Shown one piece after another: positions 1 to 64,000 of a DNA stretch of 64,000 nucleotides (positions are counted from its first letter, which is position 1; each line of letters starts with the position of its first letter). The stretch is from contig NZ_CP126994.1 in assembly GCF_030252425.1 (NCBI RefSeq), positions 1,612,001 to 1,676,000 on the forward strand, given 5' to 3'. The position numbers were made by a program, and so were the translations under genes. The DNA is from Acidisoma sp. PAMC 29798. GTDB lineage: Bacteria > Pseudomonadota > Alphaproteobacteria > Acetobacterales > Acetobacteraceae. The notes below the pieces were generated by a model. It saw only the letters and a program-made list of their open reading frames with translations, made no database searches and was not told the DNA's origin.

Positions 1-167
1 TCGAGGCCGTTCATGCCCTGCTCACCGAGCACGGGGTGGACGAGGCGGAGATCAAGAAGATCGACGACGCCGTAAAGGTCGTGGTGCAGGACGCGGCGGA
101 TTTCGCCCAGTCCAGCCCCGAGCCTGATGCGTCGGAGCTTTGGACCGATATTCTGGTGGAGGTCTGA
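1..167 (+). CDS. pdhA: Pyruvate dehydrogenase E1 component subunit alpha, C-terminal fragment (5' end outside window)
   Basis: The window opens inside this gene. In the frame starting at base 3, about 54 residues can be read up to a TGA at 165-167, ending in LWTDILVEV. This acidic tail, and the position 4 bp ahead of a lipoyl-bearing E1-beta gene, identify it as the thiamine-diphosphate E1-alpha subunit, which pairs with PdhB to decarboxylate pyruvate. The catalytic parts lie outside the window, so the call rests on the tail and the operon context. Confidence 0.85.
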
Positions 168-171
168 GCCG

Positions 172-1536
172 ATGGCGACCCAAATTCTGATGCCGGCTCT
201 GTCCCCCACCATGACCGAGGGCAAGCTGTCGCGCTGGCTTAAAAAGGTCGGTGACGACATCCGCGCCGGTGACGTGATCGCCGAAATCGAGACCGACAAG
301 GCGACCATGGAAGTGGAAGCCGTGGATGAAGGCAAACTGTCCTCCATCCTGGTGGAAGAAGGCGCCGAGGGCGTCGCCGTCAACACGCCGATCGCTGAGA
401 TCAATGGCGCTGCCGGCACCACGGCCGCCGCACCCGCCAAGGCCGAAAGTGCCGCACCGGTCGCGGAGCCTGCACCTGCCGGCGCGCCTGCCGTGATCAA
501 GGCGCTCCCGAGCGTGGCGACCGCTGCCGCCGTGCCGGAACCCGACAAGGATTGGGGTCCGACCAAGGCAACCACCGTGCGCGAGGCACTGCGTGACGCC
601 ATGGCCGCGGAAATGCGCGCCAATGGCGACGTGTTCCTGCTCGGCGAGGAAGTCGCCCAATATCAGGGTGCCTATAAGATCAGCCAGGGCTTGCTCGACG
701 AATTCGGCCCGCGCCGCGTTATCGATACGCCGATCACCGAGCATGGTTTTACGGGTATGGCCGTTGGCGCCGCGATGAGCGGGCTGAAGCCGATCGTGGA
801 GTTCATGACCTTCAACTTCGCCATGCAGGCGATCGACCAGATCATCAACTCGGCCTCCAAGACGCTGTATATGTCCGGTGGGCAGATGGGCACGCCGATC
901 GTGTTCCGTGGCCCCAACGGCGCGGCCTCCCGCGTCGGGGCGCAGCACAGCCAGTGCTACGCGTCCTGGTATGCGCATTGCCCCGGCCTGAAGGTCGTGG
1001 CGCCGTGGTCGGCAGCCGACGCCAAGGGTCTGTTGCGCGCCGCCATTCGCGACCCGAACCCGGTCATCTTCCTCGAAAACGAAATCCTGTACGGCCAGAG
1101 CTTCGAGGTTCCGACCGCCGAGGATTTCGTTCTGCCGATCGGCCGCGCCAAGGTCGAGCGTGAGGGCGAGCATGTCACCATCGTCGCCTTCAGCATCATG
1201 GTGGGTGCGGCTCTGCATGCCGCCGAGGAACTGGCCAAGCAGGGCATCAGTGCCGAAGTCATCAACCTGCGTACCATCCGGCCGCTCGATATCGACACCA
1301 TCGTGAAGAGCGTGAAGAAGACCAGCCGGGTCGTGACGGTGGAGGAGGGCTGGCCCTTCGCGGGCATCGGCGCCGAAATCGCCATGCAGGTGACCGAGCA
1401 CTGCTTCGACTGGCTCGACGCCCCGCCTATGCGCGTGCATGGCCTGGATGTGCCGTTGCCCTATGCCGCCAATCTGGAGAAGCTTGCCTTGCCGCAGGTC
1501 TCCTGGATCGTGGACGCTGTTCGCAAGATCGTTTGA
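172..1536 (+). CDS. pdhB: Pyruvate dehydrogenase E1 component subunit beta with N-terminal lipoyl domain
   Basis: E1-beta of the pyruvate dehydrogenase complex, 454 residues. It works with PdhA to decarboxylate pyruvate and pass the acetyl group to E2. Residues 1-78 form a biotinyl/lipoyl domain with the lipoylated lysine at K43 in [13 protein letters not shown]. An Ala/Pro-rich linker (about 85-135) follows, then the transketolase-like pyrimidine-binding and C-terminal domains (from about 150, including [13 protein letters not shown] and [11 protein letters not shown]). A lipoyl domain on E1-beta is a known alphaproteobacterial feature. An upstream in-frame ATG at 127 would overlap pdhA; the ATG at 172 begins the lipoyl fold directly and is preferred. 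The gene sits between pdhA and pdhC with gaps of 4 and 12 bp, which indicates one operon. Confidence 0.97.
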
Positions 1537-1548
1537 GGAGCACGCCGA

Positions 1549-2844
1549 ATGGCCATCAACATCCTCATGCCCGCACTCAGCCCGACGATGACGGAGGGCA
1601 CACTCTCCCGCTGGCTCAAGAAACAGGGCGAGACGATCAAGGCGGGTGACGTGCTCGCCGAGATCGAAACCGACAAGGCGACCATGGAAGTGGAAGCGGT
1701 CGATGAAGGGGTGCTGGGCAAAATCCTGGTGCCGGACGGCACGGAGGGCGTGAAGGTCAATGCGCCAATCGCCATCCTGGTGCAGGTGGGTGAGACCGTT
1801 CCCGCCGAAGGCGCGCCGGCTGCTGCCCCCGTAGCGGCGGCGCCCGCCGAGGCACCGAAACAAGCTGCGCCGGCGTCAGCTGCCAATGTGGTCAATGGTC
1901 ATGACAGCGGCGAGCGGATCGTTGCATCGCCCCTCGCCAAGCGCATCGCCAAGGACGCCGGCATCGACCTGAAGGGCGTCAATGGCAGTGGCCCGAACGG
2001 CCGCATCGTCCGCGCGGATGTCCAGGCCGCCCAAAAAGGGCAGGGCGCATCAGCCCCCGCGACCTCGGCTCCCGCAACTGCGCCTGCACCCGTCACCGCC
2101 AAGGCGCCGCCCGCACCCGCCAAGGCGCCCACGCCCACCATCACCGCTCCGCATCAGTTCGTGCCGCATAGTTCCATGCGCCGCGTCATTGCCAAGCGCC
2201 TGACCGAGAGCAAGCAGACGGTTCCGCATTTCTATCTGACGATGGATATCGAGCTGGACGCGCTGTTGAAACTACGCGGCGAGTTGAACGCCCGGTCGTC
2301 GAAGGATGGCGGCGGATCGTTCAAGCTGTCGGTCAATGACATGATCATCAAGGCCTCGGCCCTGGCGCTGCGCCGTGTGCCCAAGGTCAATGCCAGCTTC
2401 ACCGAAGACGGCGTCGCCTATTATGACGATGTCGATGTCTCGGTCGCCGTCGCCATCCCGGACGGTCTGATCACGCCGATCATCCGCCGTGCGGACCAGA
2501 AGGGCCTGGCCACGATCAGCAATGAGATGAAGGACCTTGGCCTGCGCGCCCGCGCCGGAAAGCTCAAGCCAGAGGAATTCCAGGGCGGCGGCTTCTCGGT
2601 GTCCAATCTCGGCATGTTCGGCGTGAAGGACTTCCAGGCCATCATCAATCCGCCCCAGGCGGCGATCCTGGCCGTCGGCGCGGGCGAACCGCGTCCGGTC
2701 GTCAAGGACGGACAATTGGCTGTCGCGACTGTCATGAGCGCGACGCTCAGCGTCGATCACCGCGTGGTCGATGGCGCGTTGGGTGCCGAATGGTTGCAGG
2801 CTTTTAAAGCAATCATCCAGGAACCACTCAACCTGATGCTCTGA
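1549..2844 (+). CDS. pdhC: Dihydrolipoamide acetyltransferase (E2 of pyruvate dehydrogenase)
   Basis: E2 core of the pyruvate dehydrogenase complex, 431 residues; transfers the acetyl group from lipoamide to CoA. It has one N-terminal lipoyl domain with K43 in [13 protein letters not shown], almost identical to that of PdhB. An Ala/Pro linker follows, then a peripheral-subunit-binding domain (about 122-160, [16 protein letters not shown]...[11 protein letters not shown]), a second flexible linker, and the catalytic domain from about 200. The active-site signature [10 protein letters not shown] lies near the C-terminus. The length fits single-lipoyl alphaproteobacterial E2 proteins. It starts 12 bp after pdhB in the same operon. 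Confidence 0.97.
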
Positions 2845-2851
2845 GGCGCCG

Positions 2852-3355
2852 GTGTCCGCGCCTGAGCTGCGGCTGGCGACGCCTGAGGATGTGGGAACCA
2901 TCCTCGGCTTCGTGCGCGCCCTCGCCGAATACGAGAAGCTTGCGCATGAGGTGCTGGCGACAGAAGCCGATTTCCATGACTCGCTCTTCGGGAAGATTCC
3001 CCGCGCGGAGGCCTTGATCGTCTCGATCGACGGCAGGCCGGTGGGCTTTTCGGTTTGGTTCTACAACTTCAGCACCTTTCGCGGGCGGCACGGATTGTTC
3101 GTAGAAGATGTCTACGTGGACCCCGCCTATCGCGCGGCAGGCATCGGCCGAATGATCTTCCGATTCCTCGCCCGACACGCCATTTCACAGGGATGTGCGC
3201 GGATGGATTGGGATGTTCTGGATTGGAACGAGCCCGCCATTCGCTTCTACCGCGCGATCGGTGCCGTGCCGCAAGACGGATGGACGCGACAGAGACTGAC
3301 CGGAGCCGCGCTTGAGGCTTTGGCGGGCGATGGTGGGCGGATAAGCGACGCGTAA
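2852..3355 (+). CDS. GNAT-family N-acetyltransferase
   Basis: A 167-residue GCN5-related acetyltransferase of the diamine/spermidine-acetyltransferase-like type. Visible are the beta4/alpha3 acetyl-CoA motif VEDVYVDPAYRAAGIGRMIFRFLA (written in parts as VEDVYVDP and RAAGIGRMI) and the C-terminal WDVLDWNEPAIRFYRAIGA typical of the fold. The start is a GTG at 2852, 7 bp after the pdhC stop; no better ATG exists. The gene lies between pdhC and lpd and is probably co-transcribed. Its last codons (GGRISDA and the TAA) fall inside a REP-like palindrome, so the native C-terminus may have been altered by the repeat. The substrate is unknown. Confidence 0.85.
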   Translation: MSAPELRLATPEDVGTILGFVRALAEYEKLAHEVLATEADFHDSLFGKIPRAEALIVSIDGRPVGFSVWFYNFSTFRGRHGLFVEDVYVDPAYRAAGIGRMIFRFLARHAISQGCARMDWDVLDWNEPAIRFYRAIGAVPQDGWTRQRLTGAALEALAGDGGRISDA

Positions 3356-3400
3356 TCCGCCGGCATTTGGTGGATGACGCTTCGCTCATCCACCCTACGA
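3336..3400. repeat. Tandem REP-like palindromes, family A (locus 1)
   Basis: Two adjacent palindromes. The first (3336-3361) has arms GGCGGAT/ATCCGCC around AAGCGACGCGTA. The second (3369-3394) has arms GGTGGATGA/TCATCCACC around CGCTTCGC and is followed by CTACGA. The same core (GG[TC]GGAT, a GCG-rich loop, ATCC[AG]CC, then CTACGA) recurs at 11554, 28435 and 52056. The first copy overlaps the 3' end of the GNAT gene. Confidence 0.8.
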
Positions 3401-3428
3401 GTTGGCCACATTGAAGAGGTAATACGAC

Positions 3429-4826
3429 ATGGCCGAGCAAGCATTCGATCTCGTGGTCATCGGCGGCGGTCCGGGCGGCTACGTCGCTGCTATTCGCGCG
3501 GCGCAGCTCGGCATGAAAACGGCTGTGGTGGAGCGTGAGCATCTGGGTGGCATCTGCCTCAACTGGGGCTGCATTCCCACCAAGGCGCTGCTGCGCAGTG
3601 CCGAGATTTCGCATCTGCTCGCCCATCTCGATGAATTCGGTTTCACCGCCGACAATATCCGCTTCGACCTCGCCAAGGTGGTGAAGCGGTCGCGCGGCGT
3701 CGCCAAGCAATTGGTGTCGGGCGTCACCTTTCTGCTCAAGAAGAACAAGATCACCGTCATCGACGGTGAGGCGAAGCTCGCCGGCAAGAACACCGTCTCG
3801 GTCACGAAAGACGGGAAGGACGTCGCGACCCTGAAGGCGCCGCATATCATCCTGGCGACGGGCGCGCGGCCGCGCGAACTGCCGGGCATCGAGGCCGACG
3901 GCACGCTGATCTGGAACTACAAACACGCCATGGTGCCGACCATGATGCCGACGACTCTGCTGGTCATCGGGTCGGGCGCCATCGGCATCGAATTCGCCAG
4001 CTTCTACCTCAACATGGGGGCCAAGGTGACGGTGGTCGAAACGCTGGACCGGGTCTTGCCGGTCGAGGATGAGGAGATCAGTGCCTTCGCGCGCAAGGCC
4101 TTCGAGAAGCAGGGGATGACCATCATCACCAGCGCTTCCGTCAAAGGCGTGAAGAAGGGCACAGACAGCGTGACGGTGACGGTCGAGGCCGGGGGAAAGA
4201 CCGAGGAGTTCACCGTCGATCGCGTGATCTCGGCGGTCGGTATCGTCGGTAACGTCGAGAATATCGGCCTCGAAGCAGCGGGCGTTAAAGTCGAGCGCAC
4301 GCATGTCGTGGTGGACGGCTTCGGCCGCACGGGTGTCGAGGGTCTCTATGCCATCGGCGATATCGCGGGCGCGCCCTGGCTCGCCCATAAGGCCAGCCAT
4401 GAGGGCGTCATCTGCGTCGAGATGATTGCCGGCAAGCATCCGCATCCGCTCGATATCGGCAATATTCCTGGCTGCACCTATTGCCGCCCGCAGGTCGCTT
4501 CGGTCGGCATGACCGAGGCCAAGGCCAAGGCCGCCGGGCGTGAGATCCGCGTCGGGCGCTTCCCCTTCATCGGCAACGGCAAGGCGATCGCCATGGGCGA
4601 GCCGGAGGGACTGGTGAAGACCATCTTCGACGCCAAAACCGGGGAGATGATCGGCGCCCATATGGTCGGCGCGGAAGTGACAGAGATGATCCAGGGCTAT
4701 GTCATCGCCCGCACGCTGGAGACGACCGAGGCCGAGTTGATGGAGACGGTTTTCCCCCACCCGACCGTGAGCGAAACCATGCATGAGGCGGTGCTTGACG
4801 CCTACGGCCAGGCAATTCACTTCTAA
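3429..4826 (+). CDS. lpd: Dihydrolipoyl dehydrogenase (E3)
   Basis: Flavoprotein disulfide reductase of 465 residues that reoxidises dihydrolipoamide with NAD+. The N-terminal FAD motif [10 protein letters not shown] begins at residue 12. The redox-active disulfide is C43/C48 in [17 protein letters not shown] second Rossmann motif for NAD ([15 protein letters not shown]) lies mid-protein, and the interface domain carries [14 protein letters not shown] with the catalytic His-Glu pair. It is the last PDH gene in the operon, separated from the GNAT gene by a 73-bp gap holding a repeat. lipA follows after 25 bp. It may also serve other 2-oxoacid dehydrogenases. Confidence 0.97.
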
Positions 4827-4851
4827 CCCGAGGGTATTCAGGGACAGCATC

Positions 4852-5838
4852 ATGGCGACGCGGGTTCTCATAGACCACCGCCAGGGGGGCGCCCTGCGCC
4901 ACCCCGAAAAGGCGCATCGACCGGATAATCCCATCGCGCGCAAGCCCGACTGGATCCGGGTTCGCGCGCCCAATCACCCGACCTATCACGAGACCCGCGC
5001 CCTGATGCGGGAAAACAAGCTCGTCACGGTTTGCGAGGAAGCCGCCTGCCCGAATATCGGGGAGTGCTGGTCCCAGCGCCATGCGACCATGATGATCATG
5101 GGCGATACCTGCACGCGCGCCTGCGCCTTTTGCAACATTCGCACGGGCCTGCCGGATGCCTTGGACGCCGATGAGCCGGCGCGGGTGGCGGATGCCGTTG
5201 CCAAGCTCGGCCTGCGCCATGTCGTAATCACCTCCGTCGATCGGGATGACCTGACTGATGGTGGCGCGCGGCACTTTTTTCAGGTCATCCGCGCCATCCG
5301 GGCGGCGGCGCCGGGCACGACGATCGAGGTGTTGACGCCGGACTTCCTGCGCAAGCCGGGCGCCGTGGAAATCGTGGCCGAGGCCGCGCCGGATGTTTTC
5401 AACCACAATCTGGAAACGGTGCCGCGGCTCTATCCCACCATCCGGCCGGGTGCGCGTTACTTTCAGTCCCTGCGTCTGCTCGATCAGGTGAAGATGCTCA
5501 ACCCGACGATCTTCACCAAGTCCGGCATGATGGTCGGCCTGGGGGAGGCGCGGCCGGAAGTGGGGCAGGTGATGGACGATCTGCGCATCGCGGATGTCGA
5601 TTTCCTGACGCTCGGCCAATACCTCCAGCCGACGGCCAAGCACGCGGCGGTGGCGAGCTTCGTGACGCCGGATGAATTCGCGGATTACGCGACCCTGGCG
5701 CGCGCGAAGGGGTTCCTGATGGTCTCGGCGACGCCGCTGACGCGCAGTTCCTATCATGCCGACAAGGATTTCGCGGCGCTGCGCGATGCGCGGGCGGCGA
5801 AGCTGGCTGGTGGCGCCTATCAAGCTGCAGCAGACTGA
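4852..5838 (+). CDS. lipA: Lipoyl synthase (radical SAM)
   Basis: Inserts two sulfurs into octanoyl-E2/H domains to make the lipoyl cofactor. The 328-residue protein has both cysteine sets expected of LipA: the auxiliary cluster C61-x4-C66-x5-C72 ([12 protein letters not shown]) and the radical-SAM motif C87-x3-C91-x2-C94 (CTRACAFC). The conserved RSSY is near the C-terminus ([12 protein letters not shown]). The ATG at 4852 is chosen over an in-frame upstream codon at 4783 inside lpd. Its location right after lpd places the cofactor-making enzyme beside its main clients, the lipoyl domains of PdhB and PdhC. Confidence 0.97.
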
Positions 5839-6311
5839 TGCCGCGCTACTCGGAGCAAAAGCGGGTGGCCTATTCGCCCGAGCAGATGTTCGATCTGGTG
5901 GCGGATGTAGGCAAATATCCGCAGTTCCTGCCCTGGTGCGTCGGCGCGCGCATTCGCAGCCATACGGATGAGGAACTGGTCGCGGATCTGACCATCGGCT
6001 TTGGTCCGTTCCGGGAGAGCTTCACCAGCCGGGTGAAGCTGGAGCATCCGCATACCATAGAAGTGCATTATGAGAATGGGCCGTTCCGCTACCTCAACAA
6101 TCGGTGGCGGTTCGAGCCGGACCATGCGGGCTGCTCGATCGACTTCTTCGTGGACTTCGAGTTTCGCAGCAAAGTTCTGCAAATGGCGATCGGTTCGGTC
6201 TTCGCCGAGGCCGTGCGCCGCATGGTCTACGCCTTCCTCAAGCGGGCGCGGGATGTCTATGGCCCGCCCGCCGCGACCATCAAGGTGGTGCCGATCCCAG
6301 TTAAGGGTTGA
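5838..6311 (+). CDS. COQ10/RatA-type START-domain protein (coenzyme Q-binding)
   Basis: A 157-residue protein of the polyketide cyclase/START superfamily, subgroup COQ10/RatA. The N-terminal segment YSPEQMFDLVADVGKYPQFLPWC is characteristic, and FVDFEFRSKVLQMAIGSVF leads into the C-terminal helix. Family members bind ubiquinone or its intermediates in a hydrophobic cavity and support respiration. The E. coli relative RatA was also described as a ribosome-association toxin, so databases often carry a misleading toxin label. Its ATG overlaps the lipA stop by one base (TGATG), showing translational coupling. In this setting a quinone-chaperone role is the better guess. Confidence 0.88.
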   Translation: MPRYSEQKRVAYSPEQMFDLVADVGKYPQFLPWCVGARIRSHTDEELVADLTIGFGPFRESFTSRVKLEHPHTIEVHYENGPFRYLNNRWRFEPDHAGCSIDFFVDFEFRSKVLQMAIGSVFAEAVRRMVYAFLKRARDVYGPPAATIKVVPIPVKG

Positions 6312-6339
6312 GCGTCATCCATAAATTCCCAAAAACATT

Positions 6340-6368
6340 GTCATGCGCGGATCAAGTGTGCGGGTGAC
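6340..6368. repeat. Degenerate REP-like palindrome, family B
   Basis: GTCATGCGCGGA-TCAAG-TGTGCGGGTGAC folds into an imperfect hairpin with outer arms GTCA/TGAC. Its TCAAG loop is shared with the family-B palindromes at 44996-45085. It lies just downstream of the COQ10-like gene and may help end that transcript. Confidence 0.5.
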
Positions 6369-6451
6369 GATGTTCTGGGTCCGCCACTCATCACGCTTCA
6401 CTTCCTGAACGCCACTCTTGCTCCGCGCATCGCCTTCCCTTACATCTTCAA

Positions 6452-6474
6452 TTGCGAATGAGTTGCAAATGCAA
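6452..6474 (+). promoter_or_regulatory. Candidate Fur-family (iron) operator
   Basis: TTGCGAATGAGTTGCAAATGCAA lies 17 bp upstream of the start codon at 6491. The core TGCGAATGAGTTGCA matches the TGCGAATNATTCGCA type of Fur box known from other proteobacteria at all but two positions, and it is partly palindromic. No binding data are available; this is a pattern-based suggestion. Confidence 0.4.
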
Positions 6475-6490
6475 GTGAGGGAGCCTTTCG

Positions 6491-7021
6491 ATGAACCAGG
6501 CCGAGGCACGCGATCGAGGACATCTACCGCCCGCTGAATCGGTGTTGCTGCTGGCAATCCGGGTAGAGGTGGAGGGGTTGCGTACGGGCGTTGATCGGCG
6601 ATCCCATGTGCGCGCCATTCTGGACATGCTCGCCTGCCCGAACGCCGATCGTGCGCTGCTCGATTTCATCGGCAGCCTTGCCGCACCCGGTGCGGCGGCG
6701 AGGGCCCTGGCCATCAGCGGCGTCAGCAGTCCGGTGATCACGCCGGACGAGCGGCTATTGATCGACGTGATCGCCTTGCAGCAGCAGGGCCGATCGCTGG
6801 AATCGATGATCATGCTGCGCGCCATCTGGCTTGATGACGTGGCGGTGTTGAGCATTCAAGAGACCGCTGGCCGCCTTGCTGTGCTGTTGCGGCGAGCCGG
6901 CCAGCAGTTGCTGGCGCCTGAGGATCAGACGCGCCTGAGCGCCTGGTCGGGCGGCCATGGCCAGGACGAGATCGGGCTTATGGCGTCGGCACCGCAGTCT
7001 GCCACTCCGCCCAATTGGTGA
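6491..7021 (+). CDS. Hypothetical protein, possibly Fur-regulated
   Basis: A 176-residue protein I do not recognise. It has no signal peptide or membrane segment and looks mostly helical and acidic/Leu-Ala-rich, with a central segment LLIDVIALQQQGRSLESMIMLRA. A good ribosome-binding site (GAGGGAG) stands about 7 bp before the ATG. The candidate Fur-type box just upstream suggests iron-dependent expression. The gene is alone on its strand between the COQ10-like gene and a convergent NUP-family gene, whose 3' end it overlaps by 44 bp. The good start signal and codon use like its neighbours support a real gene; the function is unknown. Confidence 0.65.
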   Translation: MNQAEARDRGHLPPAESVLLLAIRVEVEGLRTGVDRRSHVRAILDMLACPNADRALLDFIGSLAAPGAAARALAISGVSSPVITPDERLLIDVIALQQQGRSLESMIMLRAIWLDDVAVLSIQETAGRLAVLLRRAGQQLLAPEDQTRLSAWSGGHGQDEIGLMASAPQSATPPNW

Positions 7022-8012
7022 CGATGTCCTGCACCAAGGGATTGCCGGCGCGATACAGATTAGTGATCGCCGGCATGAAGCCGCCCTGGGCCTGATAGTT
7101 CAGAAGATTGGCCACGTCGCTGCCGCCGGGGGCAGGGCGGTCGAAATCGGACCCCGTGCGCAGAACCGCCACGCGCTGATCATCCGCCAGGCCGGCGGCG
7201 GTCGCCCGCTTCAGGACCTCATAGGTCGCGTTGTCTTCCTGCTGCGTGGTGCAATAGATGCCATGCCCATCCGTCAGCAGCTTGGTCCAGGCTTCCGCGC
7301 GTTCGCCCAGATGCGTGCCGGAGAACCAAGTGTCGCCGGCCAGCGTATCGCATTGGATGACGTGCGGCGGCTGGTTGGCGGGCGCGGGATAAGCGGCACG
7401 CGCCGTCTGCGCCTCGGGGCTGTCCGCGAGCGTCACATCCTTGGACAGGGCGAGGGCTTTGTCGAGCAGCGCCGCGTTCAGGGTGTAGACCTCGGTCCGG
7501 TAATCGAGCGGCGGCTTCTGGCTCGGGCTTTTGGTGTTGATGCCCAGATAGCCGGACGGCCAATCCTTCGGCGCCTCCCGCGCGTCGAGTTCCCATTGCA
7601 GACCCCAATCGACGACGTAGTGCGCCCAAGCGGCGGAGCCGAGCGTGCCTTCATGCGGATCGATGCCGGCGATGCCCGCGACCAGCCAATAGCTGTGGCG
7701 CAGGTCGAACTTTCCCGAGAATACGAGCGCCGCAATCGAGGCGGCGGCGTTGGTATGCCCCATGCCGGTCGTGATCAGGCAGACGCCGTCTGGCCCGCAA
7801 TGCACGTCTGGATAGTCGGGCGAGAGTCCCGGCACCGCGATCGTTCGTTTCAGGTCACGGTGAGACAGCCAGACGCCGCCCTCCGGCCCGAACATGGACA
7901 CGATCATGACCTTCACGGGTAGCGGTGTCGCAGTCTGGGCCGACGCCGAAGTCGCGCCGATCGCGGCGACCGCTGTGGCGGCAATCGCGCCGAGCCATTG
8001 TCGAACCGTCAT
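6978..8012 (-). CDS. Purine nucleoside permease (NUP) family periplasmic protein
   Basis: A 344-residue protein with an N-terminal signal peptide (hydrophobic segment ending ATSASAQ, about residue 25). The mature part, KVMIVSMFGPEGGVWL...GPDGVCLITTGMGHTNAAASIAAL...YWLVAGIAGIDPHEGTLGSAAWA, resembles the NUP family (Pfam PF06516), first described as a fungal nucleoside permease and related to nucleoside phosphorylases. A secreted nucleoside-binding or -cleaving protein is therefore plausible. An upstream in-frame ATG at 8027 exists, but the ATG at 8012 is preceded by AAGGG at good spacing. It follows tonB by 45 bp on the same strand and may be co-transcribed with it. Substrate not inferable. 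Confidence 0.8.
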   Translation of the reverse strand: MTVRQWLGAIAATAVAAIGATSASAQTATPLPVKVMIVSMFGPEGGVWLSHRDLKRTIAVPGLSPDYPDVHCGPDGVCLITTGMGHTNAAASIAALVFSGKFDLRHSYWLVAGIAGIDPHEGTLGSAAWAHYVVDWGLQWELDAREAPKDWPSGYLGINTKSPSQKPPLDYRTEVYTLNAALLDKALALSKDVTLADSPEAQTARAAYPAPANQPPHVIQCDTLAGDTWFSGTHLGERAEAWTKLLTDGHGIYCTTQQEDNATYEVLKRATAAGLADDQRVAVLRTGSDFDRPAPGGSDVANLLNYQAQGGFMPAITNLYRAGNPLVQDIVTNWAEWQTAVPTP

Positions 8013-8057
8013 CTCATAACCCTTCATTGTCGAGCCGATCTGCCTGCCGTGAGACCA

Positions 8058-9242
8058 TCAATGTATCAGCACGAACTGCATCTTGAACTGAATGATCGCC
8101 TGATTGTCTTTCATGGAGGTCGGCAGCGGTGGCACCTTCGCGTTCCGAAAGATCCCAAGGAAGGCCTGGTTGAGGAGCGGATAGTGTGAGCCGTTCACGA
8201 GGGCGAAGCGACTGACGGTGCCGTCTCGTTCGACGGTGAACTGCACAAGGACATCGCCTTGCTGTCCGTTCTCCGCCGCGAAGGGCGGGTAGTAGGTATT
8301 GTCCTGCACCCACTTGTCTAACGTGGCGATCCAATCGGAGCCCACGTCGCCCTTGAGCACGGTTGTTGGATCGGCATCGACCTGTTCGGCCTGCCCCAGT
8401 GAGGTGTTCAACCCACGACCGGTGCCGCCGGACAGGCTGCCACCGCCATTGAAGGACATTCCGTTCATGACCGTGCCGCCCAGCGCGCTGCGCGACCGTG
8501 ACGGATTGCGTTGGGCGGTGCGCGTCGGCTGCGGTGGCGCGGGCGGCAGCGGCAGTGGCGGCGGCGGTAGCATGGGCAAAGAGAAGGGCGGCAGGGTCGG
8601 CATCGGCACGTTCATCTGAGCCTGAGATGTATCTACGGACGGCGGCGGCGGTGGCGCGGGTGGCGCCGGCGCGGGGATCGGTGGCGCTGGTACCGGTGGC
8701 GCGGGCAAGGGCGGCGGCAATTTGACCACTGGCAATGGCGGCGCGGGCGGCATCGGCCGAGGTGGCAGAGGCGCCGGCTTGGGCGGCGGCGACGGCACAG
8801 GTTTCTCAACCGGCTTGGGCTGGGGCGGCTGAGGCGCGGGTTTAGGTGGGGGCGTCGGTTTGACGAATGGGATCGGCGGCGGCGGGGTCGGCTCAGGCCG
8901 CGGTGCAGCTTGCGCCACGCGGGGCGCCTCCGTCGCTTTCTCGCCCTTCGGAGCCGCCTGTCGGGCTTGCTGAGCGACGCCCTTCTTCACCGCTGGCGCT
9001 GTGGCCTTCTTCGCCCCACTCTCGAACACCACGTCGACACTTGGTGCTGCCGGCGCTTCCTGTGGCGGCGTGTCGGGGAACTGCACGATCAGGGCCACGA
9101 TGATCAGCGCATGCAGCCCGAGGGACATGCCGCCTGCCCAGGCGAGCGCGTTGCGCGCGCGCTGCACGCGGCGGGAGGGCACAAGCGGAACGCGGCGGCC
9201 GTTGGTCGGCGTCAGGGTCGGCATCCGCCGCGGGCTCGTCAT
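8058..9242 (-). CDS. tonB: TonB-family energy transducer with long Pro-rich spacer
   Basis: A 394-residue inner-membrane anchored TonB-like protein that would transmit proton-motive force to outer-membrane receptors. Residues 1-32 are cytoplasmic and basic, one transmembrane helix spans about 36-55 (GGMSLGLHALIIVALIVQF), and a very long Pro/Ala/Lys-rich periplasmic spacer covers about 60-235. A Gly/Ser-rich segment follows. The C-terminal TonB domain occupies about 310-394 (YYPPFAAENGQQGDVLVQFTV...DGTVSRFALVNGSHYPLLNQA). No exbB/exbD genes are nearby, so it must use partners encoded elsewhere. It is divergent from eutB across 158 bp and is followed by the NUP-family gene. Confidence 0.88.
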   Translation of the reverse strand: MTSPRRMPTLTPTNGRRVPLVPSRRVQRARNALAWAGGMSLGLHALIIVALIVQFPDTPPQEAPAAPSVDVVFESGAKKATAPAVKKGVAQQARQAAPKGEKATEAPRVAQAAPRPEPTPPPPIPFVKPTPPPKPAPQPPQPKPVEKPVPSPPPKPAPLPPRPMPPAPPLPVVKLPPPLPAPPVPAPPIPAPAPPAPPPPPSVDTSQAQMNVPMPTLPPFSLPMLPPPPLPLPPAPPQPTRTAQRNPSRSRSALGGTVMNGMSFNGGGSLSGGTGRGLNTSLGQAEQVDADPTTVLKGDVGSDWIATLDKWVQDNTYYPPFAAENGQQGDVLVQFTVERDGTVSRFALVNGSHYPLLNQAFLGIFRNAKVPPLPTSMKDNQAIIQFKMQFVLIH

Positions 9243-9400
9243 GCTCTGTGCCGCACGCCTTCAGAAATTCGGGTCGCCGAGGCGCCTCAAGCCGCTCGCA
9301 TAGCATGGCGCGCTCAAAGCCCTAACCGTTCGTGCCGTTCATGCTTGCATCGGGACCGCCGTTCCACAAAACTCCGGGGCGTCGAATAGGGAGATCTCGC

Positions 9401-10780
9401 ATGTTTGGCCATGCCGTCGGCGGAACGCGATACACCTTCCCAGATTTGCGCGCCCTCATGGCGCGGGCGACTCCGCACCGCTCGGGCGATGTCCTGGCGG
9501 GGGTCGCGGCGGGCAGCATGGCCGAGCGCGTGGCCGCCCAAATGGCCCTGGCGGACCTGCCGCTCCGCCATTTCCTGCAGGAAAGCGTGGTGCCCTATGA
9601 GCAGGATGAGGTTACGCGCCTGATCATAGACCGCCACGACCCGGTGGCCTTCGCGCCTGTTGCGGCGCTGACCGTCGGCGGATTGCGGGACTGGCTGCTG
9701 TCCGATGAGGCGGATGGCACCGCCCTCGCAGCACTCTCCGCCGGGCTGACGCCGGAAATGGTCGCGGCGGTCGCGAAAATCTGCCGCATCCAGGATCTCA
9801 TCCTCATCGCCGCCAAGCGGCGGGTGACGACGCGCTTCCGTGACACCATCGGCCTGCCGGGGCGGCTCGCCTCGCGGTTGCAGCCCAATCACCCGACCGA
9901 CGACCCCAAGGGCATCCTCGCCAGCATCGTGGACGGTCTGCTGCTGGGCTGCGGCGACGCCGTCATCGGCATCAACCCGGCGTCGGACAGTCCGCAGCGG
10001 GTGCATGACCTGCTGTCGATGCTCGACGATCTGCGCCAACGGCTGGAAGTGCCGACGCAAAGCTGCGTGCTGACGCATGTCACCACGGCCATCGGGCTGA
10101 TGGAGGGCGGCACGCCCGTCGATCTCGTCTTCCAGTCGATTGGCGGGACGGAGGCGACCAATACCAGCTTCGGCTTCGGGCTCTCGACCTTGCGGGAGGC
10201 GCATGAAGCGGCCCTGTCCCTCAAGCGCGGCACCGTCGGCACGGATGTCATGTATTTTGAGACGGGGCAGGGCAGCGCGCTGTCCGCCGATGCGCATCAT
10301 GGCTGCGACCAGCAGACCATCGAGGCGCGCGCCTATGCGGTCGCGCGGGAATTCTCGCCACTTCTGGTCAATACGGTCGTGGGCTTCATCGGGCCGGAAT
10401 ATCTCTATGACGGGAAGGAGATCATCCGCGCCGGCTTGGAGGATCATTTTTGCGCCAAGCTGCTCGGCGTGCCGATGGGCTGCGACGTCTGTTACACCAA
10501 TCATGCCGAAGCGGATCAGGACGACATGGACGTGCTCATGACGTCGCTGGCGGCCGCTGGCCTCACCTTCATCATGGGCGTGCCGGGCGCGGACGATGTC
10601 ATGCTCGGTTACCAGAGCACGAGCTTTCATGACGTGCTGGCCCTGCGACAGATGCTGGCCCTGAAGCCGGCACCGGAATTCGAGGCATGGTTGGCGCGCG
10701 TGGGCCTGACGGACCATGCCGGCCGCGTGCGGCCGCTCGACATGCCGGAACGGTTCCAAAGACTGCTGGCGGCGGCATGA
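9401..10780 (+). CDS. eutB: Ethanolamine ammonia-lyase large subunit
   Basis: Catalytic subunit of the adenosylcobalamin-dependent enzyme that converts ethanolamine to acetaldehyde and ammonia. The 459-residue TIM-barrel protein carries family landmarks LQPNHPTDDPKGILASIVDGLL, the active-site segment MYFETGQGSALSADAHHGCDQQT, and YTNHAEADQDDMDVLMTSLAAAG. The ATG at 9401 (MFGHAVGGTRY) has AGGGAG upstream and matches known EutB N-termini; an upstream ATG at 9332 is not supported. It overlaps eutC by four bases. No reactivase (eutA), microcompartment, alcohol- or aldehyde-dehydrogenase genes are in the window. Confidence 0.97.
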   Translation: MFGHAVGGTRYTFPDLRALMARATPHRSGDVLAGVAAGSMAERVAAQMALADLPLRHFLQESVVPYEQDEVTRLIIDRHDPVAFAPVAALTVGGLRDWLLSDEADGTALAALSAGLTPEMVAAVAKICRIQDLILIAAKRRVTTRFRDTIGLPGRLASRLQPNHPTDDPKGILASIVDGLLLGCGDAVIGINPASDSPQRVHDLLSMLDDLRQRLEVPTQSCVLTHVTTAIGLMEGGTPVDLVFQSIGGTEATNTSFGFGLSTLREAHEAALSLKRGTVGTDVMYFETGQGSALSADAHHGCDQQTIEARAYAVAREFSPLLVNTVVGFIGPEYLYDGKEIIRAGLEDHFCAKLLGVPMGCDVCYTNHAEADQDDMDVLMTSLAAAGLTFIMGVPGADDVMLGYQSTSFHDVLALRQMLALKPAPEFEAWLARVGLTDHAGRVRPLDMPERFQRLLAAA

Positions 10781-11562
10781 GCGAGGTCGATCGCTTCGCC
10801 CATATTCGCGGTTTCACGGCGGCGCGAATCGGCCTCGGCCGCAGCGGACCGGGCATCGCGACGGCCGATCATCTCGCCTTCCGCGCCGCCCATGCGCTGG
10901 CGCGGGATGCGGTGAACACCAGCCTCGATCTCGACGCCATGGCCGCCGGGCTGGCGCCGCTCGGCCTGCCGGTGGTGGCGGTGGAAAGCCGCGCGCCGGA
11001 CCAGGCCCGCTATCTCACGCGGCCGGATCTCGGCCGCCGCCTGAATGAGGTCTCGGTCGCTGCCCTGCAGGCCCAGGCGAAGGGCGAGGAGATTGTCGTT
11101 CTCGTCGCGGGCGGGCTTTCTGCTCTCGCGACGGCGAGCCATGCGGCGGATTTGCTCGGCCTGTTGGTGCCGGCCCTGCGGCGCGCCGGCCGCGGTATTG
11201 GGCCGATTTGCATCGCCCCGCGCGGTCGCGTCGCCTTGGGCGATGAGGTCGGCGCGCTGCTCGGTGCGCGGCTGGTTCTGGTGCTGATCGGGGAGCGCCC
11301 AGGATTGTCCTCGCCCGACAGCCTCGGCGCTTATCTCACGCTCGCGCCGCGCCTGGGGCTGACGGATGCGGATCGAAACTGCATCTCCAACATTCGGCCC
11401 GAAGGCATGGTGCTGGCCGAGGCCGCGCGGCGGATCGGTTGGCTGATCGACCAGGCGATGACGCGGGGCATCAGCGGCGTCACGCTCAAGGACGACAGCG
11501 ACCGGGTGTTGGTGGCGAATACCGCACCGTCGTTGGTGTTGGGCGCGTCGGCTGGCGGATAG
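10777..11562 (+). CDS. eutC: Ethanolamine ammonia-lyase small subunit
   Basis: Cobalamin-holding subunit of ethanolamine ammonia-lyase, 261 residues. It starts within the eutB stop (ATGA), so the subunits are translationally coupled. Recognisable features are RIGLGRSGPGIATADHLAFRAAHALARDAV near the N-terminus, VVAVESRAPDQARYLTRPDLGRRL, and the Rossmann-like C-terminal B12-binding part with ISNIRPEGM. The last codons (AGG and TAG) lie inside a family-A REP-like element, which appears to have truncated or rewritten the extreme C-terminus. Confidence 0.96.
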   Translation: MSEVDRFAHIRGFTAARIGLGRSGPGIATADHLAFRAAHALARDAVNTSLDLDAMAAGLAPLGLPVVAVESRAPDQARYLTRPDLGRRLNEVSVAALQAQAKGEEIVVLVAGGLSALATASHAADLLGLLVPALRRAGRGIGPICIAPRGRVALGDEVGALLGARLVLVLIGERPGLSSPDSLGAYLTLAPRLGLTDADRNCISNIRPEGMVLAEAARRIGWLIDQAMTRGISGVTLKDDSDRVLVANTAPSLVLGASAGG

Positions 11563-11585
11563 CGCTGCGCTCATCCACCCTACGA
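11554..11585. repeat. REP-like palindrome, family A (locus 2)
   Basis: GGCGGATAGCGCTGCGCTCATCCACC followed by CTACGA. It is a single copy of the element seen in tandem at 3336-3400 and provides the eutC stop codon. Confidence 0.75.
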
Positions 11586-11602
11586 ATCCCTCACAACACA
11601 GC

Positions 11603-11779
11603 TTACCGCGCTGAAAACCGCTTCACGGCATGGGCCGAACTCGGCTCGGGCAGGTATCGCAGCAGCAAGACCTGCCAATCTAAGCAGGGCGAGGCCGGCA
11701 CCTCCACCATGTCCGGTTCGGCACCGCGGGCAACGCGCTCGTCTGGGCGGGGTTCAGGGTCCGTCATGGGGCGCAGCAT
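11603..11779 (-). CDS. Small hypothetical protein
   Basis: A possible 58-residue protein from an ATG at 11779 (54 residues from the ATG at 11767), ending VLLLRYLPEPSSAHAVKRFSAR. The upstream GGGGG could serve as a ribosome-binding site. The N-terminal half is charged (DPEPRPDERVA) and the C-terminal half amphipathic. It fills the gap between eutC and tRNA-Ala, in convergent orientation to eutC. I do not recognise it, and a chance reading frame cannot be ruled out. Confidence 0.35.
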   Translation of the reverse strand: MLRPMTDPEPRPDERVARGAEPDMVEVPASPCLDWQVLLLRYLPEPSSAHAVKRFSAR

Positions 11780-11887
11780 GCCCCATCCCCCGTGACAGAG
11801 GTGTGGCGCAACTGTGTCGGAATGTTGAGAAACGAGACGAGACACCCGTCTCAAGCCGCTGATTTTGATGGGATGTAAACGGCGGGA

Positions 11888-11963
<76 letters not shown>

Positions 11964-11979
11964 ATCCCGCCGGGCGCGG

Positions 11980-12008
11980 AACATCGTTTGATGGCCCTCC
12001 GCTGTCAA
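11980..12008 (-). promoter_or_regulatory. Promoter of tRNA-Ala
   Basis: On the minus strand a perfect TTGACA (12008-12003) is followed after 17 bp by GATGTT (11985-11980). This places initiation about 10 bp before the tRNA 5' end. The -10 matches only half of the consensus, as is common in alphaproteobacteria. Confidence 0.55.
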
Positions 12009-12078
12009 GCGTGCCCGTTGCGCCGGTCTCATGCGCCCGGTAGGGTCCGCCCCCCTGCAACAAAGGATTTCTCCCCTC

Positions 12079-12405
12079 ATGGGTGCCGCGTCCCCGTTTA
12101 TCGATGTGGTCTTCTGGCTCGTTCAAAAGGTGATCACCCTCTACATCTGGGCCATCATCCTCGCGGCCGTCTTCAGCACCTTGGCGTCCTTCGGCGTGCT
12201 CGACAGCCGCAACCGGCTGGTCTGGTCGGTGATGGACTTCCTGGAGCGAGTCACCGCCCCGGTGCTCAATCCGATTCGCCGGATCATTCCCTTCCTCGGG
12301 AATATCGACCTCAGCCCGCTGATCGCGATTCTGCTGCTCGGCGCGCTTCAGCGCCTGCTCGGCCAGCTCTATATGCGGATGGTGATGACCGGCAGCGCCT
12401 TCTGA
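12079..12405 (+). CDS. YggT family membrane protein
   Basis: A 108-residue integral membrane protein of the YggT family (Pfam PF02325). Two hydrophobic stretches, [23 protein letters not shown] near the N-terminus and [17 protein letters not shown] near the C-terminus, flank the conserved amphipathic segment [18 protein letters not shown]. Homologues are linked to osmotic resistance and to membrane or septum organisation, but the exact role is not settled. The ATG at 12079 is preceded by AAAGGA; an earlier in-frame ATG at 12031 lacks a site. A bidirectional hairpin separates it from the convergent permease. Confidence 0.9.
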
Positions 12406-12411
12406 CCGAAA

Positions 12412-12435
12412 CCCCTCCCCAGGTTCGGGGAGGGG
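12412..12435. terminator. Bidirectional hairpin between yggT and the APC permease
   Basis: CCCCTCCCC-AGGTTC-GGGGAGGGG, a perfect 9-bp stem between two convergent genes. There is no T run on either side, so termination may be weak or Rho-assisted. Confidence 0.55.
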
Positions 12436-12445
12436 CATAACGGGA

Positions 12446-13837
12446 CTACTTGGCGCCGGTGACGATGCCTTCGAGGTCATGCTCGATGCTGAGGAAAATC
12501 TGCGGCGTCCGGGCCTTCAGGACCAGGAACCAGAGAACGCCGATCAGCATATAGGCCGCAAAGCCATAGGGCAGGTAGTTGTACGGCGCGGCGGGCACGG
12601 GATAGACGCTGCCGACCAGCGCCAGAGCCATGACGATGGCGCCGATAACGCCCATGACATTGACCATCGTCGTCGCCTCCCCGGTCTTGCGCAACAGCAC
12701 CGGTGCCGCGATCGAGCACATCAGATAGACGATGATGAAGCCGAAGCTCGCGATCGTGCCGAACCAGCCCAGCAGATCCGTGTAGCCGTGTTTGTAGAAG
12801 ACGGCGCAGACGACGAAATTCAGAATCACGCCGATTGTCGATGCGATATGCGGCGTCTGATGCTTGTCATGCACCTGGCCCATCGAGCGATGCACATAGC
12901 GGTAGCGCCCGAGGGAAAACAGGATGCGCGAGAAGGAGTTGATGGAGGCGAGGGCGCAGGCGAAGCAGCTCACCATGGCGCCGATATAGACCAGGATGGT
13001 GAGGCCCGCGCCGCCGCCGGGCACGATGGCGGCGAGGGGGCCGGCGCTGCCGCCAAGCTTGGTGGTGTCGTCGTTGAAGCCCTGCACGATGAGGTAGGTC
13101 GTCACGATGAAGACGATGCCGGCCAGGACCGGCGTCAGCATCACCGCCTGGGGAATGACCTTCTTGGGATTGCGCGTCTCTTTGCCGAGGGTCGCGGCAC
13201 TCTCGAACCCGACATAGGAGAAGATGGCGAAGACGATGGACTGAGCGATGGCACCGAAGCCCGCACCCTGGATGTGGTTCTGCTTCGGATCGATCGCGAA
13301 GCCATGCGCCTGCCAGGAAAGGAAGCAGACCAGGGCGATGATGGCGACCGACACCACTTCCAGGCCGAGCCCGAGACGGGAAGAGAAGCGGATGTTGCGA
13401 ATGGCAAAGACGTAAACCAGAGCAGAGATGACGAAATAAAGCACGTAAGTCGGCACGATGAGTTTGAAGCCGACAGCCGTGATCAGGGCCTGGATGAAGA
13501 GGGCGGTCGCGGCCGTCAGCGCCATGGCGGTGAAGACATAGGCGGCGAGCATGGCCCAGCCGGCGAGCATGCCGGCGGTCGGCCCGAGGCTGCGGGAGAT
13601 ATAGATGAAGAAAGAGCCTGCCGCCGAGATTTTGCTGGCGAGCTTGCCGATGCTGTAGCCGACGACGACCAGGGCAATCGTTGCAATAACATAGACCAGC
13701 CAGGACGCCGTGCCGGCGGTTGCCGCGACCACGGCGACGGCGATGGCGGGGGTGAGGGTTGGCGAGACATTCGCCACCGATTGGCCAAGAGCCTCGACGA
13801 AACTTAGACTATCCGATCGTAACTGCGGCATAGACAT
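12446..13837 (-). CDS. APC-superfamily amino acid/amine permease
   Basis: A 463-residue membrane protein with about 12 hydrophobic helices. The N-terminal signature LGQSVANVSPTLTPAIAVAVVAATAG and AGSFFIYISRSLGPTAGMLAGW are typical of the APC family (COG0531). IFSYVGFESAATLGKETRNPKKVIPQAV is the conserved helix-6/loop region. The substrate cannot be read from the sequence. Ethanolamine is a possible cargo because eutBC lie only 0.9 kb away, and amino acids or polyamines are alternatives. The gene is monocistronic and convergent with yggT, with about 130 bp of upstream space for a promoter before the djlA-like gene. Confidence 0.85.
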   Translation of the reverse strand: MSMPQLRSDSLSFVEALGQSVANVSPTLTPAIAVAVVAATAGTASWLVYVIATIALVVVGYSIGKLASKISAAGSFFIYISRSLGPTAGMLAGWAMLAAYVFTAMALTAATALFIQALITAVGFKLIVPTYVLYFVISALVYVFAIRNIRFSSRLGLGLEVVSVAIIALVCFLSWQAHGFAIDPKQNHIQGAGFGAIAQSIVFAIFSYVGFESAATLGKETRNPKKVIPQAVMLTPVLAGIVFIVTTYLIVQGFNDDTTKLGGSAGPLAAIVPGGGAGLTILVYIGAMVSCFACALASINSFSRILFSLGRYRYVHRSMGQVHDKHQTPHIASTIGVILNFVVCAVFYKHGYTDLLGWFGTIASFGFIIVYLMCSIAAPVLLRKTGEATTMVNVMGVIGAIVMALALVGSVYPVPAAPYNYLPYGFAAYMLIGVLWFLVLKARTPQIFLSIEHDLEGIVTGAK

Positions 13838-13970
13838 CCTCCGATATTTCTTGAGAAGAACTCATTTTTCCTCAAGCAAATACCGTGCCGCGTATTGCGA
13901 CTGTCGTCATGGCACGCGAAGGCCGAGCATGACGAATAGAGCTTTCAAGTCAGGCGTAAATGATCGGCGC

Positions 13971-14777
13971 CTAAAGCCCGCGCTCGCGCTTGATGACGTC
14001 CCAGGCGGCGTTGACCCGCGCCGCACGATCCGTGGCCTTGGCGATGAATTCTGGCGGCACGCCGCGTGCCGCCAGACCATCGGGGTGGTTCTCGCGCATC
14101 AGCCGTTTGCGCGCCTCGCGCAGTTCCGTGTCCGTCGCCGCGCGCGTCAGGCCCAGTTCCTGATAGGGGTCGGTGCCGCCCTGCTGCGTGCGGGCGCGAT
14201 CCTGCGCGCCGCCCATGGCCTGGTCCCAGGCAAAGCGGTCGAGCCGCAGCAGCCGGTGAACATTCTGAAGGTACAGGCTTTCCGCGCCATTCAGCGGCCC
14301 ATCCGCACGGGCGATCACGAACAGCGCCCGCAGCACTTCTTCCAAGACGATGCGGCTGTCCGTCTCGAAAGCCAGGGCCAGTTCCTGGGCGAAAGGCTCG
14401 TAGCCGCCGGGGCTCCGGCGCGCCTCGTCGAACAACCGCCCGACGCTCGCCACGTTCTGCGGCGGCACATGGAAGGCGCGCTTGAAGGCATCGATCTCCA
14501 ACCGATTCACAGGGCCATCGCATTTGGCGAGCTTGGCTGAGAGCGTAACGGCGGCGATAGCGAAAAGCTGCTCGCGCTGGCCCAGCATGGCCGCGAGACG
14601 CGCGGAGTTCAGCGGCGCGGAGGATTTGGCGCCTGGGAAAAAGCCCTGGATGCCGTTCTGGATTTGGGGAATGGCCCCGCTATCGGCGGCATGGCCAAGC
14701 GCCGCACCCACCACGGCGCCCATGGGACCGCCAACGGCGAATCCTGCAACGCCGCCAATGATCTTTCCCCAGAGCAT
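13971..14777 (-). CDS. DjlA-like co-chaperone (TerB domain plus J domain)
   Basis: A 268-residue protein with a glycine-rich hydrophobic N-terminus (IIGGVAGFAVGGPMGAVVGAALGH) that could insert in or lie on the membrane. The central helical part, about 65-185 (LFAIAAVTLSAKLAKCDGPVNRLEI...RALFVIARADGPLNGAE), is TerB-like with two acidic repeats. The C-terminal J domain (about 200-268) contains the HPD motif in RENHPDGLAARG, which stimulates DnaK ATPase. This is the architecture of DjlA-type co-chaperones. It is divergent from the AsmA gene, with about 190 bp between the two start codons. Confidence 0.87.
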   Translation of the reverse strand: MLWGKIIGGVAGFAVGGPMGAVVGAALGHAADSGAIPQIQNGIQGFFPGAKSSAPLNSARLAAMLGQREQLFAIAAVTLSAKLAKCDGPVNRLEIDAFKRAFHVPPQNVASVGRLFDEARRSPGGYEPFAQELALAFETDSRIVLEEVLRALFVIARADGPLNGAESLYLQNVHRLLRLDRFAWDQAMGGAQDRARTQQGGTDPYQELGLTRAATDTELREARKRLMRENHPDGLAARGVPPEFIAKATDRAARVNAAWDVIKRERGL

Positions 14778-14964
14778 GTTCGGGGTCTAACACGTGGCCG
14801 TCGGCGCGGCGATATCAACAAACCACTACAACTGCCTATCCGGGGCTGCCTGTGGCCAGTATGACGAGACAATTGGCGCATTTCGGGGCCGGATCGGCCA
14901 GGGCTATGCAAGGATCTGCCGGAATCTCCCAGAATTCCATAACGCTTTGGCGGTTTGCGCTGCG

Positions 14965-17886
14965 ATGACGGTCCCGCGCTTCAGAAAGCGTCGGTCGTTC
15001 CGCCTGAAGCCGACCCCCATCATCCTGGGTGCGGTCGTCATTCTTGTCGTCGGCGTCTGGGTGGGGCCGCGCCTGTTCGACTGGAGCAATCATCGCGCCG
15101 CCATCGAAGCAGCCGCGAGCGGCTTCCTCGGCCGCAACGTCCTGATCAACGGCCCGATTCGCCTGACCCTGCTGCCGCATCCCTCGATCACGGCCGAGCG
15201 CGTCGATGTGCAGGATGGTGGGGATGGCGTGCGCATGGCCGCGCGGGGCCTCACCCTCAATCTGTCCCTCGGCGCCCTCCTCACCGGCCGCGTCGATGTC
15301 ACGCATGTCACGCTGGAGCGCCCGGACATCCGGCTGCCATGGCCTTTGCCGAATGGTCCGCGCTCGATCGAACCGCCGCCCTGGCTGGCCTCCCTTTCGG
15401 CTGAAATCACCCGTGGTCGCCTGTTCCTGGGACCGTTGGATATCGAAGATGCCTCCCTGACCGTCGCGACCGGGGGCGCGGACGCGGCTCTGCAAATGGA
15501 TGGCTCGGCGACGGTGGGCGGCAAGCCGTGGCAGGTCAGTCTGGCGCTCGCCTGGCCGCATATGGATGGCGGGGCGCCCATCAAGGCGACCATCCGCCGC
15601 GATGCGCAGCCGAGCAGCACCTTCGATTTCGCGGGGGAGATGAAGCAGAACGGGACGGTTGGTGGCACGCTCACCGCGCATGGCGAGGATCTATCCTTTC
15701 TCCTGCCCACGCCGCCGCTGCCCTTCGATGCCTCCGGCGCATTGGCGGCCGATAAGACCGGCGTACGTCTCGATGGACTCAATCTGGTCCTCGGCACCAT
15801 GCCCGCCGATGGCAGCCTGACATTGACCTTGCCGACGACCAAACAGGGGGCGCCGATGGCCGGCGGTCTGGCGATCGGCCTCCATACGCCCATGCTCGAT
15901 CTCGCACCGTGGTTGGCAGCCTTTCCGGCCGGCAGCGCCACGGCGCCACCGATGACCCTGGCGCTTGACGCCGACGCCGTTATTTTCGGCCAAGGCCTGA
16001 TGCGCCGCGTTGGCCTGAAGATCGCCACATCCGCGACCGGCATCCATGTCGATAGTCTCCATGCCAGCCTGCCGGGTGAGGCCGATCTGGCTCTGGCCGG
16101 TGACTACGACTCGAAGGCCATGACCTTCACCGGACACATGGGCCTGCGCGCGCCATCCCCCGGCGTGACCCTGCATTGGCTGGTGGCGTCGAAGCTCGCC
16201 CCTGACGTGTCTTCGACGCTGTCGGGGCTCGGCAGCCTGGCGGCGTCCTCCAATATCGTCGCGAGTAGCGACCATCTGGCACTGACGAGCCTGACGGGCC
16301 GCATGAACGACACCACGGTCACCGGCGATCTCGTGCTCGGCCTCGGCGACCACCCGAGCATCGGCGCGGGCTTGGCGTTCGGTAAGATCGACCTGGGCAA
16401 CTGGCTGCCGCCGGCCTGGCTGAGCAATCCGCCACGGCCGGATGTCCTGGTGCGTGCCTTGCAGGGCATCTCGGCCGACCTCCGGCTATCGGCGGCCGAG
16501 GTCTGGCTGGGGGATGAGGAAGTCGATCATGTCGTGGTCGATGCGGGGATCGCGAATGGCGGCGTCAACCTCCGTCGGTTCGCGGGGCAGGATCAGAACC
16601 TGCAAATTGTGGCGTCCGGGGCGATCGACCCGAAAGGTGTCGTGCGACAGGCGCGGCTGGCCGCTTGGGCACAGCCGGCGACACGGTTGATGGGCGTGCT
16701 GCCTGCCCGGCTGCGCGGAGACGCCCCGTTCTGGTCGCAGCCCTTCGCGGCCAGCGTCACAGCGCAAGGCCCGCCGGAAGCCCTGGCCCTGATGCTGAAC
16801 GGCTCGCTGGGAGACACGACCTTCTCGGCCCAACCCATGCTCGATCTGCGGTCCATGCGGTGGCACGGGCCAGTGACGCTACGCCACCCCAATGCCACGC
16901 GACTGTTGCGCGAAATCGGCTTTCGCGACGCGACAGCCTGGCTGGGGGAGGGGTCGCTGTCGCTCGTCGGCAATGTCGCGTCCGACCCCACGGGCTGGCG
17001 GGTGTCGCCACTGACCTTCAGCATCGGCATGTTGCATGGCGCCGGCAGCCTCAGTCGCACCTTTTCCAGGACGCCGGATGATCGCGGCATCCGCGGCACG
17101 CTCGCGATCGATACTTTGCCATGGCCTGACCCCGATCCCGATGAGCCGATTCCGGTCGAGCTATTGCGCGGCTGGAACGCGACGCTCGACCTGACGGTCA
17201 ATCAGGTTCTGGATGGCCTTGCCCCGGTCGCCTCTCACGTCGTGGCCGACGCCGGCATCGGCGATGGCGCGCTGACAGTGGCGCTGAAGAGCGCGACGGT
17301 TCTTGGCGGGATCGCCTCCGGTGACCTTCTGTTGGACGGCGCGAAACCGCCCAGGCTCACGGCATCGCTCGCCCTGAGTGGCGCGCATCTCGCACCGCCC
17401 GCGACCAACGATCCCACCGCACCGGACCCGGTCTGGGTAGACTGGCTTCCCTTCGGCCTCACGGCGGACCGGTTGGACGGTCAATTCGCCGTCACGGCGA
17501 CGGGCTACAGCCTGGCGTCATGGCTTTCCAGCCTGGGCGGCACGGTCAGCGCCAAGGCCGCCCGCACGACACTCTCCGGCCTCGACCTCGCCGCCGCACC
17601 CAAGCCCGGTCTGTTCGGCGGTACGACCGCTTTCGCCGCCATGGCCGCGAGCGGGCGGCTGGCCCAGGGCAATCTGCGCCTCGACGGCGTGCAGTTCAGC
17701 GGCGACGCGGGCGGGGTGGAGGGCAGCGGCCAGGTCGATCTCGTGCGCGGCATCTGCAATCTGAACCTCGTCATCACGCCGCGACAAATGACGGAGCAGA
17801 CCGGCGGCGAGGGGGTCACGGCCGTGGTGCAGGGGCCGATTCGCAATCCGTCCCATTGGATCGTGCACGGGCCTTCCGGCAGCTAA
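14965..17886 (+). CDS. AsmA-family protein
   Basis: A protein of about 973 residues with a short basic N-terminus (RFRKRRSFRLK), one transmembrane helix (TPIILGAVVILVVGVWVGPRLF) and a very long beta-rich periplasmic region. The N-terminal AsmA domain shows FDWSNHRAAIEAAASGFLGRNVLINGPIRLTLLPHPSITAERV (read in parts). The C-terminal AsmA_2-like segment ends near LNLVITPRQM. AsmA-like proteins are bridge-type lipid carriers that influence outer-membrane phospholipid and LPS balance. The ATG at 14965 starts just before the membrane anchor. An in-frame GTG at 14794 would add 57 residues with no clear function. No ribosome-binding site is obvious at either, so the start is uncertain. Confidence 0.88.
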   Translation: MTVPRFRKRRSFRLKPTPIILGAVVILVVGVWVGPRLFDWSNHRAAIEAAASGFLGRNVLINGPIRLTLLPHPSITAERVDVQDGGDGVRMAARGLTLNLSLGALLTGRVDVTHVTLERPDIRLPWPLPNGPRSIEPPPWLASLSAEITRGRLFLGPLDIEDASLTVATGGADAALQMDGSATVGGKPWQVSLALAWPHMDGGAPIKATIRRDAQPSSTFDFAGEMKQNGTVGGTLTAHGEDLSFLLPTPPLPFDASGALAADKTGVRLDGLNLVLGTMPADGSLTLTLPTTKQGAPMAGGLAIGLHTPMLDLAPWLAAFPAGSATAPPMTLALDADAVIFGQGLMRRVGLKIATSATGIHVDSLHASLPGEADLALAGDYDSKAMTFTGHMGLRAPSPGVTLHWLVASKLAPDVSSTLSGLGSLAASSNIVASSDHLALTSLTGRMNDTTVTGDLVLGLGDHPSIGAGLAFGKIDLGNWLPPAWLSNPPRPDVLVRALQGISADLRLSAAEVWLGDEEVDHVVVDAGIANGGVNLRRFAGQDQNLQIVASGAIDPKGVVRQARLAAWAQPATRLMGVLPARLRGDAPFWSQPFAASVTAQGPPEALALMLNGSLGDTTFSAQPMLDLRSMRWHGPVTLRHPNATRLLREIGFRDATAWLGEGSLSLVGNVASDPTGWRVSPLTFSIGMLHGAGSLSRTFSRTPDDRGIRGTLAIDTLPWPDPDPDEPIPVELLRGWNATLDLTVNQVLDGLAPVASHVVADAGIGDGALTVALKSATVLGGIASGDLLLDGAKPPRLTASLALSGAHLAPPATNDPTAPDPVWVDWLPFGLTADRLDGQFAVTATGYSLASWLSSLGGTVSAKAARTTLSGLDLAAAPKPGLFGGTTAFAAMAASGRLAQGNLRLDGVQFSGDAGGVEGSGQVDLVRGICNLNLVITPRQMTEQTGGEGVTAVVQGPIRNPSHWIVHGPSGS

Positions 17887-17887
17887 G

Positions 17888-18097
17888 TCATCCGCGTTGA
17901 GCCTCGGTAAGCGCCCGCACGCGGAGCGCCGAGGCCAATGGCCGATCGGGCGTGCGATCTGCATCGATCTGCGCGACCAGCATGGCGAGGGGCTCATTCC
18001 GCCGCGCGGCGGCGGTTTCCAACACGGTCCAGAACTCAGGTTCGAGGGCGATGCTGGTCCGATGGCCGGCGATGCTGAAGCTGCGTTTGATCAGCAT
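17888..18097 (-). CDS. Ribbon-helix-helix domain protein
   Basis: A 69-residue protein starting MLIKRSFSIAGHRTSIALE, followed by EPEFWTVLETAAARRNEPLAMLVAQID and ending in SALRVRALTEAQRG. This is the layout of the alphaproteobacterial RHH_4 family (Pfam PF13467): a beta-strand that would pair in a dimer to contact DNA, then two helices. Start codons further upstream (to 18145) exist, but the ATG at 18097 aligns with the family start. It is convergent with the AsmA gene, with one base between the stop codons. Likely a small DNA-binding regulator, target unknown. Confidence 0.8.
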   Translation of the reverse strand: MLIKRSFSIAGHRTSIALEPEFWTVLETAAARRNEPLAMLVAQIDADRTPDRPLASALRVRALTEAQRG

Positions 18098-18204
18098 GGC
18101 ACGGCTGCGCGACGGGCCGTGACAGTGGCGTGAACATGCCCGCATGCGCCTGTCAGAGGGTCGGCGGCAGGTGTATTCAGCGGCGCATTGCCACGGGACA
18201 TGGC

Positions 18205-18221
18205 TTCACGCGTAACGTGAA
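18205..18221. promoter_or_regulatory. Perfect inverted repeat upstream of a small gene
   Basis: TTCACG-CGTAA-CGTGAA, with 6-bp perfect arms and a 5-bp spacer, lies about 90 bp upstream of the start codon at 18313. The geometry suits a dimeric regulator. It is within the 215-bp divergent region shared with the ribbon-helix-helix gene, so it could serve either. Confidence 0.35.
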
Positions 18222-18312
18222 GATTGTGTTTCAGCACTATGATCACGCTAAGTTTTATACCTCTTCGGGGCCGCCTACTTTATCCGCCCCGTGACGCTGC
18301 CAGGAGACTATC

Positions 18313-18534
18313 GTGAGACAGTCATACATCATCGAAGTCGATGGCGTCTTTGTCGGGGCTGCGGCCTTTTATGGCGACGGATACCGCTTCGTCGGTGTCG
18401 ATTCCCGCCTCAAAGGCCTCGATGGGCAGCATTTCGCGGAACTCGCCCAGGTGCGTGCCGCCGCCAATAGTACTTATCGCCGCGCGCCGGTCATGGCGCG
18501 TTTGATGGACAAAGCCACCAAGTTCCACGCCTAG
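18313..18534 (+). CDS. Small conserved-looking hypothetical protein
   Basis: A 73-residue protein starting at GTG with a strong ribosome-binding site (AGGAG, spacing about 6). The sequence begins MRQSYIIEVDGVFVGAAAFYGDGYRFVGVD (split reading) and has a helical, basic C-terminal half (RRAPVMARLMDKATKFHA). No signal or membrane segment is evident. It is flanked by a convergent methyltransferase and a divergent ribbon-helix-helix gene, so it is probably monocistronic under its own promoter. Function unknown. Confidence 0.65.
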   Translation: MRQSYIIEVDGVFVGAAAFYGDGYRFVGVDSRLKGLDGQHFAELAQVRAAANSTYRRAPVMARLMDKATKFHA

Positions 18535-18552
18535 AGTGATGGGCCGAGCCCA

Positions 18553-19206
18553 TCAGAGGGGCTTGCGCGCGACCACCAGGAATTGACGGCCCATGAGGCG
18601 CCAGGCAAGCGGCACGCGCAGGTAAAGCGAGACCAGCGCCGGGTGCTTCGGCAAGGCGGACTTGGCAGTGTAGGGCAGGAACTTTGGAATGACGCGTTCC
18701 ACCGTGTAGCCCGACATCCCCAGCCCCTCCTCCAGGGAGAGATGCGATAACGGCAGGTGGTGGTCGTAGAAATCCCAGTATCTGTCAGCAAGATAGCGGA
18801 TATTCGGGCCCATGATGATGAAGCGCCCGCCCGGTCGGAGAATCCGCTTCACTTCGGCAAAGACGCGGTCGCATTCCGCCTTGTCAGCCAGATGCTCCAG
18901 GAAATTGGACGTAAACACGACATCGACGGAGGCGTCGTCGAGCGGAATCGAATCGGCCGGGGAGCGGATGAACTCGATACCGGGATTGAGATAGGATGGG
19001 GCATCGGGGTTCATGTCGATGCCGAATTTACGCTTGGCGTGGATCGCGTTGATGAACTCGCCGTATCCACAGGCCAGATCGAGCACGACCTTGTCCGGGC
19101 CTACAAGCTTTTGGAAGAACCCGGCGCATAGCGCCTGCCAAACGCGAATCTTGCCGGCCTGCTCCTCCTGAACGAAGCGGAGCCGATAGAGAGTCGCGAG
19201 ATCCAT
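18553..19206 (-). CDS. Class I SAM-dependent methyltransferase
   Basis: A 217-residue Rossmann methyltransferase. Motif I is VVLDLACGYGEFINAI (about 41-56), the acidic loop is KFGIDMNPD, and motif IV/post-I includes SVDVVFTSNFLEHL with LRPGGRFIIMGPNIRYL. This is the Methyltransf_11/UbiE-like type that often acts on small molecules or glycans. The C-terminal part with HHLPLSHLSLEEGLGMSGYTVERVIPKFLPY resembles methyltransferases found beside glycosyltransferase loci, but no such genes are nearby. It may be transcribed after apaG (96-bp gap). Substrate unknown. Confidence 0.85.
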   Translation of the reverse strand: MDLATLYRLRFVQEEQAGKIRVWQALCAGFFQKLVGPDKVVLDLACGYGEFINAIHAKRKFGIDMNPDAPSYLNPGIEFIRSPADSIPLDDASVDVVFTSNFLEHLADKAECDRVFAEVKRILRPGGRFIIMGPNIRYLADRYWDFYDHHLPLSHLSLEEGLGMSGYTVERVIPKFLPYTAKSALPKHPALVSLYLRVPLAWRLMGRQFLVVARKPL

Positions 19207-19302
19207 GGATGCCTCGTGCCGTTAGGGGTGCTGGCCACAAAGGCGTTCAGTCGGCAGCGGCATTTAGGACCAAAATGCTGGCGCGGCAAGCACCTGGCAC
19301 GG

Positions 19303-19713
19303 TTAATGCAGCCTGGCGTTCTGGTGCGGACTATCGAGGCTGAAGGTCGGGATTCCGACATCGAATGTCTCACCCGACGCGGGCAAGACCATGTGATAGT
19401 CGCCGACCATGAAACCGGTCGGCGTGTCGAGCGGCGTGCCGGACGTATATTCGAAGGACTCGCCCGGCTCCAGAGTCGGCTGCTCCCCGACCACGCCCTC
19501 ACCATGCACATGCTGCACCCGGCCCTGGCCATTGGTGATGCGCCAGGTGCGCCGAAGCAATTGCACCGTCTGGTTCCCCTGGTTCTCGATCGTCACGCGA
19601 TAGGCCCAGACGAACCGGCCCTCATCGGGTTGGGACTGGTCTTCCAGATAGAAAGACTTGACGCTGACGCGGACGCCGCGCGTGGTTTTGCTGTAGCCGT
19701 TGGACATGTCCAC
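19303..19713 (-). CDS. apaG: ApaG domain protein
   Basis: A 136-residue immunoglobulin/fibronectin-III-like protein. Conserved features are FVWAYRVTIENQGNQTVQLLRRTWRITNGQG (in parts), VVGEQPTLEPGESFEYTSGTPLDTPTGFMVGDY and a final beta segment. In E. coli and Salmonella ApaG has been linked to Co2+ resistance and Mg2+ efflux and is encoded with apaH and ksgA. Here neither partner is present. The length is typical. It is read in the same direction as the methyltransferase, with the six-gene operon ending 37 bp upstream of its start. Confidence 0.93.
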   Translation of the reverse strand: MDMSNGYSKTTRGVRVSVKSFYLEDQSQPDEGRFVWAYRVTIENQGNQTVQLLRRTWRITNGQGRVQHVHGEGVVGEQPTLEPGESFEYTSGTPLDTPTGFMVGDYHMVLPASGETFDVGIPTFSLDSPHQNARLH

Positions 19714-19750
19714 AGGCTACCGCGCGGGCCGGAGAGCCGCAATCCGAACC

Positions 19751-20875
19751 TTATGCGAGTTCGAGCGCGCGGCCCGCGGCAATCATCGTCACTTCATTCG
19801 CGCTCCGCTCGCCCGCAATCGCCTGGGCCGCCAATTCTCCCGTGACGGGTGCGAGCTTGAAGCCATGGCCGGAGCAGGCGCTGATTAACCAGCCCTTGGC
19901 GCCGATGGCGCGCTGAATGAAATGCTCATCGTCCGTGACCGTATAGAAGCAGGCCTTGCGTTCCAGGATCTGGTAGCGGTCGAAATCCTTTAACACCAGT
20001 TTCAGCACCCGCATGAGCCGCGTGACGTCGAGGTCGGTGGCCGTGCGGTCTTCATCCGCGTCGCCGCGACGGGTGAAGACATGGTCGCCGAACTTCAGGC
20101 GCGTGCCGCGCAGCGGCGGCAGGATGTAGCAGCTGGTGTCCTCGCCGATATCGGCCATTACCGGCGACTCGGCCCAGGCGCGGGCGACATTCGCGGGCGG
20201 CGCCAGGAACATGACCGCCTGGCGGGAGGGAAGGCCCTCGGGCCGCAGGCTCGGCACCAGACGATCGGCCCACGCGCCGGCCGAAACCACCACGCGGTCG
20301 CCCGTGAACACCGTGCCGTTGGCGGTGACGGTCCCCGCCTCAGGGTCGATATCGCTGACCTGATGGTAGCTGTGGAAGGTCACGCCCCGGCTGCCGAGAT
20401 AGTTGATGAGATCGACGATGATGCGCGACGGAAACAGCATGCCCGCGCCATCCGTCTCGACGATGCGAGTGACGCCATCAAGGTTGAACATTGGGAAGCG
20501 CGCCGCTGCACGGGCGAGAGAGATATCCCGGTGGCCGATGTTCATCTTGATCAGCGCGGTCGAGGTGCCGTGATACCAGGGGTTGTCCCCGCGCATGAAA
20601 TAGACGGCGCCGGTCGGGTCGTAATGGACGGCGCCGATATCCTTCCACATCTGGTCCCACAGCCGGAAAGCCTGCGGCATCAGCGCGGCATAGCCCTCGA
20701 ACTCACCGTAGGCGTGGCGGGTGATGCGATGCTCGTCCCAGGATGATTGCTTGGGATTGGGGATCGGCCCCTGCTCGAACATCTCAATCTCGAAGCCGCG
20801 CCGCAGCAGGCTCCAGGCGGTGGCAAGACCCGCGATGCCGCAGCCGACGATGAGGACTTTTCCAGTGGCGGTCAT
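19751..20875 (-). CDS. SolA/MSOX-type FAD-dependent N-methyl amino acid oxidase
   Basis: A 374-residue flavoprotein. The dinucleotide motif is VGCGIAGLATAW at residues 10-21. Family hallmarks of monomeric sarcosine oxidase and N-methyltryptophan oxidase are all present: HRITRHAYGEFEGY, the covalent-flavin cysteine C309 in KACFYTVTDDEHF, and CSGHGFKLAPVTGELAA near the C-terminus. It would oxidatively demethylate a secondary amine such as sarcosine or an N-methyl amino acid, producing formaldehyde and hydrogen peroxide. It is the last gene of the operon that starts with the Rieske oxygenase, 13 bp after the DAO-family gene. The substrate is inferred only from family and context. Confidence 0.88.
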   Translation of the reverse strand: MTATGKVLIVGCGIAGLATAWSLLRRGFEIEMFEQGPIPNPKQSSWDEHRITRHAYGEFEGYAALMPQAFRLWDQMWKDIGAVHYDPTGAVYFMRGDNPWYHGTSTALIKMNIGHRDISLARAAARFPMFNLDGVTRIVETDGAGMLFPSRIIVDLINYLGSRGVTFHSYHQVSDIDPEAGTVTANGTVFTGDRVVVSAGAWADRLVPSLRPEGLPSRQAVMFLAPPANVARAWAESPVMADIGEDTSCYILPPLRGTRLKFGDHVFTRRGDADEDRTATDLDVTRLMRVLKLVLKDFDRYQILERKACFYTVTDDEHFIQRAIGAKGWLISACSGHGFKLAPVTGELAAQAIAGERSANEVTMIAAGRALELA

Positions 20876-20888
20876 AGCAATCTCTTTC

Positions 20889-22052
20889 TCAGGCGGTCTG
20901 CAAGGAGGACGGAACCCAGCCCTGTCGAGCCCGCCAATCGCGCGGCAGATTGGCGAAGCGGTCGAGGCCCAGCTTGTCGATATCGACGAAGCTGCAGCGC
21001 CCGTCCATGACCAGGTCGCGGATGGCGTGGCCGGTGGCCGGCGACAGACCGAAGCCCACGCTGCTCATGGTCGTCACGGTCAGGTTGTCCGGCTCACTCA
21101 GGCGTTCGATGATCGGGCGGCCGTCGGGCGTATTCTCGATAATGCCAGCCCAGCTGCGAATAACGCGCACATGCGCGGCCTTGGGGAACATCTCCACCAG
21201 CCGCTTGGACAGGTTCTGCAAAAGCTGCGTCGAGGGGCGGGCCGTGCTGCCGCCGATGGCTGGCGTCTCCTCCAGCCATTCATGCGGCCCGCCGCCATAA
21301 GCGAGGTTGCCGCGCAGCGTCTGCCGGCCATAGAGGCCGTTGCCGTCCACGCCGCCGATCTTCATCAGTGGCAGCGGTTCGGTGACGATCATCTCGGCTC
21401 GCGCCGGGGCCATTGGCATATGAATGCCGATCGTCTCCAGCAGCGCCGCCGTCTGCGGGCCTGCCGCCAGCACAAGCTGGTCGCACTCGAAACGCCCGCG
21501 ATCGGTTTCCACCGCTTTGACGCGGCCACCCTGCATGACGAGGGCGGAGACGGCGGTGTGTTGCAGAATGCGGGCGCCATGATCCTGCGCCGCCCAGGCA
21601 TAGGCCTGCACGGTGCGCTGCGGATTGGCCTGGCCACCGAAATGGTAATGGACCGCGCCGACCACGTTATCGCCGGCGAAGGGCACCAACTCCCGCGTCT
21701 GCTGGGCATCCAGCACGTCGTAGTGAAAGCCCATTGCGGCGCAGATATCGCCATGATCGCGATACTGGGCGAGCTGCGCCTCGGTCAGCGCGACGATGAC
21801 ACGCTCGGGGCGATGCTCGGTTGGATAGCCGAGCAGTTCGTCCATCTGCGGCCAAAGCCGCTGCTCTTCCTGGAACAAGGGGCTTTGGTAATGGGTGCAG
21901 CCGCCGCCATTGCGACCCGAAGCCTCCCACCCGACGATGCCCTTTTCGATGACGAGCACATCCACGCCTTCACGCGCCAGCCACCAGGCCGCACTGAGGC
22001 CGGTGACGCCGCCGCCGATGATGATGACCGAAGCCGATTTCTTATCCATCAT
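20889..22052 (-). CDS. DAO-family FAD-dependent dehydrogenase, catalytic subunit (SoxB/OoxB/HcnC-like)
   Basis: A 387-residue (386 from the next ATG) D-amino-acid-oxidase-superfamily protein with FAD motif VIIIGGGVTGLSAAWWLAREG at the N-terminus. Further family landmarks are GWEASGRNGGGCTHYQSPLF, the mid-protein HFGGQANPQRTVQAY, and the C-terminal FAD loop WAGIIENTPDGRPIIERL with SSVGFGLSPATGHAI. Such proteins form the substrate-oxidising half of heteromeric enzymes (sarcosine, opine, proline or hydroxyproline dehydrogenases). The partner, a BFD-type 2Fe-2S flavoprotein, is encoded 7 bp upstream. The ATG pair at 22052/22049 follows AAGGGTGCG, so upstream start codons are not needed. Confidence 0.85.
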   Translation of the reverse strand: MMDKKSASVIIIGGGVTGLSAAWWLAREGVDVLVIEKGIVGWEASGRNGGGCTHYQSPLFQEEQRLWPQMDELLGYPTEHRPERVIVALTEAQLAQYRDHGDICAAMGFHYDVLDAQQTRELVPFAGDNVVGAVHYHFGGQANPQRTVQAYAWAAQDHGARILQHTAVSALVMQGGRVKAVETDRGRFECDQLVLAAGPQTAALLETIGIHMPMAPARAEMIVTEPLPLMKIGGVDGNGLYGRQTLRGNLAYGGGPHEWLEETPAIGGSTARPSTQLLQNLSKRLVEMFPKAAHVRVIRSWAGIIENTPDGRPIIERLSEPDNLTVTTMSSVGFGLSPATGHAIRDLVMDGRCSFVDIDKLGLDRFANLPRDWRARQGWVPSSLQTA

Positions 22053-22059
22053 CGCACCC

Positions 22060-23613
22060 TTAAAAATGCGCCACGCGGCCGGCGCGCTCAATCTCGCGCT
22101 CCGTGCCGATATCGCCGTAAGGCACCCATTGGGTGCGGATGCCGAACCAGACGTTCCAGCCTTCCGCCATCTCGGGCGTTTCCTCGAAAGCGGCGAGCAC
22201 CGCCAGCGGCAGCGGGCGCACCGGCGCGCGGTAGCCAGCGAGCGCCACGGAGGACAGCGGAACGTCCGAGCCTATGGCCAGCATCATGGCCACCTGCTCC
22301 CGGCAGCGCCGCGCCTGGCACGGCCCCATGCAGGCGCGGGTGAGGCGCTTGATCTGGTCCTGGCTGACCGGCCCGTCCTGGGCGAGCGTTCCGATGTCGC
22401 GTTCGGCAATCGGCGCTTCGAGGTATCGCGGCGGCTGCACGGTGAGCAGATCGCCACGAGTCACGTCCTCGCAACTACAGGCGACGACATCAAGGCCGCC
22501 GGTCGCCATCAGCGCGCGCATCCACTCCATCCGATAGGCGTCGGTATCGGTGGGCAGCGCAGGCGTGGCGGTGAGGGGCGCGACATCGGGAATGTCATGA
22601 CCGAGCGAACGCAATGCGGCATGGGCGGCAGCGCGGCCGGAGGTTGCGGCATCCTGGCCGGCGCCGGTGCAATCGCCCGCGAAGAACACGCCACGCGGCG
22701 CCGAGTCGATGGCGGGCACATAAGCGCCGGCCTCGCTGCGGCGAATCTTCGCGCCGGCGACATCGGCGAGTTCCACCACCGGTACTGTGCCGATGGCCAG
22801 CACGATGGTGTCGCAGGCGACGGTCTGCACGGCGCCACCATCGACGGACGCGAGGACGGCACCGCTGACGCCGTCCGTGCCGGTCGCGCTCAGGATGGTA
22901 TGGCCGGTGACGATCCTGACGCCTTTCGCGATGAGGTCGCTGACATCCGCCTGCGGCGCGTCCCGCACCTCGACCAAAGCCGCGACCTCCAGCCCGGCGG
23001 CGAGGGCGCGATGGGCGGTGCTCACGGCGAGATCGCCGCTGCCGAGAATGACGAGGCGGTGGCCGTTGAAGGCCTCATAGCGCGTCAGCAGTGAGGTGAA
23101 GCCCAGCGCGCCGATCACGCCCGGCGTCTCAAAGCCCGCGAAGCTATACACAAGGTCCCGTGCGCCGGAGGCGATGATCAGCCGCTGAAACCCACACAAC
23201 CAGGAGCGCGTTTCATCCGCGAGGCCGACGACCGGGCCGGGCAGGGAGCGCAGATTGGGACCCGAGACGAAGGCGCCCCAGGCATAGGTGCCGAGCTTCA
23301 CATCGACGCCGAGTTCAAAAGCCTCTTCCAGACCTGGATTGGTGCTGAGAATCTGCTCCAGCATGCGGCCCTGATTCTGCACGGCGGCGGTCCAGCGATT
23401 ACCGAACAGCAAGGGCACATCCATGCCGATCAGCCCGGCGCCGAGGGGATTCTCATCGACCAGCGTCACGCGCACACCGGTGCGCGCGGCTTCGAGGGCG
23501 GCGGCGAGGCCCGCTTCACCGGCCCCGATAACGAGCAACTCGGTCTGCTCGGTGGCGAGCGTGTGTTTCTCGCCGATGGCGTGAAAGTCGGTGGTCGAGA
23601 CTTCGTCTTCCAT
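22060..23613 (-). CDS. FAD/NAD(P)-binding oxidoreductase with BFD-like 2Fe-2S domain (SoxA/OoxA/HcnB-like subunit)
   Basis: A 517-residue electron-transfer flavoprotein. The first FAD motif is LLVIGAGEAGLAAALEA, a second nucleotide-binding fold includes LVILGSGDLAVSTAHRA, and FFAGDCTGAGQDAATSGRAAAHAAL closes the FAD domain. The C-terminal region from about 400 has a BFD-like cluster with cysteines in VVACSCEDVTRGDLL and ACMGPCQARRCREQ. This is the architecture of the large subunit of opine oxidase, hydrogen cyanide synthase HcnB and related amine dehydrogenases. It would pass electrons from the neighbouring DAO-family subunit. Its ATG overlaps the preceding gene's stop (TGATG); a TTG one codon upstream is less likely. 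Confidence 0.85.
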   Translation of the reverse strand: MEDEVSTTDFHAIGEKHTLATEQTELLVIGAGEAGLAAALEAARTGVRVTLVDENPLGAGLIGMDVPLLFGNRWTAAVQNQGRMLEQILSTNPGLEEAFELGVDVKLGTYAWGAFVSGPNLRSLPGPVVGLADETRSWLCGFQRLIIASGARDLVYSFAGFETPGVIGALGFTSLLTRYEAFNGHRLVILGSGDLAVSTAHRALAAGLEVAALVEVRDAPQADVSDLIAKGVRIVTGHTILSATGTDGVSGAVLASVDGGAVQTVACDTIVLAIGTVPVVELADVAGAKIRRSEAGAYVPAIDSAPRGVFFAGDCTGAGQDAATSGRAAAHAALRSLGHDIPDVAPLTATPALPTDTDAYRMEWMRALMATGGLDVVACSCEDVTRGDLLTVQPPRYLEAPIAERDIGTLAQDGPVSQDQIKRLTRACMGPCQARRCREQVAMMLAIGSDVPLSSVALAGYRAPVRPLPLAVLAAFEETPEMAEGWNVWFGIRTQWVPYGDIGTEREIERAGRVAHF

Positions 23614-24875
23614 CAAACGGCCTCCAGAGCCTGGGCGAGATCGGCGATCAGATCGCCGCTATTCTCGATGCCGACGGACACCCGCATCGTCGCCGGGCCG
23701 ATATGGACCTCGGCGCGCGCGGCTTCGGGCACCGCGTAATGCGTTGTCGTCGCGGGGTGGCAGATCAGCGTTTCGGTGCCGCCGAGGCTGACGGCGAAGC
23801 GCAGCAGCTTAAGTCGGTCGAGGAAGCGGAAGGCCTCCGCCTCACCGCCGATGACATCGAAGGAAAAGGTCGAGCCGGGGCCGCCGCATTGGCGGTCATA
23901 GACGGCGCGCGCCGGCGTGCCCTCGGGCAGGAATCCGAGATAGGTGATGCGCGACACTTTCGGGTGGTCGCGCAGATAGGCGGCGATGACCTGTGCGTTC
24001 TGCCCGGCGCGTTCGGTGCGCAGCGACATGGTTTCGACCGAACGCAGCAGCATCCAGCAACTATGCGGATCGGCATGACAGCCGAACAGCGTGCGAAGTT
24101 TCTTCAGGCGACCGACCATAGCCGCCGAACCACTGACGCTGCCGCCCAGAAAGTCGCTGTGCCCACCTGCATATTTCGTCAGCGAGGTAATGCAAAGATC
24201 AGCGCCATGTTCCAGCGGCGATTGCAGGAAGGGGCCGAGGAAGGTGTTGTCGACCGAAATGATCGGGCGACGCCTCTGGGTGAGCGCGATGCGATCGGCG
24301 AGGCGGCTGATCATCGCAATATCGGCGATGGCGCAGGTCGGGTTGGCGGGGCTTTCCACCATGATCAGGGCCAGCGGACCGCGCGCCATGGCGGCGTTTG
24401 CGACCTCCGTCATATGGGCTTCGTCCACGCCATCCGTGAAGCCGAAGGGCGTCACGCCCAGCTCGTTCATATGGGTATGCAGCAGCATATCCGTGCCGCC
24501 ATAGATGGGGCGGCTGTGCATGACGCTGTCGCCCGGCCGCAGCAGGGACATGGCGAGGGTCGAGACCGCGGCCATGCCGCTGGAAAATAGGGCGCTGTCC
24601 TCGGCGCGGTCCAGCGCCGCGATGCGCGTCTGCGCCATCACCAGGTTCGGGTGATCGAGGCGGGCATAGATGAAGCCGTTCTTGCCGCCGCGCTCAGGCA
24701 CATCGCCATCGAAGAAGGCCTCATGCACGGCCTTTGCCTGGGCCGCGGAGGCATAGACGAAGGTCGAGGTCATGTAGATCGGCGGCTTGGCCGATCCGCC
24801 ATGCTCCGCAGGGTCGTACCCCGCGCCTACGGCGAGGGTTTCCAGCGCGAGAGTGCGGCCTTCTTGGGAAGCCAT
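23613..24875 (-). CDS. Cystathionine gamma-synthase-family PLP enzyme
   Basis: A 420-residue Cys/Met-metabolism PLP enzyme. Seen are the N-terminal KPPIYMTSTFVY, the cofactor region LFSSGMAAVSTLAMSLL, VESPANPTCAIADI, and the Schiff-base lysine K234 in SLTKYAGGHSDFLGGSV. The family covers gamma-synthases, gamma-lyases and beta-lyases acting on sulfur or oxygen leaving groups. It is embedded by one-base TGATG overlaps on both sides in an operon with a Rieske oxygenase system, so it very probably acts in the same pathway. Gamma- or beta-elimination of an onium-type substrate or product is one idea. The true reaction cannot be told from sequence. Confidence 0.85.
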   Translation of the reverse strand: MASQEGRTLALETLAVGAGYDPAEHGGSAKPPIYMTSTFVYASAAQAKAVHEAFFDGDVPERGGKNGFIYARLDHPNLVMAQTRIAALDRAEDSALFSSGMAAVSTLAMSLLRPGDSVMHSRPIYGGTDMLLHTHMNELGVTPFGFTDGVDEAHMTEVANAAMARGPLALIMVESPANPTCAIADIAMISRLADRIALTQRRRPIISVDNTFLGPFLQSPLEHGADLCITSLTKYAGGHSDFLGGSVSGSAAMVGRLKKLRTLFGCHADPHSCWMLLRSVETMSLRTERAGQNAQVIAAYLRDHPKVSRITYLGFLPEGTPARAVYDRQCGGPGSTFSFDVIGGEAEAFRFLDRLKLLRFAVSLGGTETLICHPATTTHYAVPEAARAEVHIGPATMRVSVGIENSGDLIADLAQALEAV

Positions 24876-25912
24876 CAGATCATTTCCAGAACAAGGGGGG
24901 AGCGGGCGTAGCTGCAACAGGCGAGGATTTCACCGGCCTCGACTTCATCATCCTCGATGCCGCCCATATGGTTCATCTCGATCTCGCCTGAGAGTTTGCG
25001 AACACGACAGGTGCCGCAGATGCCTTCGCCGCAGGCATAGGAGATGGCGATGCCGAGCCGCCCAGCGACGGCGAGCAAGGTTTCGTCCGGCCGCGCCGCG
25101 GTCGTCTTGCCGCTCGGCTGGAATGTGACGGAAAAACCCTCTTCCGAGGCGGAGACGGGCTTCGGTTCGGCAACCAGTTCCGGGATCGGGATGGCGACGA
25201 AGGCTTCCTTCCGGAAAGCCTGCGCGGGTCCACCGGCTTTGGCATGGGCGTCCTCGACCGCCGCCATGAAACCGCTCGGGCCGCAGCAAAATACCTCCCG
25301 CGTTGCGAGGTCGGGCGCCATGGCTGCGAAGGCGGCGGCATCGGGCCGCGATCCGGCGACCGTGGTCAGCCAATCGGTCTTCCAGGTTCCAAGCGCCGCC
25401 GCGATGCCGTCGATCTCGTCACGAAACAGCCAATCCTCGGCCTGACGGGCGAGATGGACGTAGTGAACGGGCGTTTTGCAATCGATATCGCGCAGCCAGC
25501 GGGCAATGGCGGCCATGGGCGTCGCGCCACTGCCCGCGGAGACGAGCAGCAACGGCGTCTCAGGCGGGGCCATCAGGCAGAAGGGACCGGCCGGCGGCTT
25601 GGCGCGCAGCGTCATGCCCGGTTGCAGACTATCATGCAGCCAGGCCGTGCCGCCGCGTTCGCTACCTTCCGCCTGGCGCTTGATCGTGAGATCGATCGCA
25701 CCCTCCTGCAACGGGGAGGAGGCGATGGTGAAGCAGCGCCAGGTGGGACCCGCCGCGAGAGGCAGTTCCACCGTCACGAACTGACCGGCATGAAAGATGA
25801 CGCGCGCGCCCGAGGCCGGCGCCAGCCGGAAGGTCTTCACCCCCGGCGCTTGCACCGACACGCTGACACAGCGCAGCGGGTCATCCCCGCCGCGCCACAC
25901 GCTGTCACTCAT
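24875..25912 (-). CDS. Rieske oxygenase reductase: FAD/NAD(P) module fused to C-terminal 2Fe-2S ferredoxin (GbcB-like)
   Basis: A 345-residue electron-transfer protein. The FAD-binding barrel carries RCFTIASSP, the NAD(P) domain carries GSGATPMAAIARWL and EVFCCGPSGFM. The C-terminal plant-type ferredoxin has CGEGICGTC and a final cysteine in ILACCSY. This order matches reductases of glycine-betaine and stachydrine demethylase systems (GbcB, hybrid-cluster-type reductases). It would feed electrons from NAD(P)H to the Rieske oxygenase encoded 8 bp upstream. The second ATG, at 25912, is preferred, since the first at 25924 overlaps the oxygenase stop. Confidence 0.9.
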   Translation of the reverse strand: MSDSVWRGGDDPLRCVSVSVQAPGVKTFRLAPASGARVIFHAGQFVTVELPLAAGPTWRCFTIASSPLQEGAIDLTIKRQAEGSERGGTAWLHDSLQPGMTLRAKPPAGPFCLMAPPETPLLLVSAGSGATPMAAIARWLRDIDCKTPVHYVHLARQAEDWLFRDEIDGIAAALGTWKTDWLTTVAGSRPDAAAFAAMAPDLATREVFCCGPSGFMAAVEDAHAKAGGPAQAFRKEAFVAIPIPELVAEPKPVSASEEGFSVTFQPSGKTTAARPDETLLAVAGRLGIAISYACGEGICGTCRVRKLSGEIEMNHMGGIEDDEVEAGEILACCSYARSPLVLEMI

Positions 25913-25920
25913 TGCGAAGA

Positions 25921-27198
25921 TCAAGCAGCGAAGGCGCTGGCGGCGACCGCGGCTTTGCCGTCGCGTTCATCGAGGTATTCCCGTGCCGTGTTGCAGTAAT
26001 AGTTGGTGAAGCGGGCAACGAGGGATTCAGCGACTTGCGAGTAAGGGCCAGGCAGGTAGCCCGGCGAGTTCACGCCGCGCTGGTTCAGCTCACAGAGGTC
26101 GCGATCCTGCATATTGGTGGTGTTCCAAAGCTCGATCAGCCGCTCCAGATCGTAATCCACACCCTCGACCGCATCCTTGTGGACCAGCCACTTGCCGATC
26201 ACCATCGTCTCATGCGCGCTGATCGGCACGCAACTGAACATGAAGGTGAAGTCGCCGGTCGAATGGCAGAAGCTATGCGGCTCGATCGCCCAACGCAGGC
26301 TGCCGATGTCGCCTTCACCGGCTTGCACCATCAGCTTGGACACGCCGCGCGTGCCATCCATGGTCATGGAGACCGCACCTTCATTCAGCGGAAAGCGAGC
26401 GGCCTGCCACCAGGCGGCTTCCTGCGGAATGCCGGGCAGGCCCAATTCCGTCATCCGGCGCTCGAAATTCGCCTCGTGATCGCTCACCGTCTCGAAATTG
26501 CCCTTGGCATAGATCGGGAAGGTGACGGCGAGTTCGGGGTGGCGGCCGGCGCAGTGATAGCATTCGCGCCCGTTCTCCATCACCAGCTTCCAGTTCGCCT
26601 TTTCCATGAGCGTATTCTGGAACGCGATCTTGGCGTTCTTCAGGTCATGCGGCTCCAGCATCGGCCCCACCGCAGCGCGGTAGGGTTCGAAGTCGGGCGC
26701 CGTGTCGGCCAGGCAGACATAGACCGTGCCGGCGACCGTCTCGACATGAACCGGGCGGAGGGAATGCGCGGCGGGGTCGAAGTCATCGCCCATCCGGCCG
26801 GCGAAGATCAGCTTACCGGACAGGTCGTAGGTCCATTGATGATAGGGGCAGACCAGTCTGGCGGATTTTCCCGACCCCTCGGGGCACAGCTCGGCGCCGC
26901 GATGGCGGCAGGTATTGTGGAAGCCGCGCAGGACGCCCGTGCGGTCACGGATGACGATGATCGGCGCGCCGCCGACGTTGAGGGACTGGTAACTACCGGT
27001 CGCTGGAAACTCGATCTCGAAGCCGATCAGGATCCAGGCGCGGCGGAAGATCGCGACCTGATCGAAGGCGAAGGCTTCCTCATCCTGATAGAGCGACTGG
27101 GGCAGGGAGTGGCCCGGCAGACGCGCGTCGAGCGCGGCCCGAATGCGGGCATAGGATCCAGCCTCGCGTCGGGGCTCGGGCTGGGCGTAATCCGGCAT
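25921..27198 (-). CDS. Rieske-type ring-hydroxylating/N-demethylating oxygenase, alpha subunit (GbcA/Stc2-like)
   Basis: A 425-residue non-haem iron oxygenase. The Rieske ligands are C97-R-H99 and C117-P-Y-H120 (CRHRGAE and CPYHQW). The mononuclear iron site shows NGRECYHCAGRHPEL with H215 and H220. Near the C-terminus is the segment QDRDLCELNQRGVNSPGYLPGPYSQVAE (in parts), typical of quaternary-amine demethylases such as GbcA and stachydrine demethylase rather than of aromatic dioxygenases. It would remove a methyl group from a betaine as formaldehyde. The ATG at 27198 is chosen because the 30 residues predicted upstream do not resemble the family. It is the first gene of a six-gene operon. 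Confidence 0.9.
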   Translation of the reverse strand: MPDYAQPEPRREAGSYARIRAALDARLPGHSLPQSLYQDEEAFAFDQVAIFRRAWILIGFEIEFPATGSYQSLNVGGAPIIVIRDRTGVLRGFHNTCRHRGAELCPEGSGKSARLVCPYHQWTYDLSGKLIFAGRMGDDFDPAAHSLRPVHVETVAGTVYVCLADTAPDFEPYRAAVGPMLEPHDLKNAKIAFQNTLMEKANWKLVMENGRECYHCAGRHPELAVTFPIYAKGNFETVSDHEANFERRMTELGLPGIPQEAAWWQAARFPLNEGAVSMTMDGTRGVSKLMVQAGEGDIGSLRWAIEPHSFCHSTGDFTFMFSCVPISAHETMVIGKWLVHKDAVEGVDYDLERLIELWNTTNMQDRDLCELNQRGVNSPGYLPGPYSQVAESLVARFTNYYCNTAREYLDERDGKAAVAASAFAA

Positions 27199-27520
27199 GC
27201 GGGCGGTCTCCAGGTCTCGGCTTGAAGCAGGGTGGCGAGGGTCTTCACGGTTCTGGGATTGGAGATGACCGCATCGGGTGCCTGACATGCAAATCGCATT
27301 TGCTCATGAGGCCATCGAATTTCGGAAGTCGGCTGTGTGCAGGGCAAAAACGCCTAATTTCGCCTAGCAATCCTTGGGAGAAACGTTCATACGGTCCCCT
27401 CGGCGCTTTTCATCCTGGGCTTACGTGTTTCGGCATCGGTTTTCCGTTCCGGCGCCTCCCCCCAATGCAAAAGTAGTTTGGCCCGCATGTTGCGGGTTGC
27501 CGGGTGCGAGGAGAGACCCG
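27199..27520. other. Intergenic region between the Rieske operon and cspA
   Basis: This 322-bp divergent region must contain the promoter of the minus-strand Rieske operon and the promoter and 5' leader of cspA. The clear elements are a palindrome at 27289-27303, a GAGGAG ribosome-binding site about 10 bp before cspA, and ATGTTGCGGGTTGC-type short repeats just before it. I see no credible gene or riboswitch in it. Confidence 0.6.
27289..27303. promoter_or_regulatory. Palindromic operator candidate upstream of the Rieske operon
   Basis: GCAAAT-CGC-ATTTGC, with perfect 6-bp arms, lies about 90 bp upstream of the first operon gene. The TGCAAAT/ATTTGC pattern resembles boxes of Fur-family regulators (Fur/Mur) in alphaproteobacteria, though a pathway-specific regulator is equally possible. 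Confidence 0.45.
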
Positions 27521-27724
27521 ATGTCGGTCGGCACGGTTAAGTGGTTCAATGCCACCAAAGGCTACGGTTTCATTCAGCCGGAAGACGGCACTGCGGATGT
27601 GTTCGTTCACATTTCAGCAGTCGAGCGCGCAGGCCTCGGTGGCCTGAACGAAGGCCAGAAGGTGACGTTCGATCTCGAGCGTGGCCAGAAGGGCAAGATG
27701 GCCGCAGTCAATCTTAAAGTCTGA
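27521..27724 (+). CDS. cspA: Cold-shock domain protein
   Basis: A 67-residue single CSD protein. RNP1 is [10 protein letters not shown] and RNP2 is VFVHISAV, following the canonical start [16 protein letters not shown]. It binds single-stranded RNA and DNA and acts as an RNA chaperone, often induced by cold or in stationary phase. The ATG is preceded by GAGGAGA. The leader of some 100 bp or more before it is long enough for the structured 5' UTR typical of these genes, but I cannot show one. It is followed by a weak hairpin. Confidence 0.96.
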
Positions 27725-27733
27725 GATCGATCT

Positions 27734-27762
27734 GAAGCCCCGGGGTCCGCAGAGCGGGCTTC
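27734..27762 (+). terminator. Hairpin downstream of cspA
   Basis: GAAGCCC and GGGCTTC form a 7-bp stem around a GC-rich 15-nt loop, starting 10 bp after the cspA stop. There is no T tract, so it may be a weak or Rho-dependent end, or a 3' stabiliser. Confidence 0.35.
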
Positions 27763-27850
27763 GGGGTCTCCGGTTGCCTGACCCAGTTGCCGCCCAACCC
27801 CTGGAGCGAGGCGCGCAGCGCGGGATGCCTTTAGAAGGGGGAATAACACC

Positions 27851-28042
27851 TTGGCGATGAAACCGAACTACAATCAGCAGCGTGCCGAGCGCGATCGTGC
27901 GAAGCGGCTGAAGAAAGAAGACAAGGCCCGCGAGCAGGCCGATGCGCGCGAGCGTCGCCGTACCGCCGAAGCCGCCGGCATTACGGAGCCGCAGCCCGAG
28001 CCAGCGCCGGTCGCTGTTCCGAGCGACGAGCCGCAATCCTAA
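27851..28042 (+). CDS. Small basic hypothetical protein with probable TTG start
   Basis: A 63-residue highly charged protein (MAMKPNYNQQRAERDRAKRLKK, then an Arg/Glu-rich helix and a Pro-rich acidic tail). Proteins starting with a KPNY...ERDR-like segment are common small conserved alphaproteobacterial genes of unknown role. The AAGGGGG site stands 9 bp before the TTG at 27851 and 15 bp before the ATG at 27857, which favours TTG. The central helix could form a coiled coil or bind nucleic acid. It is followed by a response-regulator gene 19 bp away. Confidence 0.7.
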   Translation: MAMKPNYNQQRAERDRAKRLKKEDKAREQADARERRRTAEAAGITEPQPEPAPVAVPSDEPQS

Positions 28043-28061
28043 TTAGAGCTAGGCCTCGATC

Positions 28062-28430
28062 ATGTGCATTTTGCTGGTCGAGGACGAGCCTCTCATCCGC
28101 TCGATCATGGCGGATGAATTCCTCGATGCAGGCTTTCGCGTGATCGAGGCGCAGGATGGTGACGAGGCCCTCGCGATCCTCGCTGATCCGCCGACCCGCC
28201 TGACCCTTCTCGTGACCGACATCAATATGCCGGGCGAAGCCGACGGCATGGCCGTCGCCGCGCGCCTGCGCCGCGATTGCGTGAGCGTGCCGATCATCTT
28301 CACCACGGGCCACCCCGAATCGCTGGATCGCCTACGCGCGATGGGCGGGGCCGAGCACATCATTCCCAAGCCCTATTCGCCGGCGAAGCTCGTGGCCCTC
28401 GCGCGGCAATTGACCGGCCACGCGGCTTAG
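28062..28430 (+). CDS. Single-domain response regulator (receiver only)
   Basis: A 122-residue CheY-like receiver. The acidic pocket is EDEP at 7-10, the phospho-accepting aspartate is D53 in VTDINMPG, the Thr switch lies in FTTGHPES, and the conserved lysine is in IPKPYSP. There is no output domain, so it must act through partner proteins, for example in a phosphorelay. Its 5' neighbour is the small basic protein. A family-A palindrome follows its stop at once. A histidine kinase partner is not adjacent; the nearest is about 8 kb away (36413-38938). Confidence 0.92.
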   Translation: MCILLVEDEPLIRSIMADEFLDAGFRVIEAQDGDEALAILADPPTRLTLLVTDINMPGEADGMAVAARLRRDCVSVPIIFTTGHPESLDRLRAMGGAEHIIPKPYSPAKLVALARQLTGHAA

Positions 28431-28434
28431 GTTT

Positions 28435-28466
28435 GGCGGACAACGCTCCGCTCATCCGCCCTACGA
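28435..28466. repeat. REP-like palindrome, family A (locus 3)
   Basis: GGCGGA-CAACGCTCCGCTCA-TCCGCC followed by CTACGA. It lies 4 bp after the receiver gene stop, between that gene and the convergent Kef antiporter. Confidence 0.7.
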
Positions 28467-28494
28467 AACGACGAAACGTGGTTTCGCCGGTGCG

Positions 28495-30363
28495 CTAATC
28501 CGCCGCGTCGTCGACTGCCTTTTCTCGGCGGGCGGAGGCCGTGTCCCAACCGCCGTCGGTCTCAGAAATCCGGCCGCCACCGATCTCCGCCGCCATCAGC
28601 TTCTCGAACGTCGCGAAACTCTGGCGGGAGGCGAGCACGAACCCTTCCTCGTCACCCCATAGCGGCCGAAGCTTGGTGAACAGCTTGTGGTCATGGCGGC
28701 GGAACAGCGCCGCCGCCCGATGCGCCTGATTGGCGCGCATGCCCAGATGCTCCAGCGCCATGCGCCCGATCGACAGACTCGCTTCGAACGTCTCGCGCTC
28801 GACCTCATGCGCGCCATGTTCCAGCAAGTCATAGGCGTGCCGCCGGTCCCAGGCGCGGGCGAGGATGATGAGGTTGGGGAAAGCCTGCCGCGCCGTCTCC
28901 ACCAGTTCGAGCGCCTTCTCCCGGTCGTCGATCGCCACAATGAGCAGCTTCGCCTGGCCCGCACCCGCCGCCTGAAGCAGGTCGAGCCGTGAGGCATCGC
29001 CGTATTGCACGCGGCGGCCGAATTTGCGCAGCAGGCTGATCTGGTTGGTGCTGACGTCGAGAACCGAGGTACGAAACCCGTTGGCATCGATCAACCGGCC
29101 GGCGATCTGGCCGAATCGCCCATAGCCCGCGACCAGCACATCGGGCATGGCGTCGAAGGCGTCATTCTCTGGCGTCGGCCCGTCCATGCCCCCGGGCGCC
29201 GTCATCAGCCGCTCATGCAGCAGGAAGACGAGCGGCGTCAGCACCATGGACACGGCGACGATGGCGTTGAGCATCCGGCCCAACTCGGCCGGCAAGACAT
29301 GGGCGGTGATGACGAAGCCCACCAGCACGAAGGCGAATTCGCCGCCCTGGCAGAGGGCAACGCCGACCATGCGGGCGTCCGACAGCGTGAGGTGGAACAG
29401 CCGGCCGAGCGCCGTCATCGCAGCACCTTTGATGGCCATCAAACCGACCGTGACACCTAGGATCAGGAAGGGATGACGCGCGACGAGGCCGAAATCGAGA
29501 CTTGCGCCCACCGTAATGAAGAACAGGCCGAGCAGGATGCCGCGAAACGGCTCGATGTCCGATTCCAGTTCGCGGCGGAACTCGTTTTCGGCGAGCATGA
29601 CGCCGGCCAGGAAGGCGCCCAAAGCCGGGGAGACGCCCACGAGCTGCATCAGGGCGGTGACGCCGATCACCAGCAGCAGGGCGGTGGCGGTGAAAATCTC
29701 CCGCAGGCGGGCGGCGGCGATGAAACGGAACACCGGCGCGGTGAGGTAGCGGCCACCGGCGATGATGGCGGCGACGGCGGCGAGCACGGCCAGCGCATGC
29801 GCCCAGCCATGCAGGCCGTTCGCCTGGCCAGGGATTGTGACCTTCATGACAGCGAGCAACGGCAGCAGGACCAGCAAGGGAATGACGGCCAGATCTTGGA
29901 ACAGCAGAACGCCGAAGGCGGCGTTGCCGACCGGGCCACGGCGCAGCCCCTTTTCCTCCAAGGTCGAGAGCACGATGGCGGTGGAGGACATCGCCAGGAT
30001 GGCGCCGCAGGCCAGCGCCTGCTGCCAGGGCAGGCCGAGCAGAATGGCCGCCAGCGCCAGGCATAGCCCGATGCCGATGAGCTGCGCCGCGCCGAGGCCG
30101 AAGATCGCCGCGCGCATGGACCACAGCAGCGCCGGCCGCACCTCCAGTCCGATCAGGAACAGCAGGATGACGACGCCGAACTCGGCGAACCCCATGACGT
30201 CGGCCTGATTGCCCACCAGATGAAGGGCGAAGGGGCCGATGATGGCGCCGGCGATGAGATAGCCGAGCACCGAGCCGAGCCCGGCGCGCTTGGCGATCGG
30301 CACGGCAATGACGCTGGCGGCGAGATAGACCAATGCTTGGATCAGGACCTTGTCGGTATCCAT
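28495..30363 (-). CDS. CPA2-family K+/H+ antiporter with RCK/TrkA-N domain (KefB/KefC-like)
   Basis: A 622-residue protein. The N-terminal half (about 1-385) has around 12 transmembrane helices of the monovalent cation:proton antiporter-2 type (GLGSVLGYLIAGAIIGP, STAIVLSTLEEKGL, GAFLAGVMLAENEFRRELESDIEPFRGILLGLFFITVG in parts). From about 408 a TrkA-N nucleotide-binding domain begins with DVLVAGYGRFGQIAGRLID. It resembles glutathione-gated KefB/KefC systems, which efflux K+ and acidify the cytoplasm during electrophile stress. The next gene, 4 bp away, encodes a KefF/KefG-like ancillary flavoprotein, supporting this role. The transcription order is ancillary protein first, then antiporter. 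Confidence 0.9.
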   Translation of the reverse strand: MDTDKVLIQALVYLAASVIAVPIAKRAGLGSVLGYLIAGAIIGPFALHLVGNQADVMGFAEFGVVILLFLIGLEVRPALLWSMRAAIFGLGAAQLIGIGLCLALAAILLGLPWQQALACGAILAMSSTAIVLSTLEEKGLRRGPVGNAAFGVLLFQDLAVIPLLVLLPLLAVMKVTIPGQANGLHGWAHALAVLAAVAAIIAGGRYLTAPVFRFIAAARLREIFTATALLLVIGVTALMQLVGVSPALGAFLAGVMLAENEFRRELESDIEPFRGILLGLFFITVGASLDFGLVARHPFLILGVTVGLMAIKGAAMTALGRLFHLTLSDARMVGVALCQGGEFAFVLVGFVITAHVLPAELGRMLNAIVAVSMVLTPLVFLLHERLMTAPGGMDGPTPENDAFDAMPDVLVAGYGRFGQIAGRLIDANGFRTSVLDVSTNQISLLRKFGRRVQYGDASRLDLLQAAGAGQAKLLIVAIDDREKALELVETARQAFPNLIILARAWDRRHAYDLLEHGAHEVERETFEASLSIGRMALEHLGMRANQAHRAAALFRRHDHKLFTKLRPLWGDEEGFVLASRQSFATFEKLMAAEIGGGRISETDGGWDTASARREKAVDDAAD

Positions 30364-30367
30364 GCCC

Positions 30368-31060
30368 TCAGCCCCTGACCAAGGTCGGCGCTGGATGATG
30401 CACGGGCGCGGGCTGCTCGGGCTGCGCGGTGGCCTCGATCAGCGCCTCCAACCGGGCGCGATACGCTTCGGCCGCTGCGCGACGACCGCGTTCGTCGAGT
30501 TGAATCGAGTCATGCACGATAAAGGGCGGCGTCCAGACCAGGCCGCACAGATGCGCCGTCGCTTCCAGGGGACGCAGCAACTCCTCCATCGAAAAGCGGT
30601 TCATGCCTTCGGGGTGATAGTCCGTCGTGCTGCCGCCTGCGGTGATCACACAGAGCAGCGTCTTGCCCTGCAACTTGGTGCCGCCGCGACCATGCGCGAA
30701 GCCATGGAGCAGGACCATGTCCAGCCACTCCTTCAGCAGCGCGGGCGTGGAATACCAATACATCGGGAATTGCAGCACGATCAGGCGATGCGCCACCAGG
30801 CGCTTCTGATCGCCGGCAACATCAATCAGGAAGTCGGGGTAGTCCTGGTAAAGATCATGCAGCGTCACCTGATCGTGGTCGTGGACGGCGGCGATCAACG
30901 CCGCGTTCACGCGCGACCGATGGAGCGCGGGATGCGCCAACACGAGCAAGGCGGCGCGTGAGGGCGGCGGCGTTGACGCGACAAGGGATGGTGCAGGCCG
31001 CGCCACGGTGCGGCGTTCGGCTTTCCTCCGCGTCAGGCGTTTCAGCAAGCCGATGGCCAA
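30368..31060 (-). CDS. KefF/KefG-like NAD(P)H-dependent flavin oxidoreductase
   Basis: A 230-residue protein of the flavodoxin-2/quinone-reductase type. An N-terminal basic, Pro-rich extension of about 35 residues precedes the FMN domain: LLVLAHPALHRSRVNAALIAAV, LHDLYQDYPDF, VLQFPMYWYSTPALLKEWLD and FAHGRGGTKLQGKTLLCVITAG. In enterobacteria KefF/KefG bind the cytoplasmic face of KefC/KefB and are needed for full activity. The stop is 4 bp from the antiporter start, making a two-gene operon. The N-terminal extension is longer than usual; later start codons cannot be excluded. Confidence 0.88.
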   Translation of the reverse strand: MAIGLLKRLTRRKAERRTVARPAPSLVASTPPPSRAALLVLAHPALHRSRVNAALIAAVHDHDQVTLHDLYQDYPDFLIDVAGDQKRLVAHRLIVLQFPMYWYSTPALLKEWLDMVLLHGFAHGRGGTKLQGKTLLCVITAGGSTTDYHPEGMNRFSMEELLRPLEATAHLCGLVWTPPFIVHDSIQLDERGRRAAAEAYRARLEALIEATAQPEQPAPVHHPAPTLVRG

Positions 31061-31092
31061 GGTCAGGGTCTCTTTCGTGCTGATGGGACGGG

Positions 31093-32157
31093 TCAGGCGT
31101 GGTCGTGATGGCGGTGTCGATGATGCAGATCGGGGTAGTGCGGGTGCCGGTGGATCATCGGCCGATGCGTATGGGGGTGGCTGTGCGGCTCCCCCGCCGG
31201 AACATCAGGTGCGTGCTCATGGTCGTGATGGGCATCATGACCATGAGCGTGGTCATGCTGCATAGTCTCATGTGCATGCTCATGCTCATGGCGCTCCGCC
31301 AAGTGCAGATAGAGGCCGAGGGCCATCAGGGCCGCCGCGAGGATGAGGCGCGTCGTTATTGGCTCGCCGAATAGGCTGACGGCGATGATGGCGCCGATAA
31401 AGGGCGCCAGCGAGAAATAGGCCCCGGTGCGGGCGGCGCCGAGGCCCCGCAACGCGCGCATGAACATCACCAAGCTGGCGCCATAGCCGAGGAAGCCGAG
31501 CGCCCCGGCTTCGATGACGGGCCTGAGACCGGGCCAGCTCGCCCCATGGATCAGCGCGAGACCAAGATTGGCAGTGCCGGCGACGAGCCCTTTGATCATG
31601 GCTATGAGCACGGGGTCCGCCGCACTCAGCCGTCGGCTGAGATTGTTGTCGATGCCCCAGGCCAGACAGGCACCGAGGATGAGAAGCGTGCCCCAGCTGC
31701 CGCCCAGCGTACCGCTGTGCCAGGACAGCAAGGCAGCGCCTGCGATGGTGGCGCCGGCCCCGAGCACGATGCGGCGGTCGGCATTTTCATGAAAGACCAG
31801 CCAGGCAATCAGCATCGTCGCGATAGCCTCGGCGTTCAGCAGCAGGGATGCGGTCGCGGCCGGCGTCTGCCGCAGGCCCAGCATCAGCAGCAGCGGCCCG
31901 AGCGCCCCGCCCAGCAGCACCACTGCGCCAAGCCATGGCAGGTCCGCCCGGCTGAGGGGCGCCTCGGCGGCCGGCCCATGCGTCAGGCCACGCCGTGCGA
32001 GGCTCAGAACTGCCAAGCCGACGCCCGAGCCGAGGTAGAGCAAACCTGCCAGCAGCCAAGGGTCCACGTCACCCAGCAGCCGTTTGGCGAAGGGCGTGCT
32101 CGCACCGAACAGCATGGCGGCGGCCAAAGCGGGGGCGGCAGCGGTGAAGGACCCCAT
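31093..32157 (-). CDS. DMT/EamA-family transporter with His-rich C-terminal tail
   Basis: A 354-residue membrane protein with two EamA repeats, about ten helices in all (FTAAAPALAAAMLFGASTPFAKRL; DRRIVLGAGATIAGAALLSW; YFSLAPFIGAIIAVSLFGEP). The C-terminal 67 residues hold 25 histidines (for example HDHAHGHDAHHDHEHA), which would bind Zn2+, Ni2+, Co2+ or a similar metal in the cytoplasm or periplasm. Tails of this kind are known in metal exporters such as RcnA and CDF proteins and are unusual in DMT proteins. The start is the ATG at 32157; the open frame continues into the upstream gene but is out of frame with it. It follows the YqaA gene after 5 bp. Confidence 0.88.
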   Translation of the reverse strand: MGSFTAAAPALAAAMLFGASTPFAKRLLGDVDPWLLAGLLYLGSGVGLAVLSLARRGLTHGPAAEAPLSRADLPWLGAVVLLGGALGPLLLMLGLRQTPAATASLLLNAEAIATMLIAWLVFHENADRRIVLGAGATIAGAALLSWHSGTLGGSWGTLLILGACLAWGIDNNLSRRLSAADPVLIAMIKGLVAGTANLGLALIHGASWPGLRPVIEAGALGFLGYGASLVMFMRALRGLGAARTGAYFSLAPFIGAIIAVSLFGEPITTRLILAAALMALGLYLHLAERHEHEHAHETMQHDHAHGHDAHHDHEHAPDVPAGEPHSHPHTHRPMIHRHPHYPDLHHRHRHHDHA

Positions 32158-32162
32158 GTCGG

Positions 32163-32741
32163 TTACAGGAACGCCAGGGCGACGAAGCCACCGACCGCGC
32201 CGACGGCGATCAGGCTGGTCACCAGGAGCAGGCGCGTTTCGATAAAGTCGCGGGCCCTGGTTCCAAAGTGGCGGATCACCAAAGCCACCAGGAAGAAGCG
32301 CCCACCCCGCGTGACGAGGCTCGCCGCCATGAACTGCCAGACGCTGAACTTCGCTGCGCCTGCCGCGATGGTGACGATCTTGTACGGGATCGGCGTCAGG
32401 CCCTTGAGCAGGATAAGAGCGACGCCGTACTGCGCGAATCTGTCGCGAAAGGTCTGGAAGGCATGATCCATGTGGTAGAAATGGATCACCGGCAGCGCCA
32501 GCCGGTCGAAGACCGCATAGCCGATGAGGTAGCCGAGGGCGCCGCCCGCGACACTGCCGATGGTGCAGATGAGGGCGTAGAACCAAATGCGCTCGCGCCG
32601 CGCTAGGCCCATCGCTGCAAGCATGGCATCAGGCGCGACTGGAAAGACGCTGGCTTCCGCGAAGGCGATGCCCGCGAGATACCAGGCTGCATGGCGATGG
32701 GCGGCCAACGCCAGGATACGGTCGTACACGCGTCTCAACAT
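32163..32741 (-). CDS. YqaA/DedA-like membrane protein
   Basis: A 192-residue integral membrane protein with YqaA/SNARE-associated (COG1238) features: FAEASVFPVAPDAMLAAMGLARRERIWFYALI (in parts), GSVAGGALGYLIGYAVFDRL, and LILLKGLTPIPYKIVTIAAGAAKFSVWQF. DedA-family relatives are linked to lipid-carrier recycling and membrane homeostasis. The ATG at 32741 opens with LRRVYDRIL and is preferred to an upstream ATG at 32798. It is the first gene of a probable pair with the His-tailed DMT transporter, so the pair may share a metal- or lipid-linked role. Confidence 0.87.
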   Translation of the reverse strand: MLRRVYDRILALAAHRHAAWYLAGIAFAEASVFPVAPDAMLAAMGLARRERIWFYALICTIGSVAGGALGYLIGYAVFDRLALPVIHFYHMDHAFQTFRDRFAQYGVALILLKGLTPIPYKIVTIAAGAAKFSVWQFMAASLVTRGGRFFLVALVIRHFGTRARDFIETRLLLVTSLIAVGAVGGFVALAFL

Positions 32742-32882
32742 GGCTGATACGGTCTCGCCCAAAGCGGAGCACTTGCCATGGCGACGCCCGCCCTTCAACA
32801 GAGGAGCCGCGTCCGCGCCCCAGCGGAATGCTCATAAGCTTTTCACTCTTAGAGCGTTATGACGAACGTCACGAGGAAGATC

Positions 32883-33374
32883 ATGCACCATCCGCACGCG
32901 ACCCGGCCGACCGCCGTTCGGCTAGGCACCACCTTGCTCGCGACGGCCGTCCTTGTGGCCGTTTCCGGTCTGGCATTGAAGGCCGATGCCGCGTCTGCCG
33001 GCCCGCCCCATGCCTGGCTCTATGGTGTCTGGGCCGGTGGGATCTTTCCCGCGCCGCCGAATATGTCGCCGGACGAATGCCGCGCGCATGTCACCTTCCA
33101 GGTCTCGCAGGATTCGGTGTTGCACAGCACGCTCATGCATCCCGAACCCATCCAGAATGCCATCGCGGCGGTGCGCGGCACGCCGGACGGCACCATCTTC
33201 ACCCTGGCGCCCACGGATGCGAAGCCGGACGCAATCGCCGGTATCTCGGACGATTTGGGCTTCGGTTGCCCGCAACCCGATACGCTTCGGGTGGTGAAGA
33301 CCGGACCGGACGAGATTTCCTTCCCAGACTGCACCGGCTTTCCGAGCCCCCTGGTGCGGTGCTCGATGAAGTAG
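32883..33374 (+). CDS. Exported hypothetical protein
   Basis: A 163-residue protein with a signal peptide (basic start, hydrophobic LGTTLLATAVLVAVSGLAL, cleavage near ADAASA). The mature part includes HAWLYGVWAGGIFPAPPNMSPDECRAHVTFQV and four cysteines spread across the domain (DEC, FGC, PDC, VRC), which could form two disulfides. The ATG at 32883 has AGGAAG 6 bp upstream; the in-frame ATG at 32859 does not. Function not recognised; a small periplasmic binding or lipocalin-like fold is possible. An SDR gene follows after 14 bp. Confidence 0.75.
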   Translation: MHHPHATRPTAVRLGTTLLATAVLVAVSGLALKADAASAGPPHAWLYGVWAGGIFPAPPNMSPDECRAHVTFQVSQDSVLHSTLMHPEPIQNAIAAVRGTPDGTIFTLAPTDAKPDAIAGISDDLGFGCPQPDTLRVVKTGPDEISFPDCTGFPSPLVRCSMK

Positions 33375-33388
33375 GCTGATGCAGTAGC

Positions 33389-34345
33389 ATGGCGCAGCTC
33401 GTCATCATCACAGGCGGCTCGTCCGGCATCGGCCGCTGTGCGGCCGGTGTCTTCGCCGCCGCCGGCTGGCGCGTCGGCTTGATCGCCCGCGGGGCGGCGG
33501 GATTGGCGGCAGCGGCCGAGGATGTGCGCGCCGCCGGCGGGCTCGCGGCCATCGCTGTCGCCGATGTCACAGACAGCGAGGCGCTATCGGCCGCGACGGA
33601 CGCAATCGAGGCGGCGCTCGGCCCCGTCGATGTCTGGATCAATGCCGCCGGTAACGGCGTCTATGGCCGCTTCGCCGATGTCTCGGAAGCGGAGTTCCGC
33701 CAGGTGACCGAGGTGACCTATCTCGGCACCGTCAATGGCGCGCGCGTCGCCCTGGCCCGCATGCGGCCCCGCAATCGCGGCACCATCGTCAATGTCTGTT
33801 CGGGCGTCGTGTTTCACGGCCTGCCGCTGATGACGTCCTATTCCGGCGCCAAGGCAGCGGTGCGGGCCTTCGGCCAGGCCTTGCGCGTCGAACTGGCTTT
33901 CGAGCACAGCCGCATTCGCGTCAGCACGGTGTTCCCGCCGGCGGTGAACACGCCGTTCTTTCATCATGCCATCAGCCATATGGGCTGGCCTGCCCGCCCG
34001 GTGCCCCCGGTCTATCAGCCGGCGGTCGTCGCACGTGGGCTGCTGATGGCCGCGACGACCGGACGCGCGGAAATGACGATTAGCGGCACAGTCGCCTGTT
34101 TCGCGTTGCTGAGCCGCCTGGCCCCGGTCTGGACCGGCAAGGTCATCGAGCGTCTGGGAATCGACGGGCATCTGGTGCGCGATGGCAGCGCGGGCCCGGT
34201 GCCATGCCCCACGGTCTTCGCCCCCTCCGGCGACGCTTCGACCGTGCATGGCGCTTTCGGTCGCCGTGCGCGGCGCTGGAGTTCACAGATGGCGTTGCGT
34301 CGCCTGTTCAACAGGCTGGCGCGGCGGGCCGTCAATCGGCCGTGA
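33389..34345 (+). CDS. Short-chain dehydrogenase/reductase
   Basis: A 318-residue classical SDR with a C-terminal extension. The cofactor motif is TGGSSGIGRCAAGVF, NAAGNGVYG supplies the structural NAG motif, the catalytic serine lies in VNVCSGVVFHGL and the tyrosine/lysine pair is YSGAKAAV. The last 80 residues, rich in Arg and Ala, resemble the membrane-associating tails of some SDRs. The 3' end overlaps the convergent diguanylate cyclase gene by 14 bp. Substrate unknown. Confidence 0.87.
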   Translation: MAQLVIITGGSSGIGRCAAGVFAAAGWRVGLIARGAAGLAAAAEDVRAAGGLAAIAVADVTDSEALSAATDAIEAALGPVDVWINAAGNGVYGRFADVSEAEFRQVTEVTYLGTVNGARVALARMRPRNRGTIVNVCSGVVFHGLPLMTSYSGAKAAVRAFGQALRVELAFEHSRIRVSTVFPPAVNTPFFHHAISHMGWPARPVPPVYQPAVVARGLLMAATTGRAEMTISGTVACFALLSRLAPVWTGKVIERLGIDGHLVRDGSAGPVPCPTVFAPSGDASTVHGAFGRRARRWSSQMALRRLFNRLARRAVNRP

Positions 34346-36020
34346 ACCAGGCCCGCGATTGCAGTTCGATCGTGACGCGGTCGCGCCCTTCGCGCTTGGC
34401 GGTATAGAGCGCGCGGTCGGCGGCGTTGATAAGGGTTTCGGCGGCTTCCCGGCCGTTGCTACCGGCCACGCCTGCACTAAGCGTCACCGTGAAGGGCCGC
34501 CGATCCGATTCGAAGGGCAGGGCGCGGAACCGCTGCCGGATCTTTTCGACGACATCTTTGGCGTCGCTCGGTGAGGTGTCGAGCAGAAGGGCCGCGAACT
34601 CCTCCCCACCATAGCGCCCGATGACGTCGCTTTTCCGCAGACAGGTGATCAGCGTGCGCGCGAGGGCGCGGATGACCCGGTCGCCGACAAGATGGCCGAA
34701 GGTGTCGTTGACCTTCTTGAAATGATCGAGATCGAGAAGCACGAGGCTGAGTTCGCTCTTGGAGCGGCGACTGCGATCGAGTTCCCGCACCAGCCGATCC
34801 TTGAACCGGCTGTGATTGAGCAGACCGGTCAGGCTGTCTCGCTCCATCACCTTGCGCAAGGCGCGGGCCCGCTCGGCCCGCAGCCGCACCATCTGCACCA
34901 GCTTATCGAGATCGACGGGCTTGGCGATGAAATCGTCGCCGCTGAGGGTCCGCGCCACCAATTGGCGCGCACGATCCTGCTCCGCCGACAGGAAAACGAT
35001 CGGCAAGAACAAATGCCGTCGGGTCTGGCGGATGACGCGGGCGAGATCGATTCCATCGATCCCCGGCATCTGCAAATCCATCAGAACGAGGTCGTGCTGA
35101 CCGGCGGACAGGGCCGAGAAGGCGAGATCGGACTGCGACACCACCGTCACCTGCATGCCGCTGCGCTGAAGCGCCTGGGCATAGGCCTCGCCGAGCATCA
35201 CGTCGTCATCCACGACCAGGATCGAAAACGGCGTCTCGAACATCCGGCCGGCCAGTTCGTCCAGCCAGTCGGCGAGTTCGTCGGAATCGAGAGGGCGGCC
35301 GAGAACGGCGGTGGCGCCGGCCCGCGACGCCGCGAGACGACGCTCGAATGAGACCTCCTGCGTGATCAGCAGCACGGGACAAAGCGCTGCGATTCTTTGG
35401 CAAAATTCAAGCGAGGGATCTGCGGTGTCATCGATGATCGCGCAGGCGAGGCCGGCTTCCGGCACAGCCTCGCTGGGCGCCAGCCGCATCACGGCGTAAC
35501 CCAGCAGGCCGACGATCGCCAGGATTTCGCCGCTGGAGGTATCATCGACCACAATGCCGATCGCCAGATCGGTGCTCCGCGCGGGCTCGATGATGTCGGA
35601 GTAGCGCGGGCGCGCCGTCACACCCTCCATCGGGCCCTGAAGCCAGGCCGTGCGGAGTTGGTCGATCAAAAGCGACGCAAGTTCGATCTGATTGGGCGTG
35701 ACGGCCCCGGCCTCGGCCATGCCGGCGAACAGCAATTCCAGTGGCGCTGCGGCTGCCGAAACGGCGGGGTAGCCGAAGGTACCCCCGGACCCCACCACGC
35801 GATGAATATCCTGGGCGAGGGCGCGGAGGTCGCTGGTCAACGTCCCCGCCACGCGAGCCGCTTCACTCGGCGGGATGGCGCCATCAGACGCCGCCAGCGC
35901 CGCCTGAAGCCGGCTCCATGTCGATACAGTCGATTCGATGCGGATGCCCAGGCTTTGCGCGCCAGCGGCCCGCAACCGGCTGAAGGAATCGGATGGGCCG
36001 GAGGGCAAGGAATGGCTCAT
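34332..36020 (-). CDS. Diguanylate cyclase with Hpt, degenerate receiver, receiver and GGEEF domains
   Basis: A 562-residue c-di-GMP-making output protein. An N-terminal Hpt-like domain (about 20-125) has histidine H73 in DIHRVVGSGGTFGYP. A receiver-like domain (about 150-260) has acidic residues in IIDDTAD but lacks the usual lysine (VLGRPLD). A canonical receiver (about 265-375) has D315 in LVLMDLQMPG and lysine in FIAKPVD. The GGDEF domain (about 395-555) has active-site GGEEF at 471-475 and a product-inhibition I-site RKSD at 462-465. The ATG overlaps the stop of the upstream receiver gene (ATGA), and a hybrid kinase is just beyond that. Together they form a likely phosphorelay controlling c-di-GMP. 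Confidence 0.92.
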   Translation of the reverse strand: MSHSLPSGPSDSFSRLRAAGAQSLGIRIESTVSTWSRLQAALAASDGAIPPSEAARVAGTLTSDLRALAQDIHRVVGSGGTFGYPAVSAAAAPLELLFAGMAEAGAVTPNQIELASLLIDQLRTAWLQGPMEGVTARPRYSDIIEPARSTDLAIGIVVDDTSSGEILAIVGLLGYAVMRLAPSEAVPEAGLACAIIDDTADPSLEFCQRIAALCPVLLITQEVSFERRLAASRAGATAVLGRPLDSDELADWLDELAGRMFETPFSILVVDDDVMLGEAYAQALQRSGMQVTVVSQSDLAFSALSAGQHDLVLMDLQMPGIDGIDLARVIRQTRRHLFLPIVFLSAEQDRARQLVARTLSGDDFIAKPVDLDKLVQMVRLRAERARALRKVMERDSLTGLLNHSRFKDRLVRELDRSRRSKSELSLVLLDLDHFKKVNDTFGHLVGDRVIRALARTLITCLRKSDVIGRYGGEEFAALLLDTSPSDAKDVVEKIRQRFRALPFESDRRPFTVTLSAGVAGSNGREAAETLINAADRALYTAKREGRDRVTIELQSRAWFTAD

Positions 36021-36409
36021 CCCCGCTGCCGCTCCCAGATGCCGCGCACCAAGTCTGACAGCGCCATTGGGTCGAACGGCTTTGCGATCACGTCCAGAGC
36101 ACCCATCGCCATGTAGCGGGCGACCTCTTGCGGTTGAACCTTGGCGGTCATGAAGATCGCTGGAGCATTCTTGAGTGCCGGGATGGCATGCAGGCCGATC
36201 AGGGTGGTCGGTCCATCCATGCCCGGCATCATCACGTCCAAGAGCAGCATCTGCGGCTCGAAATCGGCCGCTGCCGCAATCGCCTGCGCGCCCGACTCGA
36301 AACCCGCAACGGTAAAGCCGCCGAGGGTCTCCAGCGCGAAGGTCGCGACCGAGCGGATGTCGGCGTCGTCTTCGACATAGAGAATGCGGCTGAGCGTCAC
36401 GTTTGCCAT
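36017..36409 (-). CDS. Single-domain response regulator
   Basis: A 130-residue CheY-like receiver. The acidic pocket is VEDDAD, the phosphorylation site D58 lies in LLLDVMMPGMDGP, and T/K residues are in IFMTAKV and IAKPFDP. It has no output domain. It sits between the hybrid kinase (3-bp gap upstream) and the diguanylate cyclase (4-bp overlap downstream), as a shuttle passing phosphoryl groups to the Hpt domain would. Confidence 0.93.
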   Translation of the reverse strand: MANVTLSRILYVEDDADIRSVATFALETLGGFTVAGFESGAQAIAAAADFEPQMLLLDVMMPGMDGPTTLIGLHAIPALKNAPAIFMTAKVQPQEVARYMAMGALDVIAKPFDPMALSDLVRGIWERQRG

Positions 36410-36412
36410 CGC

Positions 36413-38938
36413 CTAACGCGCCTCTATCTCAGGAGAGCGGTGCCGGATGAGGCCCGCGATGATGTCCCGCAGGGCGACATTGTCCGTCCGGCTCTTCACC
36501 AGCGCCGCTGACACCCGCGCGGCGATGGCGGAATCGGAATCGCTCGCGGAAAAGATCAGGATCGGCGGCGGATCGGACAGGCGGCGGATCGCATCGATCA
36601 GATCGAGGCCCGAGCCGTCCGGCAGGGAGACATCGAGGATGACGAGGGAGAAGGTCCGTTCCGCCAAAGCGCGGCGGCCTTCCGACAGGCTGGGTGCCTG
36701 CACGACCTCGGCCTCGTTGCCGATGACGGCTGCGACGATCTTGAAGATATCCGGATCGTCCTCAACGTGAAGCACGGCGTTCATGGCCGGGTTGGCGCCG
36801 GTGCCCTGTGCCAATGCCCGGCGGATCGCATGGCGGAGCCGGTCCTGGTCGATCGGCTTGTCGATCCAGTCGACCACGGAGAAGGCGTCGCCGTTCAAGT
36901 CGCGTCGCGCGGTGTCCGTGACGGCTGAGACGATGACGACCGGAAGGTCATGCGTGGCGGGTTTCGCCCGGATACGACGGAACAGGGCCAGGCCGTCCTC
37001 ATCGGGCAAGAGAACATCCAAGGTCATGACATCGAAACGGGTCGTCGCGAGCAGCGCCTCGGCTTCGCGAGCCGTATGGGCAGTTTGAACCTGCCAACCC
37101 TGCATCTCCAACATGAAGCCGAGAAGACGCGCGACATCGTAATCGTCCTCGACGATCAGGATCCGCCGCCTGTCCACAGGCGCGGCCTCGTCGTCCACGA
37201 GCGGCGCTTCGGCCCCGATGGCAGGCGTATGACGACAGGGAAGGGTGAACCAGAAGCGGGTGCCGCCATCCTCTGGCACATCGAAGCCGATGGTGCCGCC
37301 ATGCTGCTCGACGATGGCCTTGCTGATGCTCAGGCCGAGACCGGTGCCGCCTTTCTGGCGACGGTCGCTTGAATCCGCCTGGGCGAATCGCTGGAAAATG
37401 CGAGCGCGGAACTCGTCGGGGATGCCGGCTCCATGGTCGCGCACGCTGATGCGGATATGGTCCGGCTGCGCCGTCATGGTGATATCGACGACGCCGCCGA
37501 TCGGGGAGAATTTGGCGGCGTTAGAGAGCAGATTGGCCATGATCTGTTGCACGCGCGCGGCATCGGCACGCACTTCCGTCAGAGGCGGTAGGTCGATTGT
37601 CGTTTGGAAGGTGACGCCGAAAGGCGCCGCATAGGCACGGTTCGCCTCGACCGCCTGCTGCACGATCGCATGGGCCGGAAGCATGTCGTATTGGAAATCC
37701 ATTCGCCCGGATTCGATTTTCTCGATGTCGAGGATGTCGTTTACGAGATGGACGAGCCGGGCGCTGTTGTTATGCGCGATTTCCACGAACTGGCGCACCT
37801 TGGGGGACAATTCCCCGGCCGCGCCGGAGATGAGCAGGCCAAGCGACCCGCGAATCGAGGTGAGGGGCGTCCGCAATTCGTGGCTGACCGTGGAGACGAA
37901 CTCGTTCTTGAGCTGCGACAGCCGATGCCGCTCGGTCGCGTCGCGCAGGATGCAGACCGTTTCATCCGCCAATTCGCCGGCGCCATCGCCCACCGAGATA
38001 TCGCCGGGGAAGCGGGTGCCATCGCCACGGATGCCGAAGACTTCGGTCGCGCCGCCGGCCAGACCCGCGATCCGTGCGGCCGCCGGGTGGCCCACAAGCG
38101 CGGTATTCGGCAGCCCGAACAGCAAAGATGACGCACGGTTCGCCAAGCGGACCGCGCCATCTGGACCGATGAGAAGGATGGCATCTGTCGCATGATCGAG
38201 GATCGACTGCAGGCGCCGCCGCACAGTGTTGATCTCGGCATGAGATGCCGCGAGTGCGCCGCGGCTTGTCTGCAGGTCTTGGATCTTTTCCCGACCCTGC
38301 TCCAGGCTTCGCTGGAAGATCCACAATGCGAAAATCGCCAGAATGCCCGCAACCAACAGCGCAATCAGCAGAAACGTGTTGATAGCGCGCGAGAGCGCCG
38401 TATACGCGTCGGTTCGTTTATCGAGCAACCGACGCTCGTTCTCGATCATCGAGGTCATGGCGCGGAGGAGAACGATGCGCCGCGCCGATGCCGCTTTGAC
38501 GATCACAACTGTCGATGCGTCGGAATACGACGCTTGGCCGAGCGATGACCGCAAGCCTGAGGTCAGCGAATCCACGTCCGCTTTGATCGCTGTTGCACGC
38601 GCATGCTGCTCGGGATTGTCGGACGTCATTGTCGCGAGCAAGGCCACGTCACCTTCAAGCGCCGTCGCGTCTCGGCTGAAATCTTGACGCGCGTCGGGTG
38701 ACAAGGACAGACCGAGCAAAAGGGCGTTCCGCCCCAAAACGACCTGGTAAAGAACGAGTTGAGTTTTCATCAGACGTTCAACGACGTTGTAGCTTTGCTG
38801 CACCCAGCGGAGTTGCTCGGCGGATCTGCGGCTGAGAAAGTTTGCGGACAGGGCTGCCGACGCGAGCAACGCGCCAATCAGAATCGTGCCCAGTATGGTT
38901 GCGGGCCGGCCGGTTACACGGAGTTTCTGCAAGATCAT
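36413..38938 (-). CDS. Hybrid sensor histidine kinase with CHASE3-like sensor, PAS, HisKA/HATPase and two receivers
   Basis: An 841-residue membrane kinase. A first helix (about 14-33) and a second (about 188-208) enclose a helical extracytoplasmic region of roughly 155 residues, like CHASE3. A PAS domain (about 240-335: LDHATDAILLIGPDGAVRLAN) follows. The HisKA motif is FVSTVSHELRTPLTSI with H353. The HATPase has NLLSNAAKFSP, DHGAGIP and GGTGLGLSISKAIVEQHGG. Two receivers follow: D641 in MTLDVLLPDEDG and D769 in VILDVSLPDGSG. It is the first gene of the signalling cluster, with about 190 bp of non-coding DNA upstream. The signal is unknown. Confidence 0.93.
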   Translation of the reverse strand: MILQKLRVTGRPATILGTILIGALLASAALSANFLSRRSAEQLRWVQQSYNVVERLMKTQLVLYQVVLGRNALLLGLSLSPDARQDFSRDATALEGDVALLATMTSDNPEQHARATAIKADVDSLTSGLRSSLGQASYSDASTVVIVKAASARRIVLLRAMTSMIENERRLLDKRTDAYTALSRAINTFLLIALLVAGILAIFALWIFQRSLEQGREKIQDLQTSRGALAASHAEINTVRRRLQSILDHATDAILLIGPDGAVRLANRASSLLFGLPNTALVGHPAAARIAGLAGGATEVFGIRGDGTRFPGDISVGDGAGELADETVCILRDATERHRLSQLKNEFVSTVSHELRTPLTSIRGSLGLLISGAAGELSPKVRQFVEIAHNNSARLVHLVNDILDIEKIESGRMDFQYDMLPAHAIVQQAVEANRAYAAPFGVTFQTTIDLPPLTEVRADAARVQQIMANLLSNAAKFSPIGGVVDITMTAQPDHIRISVRDHGAGIPDEFRARIFQRFAQADSSDRRQKGGTGLGLSISKAIVEQHGGTIGFDVPEDGGTRFWFTLPCRHTPAIGAEAPLVDDEAAPVDRRRILIVEDDYDVARLLGFMLEMQGWQVQTAHTAREAEALLATTRFDVMTLDVLLPDEDGLALFRRIRAKPATHDLPVVIVSAVTDTARRDLNGDAFSVVDWIDKPIDQDRLRHAIRRALAQGTGANPAMNAVLHVEDDPDIFKIVAAVIGNEAEVVQAPSLSEGRRALAERTFSLVILDVSLPDGSGLDLIDAIRRLSDPPPILIFSASDSDSAIAARVSAALVKSRTDNVALRDIIAGLIRHRSPEIEAR

Positions 38939-38952
38939 AAGGGGAGGGGCCT

Positions 38953-39024
38953 AGTGGTCCGTTTCCGACATTTGCATCCGCTTGCGGTAACCACTGTAGC
39001 AAATGCCGGAATCAAAGGACCACT
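38953..39024. repeat. Imperfect palindromic element, MITE-like
   Basis: A 72-bp element starts AGTGGTCCGTTTCCGACATTTGC and ends GCAAATGCCGGAATCAAAGGACCACT (read in parts). The termini AGTGGTCC/GGACCACT are perfect inverted repeats, and the inner TTTCCG-ATTTGC/GCAAAT-CGGA pairs continue the symmetry. It lies just upstream of the hybrid kinase gene in the intergenic region. It could be a non-autonomous transposon relic or a large hairpin. No target-site duplication is obvious (flanks CT and GGCA). Confidence 0.55.
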
Positions 39025-39121
39025 GGCAACTCTATAATTCCAGTGGATCTTTTGAATGTGACATTTGAGCACGAGGATGCGGCAGGCGCATCTTCTGCGC
39101 TCAGACTGTGGCGGGATGCCC

Positions 39122-39137
39122 GTCTATTCAAATAGAC
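39122..39137. repeat. Perfect palindrome at the 3' end of an SDR gene
   Basis: GTCTATT-CA-AATAGAC, with 7-bp perfect arms, spans the SDR stop codon (39128-39130). It could act as a transcript end for the minus-strand arginine operon, but there is no T tract. Confidence 0.45.
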
Positions 39138-39976
39138 CTGCTCAGAAGCAATGCAGTTTCCTTGTCAACTCTGGCGACCAATTCAGGGTCGAGCGCCCGG
39201 TGATTGGGTCGCGCCTGACCGCGCCGCTTAATATAAATACCAGTCCTACCATCGAGTTCGGGTGACAGACACGCAAAGAGCGGCGGCGCCGCACCGCGCT
39301 CCTCCGACAGGGAGAACGGAGCCATGAGCCGCCATGCGAGACCGGCGACGCCGCCGTGGCGGACGATTCTGGTCGCGACCAGACCGGGATGCACAACGTT
39401 CACCGTTACAGTGGTGTGCCGCAGTCGTTCCGCAAGCGCAAAACTTTCTATCATGAGCGCGAGCTTCGACTGTGCATAGGCGCGCACCATGCTCCAGCCA
39501 TGAGTGAGTTCCAGATTCTCAGGGTCGATCTCTGCCCGGTCGGAGCTTGAGGAGCCGATCATGACCACGCGCGCACGCGGCGCGGCCTGAAGCGCCGGCA
39601 GCAGTGTCTGCGTCAACAAGATCGGCGATAGCAGGTTCGTCGCCACCGTCGTCTCATGCCCCTCTGCCGTCACCACCCGGCGTGGACAGAGCGCGCCGGC
39701 GTTGTTCACCAACAGGTCCAATGTGGGCATGTCGCGGAGGATCGCCGCACCAAGCGCACGCGTCTCAGCGAGCGATGACAGATCCGTGATGTGAAGCTGG
39801 GTTTGCGCTCCCGGCACTCGCGCGGCGATCCAGGCCTGGGTTGCCTCTCCGCGCTCGCGGTTGCGGCCGACCATGATGACGCGGTGGCCGGCGGCCGCAA
39901 GGCCCATGGCAATCCAGCGCCCGATGCCGCTTGTGGCCCCTGTGACGACGGCGGTCTTCAGAGGGGGTGTCGCCAT
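39128..39976 (-). CDS. Short-chain dehydrogenase (retinol-dehydrogenase-like)
   Basis: A 282-residue SDR. The motifs are VVTGATSGIGRWIAMGLAAAG, LLVNNAGAL, catalytic serine in VVMIGSSSSDRAEI and YAQSKLALMI with the Y-x3-K pair; VNVVHPGLVATRI follows. This matches the retinol/WW-domain oxidoreductase-like group, usually acting on hydrophobic alcohols or ketones. Its ATG overlaps the argF stop by one base, so it is co-translated with the arginine genes. That is an unexpected partner, as argF is often followed by hslO in this class. Substrate unknown. Confidence 0.87.
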   Translation of the reverse strand: MATPPLKTAVVTGATSGIGRWIAMGLAAAGHRVIMVGRNRERGEATQAWIAARVPGAQTQLHITDLSSLAETRALGAAILRDMPTLDLLVNNAGALCPRRVVTAEGHETTVATNLLSPILLTQTLLPALQAAPRARVVMIGSSSSDRAEIDPENLELTHGWSMVRAYAQSKLALMIESFALAERLRHTTVTVNVVHPGLVATRIVRHGGVAGLAWRLMAPFSLSEERGAAPPLFACLSPELDGRTGIYIKRRGQARPNHRALDPELVARVDKETALLLSRSI

Positions 39977-40896
39977 CAGTCGGAGGCGCCGAGCGCCCAG
40001 GCGAGAATACCTTTTTGGGCGTGCAGCCTGTTCTCCGCTTCCTCGAACACCACGGATTGCGGCCCGTCGATCACGCCGGCCGTCACTTCCTCGCCGCGAT
40101 GGGCGGGCAGGCAATGCATGAAGATCGCGTCCGGTGCCGCCTGGGCCATCAGCCGCTCGGTCACCCGAAACGGTGCCAGCAGATTGTGGCGGTTCTCGCC
40201 CTCGGTATCCGCCATGCTGACCCAGGTATCGGTGATGACGCATCGCGCATCCGCCACCGCCGCTTCTGGGTCACTGCCCACTTCCACGCGCGCCCCCTGT
40301 GATCGCGCCCAGGCCAGCAACTCGGCCGAGGGCGCGAGTTCCGGCGGCGTGGCCAGACGCAGGACGAAGCCGAACCGGGCCGAAGCCTCGATCCAGCTGC
40401 GCGCGACGTTATTGCCATCACCGCACCAGGCGATGACCTGATCCTCGATCGGGCCGCGCAGTTCTTCGAAGGTCAGGATATCGGCCATGATCTGGCAGGG
40501 ATGAGACGCTTCGGTGAGGCCGTTAATGACCGGAACGGTCGCATACTGCGCGAGCTCGTGCAGCTTGGCTGAGCGGTCGGTGCGCATCATGATGCCATCG
40601 ACATAGCGGGACAGCACGCGCGCCGTATCGGCCACCGTCTCGCCGCGCCCGAGTTGCATGTCATGCCCCAGCAAGATCACCGGATCACCACCGAGTTCGC
40701 GGATCGCGACCTCGAAGCTCACGCGCGTGCGGGTGCTCGGCTTCTCGAAGATCAGCGCCACGGACTTGCCGGTCAGCGGCCGGGCATGGTCCCGCCGCCG
40801 ACCTTTGCAGGTGGCGGCGGTCTCCAGGATGTGGCGCAGCGTCCCCGCGTCGATATCCTTGAGGTCGAGGAAATGCCTCGGGGCCGCCAGTGTCAC
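39976..40896 (-). CDS. argF: Ornithine carbamoyltransferase
   Basis: A 306-residue enzyme that makes citrulline from ornithine and carbamoyl phosphate in arginine synthesis. The carbamoyl-phosphate loop is [15 protein letters not shown], then [24 protein letters not shown] for ornithine binding, and [13 protein letters not shown] near the C-terminus. Length is typical. It overlaps argD by four bases (ATGA), which indicates translational coupling of two consecutive pathway steps in one operon. Confidence 0.97.
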
Positions 40897-42083
40897 TGGG
40901 CGGCGACCTTGGACTCGGCGAAATGTGCGGCCGCGCGGCGCAGCATACCAACGGCCGCCTCGCAGTCGGACACCGACACGATCAGGGGTGGCGCCAGACG
41001 CAGCACATTGTCACCGGCCGCGACTGTCAACAGGCCGGCGCCGAGGCAGGCGGCCTGCATGTCGGTATTCGGCACGCTCAGCTTCAGACCGAGCAGAAAG
41101 CCGTGCCCGCGCACATCCTGAATGACGGAGGGGAAGTCGCGCGCCAGCGCTTCCAACTGGGTGCGCAGCATGGCCGCCCGCCGCTCGACATCCGGCAGGA
41201 AATCGGGCTGCAGCATCACGTCCAGCACCGCATTGCCCGCCGTGCAGGCGAGGGGACTGCCGCCGAAGGTGGTGCCATGCGTGCCGGGGCGCATGTTCTT
41301 CGCCACCGCTTCGGTCGTCAGCACCGCGCCCATGGGGAAGCCGCCGCCGATACCCTTGGCGAGCGACATCACGTCCGGTGTCATCGTCGTCCATTGATGG
41401 GCGAACAGCTTGCCGGTGCGGCCCATGCCGGTCTGGACTTCGTCAAGGCCGAGCAGCAGGCCGAACTCGTCACAGGCGGCGCGCAACCCTTGCAGGAAGC
41501 CTTCATTGGCCGAGCGGATGCCGCCTTCGCCCTGGATCGGCTCGACGATGATGCCCGCCGTCTCAGGCCCGATAGCATCGCGCAAGGCGTTCAGGTTGTT
41601 GAACGGCACATGGTCAAAACCATCCACCGGCGGGCCATAGCCCTTCAGATAGTTGGCGTTGCCGGTGGCGGAGATCATCGCCAGTGTGCGGCCATGGAAG
41701 GCGCCGTCGAAACAGATGATACGCCAACGCTCGGGGTGGCCCGCTTCCGCCTGGGCCTTGCGGATCATCTTCACCATGCCCTCATTCGCTTCCGCACCCG
41801 AATTGCAGAAGAAGACGCTGTCGGCAAAGCTGTTCTCAACGAAGCGCGCCGCCAGAGTCTCGGCTTGCGGGACCCGATAGAGATTGGACACATGAATGAC
41901 GCGTGCCGCTTGCTCCGCAATGGCGCTGGTCAGAACCGGATGGCCATGGCCGAGGGAGGAAGTCGCGATGCCCGCGCCAAAATCGAGGAATCGTCGCCCG
42001 TCCGCCGTGAACAGCCAAGCGCCTTCGCCGCGCTCGAACGCGACGTCAGCACGGTTGTAGTTGGGCATAAGGGCAGGAATCAT
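40893..42083 (-). CDS. argD: Acetylornithine aminotransferase
   Basis: A 396-residue class III PLP aminotransferase that converts N-acetylglutamate semialdehyde to N-acetylornithine. Seen are [37 protein letters not shown], and the Schiff-base lysine in [17 protein letters not shown], followed by [15 protein letters not shown]. It is the first gene of the argD-argF-SDR operon. The 33-bp gap to the divergent recX gene leaves little room for two promoters, so they must overlap. It may also have succinyldiaminopimelate aminotransferase activity, as in other bacteria. Confidence 0.96.
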
Positions 42084-42116
42084 GGCAACTTTCCTGAAGG
42101 CGGAAAGTAAAGATGT

Positions 42117-42752
42117 ATGGGATCCGCCGCCAGTGACGTCAATAAAGCAGAACCAAGCAACACACAGATGACACAGGCAAAAGCATCAAGGCTCGACGAA
42201 GCCGCTCTGCGTGAGGCGGGACTTGCCTATATGGCGCGGTATGGCGGTACGGCGGCGGCGCTGACACGCGCCCTCGACCGTCGGATCCGGCGATGGGCGG
42301 AGCCGCTGCTGGCGGCCGAAGCGCCGGACCGCGAGGCGATTGCCGCGCAGACGGCGGTGCTCAAGCACATCGCCCGCGAGGTTGTGCTGTCACTCGCAGA
42401 ACTCGGGGCCGTGGATGACGCCGCTTTCGCCGAAAGTCGCGCCCGGCGGCTGCGGCGGTCCGGCCGATCCCGCCGCGCGGTGCTCGCCCATCTCGGCGGC
42501 AAAGGCGTGGCGGCCGACCTCGCTTCGGCTGCGGTGCCTGAGGATGAGGCGGCGGAACTCGCGGCCGCCCTGTCCTTCGCCCGTCGCCGGCGCGTTGGGC
42601 CTTTTGCGCGTGAGGCGCCGTCAGAAGACGAGAGCCGGGACCGTATTCTGGCGGCCTTTGGCCGTGCCGGCTTCAACGGCGGCGTCGCACGGCAGGCGCT
42701 GGACTGCGATCCGGTCGAGGCCGAGCGGCTGATTCGGGAGCAACGCGGATGA
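42117..42752 (+). CDS. recX: Regulatory protein RecX
   Basis: A 211-residue helical protein of the RecX family, which binds RecA filaments and modulates recombination. Family-like segments are GLAYMARYGGTAAALTRALDRRIRRWA, ELGAVDDAAFAESRARRLRRSGRSRRAVLAHL (split) and a C-terminal AAFGRAGFNGGVARQAL repeat. Here recX is not next to recA. GGAAAG stands 9 bp before the ATG at 42117; the alternative ATG at 42168 would give 194 residues starting MTQAKASRLDE and cannot be ruled out. Its 3' end overlaps the next gene by four bases. Confidence 0.87.
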   Translation: MGSAASDVNKAEPSNTQMTQAKASRLDEAALREAGLAYMARYGGTAAALTRALDRRIRRWAEPLLAAEAPDREAIAAQTAVLKHIAREVVLSLAELGAVDDAAFAESRARRLRRSGRSRRAVLAHLGGKGVAADLASAAVPEDEAAELAAALSFARRRRVGPFAREAPSEDESRDRILAAFGRAGFNGGVARQALDCDPVEAERLIREQRG

Positions 42753-43558
42753 AACCCTTCCGGCCCATCACCGAACCGCTGGAAGCCGGCGTCGCCCGCC
42801 AGCGGGGCGTGTTCGAGGCGCTGTCCCTGCTGACGCCGCAAGATCTGCCGGAGGAGCGCAAGATCCGCATCGGCGGCCCGGGAGACGGCGGCTATGTGCT
42901 GGTCGATCGGCTGCGGCCGGGGCAGGCGGTCATGAGCTTCGGGGTCGGCCCCACGGTCAGTTTCGACCTCGACCTCGCGGCGCGCGGCCATACGGTGCTG
43001 CTGTTCGACCACACGATTGATGCGCTGCCGGCCACGCATGAGCGCTTCACCTGGTATCCCGAAGGCGTTTCGGGCGAGTCCGATGTTGCGCGGCGGCTGT
43101 TCACGCTGGCGGACCATATGGCGAAGCTGCCGCCGGGTGGGGAGGCGCCGATCCTGAAGATGGACGTCGAGGGCGCGGAGTGGGACGTGCTGACTGAGAC
43201 ACCGATGGGTCTGCTGCGACGCTTCGAGCAGATCGTCATCGAATTGCATGAACTGCCCCGGCTTGAGGAGCGCGGCTTCCGCAGCATGGCCTGGAAGGCG
43301 CTGGCGACCTTGTCCTCCGCCTTCACCCTCTGCCATGTGCATGCCAACAATTTTGGCGGCATCGCGACGGTGTCGGGCTTTCCGGTGCCCGAAACGCTGG
43401 AAGTGACCTATATCCGCACCGATCTGGTGGCATCTGCGCCCTCCACCACATTCTATCCGACCGCGCTCGATTCCGGGAATTGCCTGGACTGGCCGGATTT
43501 GCCGTTGTGGTTCTATCCCTTCATGCCCGGCAGCGGGGCGGCGGCCTTCCCAAGGTGA
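42749..43558 (+). CDS. FkbM-family methyltransferase
   Basis: A 269-residue Methyltransf_21/FkbM-like protein. The N-terminal part has RIGGPGDGGYVLVDRL and MSFGVGPTVSFDLDLAARGHTVLLFDHTID (in parts), and the acidic motif ILKMDVEGAEWDVL with IVIELHELPRLEE is the clear family signature. Such enzymes usually O-methylate sugars, lipids or secondary metabolites. It starts within the recX stop and lies one base from the NAD(P)HX repair gene, so it is part of an operon with no obvious pathway logic. Substrate unknown. Confidence 0.85.
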   Translation: MKPFRPITEPLEAGVARQRGVFEALSLLTPQDLPEERKIRIGGPGDGGYVLVDRLRPGQAVMSFGVGPTVSFDLDLAARGHTVLLFDHTIDALPATHERFTWYPEGVSGESDVARRLFTLADHMAKLPPGGEAPILKMDVEGAEWDVLTETPMGLLRRFEQIVIELHELPRLEERGFRSMAWKALATLSSAFTLCHVHANNFGGIATVSGFPVPETLEVTYIRTDLVASAPSTTFYPTALDSGNCLDWPDLPLWFYPFMPGSGAAAFPR

Positions 43559-43559
43559 G

Positions 43560-45008
43560 ATGATGCCCGATCCATCGGAACTGCTGACGCCGGACGAGAT
43601 GGGGCAGGTGGATCGCGCGGCGCCGGGCCTGGGCGTGCCGAGCCTCGTTTTGATGGAGAATGCGGGCAGGGCGGTGGCGCGCGCCATCCGTCGCCGGATG
43701 CGGCCGTGTCGCACGGTGGTGTTCTGCGGTCCCGGCAATAACGGCGGCGACGGTTATGTCGTGGCCCGGCTGCTGGCACAGGACGGGTGGCCGATCGCCG
43801 TCGCGGCCCTGGCACCGCCGCGTGACGGCACGGACGCCGCGATCATGGCCGCGCGATGGCGCGGGCTGATGGTGCCCTTCACCGTGGCCGAGGCTGCGCG
43901 CGCCGGTCTGGCGATCGACGCCGTGTTTGGTGCCGGACTGTCCCGCGATGTCGATCCCGCCGTGACCGATGTGCTTGCCGCTGCCCGCCGATTGGTCGCG
44001 GTGGACGTGCCGAGTGGCGTGGACGGCACCACCGGTGCCTCGCGCGGCGGCGTCTCCCATGCCGAGATGACCGTGACCTTCTATCGCCTCAAGCCCGGCC
44101 ACCTGCTTCTGCCGGGGCGGGAGCTGTGCGGGGAGACGGTGCTCGCCGATATCGGCATGCCTGACGGCGTGCTGGACGGGATCGACGTGAAAACCTGGAT
44201 CAACGGTACCGCGCTCTGGACCGTGCCGAGCCTCACCATGAGCGGTCAGAAATATACGCGTGGCATGCTGACCGTGCTGGCGGGGGCGGAGATGGGGGGC
44301 GCCGCGCGCCTCGCCTCCATGGCGGCGCGGCGGGCAGGGGCGGGGCTGCTGACTGTCGTGGTGGAGGGCAATGGCGACGTGCTGCGCGCGACCGAGCCGG
44401 GCCTGATCGTTAGCGAAGCACCGCTGGAGAGACTGCTGGAGGATGAGCGACGCAAAACCTGGCTCTGCGGACCGGGCCTGGGGCTGGACCGCGCACGAGC
44501 GGCTCTGCCCAAGCTCATCGCCGCCGAGCGCCAGATCGTGGCAGACGCGGATGCGCTGGGGGCCTGCGCCGGGAACCCAGATCGCTTGAAGGGGGTTGCG
44601 GTCATCACGCCGCATGGCGGGGAGTTCGCGAAGCTGTTCGGGCCTGTGGGGGACGACAAGGTGGCCGCTGCCCGCCGCGCCGCCGCGCGGATCGGGGCTG
44701 TGGTCGTGCTCAAGGGCGCGGATACGGTCATCGCCGCGCCCGACGGGCGCGTCGCCATCAATAATAATGCGCCGCCGAGCCTGGCGACCGCCGGGTCCGG
44801 CGATACGCTCGCCGGCATCATCGCGGGTTTGCTGACCCAGGGCATGGCGCCTTGGGAGGCGGCGGCGGCGGGCGTTTGGGTCCATGGCGCGGCGGCGACG
44901 ATCGCCGATCCGAACCCTGGCGGTGGCGGTTTGATCGCCGAGGACTTGGCCGACGCCATTCCGCAGGCGTTGGGGATGCTCATCTACCCTCGCCATGCGC
45001 GGGCTTGA
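43560..45008 (+). CDS. nnr: Bifunctional NAD(P)H-hydrate epimerase / ADP-dependent dehydratase
   Basis: A 482-residue fusion that repairs hydrated NADH and NADPH. The N-terminal YjeF_N epimerase domain (about 1-205) has ENAGRAVARAI, CGPGNNGGDGYVVARLL and AVDVPSGVDGTTG. The C-terminal ribokinase-like dehydratase (about 215-482) has AGAEMGGAARLASMAARRAGAGL, ITPHGGEFAKL, VVLKGADTVI and ATAGSGDTLAGIIAGLL. Two adjacent ATGs (43560 and 43563) follow AAGGTGAG. The final codons HARA and the TGA fall inside a REP-like palindrome. Confidence 0.95.
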   Translation: MMPDPSELLTPDEMGQVDRAAPGLGVPSLVLMENAGRAVARAIRRRMRPCRTVVFCGPGNNGGDGYVVARLLAQDGWPIAVAALAPPRDGTDAAIMAARWRGLMVPFTVAEAARAGLAIDAVFGAGLSRDVDPAVTDVLAAARRLVAVDVPSGVDGTTGASRGGVSHAEMTVTFYRLKPGHLLLPGRELCGETVLADIGMPDGVLDGIDVKTWINGTALWTVPSLTMSGQKYTRGMLTVLAGAEMGGAARLASMAARRAGAGLLTVVVEGNGDVLRATEPGLIVSEAPLERLLEDERRKTWLCGPGLGLDRARAALPKLIAAERQIVADADALGACAGNPDRLKGVAVITPHGGEFAKLFGPVGDDKVAAARRAAARIGAVVVLKGADTVIAAPDGRVAINNNAPPSLATAGSGDTLAGIIAGLLTQGMAPWEAAAAGVWVHGAAATIADPNPGGGGLIAEDLADAIPQALGMLIYPRHARA

Positions 45009-45085
45009 CCCGCGCACCTACCCGGGCAGCGCCTAAACGCGGCCAGGGCGCCGCAACCGGTAGGCCCGCGGATCAAGTCCGCGGG
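44996..45085. repeat. Pair of REP-like palindromes, family B
   Basis: TGCGCGGG-CTTGA-CCCGCGCA (44996-45016) and CCCGCGGA-TCAAG-TCCGCGGG (45065-45085) have perfect 8-bp arms. Their CTTGA/TCAAG loops show they are in opposite orientation, about 50 bp apart. The first copy contains the nnr stop codon. Confidence 0.75.
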
Positions 45086-45198
45086 TGCCAATCTTTAAGG
45101 TGTGGCCTCCCGCTCACCTGATTCCAGACCGTTTTGACCCGCCGCGCTTGTGGGGGGTGCGCATGTGGGGTAAAGCGCGCCCCCTGCGGATGCGGCCC

Positions 45199-45283
<85 letters not shown>

Positions 45284-45368
45284 TCCGCTCTCGAACCGCA
45301 TCCGTGCCGCGCCGTCCTTATCCTCGCCCTCTCACGCCTTCCTCGTTCTACCCGGAGCCCTGACGTCC

Positions 45369-46697
45369 ATGCAGATCACCGAAACCCAGTCCGATGGGCT
45401 GAAGCACGCCTTCACCGTCACCCTTCCGTTCGCGGATCTGGAGGTGAAGCGCCAGGCGCGGCTGACGGAATTGGGCCGCACGATGAAGCTGCCGGGCTTC
45501 CGACCCGGTAAGGTGCCGATGACGCTGCTCCAGAAGCGCTATGGCTCCGCCGTCATGGCCGAAGTCGCCGATGAGTCGGTGAACGAGGCGACCCGCCAGC
45601 TTCTGTCAGATCGCGGCTTTCGCCCGGCGACGCAGCCCAAGGTCGATCTGGTCTCCGCCGGTGAGGAAAAGGATCTTGAGTTCACCGTCGAACTCGAAGT
45701 GCTGCCCGAGATCGTCATCCCGAGCCTGAGCGACATCACGCTGACCCGCCTGAAGGCTGAACCGGCGCCCGACTCCGTGGATCAGGGCCTGGCCAATATC
45801 CTCAAGAGCCGCCGTAAGGAGATCGATGTCACCGAAGATCGCCCCGCTGGCCAGGGCGATGGCCTGGTGGTCGATTTCGTCGGCCGCACCGGTGGTGAGT
45901 TGTTCGAGGGCGGCGCCGCCCAGGACATTTCCATCGAAATCGGTGGCACCGGCTTCATTCCGGGCTTCGCCGAACAGCTCGAAGGCATGAAGGTCGGTGA
46001 GACCCGCACCATCACCGTGACCTTCCCGGCCGATTACGGCGCCGCCGAGCTTGCCGGCAAAGAGGCCGAGTTCGACGTCACTGCCAAGGCGCTGAAGACC
46101 TATGAGACCCAGGACGCCACGGATGAGTTGGCTGTCGAACTCGGCTTCGAGGATCTCGAAGACCTGAAGAAATTCGTGCGTGACCGCCTGCAGCGCGAAC
46201 TCGACTCCGAGGCGCGGCAGAACCTGAAGCGTCAGCTGCTGGATGCCCTGGCCGAAAAGGTCGATTTCGCCGTGCCGCCGAGCCTCTCAGCCAGTGAATT
46301 CAAGCAGATCTGGGATCGCCTGGAAGAGGAGCGGAAGGCCGGCCGCATCGACGAGGAAGACAAGGACAAGGACGAGGAGACTCTGCGCGCCGAGTATCAG
46401 GCGATCGCCGATCGTCGCGTGCGCCTTGGCCTGCTGCTGGCCGAAATCGGCCAGACCAACGGCATCACCGTCTCCAATGAAGAGATGAGCCGCGCCGTGT
46501 TCCAGCACTCCATGATGTATGGCGCGCGCCAGAAGGAAGCGCTGGAGATGTTCCGCAAGAACCCCCAGGCGGCCGATTTCCTGCGCGGCCCGATCTTCGA
46601 AGAGAAGGTCGTGGACTACGTCCTCGAACTCGCCAAGGTCGAGGATAAGGCCGTCTCTCCAGCCGAGCTGACAGCGGCCCTCGAGACCGAAGCGTAA
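45369..46697 (+). CDS. tig: Trigger factor
   Basis: A 442-residue ribosome-bound chaperone and peptidyl-prolyl isomerase. The ribosome-docking signature is GRTMKLPGFRPGKVPMTLL (about 36-54). The FKBP-like domain spans about 155-245 (GDGLVVDFVGRTGGELFEGG, FIPGFAEQLEGMKVGE). The helical C-terminal substrate cradle follows. Length is typical. It heads the protein-quality-control run tig-clpP-clpX-lon, a conserved order in proteobacteria. An 85-bp spacer separates it from tRNA-Leu, so it may be read from the tRNA promoter or its own. Confidence 0.97.
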   Translation: MQITETQSDGLKHAFTVTLPFADLEVKRQARLTELGRTMKLPGFRPGKVPMTLLQKRYGSAVMAEVADESVNEATRQLLSDRGFRPATQPKVDLVSAGEEKDLEFTVELEVLPEIVIPSLSDITLTRLKAEPAPDSVDQGLANILKSRRKEIDVTEDRPAGQGDGLVVDFVGRTGGELFEGGAAQDISIEIGGTGFIPGFAEQLEGMKVGETRTITVTFPADYGAAELAGKEAEFDVTAKALKTYETQDATDELAVELGFEDLEDLKKFVRDRLQRELDSEARQNLKRQLLDALAEKVDFAVPPSLSASEFKQIWDRLEEERKAGRIDEEDKDKDEETLRAEYQAIADRRVRLGLLLAEIGQTNGITVSNEEMSRAVFQHSMMYGARQKEALEMFRKNPQAADFLRGPIFEEKVVDYVLELAKVEDKAVSPAELTAALETEA

Positions 46698-46721
46698 GAC
46701 GCCTCTTTTCTTTTTCCTAAG

Positions 46722-46747
46722 GCGGTCTCACATATGGGTGAGGCCGC
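46722..46747 (+). terminator. Hairpin after tig
   Basis: GCGGTCTCAC-ATATGG-GTGAGGCCGC, a 10-bp stem with one wobble, starts 24 bp after the tig stop. A T-rich run (CTCTTTTCTTTTT) precedes rather than follows it, so it may attenuate read-through to clpP instead of ending transcription fully. Confidence 0.4.
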
Positions 46748-46900
46748 AGACGACCGGCCTCCCTACGTCGCCAAAGCGGGACGGTTGGGCAGTCTGGCAG
46801 GCTGGATAAGACGACCCCTTGCGATGCGGGCAGGTTCATGGGGAAATGCCCGATATCCATCTAGACCGCGCCGGTGACCCTGGGCGGGGAAAGGAATGAC

Positions 46901-47548
46901 ATGAGAGATCGGGACCCGATCAGCGTTCTGAACAACACTTTGGTCCCCATCGTTGTGGAGCAGACCTCCCGCGGTGAACGGTCCTACGACATCTATTCCC
47001 GCCTCCTGAAGGAGCGGATCATCTTCCTGACCGGCCAGGTCTATGACGAGATGAGCTCGCTCATCTGCGCCCAGTTGCTGTTCCTGGAGAGCGAGAATCC
47101 CGCCAAGGACATCGCCTTCTACATCAACAGCCCCGGCGGCGTGGTCACCTCCGGTCTCGCGATTTATGACACCATGCAATACATCCGATGCCCCGTGAGC
47201 ACCGTATGTATTGGGCAGGCGGCCTCCATGGGCAGCTTGCTGCTGACGGCGGGCGCGGCTGGCAAGCGATTCGCACTGCCGAACGCACGCATCATGGTGC
47301 ACCAGCCGTCTGGCGGGGCGCAGGGCCAGGCGACGGATATCGAAATCCAGGCCCGCGAGATTTTGCGGATCCGGCAGCGGTTGAACGAAATCTACGTTCA
47401 CCACACCGGCCAGACCCTGGAGAAGATCGAAGGCAAGCTGGAGCGCGACAGCTTCATGTCTGCCGCCGAAGCCAAGGATTTCGGCTTGATCGACATGGTT
47501 GTCGAGAACCGGCCGGTCGTGGGTGAGGACGGCAAGATCGTCGTTTAA
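46901..47548 (+). CDS. clpP: ATP-dependent Clp protease proteolytic subunit
   Basis: A 215-residue serine peptidase that forms the tetradecameric chamber of ClpXP. The catalytic serine is in [14 protein letters not shown], the histidine in [15 protein letters not shown], and the aspartate in the following KDFGLID region. The N-terminal [33 protein letters not shown] is typical. The ATG at 46901 has AAAGGA 6 bp upstream; an in-frame GTG at 46874 lacks a site. The 203-bp gap to tig leaves space for a separate promoter. Confidence 0.97.
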
Positions 47549-47579
47549 GGCCGTTCCGGCCAAGCCTTGGGCCTTGGCC

Positions 47580-47603
47580 CGAAACTTGGATCGAAACTTG
47601 GAT
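47580..47603. repeat. Two tandem copies of a 12-bp unit
   Basis: CGAAACTTGGAT occurs twice in direct succession, 32 bp after the clpP stop in the clpP-clpX spacer. Function unknown. Confidence 0.6.
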
Positions 47604-47663
47604 GCTGACCAGCGTCGGGCCGCGAAGGTTACCGGATCGCGGTCCGTGACGAAGAGCCGGGAA

Positions 47664-47695
47664 GGCGGGGATAGCTTTCGGCTAAGACCCCCGCC
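47664..47695 (+). terminator. Possible terminator/attenuator between clpP and clpX
   Basis: GGCGGGG and CCCCGCC form a perfect 7-bp stem around an 18-nt loop, followed by GCCTTGTTTCC. The weak T tract and its place inside the gap suggest partial attenuation. Confidence 0.35.
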
Positions 47696-47769
47696 GCCTT
47701 GTTTCCTAACGCTTCCGGGGCGTAGTCTCGACGATCGACGCCCGGCACGATCCGGGGCAGGAGCTTGCT

Positions 47770-49023
47770 ATGAGCAAAACCAGCGATTCTAAGAACACTC
47801 TCTACTGCTCGTTCTGCGGCAAGTCCCAGCATGAGGTCCGCAAGCTTATTGCGGGTCCGACCGTGTTCATTTGCGATGAATGCGTCGAGCTTTGCATGGA
47901 CATCATCCGCGAGGAGAACAAAACCCACCTCGTCAAGTCCCGTGACGGAGTGCCGACTCCGCGTGAGATCTGCAAGGTGCTGGACGATTATGTCATCGGC
48001 CAGACACACGCCAAGAAGGTTTTGAGCGTCGCGGTTCACAACCATTACAAGCGCTTGGCCCATGGCCAGAAGCATAATGACGTGGAAATTGCGAAGTCGA
48101 ACATCCTGCTGATCGGCCCCACCGGCTCGGGCAAGACATTGCTTGCCCAGACTCTGGCCCGGATGCTGGACGTGCCCTTCACCATGGCGGACGCCACCAC
48201 CCTGACCGAAGCCGGCTATGTTGGTGAGGATGTTGAGAACATCATCCTCAAGCTGCTGCAGTCGGCCGATTACAATGTGGAACGCGCCCAGCGCGGCATC
48301 GTCTATATCGACGAGGTCGATAAGATCAGCCGCAAGTCCGACAACCCCTCCATCACCCGCGACGTGAGCGGAGAGGGCGTGCAGCAGGCCCTGTTGAAGA
48401 TCATGGAAGGCACCGTCGCCTCCGTGCCGCCGCAGGGCGGGCGCAAGCATCCCCAGCAGGAGTTCCTGCAGGTTGATACGACGAACATCCTGTTCATCTG
48501 CGGCGGCGCCTTTGCCGGGCTGGACAAGATCATCGGCGCGCGCGGCAAGGGCTCGGGCATCGGCTATGGCGCGAGCGTGACCTCGCCTGACGAACGCCAA
48601 GTCGGCGCATTGTTGCGTGAGGTCGAGCCCGAGGATCTGCTGCGCTTCGGCCTGATCCCCGAGTTCATCGGCCGTCTGCCGGTGCTGGCGACTCTGGAGG
48701 ATCTCGATGAGCCCGCGCTGATCGAAATTCTGACCAAGCCGAAGAACGCCCTTGTTAAGCAGTATGCGCGTCTGTTCGAGATGGAGGGCGTGAAGCTCGC
48801 CTTTACCGAGGACGCCATGAAGTCCGTGGCGGCGCGGGCCATCAAGCGCAAGACCGGCGCGCGGGGCTTGCGCTCCATCATGGAGCAGATCTTGCTGAGC
48901 ACGATGTATGAGCTTCCCGGCCTCAACAATGTCGAGGAAGTCACCATCAACCGCGAAGTCGCGGAGAGCCGTGCCGAACCACTGTTCACCTACGGCAAGG
49001 AGCGGGTTGAAGAGAGCGCCTAA
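47770..49023 (+). CDS. clpX: ATP-dependent Clp protease ATP-binding subunit ClpX
   Basis: A 417-residue AAA+ unfoldase that feeds substrates to ClpP. The N-terminal C4 zinc finger is [14 protein letters not shown]...[10 protein letters not shown], Walker A is [15 protein letters not shown], Walker B lies in [13 protein letters not shown], and the sensor/IGF-type region follows ([15 protein letters not shown]). AGGAG stands 8 bp before the ATG. It follows clpP after 221 bp. Confidence 0.98.
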
Positions 49024-49117
49024 CGGCCTCTCCAGACGCTCGCCGAACGCTGAAGTTCCATGCGGGTGCCGCTTCTGGGCCCGCGACGTGAACGACTGTC
49101 CTTGAAAGGAGGTCATC

Positions 49118-51547
<2,430 letters not shown>

Positions 51548-51567
51548 GGCGCGATTCGCATTGAGGC

Positions 51568-51603
51568 AAAAAAGGCGGCGGAAGCAATTCCGCCGCCTTT
51601 TTT
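51568..51603 (+). terminator. Rho-independent terminator after lon
   Basis: AAAAAA, then a perfect 10-bp stem GGCGGCGGAA/TTCCGCCGCC with a GCAA tetraloop, then TTTTTT. It starts 20 bp after the lon stop. The A and T runs also pair, so it could work on both strands. It is the clearest terminator in the window. Confidence 0.92.
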
Positions 51604-51769
51604 CTGCCGTGGCGGCCCTTTAGCGAAAAAGGATGATTACCAGTCCTGGTTGCAATCCGTGCACGCGCCGCTTCGACCTCTCGGTCGATCGACGGCTAGT
51701 AACTTCGGATCGCGATGCCAGTTCTGGTGTCGGAACGTCCATCCTTTCGCTGAAATAGGGAGTGCTGGT

Positions 51770-52039
51770 GTGAATAAAATGGAATTGGTCGCGGCGGTCG
51801 CCGAGCAGACGGATCTGTCCCGCGCAAAGGCGGGGGAGGTGGTGGATGCGGTCTTCGCCAAGATCGCCGAAGGGTTGAAATCGTCCGAAGTGCGGTTGAT
51901 CGGCTTCGGCAATTTCGTGACGTCACAACGCAAGGCCGGCACCGGCCGCAACCCGCGCACGGGCGAGGAAATCCCGATTCCGGCTTCCGTCTCAGTCCGA
52001 TTCAAGCCCGGCAAGGCGTTGAAGGATGCCGTTAACTAA
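51770..52039 (+). CDS. hup: HU-family DNA-binding protein
   Basis: An 89-residue nucleoid protein. The N-terminal helices are NKMELVAAVAEQTDLSRAKAGEVVDAVF and the DNA-binding arm is IGFGNFVTSQRKAGTGRNPRTGEEI (both read in parts). It bends and compacts DNA as a dimer. The start is a GTG at 51770 with GGGAG upstream; the canonical N-terminus MNKxELV begins there. An upstream in-frame ATG at 51650 would give an atypical extension. Its position after lon matches the lon-hupB order seen in many proteobacteria. Confidence 0.95.
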   Translation: MNKMELVAAVAEQTDLSRAKAGEVVDAVFAKIAEGLKSSEVRLIGFGNFVTSQRKAGTGRNPRTGEEIPIPASVSVRFKPGKALKDAVN

Positions 52040-52055
52040 GGTCCGCATCTCGGAC

Positions 52056-52128
52056 GGCGGAATGCGCTGCGCTTTTCCGCCCTACGAAGCTGCGGTATGT
52101 AGGGCGGAAGAGCGCAGCGTATTCCGCC
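52056..52128. repeat. Long inverted repeat of family-A elements next to tRNA-Val
   Basis: Two 30-bp arms (52056-52085 and 52099-52128) match as inverted copies at 28 of 30 positions around a 13-nt loop. Each arm is a family-A element (GGCGGAATGCGCTGCGC, CCGCCCTAC). The right arm ends 10 bp before the tRNA-Val gene. Confidence 0.85.
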
Positions 52129-52138
52129 GCGCGACGAT

Positions 52139-52213
52139 GGGCGGTTAGCTCAGCGGTAGAGCGTCTCGTTTACACCGAGAGGGCCGGCGGTTCGAATCCG
52201 TCACCGCCCACCA
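52139..52213 (+). tRNA. tRNA-Val (anticodon TAC)
   Basis: A 75-nt cloverleaf with acceptor arms GGGCGGT/ACCGCCC, D arm AGCTCAGCGGTAGAGC, anticodon loop TTTACAC (TAC), T arm GGTTCGAATCC and an encoded CCA. It lies 10 bp after the inverted repeat, so it is either read through from hup or has a promoter within the palindrome. Confidence 0.95.
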
Positions 52214-52283
52214 AACTCCTGTCCAGCCTAGGCGCCGCATGCGTGACGCCCGCTCACGCCTCTCCCATCTTTGCCAGAGCCGC

Positions 52284-52312
52284 TTGACGCTTCGGCCGCG
52301 CCGCTTTAACAC
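52284..52312 (+). promoter_or_regulatory. Promoter of tRNA-Asp
   Basis: TTGACG (52284-52289) and TAACAC (52307-52312) are 17 bp apart, and the tRNA starts 13 bp further on. The -35 matches five of six consensus bases; the -10 is weak. Confidence 0.5.
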
Positions 52313-52325
52313 CCGGCCAGTCGCT

Positions 52326-52402
<77 letters not shown>

Positions 52403-52580
52403 CAGTGACAATGTTTCAGGCTTATCAATCCCCTCACATAGACGAGCCGTCCCCTCCACACATGGTGAAGGGGTCCCCCTGGCAAGTCTTCGCGCAGGGG
52501 ATTACGCTCACTTCGCGGTTGCGGTAGAAGGCCCCGTCAGGCCGCTGCCTGCGGTTCTGGTTCGGCCCAAGGAGTTGAAG

Positions 52581-52946
52581 GTGTACCCTTTGCTTTCGCA
52601 ATACTGGCCGATCCTCGTCTTCATCGTCATTGCGGGCGGCATCGCCGGCGCCATGCTGGTGGGCTCGCTTCTGGCCGCGCGCCAGAAGCCCTATGCCGAA
52701 AAGCTCTCCGCCTATGAATGCGGATTTGAGCCCTTTGACGATGCGCGGCGCCGTTTCGACGTGCGCTTCTACCTCGTCTGCCTGCTGTTCATCATTTTCG
52801 ATCTGGAAGTCGCCTTCCTGTTTCCCTGGGCCATCAGCCTTGCCCATATCGGCATGTTCGGCTTCTTGACCATGATGGGCTTCCTGGGCGTTCTGACCGT
52901 GGGCTTCATCTATGAGTGGCGCAAAGGCGCGCTGGATTGGGAATGA
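52581..52946 (+). CDS. nuoA: NADH-quinone oxidoreductase subunit A
   Basis: A 121-residue three-helix membrane subunit of complex I. It begins [22 protein letters not shown], contains the conserved [43 protein letters not shown] (in parts) with the Cys of the ND3 loop, and ends in a third helix. The start is a GTG at 52581 with AAGGAG 6 bp upstream; the open frame continues upstream but carries no family sequence. It is the first gene of the nuo operon. The 178 bp between tRNA-Asp and this start hold its promoter. Confidence 0.96.
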
Positions 52947-52950
52947 CAGC

Positions 52951-53553
52951 ATGAGCATCGCCCTGACACCCCATTCTCCCGATCACGGTTCTGCCAATCA
53001 CGATCCCAACGCGCCGGTGCTGTGGAATCGCGATGCGCTTCCGCCCGGTGACGACCAGGATGCCGTCATTCGCAGCATCACCGGGGAAATCGCCGGCAAG
53101 GGCTTCGTCGTCGGCAATCTCGACAAGCTGGTGAACTGGGCCCGCACGGGCAGCTTGTGGCCGATGACCTTCGGCCTGGCATGCTGCGCCGTGGAAATGA
53201 TCCACGCCTATATGCCGCGTTACGATCTTGACCGCATGGGCATCATCCCGCGCGCCAGCCCCCGCCAGAGCGACGTCATGATCGTCGCGGGCACGCTGAC
53301 GAACAAAATGGCGCCGGCGCTGCGCAAGCTTTATGACCAGATGCCCGAGCCGCGCTGGGTCATTTCCATGGGCAGCTGCGCCAATGGCGGCGGCTACTAC
53401 CACTATTCCTACTCCGTGGTGCGTGGCTGCGACCGCATCGTGCCGGTCGATGTCTATGTGCCGGGCTGCCCGCCGTCGGCTGAGGCGCTGGTCTACGGCA
53501 TCATGCAGCTGCAAAAGAAAATCCGTCGCACGGGGACCATCCTTCGTGGCTGA
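52951..53553 (+). CDS. nuoB: NADH-quinone oxidoreductase subunit B
   Basis: A 200-residue subunit that holds iron-sulfur cluster N2, the last electron carrier before quinone. Ligand cysteines appear in [29 protein letters not shown] and [13 protein letters not shown]. The ATG at 52951 follows the nuoA stop by 4 bp; an in-frame ATG at 52912 lies inside nuoA and is unlikely. The first 30 residues are a variable His/Pro-containing N-terminus. Confidence 0.97.
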
Positions 53554-54184
53554 TCCCGCACCGGCCGCCGAGGCGCTTCCGGCCCCGATTAGTGCTGAGA
53601 CCGCCCTCGCGAGCCTCGCGGGCGGCCTTCCGCGCGTTCTCTCGGCTAAGGTGGAGGTGGGCGAGGTGGTGCTGCGCACCGACCGCGAGTCGCTCATCGG
53701 CGTAATGACGACGCTCAAAGACGATCCACGCTTTGCTTTCGAGCAGGTGATGGATATTTGCGGCGTCGATTGGCCGAGCAAGCCCGAGCGCTTCGAGGTG
53801 GTCTACAATCTGCTCTCCGTCTCCCTCAACCAACGCATCCGCGTCATCGTCACGACGGATGAGGTGGCTGCCGTGCCGTCCGTCCACGAACTTTGGGCGT
53901 CGGCGACCTGGTGGGAACGGGAATGCTACGACCTGTTCGGCATCGCCTTTTCCGGTCAGCCGGATCTGCGCCGCATCCTGACCGATTACGGCTTCGTCGG
54001 GCATCCGCTGCGCAAGGACTTTCCGATGACGGGCTATGTTGAGGTCCGCTACGACGAGGAACGCAAGCAGGTCATCTACGAACCGGTGAACCTGACGCAG
54101 GATTTCCGCCGCTTCGATTTCATCTCGCCTTGGGAGGGCATGACGACGCTCCCCGGGGACGAGAAAGCACATCGCGAGGGCTGA
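53546..54184 (+). CDS. nuoC: NADH-quinone oxidoreductase subunit C
   Basis: A 212-residue peripheral-arm subunit of complex I. The signature is [60 protein letters not shown], read in parts. It contacts NuoB and NuoD. The start is a GTG at 53546 overlapping nuoB by 8 bp, beginning MADPAPAAE. An Ala/Pro-rich N-terminal tail of about 20 residues precedes the fold. nuoC and nuoD are separate genes here, not fused as in E. coli. Confidence 0.95.
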
Positions 54185-54188
54185 GGGC

Positions 54189-55430
54189 ATGAGCGACGTC
54201 ACGGACAAGCTGGGCACGGCGCAATACGACCCGATGCCGGCCGGCACGACGACCCAGACCATCGAAATCGACAGCCATGCGATGAACTTCGGGCCGCAGC
54301 ATCCGGCGGCCCATGGGGTCTTGCGCATGATCCTGGAAATGGACGGCGAGGTGGTGGACCGCGCCGACCCGCATATCGGCCTGCTGCATCGCGGCACTGA
54401 AAAGCTGATCGAGGCACGGACTTATCTTCAGAACGTTCCGTATTTCGATCGGCTCGACTATGTCAGCCCGATGGCGCAGGAGCATTGCTACTGCATGGCC
54501 GTCGAGAAGCTGCTCGGCATCACGGTGCCGGAGCGGGCCGAGTGGATCCGGACCATGTTCGCGGAGATTACCCGCATCCTGAACCATATCCTCAACGTCA
54601 CGTCCTTCGGGCTCGACGTCGGTGCGCTCACGGCGAGCCTCTGGGGTTATGAGGAACGCGAAAAGCTGATGGAGTTTCATGAAGCGGCGTCCGGTGCGCG
54701 GCTTCATGCGAATTATTTCCGGCCCGGCGGCGTCAATCGCGACCTGCCGATCGGTCTTGAGGATAAGATCCTCGCGTGGTGCGACGATTATCCCACCTTC
54801 ATCGATGACCTCGAAGGGCTGCTGACGGATAATCGCATCTGGAAGCAGCGCACGGTCGATATCGGTATCGTCACGGCCGAGCAGGCGCTCAATTGGGGCT
54901 TCAGCGGCCCCAACCTGCGGGCTTCCGGCGTGCCGTGGGATCTCCGCCGCGCCCAGCCGTATTCGAAATATTCCGAAGTGGCCTTCGAGGTCCCGGTGTC
55001 GCGCCACGGCGATTGCTACGACCGCTATCTCATGCGCATTCAGGAAATGCGTGAGAGCGTCAAGATCATTCGCCAATGCCTGCAAAAGATGAAGCCAGGC
55101 CCCATCCGTGTGCAGGACAATAAGTTCACGCCGCCGAAGCGGGCCGAGATGAAGCGCTCGATGGAAGCGCTGATCCATCACTTCAAGCTCTTTACCGAGG
55201 GCTTCCATGTGCCGGCCGGCGCGACTTATACGACCGTCGAATCCCCCAAGGGCGAGTTCGGCGTCTATCTGGTGGCGGACGGCACCAACCGGCCCTATCG
55301 CTGCAAAATCCGTTCGACGGGCTTCTCCCACCTCCAGGCGATGGACAAGATGGCGAAGGGGCACATGCTGGCCGATACTGTCTCCATCATCGGCTCCCTC
55401 GACCTCGTCTTCGGCGAAATCGACAGGTAA
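54189..55430 (+). CDS. nuoD: NADH-quinone oxidoreductase subunit D
   Basis: A 413-residue 49-kDa-type subunit that forms the quinone-binding site with NuoB. Typical segments are [56 protein letters not shown] and, near the end, [14 protein letters not shown]. It begins 4 bp after nuoC. Confidence 0.97.
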
Positions 55431-55432
55431 TC

Positions 55433-56185
55433 ATGAGCGAAACCAATACTGTCGACGTCGCCGAGCCGGTGAGCTTCGTCTTTGACGCGCATAGCCGCGA
55501 GCAGATCGACGTCATCCTGAAACGCTATCCGCCCGAGCGACAGGCGAGTGCGGTCCTGCCGGTGCTGTACGTCGTGCAGAACCAGATGTTCCGTCTGGAA
55601 GACAGTGCCTGGGTGCCGCGCGTTGCGATGGATACGGTTGCGGCCCTGCTCGATATGCCGCCGATCCGCGTCTACGAAATCGCGACCTTCTATACGATGT
55701 TCAACCTCAAGCCGATCGGCCGCTACAACCTGCAAGTCTGCACCACGACGCCGTGCTGGCTGCGCGGGTCGGACGATGTGGTCGCCGCCTGCAAGAAGGC
55801 CACCGGCATTGCCCACTGGGGCGAGACCAGCGCCGACAGGCTGTTCACGATGAAGGAGGTCGAGTGTCTCGGCGCCTGCGTGAATGCGCCGATGATCCAG
55901 GTCAATGACGATTACTACGAAGATCTCGACGGCCCCCGCACCGAGGCGCTGATCGCCGCTCTGCGCCGCGGCGAAGTGCCGACGCCGGGCTCGACCATCG
56001 GTCGCATCGGGTCCATGGCCGAGGGCGGCAAGACGACGTTGCTGGACGAGGCGGCTTTGTGGTCGCCGGCCCATTACGACGCGGAGAAGAAGGCGCGTGC
56101 CGAGGCGCAAGCCCGCGCAGCCGCAGAGGCCGCCGCCAATCCGCCGGCCCCCGCTGAGCCCATCGCCGCCAAGCCGGGAGTGTGA
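55433..56185 (+). CDS. nuoE: NADH-quinone oxidoreductase subunit E
   Basis: A 250-residue 24-kDa-type subunit with the N1a 2Fe-2S cluster. The cysteines are in [12 protein letters not shown] and [12 protein letters not shown]. The thioredoxin-like fold covers about residues 15-170. A C-terminal Lys/Ala/Pro-rich tail of about 80 residues ([21 protein letters not shown] is representative) extends past the core and is likely disordered. It begins 2 bp after nuoD. Confidence 0.96.
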
Positions 56186-56189
56186 TGAC

Positions 56190-57509
56190 ATGCTGAAAGA
56201 TCACGACCGCATCTTCACGAATCTCTACGGCGAACGCGACTGGCATCTCGACGGCGCCCGCACGTCCGGGGATTGGCAAGGCACCGCCGATATCATGGCG
56301 CGTGGACGTTTCGCGATCGTCGATGAGATGAAGGCCTCCGGCCTGCGCGGCCGTGGCGGCGCCGGTTTCCCGGCCGGTCTGAAATGGTCCTTCATGCCCA
56401 AGGATCGCGGCGACAAGCCGGCCTATCTTCTGGTCAATTGCGACGAAAGCGAGCCCGGCACCTGCAAGGACCGCGAAATCCTGCGCAACGACCCGCATAA
56501 GCTGGTCGAGGGCTGTCTGCTCGCCGGCTTCGCGATGGGGGCGACCGCCGCCTACTGCTACATTCGCGGCGAATATTACCTGGAATATGTGCGGCTGCAG
56601 ACGGCGGTGGAGGAGGCCTATGCGGCCGGCCTCATCGGTAAGAACGCCTCCGGCTCCGGCTATGATTTCGACGTTTTCGTCCATCGCGGCGCCGGCGCCT
56701 ATATTTGTGGCGAGGAAACCGCGCTGATCGAAAGCCTCGAAGGCAAGAAGGGCATGCCCCGCTCGAAGCCGCCCTTTCCGGCGGCGATGGGCCTGTATGG
56801 CTGCCCGAGCACGGTGACCAATTGTGAAACCGTGGCGGTGGCGCCGACCATCCTGCGGCGCGGTGCCAAATGGTTCGCGAGCTTCGGCCGCGACAAGAAT
56901 GTCGGCACCAAGCTGTTCTGCATCTCCGGCCATGTGAACAAGCCCTGCACGGTCGAGGAATCGATGAGCATCCCGATGCGGGAGCTGATCGAGGTTCATG
57001 CCGGCGGCGTGCGTGGCGGCTGGGACAATCTTCTGGCCATCATTCCGGGCGGCGTCTCGGTTCCGATGATCACCAAGGAGATGGCCGAGAAGTCGCTGAT
57101 GGACTTCGACAGCCTGCGCGAAATGCGCAGCGGCCTGGGTACCGGCGCGGTCATCGTCATGGACAAGTCCACCGATCTGATCAAGGCGATTGCGCGGATC
57201 TCGGCCTTCTACAAGCATGAGAGCTGCGGCCAATGCACGCCCTGCCGCGAAGGCACCGGCTGGATGATGCGGATCATGAACCGCATGGTCGAAGGCCGTG
57301 CGGAACTGGACGAGATCGACATGCTGGAGAACGTGACACGGCAGGTTGAAGGCCACACCATCTGCGCCTTGGGCGACGCCGCCGCCTGGCCGATCCAGGG
57401 CCTGATTCGTCACTTCCGCCCGCTGATGGAAGAACGGATCACCGCCTATAAGGCGTCCCGGATGCCGCCCGTGGCGGTCACGCACCCCCTGGCGATTGCG
57501 GCGGAGTAA
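56190..57509 (+). CDS. nuoF: NADH-quinone oxidoreductase subunit F
   Basis: A 439-residue NADH-oxidising subunit that binds NADH, FMN and cluster N3. Seen are [20 protein letters not shown] for [39 protein letters not shown] and the N3 ligands in [15 protein letters not shown]. The ATG at 56190 follows the nuoE stop by 4 bp. In-frame upstream codons lie in nuoE and are rejected. Confidence 0.97.
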
Positions 57510-57515
57510 CGGGCA

Positions 57516-59570
57516 ATGACCAAGCTCACGATAGACGGGATTGAGATCGAGGTGCCGAGCGGCTTCTCCGTGCTGCAAGCGGCCGAGGCCGCCGGTAAGG
57601 AGATTCCGCGTTTCTGCTTTCACGACCGTTTGTCTGTCGCGGCCAATTGCCGCATGTGCCTGGTCGAGGTCGAGAAGGCGCCGAAGCCCGTGGCGTCCTG
57701 CGCTTTCCCGGTGGGCGAGGGCATGGTTGTGAAGACCGACAGCCCGCTGGTGCGCAAGGCGCGCCGGGGCGTGATGGAATTCCTGCTCATCAATCACCCG
57801 CTGGATTGCCCGATCTGCGATCAGGGCGGCGAGTGCGACCTGCAAGACCAGGCGATGGCCTATGGCGCCGACCATTCCCGCTATACCGAGAATAAGCGCG
57901 CGGTTCAGGACAAGAACCTCGGCCCCATCGTCAAGACGACCATGACCCGCTGCATCCAGTGCAGCCGTTGCATCCGCTTCTCGACCGAAATCGCCGGCGT
58001 GCCCGAATTGGGCGGCACCTCGCGCGGCGAGATGATGGAGATCACCACCTATGTCGAGAAGGCGCTGACGTCGGAGCTGTCCGGCAACCTGGTGGACATC
58101 TGCCCGGTCGGCGCGCTGACCTCCAAGCCCTATGCCTATACCGCGCGGCCGTGGGAGCTGAAGAAGACTGACAGCATCGACGTGTTGGACGCGGTCGGCA
58201 CCAATATCCGGATCGACGCACGCGGCCCGCAGGTGATGCGCATCCTGCCGCGCCTCAATGAGGACGTGAACGAGGAATGGCTGGCCGATAAGTCCCGCCA
58301 TGCCCAGGACGGCTTGATGCGCCGCCGGCTGGACAAGCCCTGGCTGCGCGTTAACGGCCGGCTGCGCCCTGCGACCTGGGAAGAGGCCTTCATCGCCATC
58401 GCCGCGCGCCTTAAGGACGTGCCGGGTAGCCGCATCGGCGCCCTCGCGGGCGATTTGGCAGACGCCGAAAGCATGCTGGCGCTGAAGGATCTGCTCGGTT
58501 CGCTCGGATCCACGAATGTCGATTGCCGCCAGGGCGGCGCGCAGTTCGATACCGCCCGGCGCGACTTCTACCTGTTCAACTCGACCATCGCCGGGATCGA
58601 GGATGCCGATGCCCTGCTGCTGATCGGGACCAATCCGCGCCATGAGGCGCCGATCCTGAATGCCCGCATTCTGAAGCGCTGGCGCGCCAATCGCCTGCCG
58701 GTGGCCGTGATCGGTTCAGCGACGGACCTTACCTATCCGTCCGAGATCATCGGCGCAGGGGCCGAGACGCTGGCCGCCGTGCTGGACGGAAGCCACGCCT
58801 TCGCGAAAGTGCTGACCGAGGCCAAGCGGCCGATGATTGTGGTCGGTGAGAGCGCGCTGACGGGCACAGGCGGCGCCGATGTGCTCGCGAGCGCCTGGGC
58901 GCTGGCCGAAAAGGTCGGCGGTTTCAGCGACGATTGGCATGGCTTCAATGTGCTGCACCGTGCGGCGGCCCGCGTCGGCGGCCTCGACCTCGGCTTCGTG
59001 CCGGGTGAGGGCGGCATCGGCTGGGCCGACATGGTGCATGGCGGCGTAGACGTGCTGTGGCTGCTGGGCGCCGATGAGTTCGACGCCGCCGCCATCGCGC
59101 CGGAAACCTTCGTCATCTACCAGGGCCATCATGGTGACCGGGGCGCGGCGCGCGCCGACGTCATCCTGCCCGGCGCTGCCTATACCGAGAAAAGCGGCAC
59201 CTATGTGAACACCGAGGGCCGCGTGCAGCAGACCCAGCCCGCGACCTTCCCGCCGGGCGAGGCCAAGGAAGACTGGCGCATCATTCGCGCCTTCAGTTCG
59301 GTCATCGACCGCACGCTGCCCTATGACACGATCCGCGCCTTGCGGGAGCATCTGGTCGCCGTCAATCCGGTCTTCGACACTGCCGCCGCCTTCCGCCGTC
59401 TCGCGACCTCCGACACCACCGGGCCGGTTTCCTCGGGTCACGCAGCCGGGGCACGGGCCTTCACCCGCGCGATCGAAAACTATTACCAGACCGACCCGAT
59501 CAGCCGCGCCAGCCCGACCATGCAGGCTTGTACCGAAACCTTCGCGCCGCTGTTGCAGGCGGCGGAGTAG
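57516..59570 (+). CDS. nuoG: NADH-quinone oxidoreductase subunit G
   Basis: A 684-residue 75-kDa-type subunit. The N-terminal ferredoxin domain has [20 protein letters not shown]; a His/Cys domain contains [14 protein letters not shown]; the 4Fe-4S ligands are in [11 protein letters not shown] and [14 protein letters not shown]. The rest is a molybdopterin-oxidoreductase-like domain that has lost its cofactor in complex I ([19 protein letters not shown]). Length matches the alphaproteobacterial and mitochondrial form. It starts 6 bp after nuoF. Confidence 0.97.
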
Positions 59571-59578
59571 ACCGCGTC

Positions 59579-60592
59579 ATGGCGATGTTTTTCACGACGA
59601 TTCTGGGCCAGATCATCCTGCGCCTGCTGGAGACGCTGGCTATCCTGGTGCCGCTGCTGCTCATGGTCGCCTATGCGACCTATGCCGAGCGCAAGGCCTT
59701 GGCCGCCATTCAGCTGCGCAAGGGACCCAATGTCGTCGGCCCCTTCGGCCTTTGGCAGCCCTTCGCCGACGCCATCAAGATGGTGATGAAGGAAACCATC
59801 GTCCCCACGGGCGCGAACCGCATCCTGTTCATGATGGCGCCGATGATCACCTTCGGCCTTGCCATGGTCGCCTGGGCCGTGGTGCCGACCGGTAACAATC
59901 TGGCCGTCGCCAACATCAATGTCGGCATTCTCTATCTGCTGGCGATCAGCTCCCTTGGTGTCTACGGCATCATCATTGCCGGCTGGGCCAGCAACTCTAA
60001 ATACGCCTTTCTCGGCGCACTGCGCTCGGCGGCCCAGATGGTCAGCTACGAGGTCTCCATCGGCTTCGTGCTGGTTTCGGTGTTGCTGTGCGTCGGCAGC
60101 CTCAACCTGAATGACATCGTGCGCGCGCAGAACGGGTTGTGGTTCTGCATTCCGCTGTTCCCGATGTTCGTGGTCTTCTTTATCTCGGGCCTCGCTGAAA
60201 CCAACCGCGCGCCTTTCGACATGGCGGAAGGCGAGAGCGAGATCGTCGCCGGCTACATGGTCGAATACAGCTCCATGAGCTACGCGATGTTCTTCCTCGG
60301 CGAATACGCGAACATGATCCTGATGAGCGGGATGGTCAGCATCCTGTTCTTGGGCGGCTGGCTCGCCCCGCTGCCCTTCGCGCCCTTCACCTGGGTGCCG
60401 GGGCCGATCTGGTTCATCCTGAAAATCTGCTTCGTCATGTTCATGTTCTTCTGGGTGCGGGCGACCTTTCCGCGCTTCCGCTACGATCAGCTCATGCGTC
60501 TGGGCTGGAAGGTCTTCCTGCCGCTCTGCCTCGGCTGGATGGTGTTGACCGCCGCCGTGCTGGAAATCTTCGGATGGCTGCCCAATGGCTGA
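59579..60592 (+). CDS. nuoH: NADH-quinone oxidoreductase subunit H
   Basis: A 337-residue ND1-type membrane subunit with eight predicted helices that forms much of the quinone channel. Motifs are [45 protein letters not shown] and [24 protein letters not shown] (in parts). The ATG at 59579 lies 8 bp after the nuoG stop; an in-frame ATG at 59528 is inside nuoG. Confidence 0.97.
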
Positions 60593-60631
60593 GTTCACGC
60601 GCCTCTCGTTAACGAGCCAAGGAAACGATTG

Positions 60632-61120
60632 ATGGCTTCGCTCGCACGCACCGCCAAGGGTCTTCTGCTGCTGGAATTGCTCAGCGGCATGGCCATCACT
60701 TTGCGCTATATGTTCAAGCCGAAGGTCACGATCAATTACCCCTTCGAGAAGTCGCCGCTGAGCCCGCGCTTCCGGGGCGAGCATGCGCTGCGCCGCTATC
60801 CCAATGGCGAGGAACGCTGCATCGCCTGCAAGCTGTGTGAGGCGATCTGTCCGGCCCAGGCCATCACCATCGAAGCCGAGGCCCGCGAAGACGGCAGCCG
60901 CCGCACCACGCGATACGACATCGATATGGTGAAGTGCATCTATTGCGGTCTGTGTGAGGAAGCCTGCCCGGTGGATGCCATCGTGGAGGGACCGAACTTC
61001 GAATACGCGACCGAAACGCGGGAGGAGCTGCTCTATGACAAGGAGAAGCTGCTCTCGAACGGGGACCGCTGGGAACCGGAACTCGCCCGTCGCCTTGAAC
61101 TCGATGCCCCCTACCGGTAA
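60632..61120 (+). CDS. nuoI: NADH-quinone oxidoreductase subunit I
   Basis: A 162-residue TYKY-type subunit with two 4Fe-4S clusters (N6a, N6b). The ligands are [12 protein letters not shown] and [12 protein letters not shown]. An N-terminal amphipathic segment ([22 protein letters not shown]) contacts the membrane arm. The ATG at 60632 has AAGGAAA upstream; a TTG one codon earlier is less likely. Confidence 0.97.
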
Positions 61121-61129
61121 GGCGGCGCC

Positions 61130-61861
61130 ATGATCCTCGCCAATCTCTTCTTCTATGTCTTCGCGGCGATCCTGGTCGCGGCGGCGGTCATGGTCGTGAC
61201 CTCGCGCAACCCGGTGCATTCCGTGTTGTTCCTCATCCTGGCATTCTTTAACGCGGCGGCCCTGTTCCTGATCGCGGGGGCCGAGTTCCTCGCGATGATC
61301 CTGCTGATCGTGTACGTCGGTGCGGTCGCGGTGCTGTTCCTGTTCGTCGTCATGATGCTCGACATCGACTTTTCCGAGCTGCGCGCCGGCGTGCAGCGCT
61401 ACGCGCCGATCGGCGCCGTGATCGGCGCCATCCTGTTCCTGGAACTGGTTTTGGGCGTCGGCGGGTGGCGTTTCGCGCCGAGCGTCGCGACCCAAAGCCT
61501 GACGCCGATGACCGTGGGCATCACCAACACCGATGCCATCGGCCGCGTCCTCTACACCCAATACGCTTTCCTGTTTGAGACTTCGTCCCTGATCCTGATG
61601 GTGGCCATGATCGGCGCCATCGTGCTGACGCTGCGGGATCGCAAGCGGTCCAAGCATCAGGACATCGCACGCCAGATCGCGCGGACGCCGGCCGATACGA
61701 TGATCATGATGGATCTGCCGATCGGCGTCGGCGTGAAGGCCCTGGGCATCCGCCGGCCGGACCCGCTGCTGGCGCCGCCCTCCGAGGATGGTGTGACCCT
61801 GCCGGAGACGGTGGCTCCCGAGCCTGTTCTGGTCTCGCATACGCCCGGAGGGACGCACTGA
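61130..61861 (+). CDS. nuoJ: NADH-quinone oxidoreductase subunit J
   Basis: A 243-residue ND6-type membrane subunit with five helices (about 1-168), including [40 protein letters not shown] (in parts) and [28 protein letters not shown]. After the last helix and its basic loop comes a C-terminal extension of about 70 residues (from [12 protein letters not shown] onward), Pro-rich and acidic, which many NuoJ proteins lack. Confidence 0.95.
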
Positions 61862-61862
61862 G

Positions 61863-62171
61863 ATGCCCGTCAGCATCAGCCATTACCTCGTGCTGTCGGC
61901 CATTCTGCTGGTGGTGGGCATCTTCGGCATCTTCATGAACCGCAAGAACGTCATCACCATCATGATGTCGATCGAGCTGATCCTGCTCGCCGTGAACCTC
62001 AATCTCGTCGCCTTCTCCGCCGCCTTGCATGACCTCACCGGGCAGGTCTTCACCATGTTCGTGCTGACGGTCGCGGCGGCCGAAGCCGCCATCGGCCTCG
62101 CCATCATCGTCACCTACTTCCGCAACCGCGGCTCGATCGCGGTCGAAGACGTCAATCTGATGAAGGGCTAA
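61863..62171 (+). CDS. nuoK: NADH-quinone oxidoreductase subunit K
   Basis: A 102-residue ND4L-type subunit with three helices. The central helix carries the conserved glutamates expected for proton transfer ([18 protein letters not shown] and [34 protein letters not shown], in parts). It begins one base after nuoJ. Confidence 0.97.
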
Positions 62172-62174
62172 GAC

Positions 62175-64000
62175 GTGATCTTCGCCATTGCCGTCTTCGC
62201 CCCCCTGCTGGGCGCGCTGATCTCGGGCTTGTTCGGTCGCAGCCTGGGGGATCGCGGGGCGCAGATCGTCAGTGTCCTGTTCATGCTGATCGCCTCCGCC
62301 GCTGCCGTCGCCTCCGGCCTGCAACTCCTTACCGGCCTGGTGCCCGATGGCATCCTGGTCATCGGCAACTGGATGCATGTCGGCAGTTTCCAGGCGGATT
62401 GGACGTTGCGCGTCGATAGCCTGTCGGCCGTCATGGTGATGATGGTGACCGTGGTCTCCACGCTCATTCACATCTACTCGGTCGGTTATATGGCCGAGGA
62501 TCGCTCCATTCCGCGCTTCTTCGCCTATCTGTCGCTCTTCACCTTCGCCATGCTCATGCTGGTGACGGCGAACGACCTGTTGCAGCTGTTCTTCGGCTGG
62601 GAAGGCGTGGGCCTGGTCAGCTATCTGCTGATCGGCTTCTGGTATGACCGCCCGAGTGCGAATGCCGCCGCCATCAAGGCCTTCGTCATGAACCGGGTGG
62701 GCGACCTCGGCTTCGCGCTGGGCATCGGCCTGGTGTTCTTCCTGTTCGGTAGCATCCGCCTGGACGCGATCTTCGCGGCCGTGCCGGCCCATAACGCCGA
62801 TGTCTATCGTCTGTTCGGCACCAATCTGCATGCCATGGATGTCATCGGCATCCTGCTGTTCATCGGCGCCATGGGTAAGTCGGCGCAGATCGGGCTGCAC
62901 ACCTGGTTGGTGGATGCGATGGAAGGCCCGACGCCGGTTTCCGCCCTCATCCATGCCGCGACCATGGTCACGGCCGGCGTGTTCCTGATGGCGCGGATGT
63001 CGCCGCTGCTGGAATACGCGCCCATCGCCTTGGGCGTGGTCGGCGTTATCGGCGGCACCACGGCGCTGTTCGCGGCGACCATCGGCTGCGTGCAGACCGA
63101 TATCAAGAAGGTCATCGCTTATTCCACCTGCTCGCAGCTCGGCTATATGTTCGTGGCGATTTCGGTGGGCGCCTATCAGGCCTCGATCTTCCACCTCATC
63201 ACCCATGCCTTCTTCAAGTCGCTGCTGTTCCTCACTGCAGGCTCCGTCATTCATGCGATGTCGGGCGAGCAGGACATGCGCAAGATGGGCGGCTTGTGGC
63301 GTCTTATCCCCTTCACCTACGTCATGATGTGGATCGGCAACCTGGCGCTCGCCGGCATTCCGCCGCTGTCGGGCTTCTATTCCAAGGATGCGATCGTCGA
63401 TTCCGCCTTCTTCGGCCATGGCGGCGGCTATGCTTTCATCTGCGTCGAGATCGCCACTTTCCTGACCGCCTTCTATTCCTGGCGCCTGCTGTTCATGACC
63501 TTCCACGGCCGTGCGCGCGGGGATGATCACGTCATGGCGCATGTCCATGAAAGCCCCTGGGTGATGCGCGGGCCGCTGGCCTTGCTGGCCCTCGGCGCCA
63601 TCTTCGTGGGCGTGTCCTTAAAATACGACTTCATCGGCGCCGGTGACACGCTGTTCTGGGACGGGGCGATTTCCGACATTCATCATGAGGGTATCCTTCC
63701 GTCGCTCGAACATATTCCCTTCCTGATCGACATCCTGCCGACCGTGCTCGGTATCCTCGGGATTCTGGCGGCCTATCTGATGTATGTCGCGACGCCCGAT
63801 CTGCCGGCCCGGCTCGCCCGCCGCTTCGCCGGCGTCTACCGCGTGCTTGTCCACAAATATTATTTCGACGAGTTTTATGACGCGGTCTTCGTCCGCGCCT
63901 ATCGCGTGCTGGCGCGCGGGCTGTGGCATATCGGCGATGAGGGCATCATCGACGGTATTCCAAGGGGCGGCGCGGCCATTGCGCGCGGCTCAGCCGGGGG
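62175..64000 (+). CDS. nuoL: NADH-quinone oxidoreductase subunit L (5' part; runs off the window)
   Basis: An antiporter-like ND5 subunit of the complex I membrane arm; 608 codons are visible without a stop. The GTG at 62175 lies 3 bp after the nuoK stop and begins MIFAIAVFAPLLGALISGLFG. Conserved features are LFFGWEGVGLVSYLLIGFWYDRPSANAAAIKAFVMNRVGD (in parts), KSAQIGLHTWLVDAMEGPTPVSALIHAATMVTAGVFLMAR (in parts) and the lysine/histidine regions HLITHAFFKSLLFLTAGSVIHAM. The 3' end and nuoM/nuoN are expected beyond the window. Confidence 0.96.
   Translation, partial: MIFAIAVFAPLLGALISGLFGRSLGDRGAQIVSVLFMLIASAAAVASGLQLLTGLVPDGILVIGNWMHVGSFQADWTLRVDSLSAVMVMMVTVVSTLIHIYSVGYMAEDRSIPRFFAYLSLFTFAMLMLVTANDLLQLFFGWEGVGLVSYLLIGFWYDRPSANAAAIKAFVMNRVGDLGFALGIGLVFFLFGSIRLDAIFAAVPAHNADVYRLFGTNLHAMDVIGILLFIGAMGKSAQIGLHTWLVDAMEGPTPVSALIHAATMVTAGVFLMARMSPLLEYAPIALGVVGVIGGTTALFAATIGCVQTDIKKVIAYSTCSQLGYMFVAISVGAYQASIFHLITHAFFKSLLFLTAGSVIHAMSGEQDMRKMGGLWRLIPFTYVMMWIGNLALAGIPPLSGFYSKDAIVDSAFFGHGGGYAFICVEIATFLTAFYSWRLLFMTFHGRARGDDHVMAHVHESPWVMRGPLALLALGAIFVGVSLKYDFIGAGDTLFWDGAISDIHHEGILPSLEHIPFLIDILPTVLGILGILAAYLMYVATPDLPARLARRFAGVYRVLVHKYYFDEFYDAVFVRAYRVLARGLWHIGDEGIIDGIPRGGAAIARGSAG

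Follow-up and report, generated by a model that had tools for sequence, protein, structure and literature searches.

A conserved alphaproteobacterial gene cluster in Acidisoma sp. PAMC 29798 with a possible role in N-demethylation and PLP-dependent elimination

Gene organization and conservation of the cluster

The window analysed here, a 64,000-nucleotide stretch of contig NZ_CP126994.1 of Acidisoma sp. PAMC 29798, carries six minus-strand genes for a Rieske oxygenase (Rsk), its predicted reductase (Red), a PLP enzyme (PLP), an FAD/NAD protein (FADa), a DAO-family protein (DAOb) and a sarcosine oxidase-like protein (Sol) (Table 1). This gene set, described in the first-pass annotation, was verified from its open reading frames and junctions, which from Rsk to Sol read as 8 bp, two TGATG overlaps, 7 bp and 13 bp. 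No sigma-70-like promoter was found between 19250 and 27700. A weak terminator-like hairpin (22085–22068) lies at the end of FADa; hairpins of this kind occur at 10 sites on both strands, against 4.6 (sd 2.3) in shuffled sequences.

Table 1. Genes of the cluster and the adjacent apaG (positions in the window)
Gene	Position	Strand	Features
Rsk	25921..27198	minus	425 aa; alternative in-frame start further upstream at 27288 possible
Red	24875..25912	minus	FAD/NAD and Fer2 reductase domains
PLP	23613..24875	minus	Cys_Met_Meta_PP domain
FADa	22060..23613	minus	Pyr_redox_2 and SO_alpha_A3 domains; 517 aa
DAOb	20889..22052	minus	DAO domain
Sol	19751..20875	minus	DAO domain
apaG	19303..19713		about 37 bp beyond Sol

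The order Rsk-(Red)-PLP-FADa-DAOb on one strand was kept at 12 loci, the window included, spread over at least five alphaproteobacterial families; conserved synteny, proposed in the first-pass annotation as a check of its reading, was thus observed. The genome scan covered the best 80 matches, and gene positions rest on tblastn matches, the rough ORF caller having mis-called some genes (e.g. at L110 and L111). The full order from Rsk to Sol and apaG was kept in Acidisoma silvae (L023), with 68–86% identity. Red stands inside the operon at three loci, namely the window, L023 and L156. The apaG gene was found only at the window and L023 among the 12 loci, and a methionine biosynthesis operon, as apaG might suggest, was rejected on this ground.

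A LysR gene is present at 9 of the 12 loci. Importers of the OpuAC type for quaternary onium compounds adjoin 4 of the 12 loci, the window not among them: ChoXWV at L110 and L112, where the betaine aldehyde dehydrogenase gene betB also adjoins the cluster, and a DmpX-like system at L025 and L156, with neither type at the other eight. Since the importers vary among the loci, they cannot pin down one substrate. The ChoX-type genes of the window's own genome are located at 1.18 Mb. Among the part of the cluster neighbours that was scanned, no recurring lipase or glycerol gene was seen.

Family assignment of the oxidoreductases

Rsk carries the Rieske and Ring_hydroxyl_A domains (PF00355 and PF00848), and all 12 Rsk orthologues contain C-x-H...C-x2-H and N-x-R-E-x-Y-H-x4-H-P, the motifs of the Rieske 2Fe-2S cluster and the mononuclear-iron His pair. 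The best-scoring NCBIfam models were GbcA for Rsk (440.4 bits, under the curated cut-off of 670) and GbcB for Red (226.7 bits, under the cut-off of 500). The second Rieske protein of the same genome also missed the GbcA cut-off (443.1 bits), suggesting that the model may be narrow. In the PDB search, Rsk matched 3n0q (384 bits; deposited as a putative aromatic dioxygenase), 3vca and 4qup (372 bits each) and carnitine monooxygenase (118 bits). Aromatic dioxygenases reached at most 83 bits and the operon contains no beta subunit gene; an aromatic ring dioxygenase was therefore rejected, in agreement with the demethylating role proposed in the first-pass annotation. We take 3vca to be the stachydrine demethylase Stc2, a Rieske N-demethylase of a betaine; to our knowledge, no PLP enzyme takes part in the stachydrine pathway. 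By its motifs, Rsk fits the Rieske N-demethylases in a wide sense, and we propose that it is a quaternary-amine N-demethylase with Red as its partner.

A quick tree, made without bootstrap, was built from the cluster proteins, 16 of the 75 GbcA-like loci (L028–L102), the Rieske homologues L024, L026 and L027, and, from the window's genome, three Rieske proteins of distant kinship; L180, where the gene is cut, and the additional Rieske genes found in G851 and G932 were left out. Rsk of the clusters fell in a single clade of 13 members (SH-aLRT 99), 12 of them from cluster loci, and the 16 GbcA-like proteins, labelled Gbc by similarity, fell in a different set of 26 (SH-aLRT 96). The thirteenth member is L024, although the other cluster genes are absent there. 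Of the outcomes named in advance as speaking against the demethylation reading, closeness of Rsk to aromatic dioxygenases was not seen in the PDB search, but the homologues L024, L026 and L027 (50–56% identity) have no flavoenzyme genes in the sequence available around them.

FADa and DAOb occurred together at 27 of 27 listed loci, all found by searching with one of the two. The C-x-C...C-x4-C motif is present in all 12 FADa orthologues, and the earlier label 'BFD-type' holds in the sense of this Cys motif. DAOb matched PF01266 (225 bits), with 1y56_B as its top PDB match (111 bits). These features suggest a heteromeric amine oxidoreductase in which FADa is the subunit with FAD/NAD and a BFD-like 2Fe-2S site, and DAOb the proposed catalytic subunit, acting on tertiary (N,N-dimethyl) amines. 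SoxAB and the 1y56 complex, which we take to be from Pyrococcus, likewise combine a catalytic subunit of the DAO family with one that carries FAD/NAD and Fe-S; opine-oxidase-like pairs are presumably akin. A heterotetrameric SoxBDAG enzyme was rejected, because FADa shows no GcvT domain (its length is 517 aa, whereas SoxA of L105 has 973 aa) and both proteins remained far under the cut-offs of the SoxA (FADa, 125 of 1164 bits) and SoxB (DAOb, 135 of 529 bits) models. The Rsk-PLP pair is missing from 15 FADa/DAOb loci. At one of these, L107, DAOb is directly followed by a methionine gamma-lyase-like enzyme (NF005695, 487 bits; cut-off 666), which is, as judged by sequence, a second pairing of FADa/DAOb with this class of PLP enzyme.

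Sol resembles monomeric sarcosine oxidases and N-methyltryptophan oxidase in sequence. It scored 189.8 bits with NF008425 (N-methyltryptophan oxidase), under the cut-off of 257, and matched 7exs (112.5 bits) as well as monomeric sarcosine oxidases in the PDB. The motifs R-x2-R-H-A-Y, C-x-Y-T and G-H-G-F-K, which presumably hold the flavin-linking Cys and the carboxylate-binding Arg and Lys, are present in all eight Sol orthologues. Residues aligned with R49, R52, K265, H269, C315, Y317 and K348 of monomeric sarcosine oxidase (1zov) are kept, whereas Trp replaces His45. Sol is therefore described as monomeric sarcosine oxidase-like and proposed to be an N-methyl amino acid oxidase.

Sol was found at 8 of the 12 cluster loci, and SoxB/SoxA genes stand near three of the remaining four: directly downstream of DAOb at L105 and L200, and about 5 kb away on the opposite strand (L204) at L155. 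Sol can be missing from loci that have SoxB/SoxA genes. At the fourth, L178, no third demethylase was present in the 7 kb flanks. At L105, SoxA and SoxB scored above their cut-offs, and two small proteins, assumed to be SoxD and SoxG, gave no model match at E 1e-30. The cluster-linked SoxB proteins do not form one clade: those of L200 and L204 group together (support 99), and those of L105 and of L202/L203 fall elsewhere.

A distinct clade of PRK07049-type PLP enzymes

The PLP protein matched 45 models and passed the cut-off of NF005455, the PRK07049 'cystathionine gamma-synthase family protein' (523.9 bits; cut-off 504), as did its Novosphingobium orthologue (516.5 bits). The other 24 models shown all remained under their cut-offs, indicating that it is not cystathionine gamma-synthase proper. 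The previous designation as a cystathionine gamma-synthase-like enzyme is accordingly refined to a fold-I PLP enzyme of the PRK07049 type. The closest solved chains are 5ijg and 7swh. Residues Y70/R72, Y125, D209, K234, S363 and R398 align with the catalytic positions of the family.

Compared with 27 of the further PRK07049 proteins located, the PLP enzymes of the clusters formed one clade (support 98) with 13 diagnostic positions. Thr262, which aligns with Asp241 of methionine gamma-lyase, is present in 12 of 12 cluster proteins and in 1 of the 27 others; His51 of the cluster proteins is Phe in all 27. The active-site signature of methionine gamma-lyase, as given in parts of PMC11568061, is YGC and KD. 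In the alignment, the PLP protein has Gly127 at the position of Cys116 and Arg261-Thr262 at that of Lys240-Asp241; with YGG and RT instead, and 311 bits against a cut-off of 549.7, it was rejected as a methionine gamma-lyase.

At 14 loci around other PRK07049 genes, no match to Rsk, Red, FADa, DAOb or Sol reached 80 bits; three gave DAOb matches of 60–69 bits, within a GcvT-fused flavoenzyme. Their contexts are unrelated, with HAL, urocanase and a GcvT-fused flavoenzyme at L162, a MetE-like gene at L165, and Lrp and ProV-type genes at L185, and among the loci viewed they point to no single function. We propose that the cluster enzyme is an eliminating lyase for a demethylated amino acid.

Proposed pathway and candidate substrates

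From gene content, conservation, clades and catalytic positions, we infer the reactions, their order and the kind of substrate. With about even chances of being correct, the operon would carry out stepwise oxidative N-demethylation of the betaine of an alpha-amino acid with a beta or gamma leaving group, followed by PLP-dependent elimination. Rsk and Red would convert the quaternary amine (NMe3) to the tertiary amine (NMe2) and formaldehyde, FADa/DAOb would produce the secondary amine (NHMe), and Sol the primary amine (NH2). The PLP enzyme would then remove the side-chain substituent to give a 2-oxo acid and ammonia, the product of a gamma-substituted substrate being 2-oxobutyrate. Elimination is placed last because formation of a Schiff base with PLP needs the freed amine, and it is this last step that points to a beta- or gamma-substituted amino acid betaine. 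Stepwise demethylation is preferred in view of the conserved gene set, the onium importers at 4 of the 12 loci and one oxidase type per methyl group. The earlier proposal of stepwise methyl removal with the PLP enzyme acting on a product is thereby retained as the best reading, whereas its sulfonium option is left with a weak hint, the DmpX-like importers at two loci.

The main rival, though itself improbable, is a glycine betaine operon, in which Rsk/Red would yield dimethylglycine, FADa/DAOb sarcosine, and Sol or SoxB/SoxA glycine, the PLP enzyme having a side job such as methionine or C1 metabolism. Like the GbcAB, dimethylglycine oxidation and sarcosine oxidase pathway, the operon has a Rieske protein with a GbcB-like reductase, a flavoprotein and a sarcosine oxidase-type enzyme, one type per methyl group, and its Rsk and Red score best with GbcA and GbcB. 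The choline-related genes adjoining L110 and L112, with SoxB/SoxA further along (L202, L203), and the SoxB/SoxA genes of the Sol-lacking L105 and L200, are as expected. However, the GbcA and GbcB cut-offs are missed (that of GbcA by the genome's second Rieske protein as well), Rsk forms a separate clade, the enzyme proposed for the tertiary amine is the FADa/DAOb pair and not a flavoenzyme fused to GcvT, and the strictly linked PLP enzyme is left unexplained. The reading is further weakened by a second Rieske clade, represented in all seven cluster genomes placed in the tree and adjoining a Red-like reductase in six of them; in the seventh the neighbour matches weakly. In G238, a Rieske protein of this clade, and not the cluster, occupies the choline locus (BetB-ChoXWV-Rsk-Red). 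G551 has two SoxB/SoxA sets, each near one of its Rieske genes and with SoxB proteins that fall in different clades; the SoxB near the g27 clusters (L202, L203) groups with the one near the second Rieske gene of that genome. The two further cluster genomes, G851 and G932, also contain other Rieske relatives at 38–42%, which were outside the tree.

Rather unlikely is the same cascade on a sulfur- or otherwise beta/gamma-substituted betaine, or on an amine that is tertiary or resembles an opine, with C-S or C-N cleavage by the PLP enzyme. The wider PLP family does contain C-S lyases, and at loci without a Rieske gene FADa/DAOb are accompanied by a binding-protein gene of family 5 (L104) or family 3 (L109), G177, the genome of L104, having no Rieske relative at E 1e-40. 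The methionine gamma-lyase signature is nevertheless absent, and we are not aware of such a betaine being abundant in nature. DMSP or another sulfonium compound, imported by the DmpX-like system, is highly improbable as the substrate. The binding protein of L025 scores 234.6 bits against DmpX (7yle) and keeps, by alignment, 8 of 8 pocket residues of the DMSP complex (7 of 8 at L156), yet such importers are confined to the two loci, FADa/DAOb and Sol are members of families that oxidise amines, and Sol retains N-methyl amino acid oxidase residues.

Within the preferred reading, demethylation followed by elimination, candidate substrates would be homoserine betaine or glyceryl-trimethylhomoserine, the deacylated headgroup of DGTS. 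Catabolism of the betaine-lipid headgroup is a doubtful but specific version: DGTS-derived glyceryl-N,N,N-trimethylhomoserine, or homoserine betaine, would be demethylated three times, and gamma-elimination by the PLP enzyme would break the C-O bond, the ether in the glyceryl compound, giving glycerol (or water), 2-oxobutyrate and ammonia. BtaA (PF11899) was detected in none of nine cluster genomes; recycling of the organisms' own DGTS was thus rejected, and any DGTS would need an outside source. Keyword searches of the literature found nothing naming this gene combination, in line with the earlier remark that the gene set matches no nameable pathway, nor, in the portions of the listed papers covered, a catabolic route for DGTS or homoserine betaine.

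Passages of a 2023 review (PMC9892843) call the enzyme that cleaves the DGTS ether presumed, not identified; if the betaine-lipid reading is true, the PLP enzyme would be that enzyme. The cluster appears to be a conserved alphaproteobacterial catabolic module whose complete removal of N-methyl groups seems to be in the service of PLP chemistry, and its PLP enzyme may be a specific candidate for the step still lacking in the turnover of betaine lipids and homoserine betaine.

Operon architecture and conservation

Six genes are packed head to tail on the minus strand of the window, as seen from the open reading frames and the sequence, with successive junctions of 8 bp, a TGATG overlap, a second TGATG overlap, 7 bp and 13 bp. 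The gene identities proposed in the first-pass annotation matched our domain and family scans, except for the class of the PLP enzyme, which was changed from CGS-like to PRK07049 upon passing the cut-off of that model (523.9 of 504 bits). Among the 25 models shown of the 45 matched, PRK07049 was the only one for which the PLP protein scored above the cut-off, and its family name is merely ‘cystathionine gamma-synthase family protein’. The best models for Rsk and Red were the glycine betaine monooxygenase models GbcA (440 of 670 bits) and GbcB (227 of 500 bits), respectively, both well under cut-off. A weak terminator-like hairpin at the FADa end, immediately ahead of DAOb, may be due to chance or may be a step-down signal within the operon.

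Features of the operon and of related loci
Feature	Description	Location	Strand
Operon	Six genes	window 19751-27198	minus
Rsk	Rieske oxygenase	operon gene 1	minus
Red	FAD/2Fe-2S reductase	operon gene 2	minus
PLP	PLP enzyme	operon gene 3	minus
FADa	FAD/NAD protein with BFD-like Fe-S motif	operon gene 4	minus
DAOb	DAO-family flavoprotein	operon gene 5	minus
Sol	Monomeric sarcosine oxidase-like protein	operon gene 6	minus
Hairpin	Weak, terminator-like	window 22068-22085	minus
L178 hydrolase	CocE/NonD family	L178:8240-10177	
L107 genes	FADa, DAOb, methionine gamma-lyase-like	L107:9348-13245	
L103	Rieske, FADa, DAOb	window genome, C1:3385000-3404000	

The operon is real and conserved. Of the best 80 loci considered in a genome scan with Rsk, five showed at least 50% identity, and Acidisoma silvae (L023) carries all six genes plus apaG in unchanged order at 68–86% identity. 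In whole-genome samples, each counting the window genome too, FADa was detected in 10 of 200 genomes from the order (E 1e-60), DAOb in 8 of 385 from the class and 6 of 398 from the phylum, all six from the window's class (E 1e-90). For the PLP enzyme, the class sample gave 31 of 385 genomes (E 1e-100). Together with one further cluster from plasmid records of Novosphingobium capsulatum, the arrangement Rsk-(Red)-PLP-FADa-DAOb on a single strand, referred to here as the cluster, was found at 12 loci (window, L023, L025, L105, L110, L111, L112, L155, L156, L178, L199, L200) covering at least five family labels (f1, f13, f40, f63, f174). Sol is present in eight of these loci and Red in three (window, L023, L156); nine of the 12 clusters have a LysR gene next to them. 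In the N. capsulatum plasmid cluster (L178), a hydrolase gene right after DAOb could serve to free the substrate from an ester.

Association of the PLP enzyme with the proposed demethylases

In a Rieske tree of 46 proteins (quick search, SH-aLRT support, no bootstrap), the 12 cluster proteins and that of L024 formed one clade (SH-aLRT 99). L024 is a 13 kb contig from a metagenome bin on which the other cluster genes are absent; therefore, 12 of the 13 clade members sit in the cluster. The 12 cluster proteins also formed one clade (98) in a PLP tree of 42 proteins, separate from 27 other PRK07049 proteins. Of 14 loci centred on PRK07049 genes from outside the cluster, not one held a relative of the remaining five genes (Rsk, Red, FADa, DAOb, Sol) scoring at least 80 bits; four of the 14 contained a GcvT-fused flavoenzyme. 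The link between the PLP enzyme and the demethylases is specific. Thirteen positions, including His51, Leu73 and Thr262, distinguish the PLP proteins of the cluster from the remaining PRK07049 proteins, with position 51 being His in 12/12 cluster proteins versus Phe in 27/27 others. By alignment, Gly127 and Thr262 of the cluster enzyme correspond to Cys116 and Asp241 of methionine gamma-lyase, positions that a methioninase survey treats as a signature (PMC11568061).

At L162, another PRK07049 gene lies beside genes for a HAL-like lyase, a urocanase-like protein and a GcvT-fused flavoenzyme (Pfam); the same neighbours were recognized by similarity at L163 and, with the HAL match absent, at L169. 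These neighbourhoods possibly represent a methylated-histidine pathway.

Importers and the glycine betaine alternative

An OpuAC-type importer adjoins 4 of the 12 clusters (L025, L110, L112, L156). That of L110 is choline-type, with the permease ChoW and the ATPase ChoV passing their cut-offs and the binding protein one bit under (378.2 of 379.05), and its genes are followed by betaine aldehyde dehydrogenase (725 of 593 bits); the permease, ATPase and dehydrogenase of L112 are 81–91% identical to those of L110. The binding protein of L025 is DmpX-like (7yle, 234.6 bits), and that of L156 is 73% identical to it. Eight residues are described as lining the DMSP pocket in a section of PMC10030565; alignment identified all eight in L025 and seven in L156, with Gly at the Ala153 position. 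Judged by sequence, the choline-type importers on the one hand and the DmpX-like ones on the other would speak for a quaternary-onium substrate, without singling out one compound. The choline-type importer of the window genome sits away from the operon (1.18 Mb).

The cluster might instead be a glycine betaine route, as ChoXWV-BetB genes and a SoxB/SoxA set (L202, L203) lie near the clusters of genomes G068 and G149. However, when nine cluster genomes, the window's included, were searched for further Rieske genes, all nine contained another relative at 38–46% identity, and each of the seven genomes placed in the tree (the window's, G068, G149, G193, G156, G238, G551) contributed a member to a second clade of 8 Rieske rows with support 100, although GbcA model scores do not part the two clades. 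A Red-like reductase lies next to the second Rieske gene in six of the seven, with merely a weak match in G156. In G238, the second Rieske gene comes after BetB and ChoXWV, a position that, like the occurrence of the clade in all seven genomes, argues against the alternative. A GcvT-fused flavoenzyme is found near the second Rieske gene in the window genome and G551 (loci of the second Rieske gene in these genomes and G238: L113, L207, L210), and G551 has two SoxB/SoxA sets of different clades, one close to each Rieske gene. A glycine betaine route therefore seems to be present beside the cluster. Furthermore, glycine betaine as the substrate gives no reason for a PLP enzyme tied to demethylases, whereas an elimination substrate would need its amine freed.

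Proposed demethylation cascade and related loci

A stepwise demethylation cascade is likely. Three enzymes (Rsk/Red, FADa/DAOb and Sol) would each take off one methyl group, and the PLP enzyme would act next as a gamma- or beta-eliminating lyase, given a side-chain leaving group on the amino acid. Because a PLP enzyme requires a free amino group, which a trimethylated amino acid lacks, full demethylation before the lyase makes chemical sense. Sol is absent from four cluster loci (L105, L155, L178, L200); SoxB and SoxA are located immediately downstream on the same strand in L105 and L200 and approximately 5 kb off on the opposite strand in L155 (L155, L204), and neither was seen within the 7 kb flanks of L178. 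SoxA and SoxB of L105 each scored above the model cut-off, while the two small proteins taken for its SoxD and SoxG matched no model at E 1e-30. This other kind of sarcosine oxidase where Sol is absent suggests that the third step oxidises a secondary N-methyl amino acid. The Sol motifs R-x2-R-H-A-Y, C-x-Y-T, L-K-x-G-x-H and G-H-G-F-K, which we take to contain the flavin-linking Cys and carboxylate-binding Arg/Lys of monomeric sarcosine oxidase, are kept in 8/8 orthologues.

Among the natural betaines known to us, homoserine betaine and the headgroup of the betaine lipid DGTS fit best. The methionine gamma-lyase family also cleaves homoserine ethers. In the neighbourhoods scanned, the clusters shared no recurring lipase. 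BtaA, the marker sought for DGTS synthesis, was found in none of nine cluster genomes; therefore, any DGTS user here would be a scavenger. An enzyme breaking the DGTS ether bond is presumed, with none identified, in a passage of a review (PMC9892843), and O-acetyl-L-homoserine is mentioned in part of another paper as prepared for a kinetic study of methionine gamma-lyase elimination (PMC9307983). At L107, the gene directly after FADa-DAOb belongs to a different methionine gamma-lyase-like subfamily and encodes Asn at the Cys116 position; this pairing, in 1 of 15 FADa/DAOb loci lacking the Rsk-PLP pair, hints at a similar demethylase-lyase logic.

A second locus type, with Rieske, FADa and DAOb genes and the PLP enzyme absent, was observed in the window genome (L103) and on Paracoccus and Ancylobacter plasmids (L179–L181), its DAOb being 62–65% identical to that of the window. 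A GlxA regulator, betaine-type ABC genes and a nitrilase-family gene lie alongside on the plasmids, with MmgE/PrpD additionally in L179 and L181; this type is perhaps a route for a different betaine. In L104, FADa-DAOb-Sol has ABC genes and the gene for a family-5 binding protein close by, and a search of its genome (G177) at E 1e-40 gave no Rieske relative; these flavoenzymes may work alone on a directly imported tertiary amine.

A keyword search of the open-licence literature found no description of this gene set, or of homoserine betaine or DGTS breakdown. The operon, unnamed so far, would represent oxidative betaine demethylation with a PLP step added.
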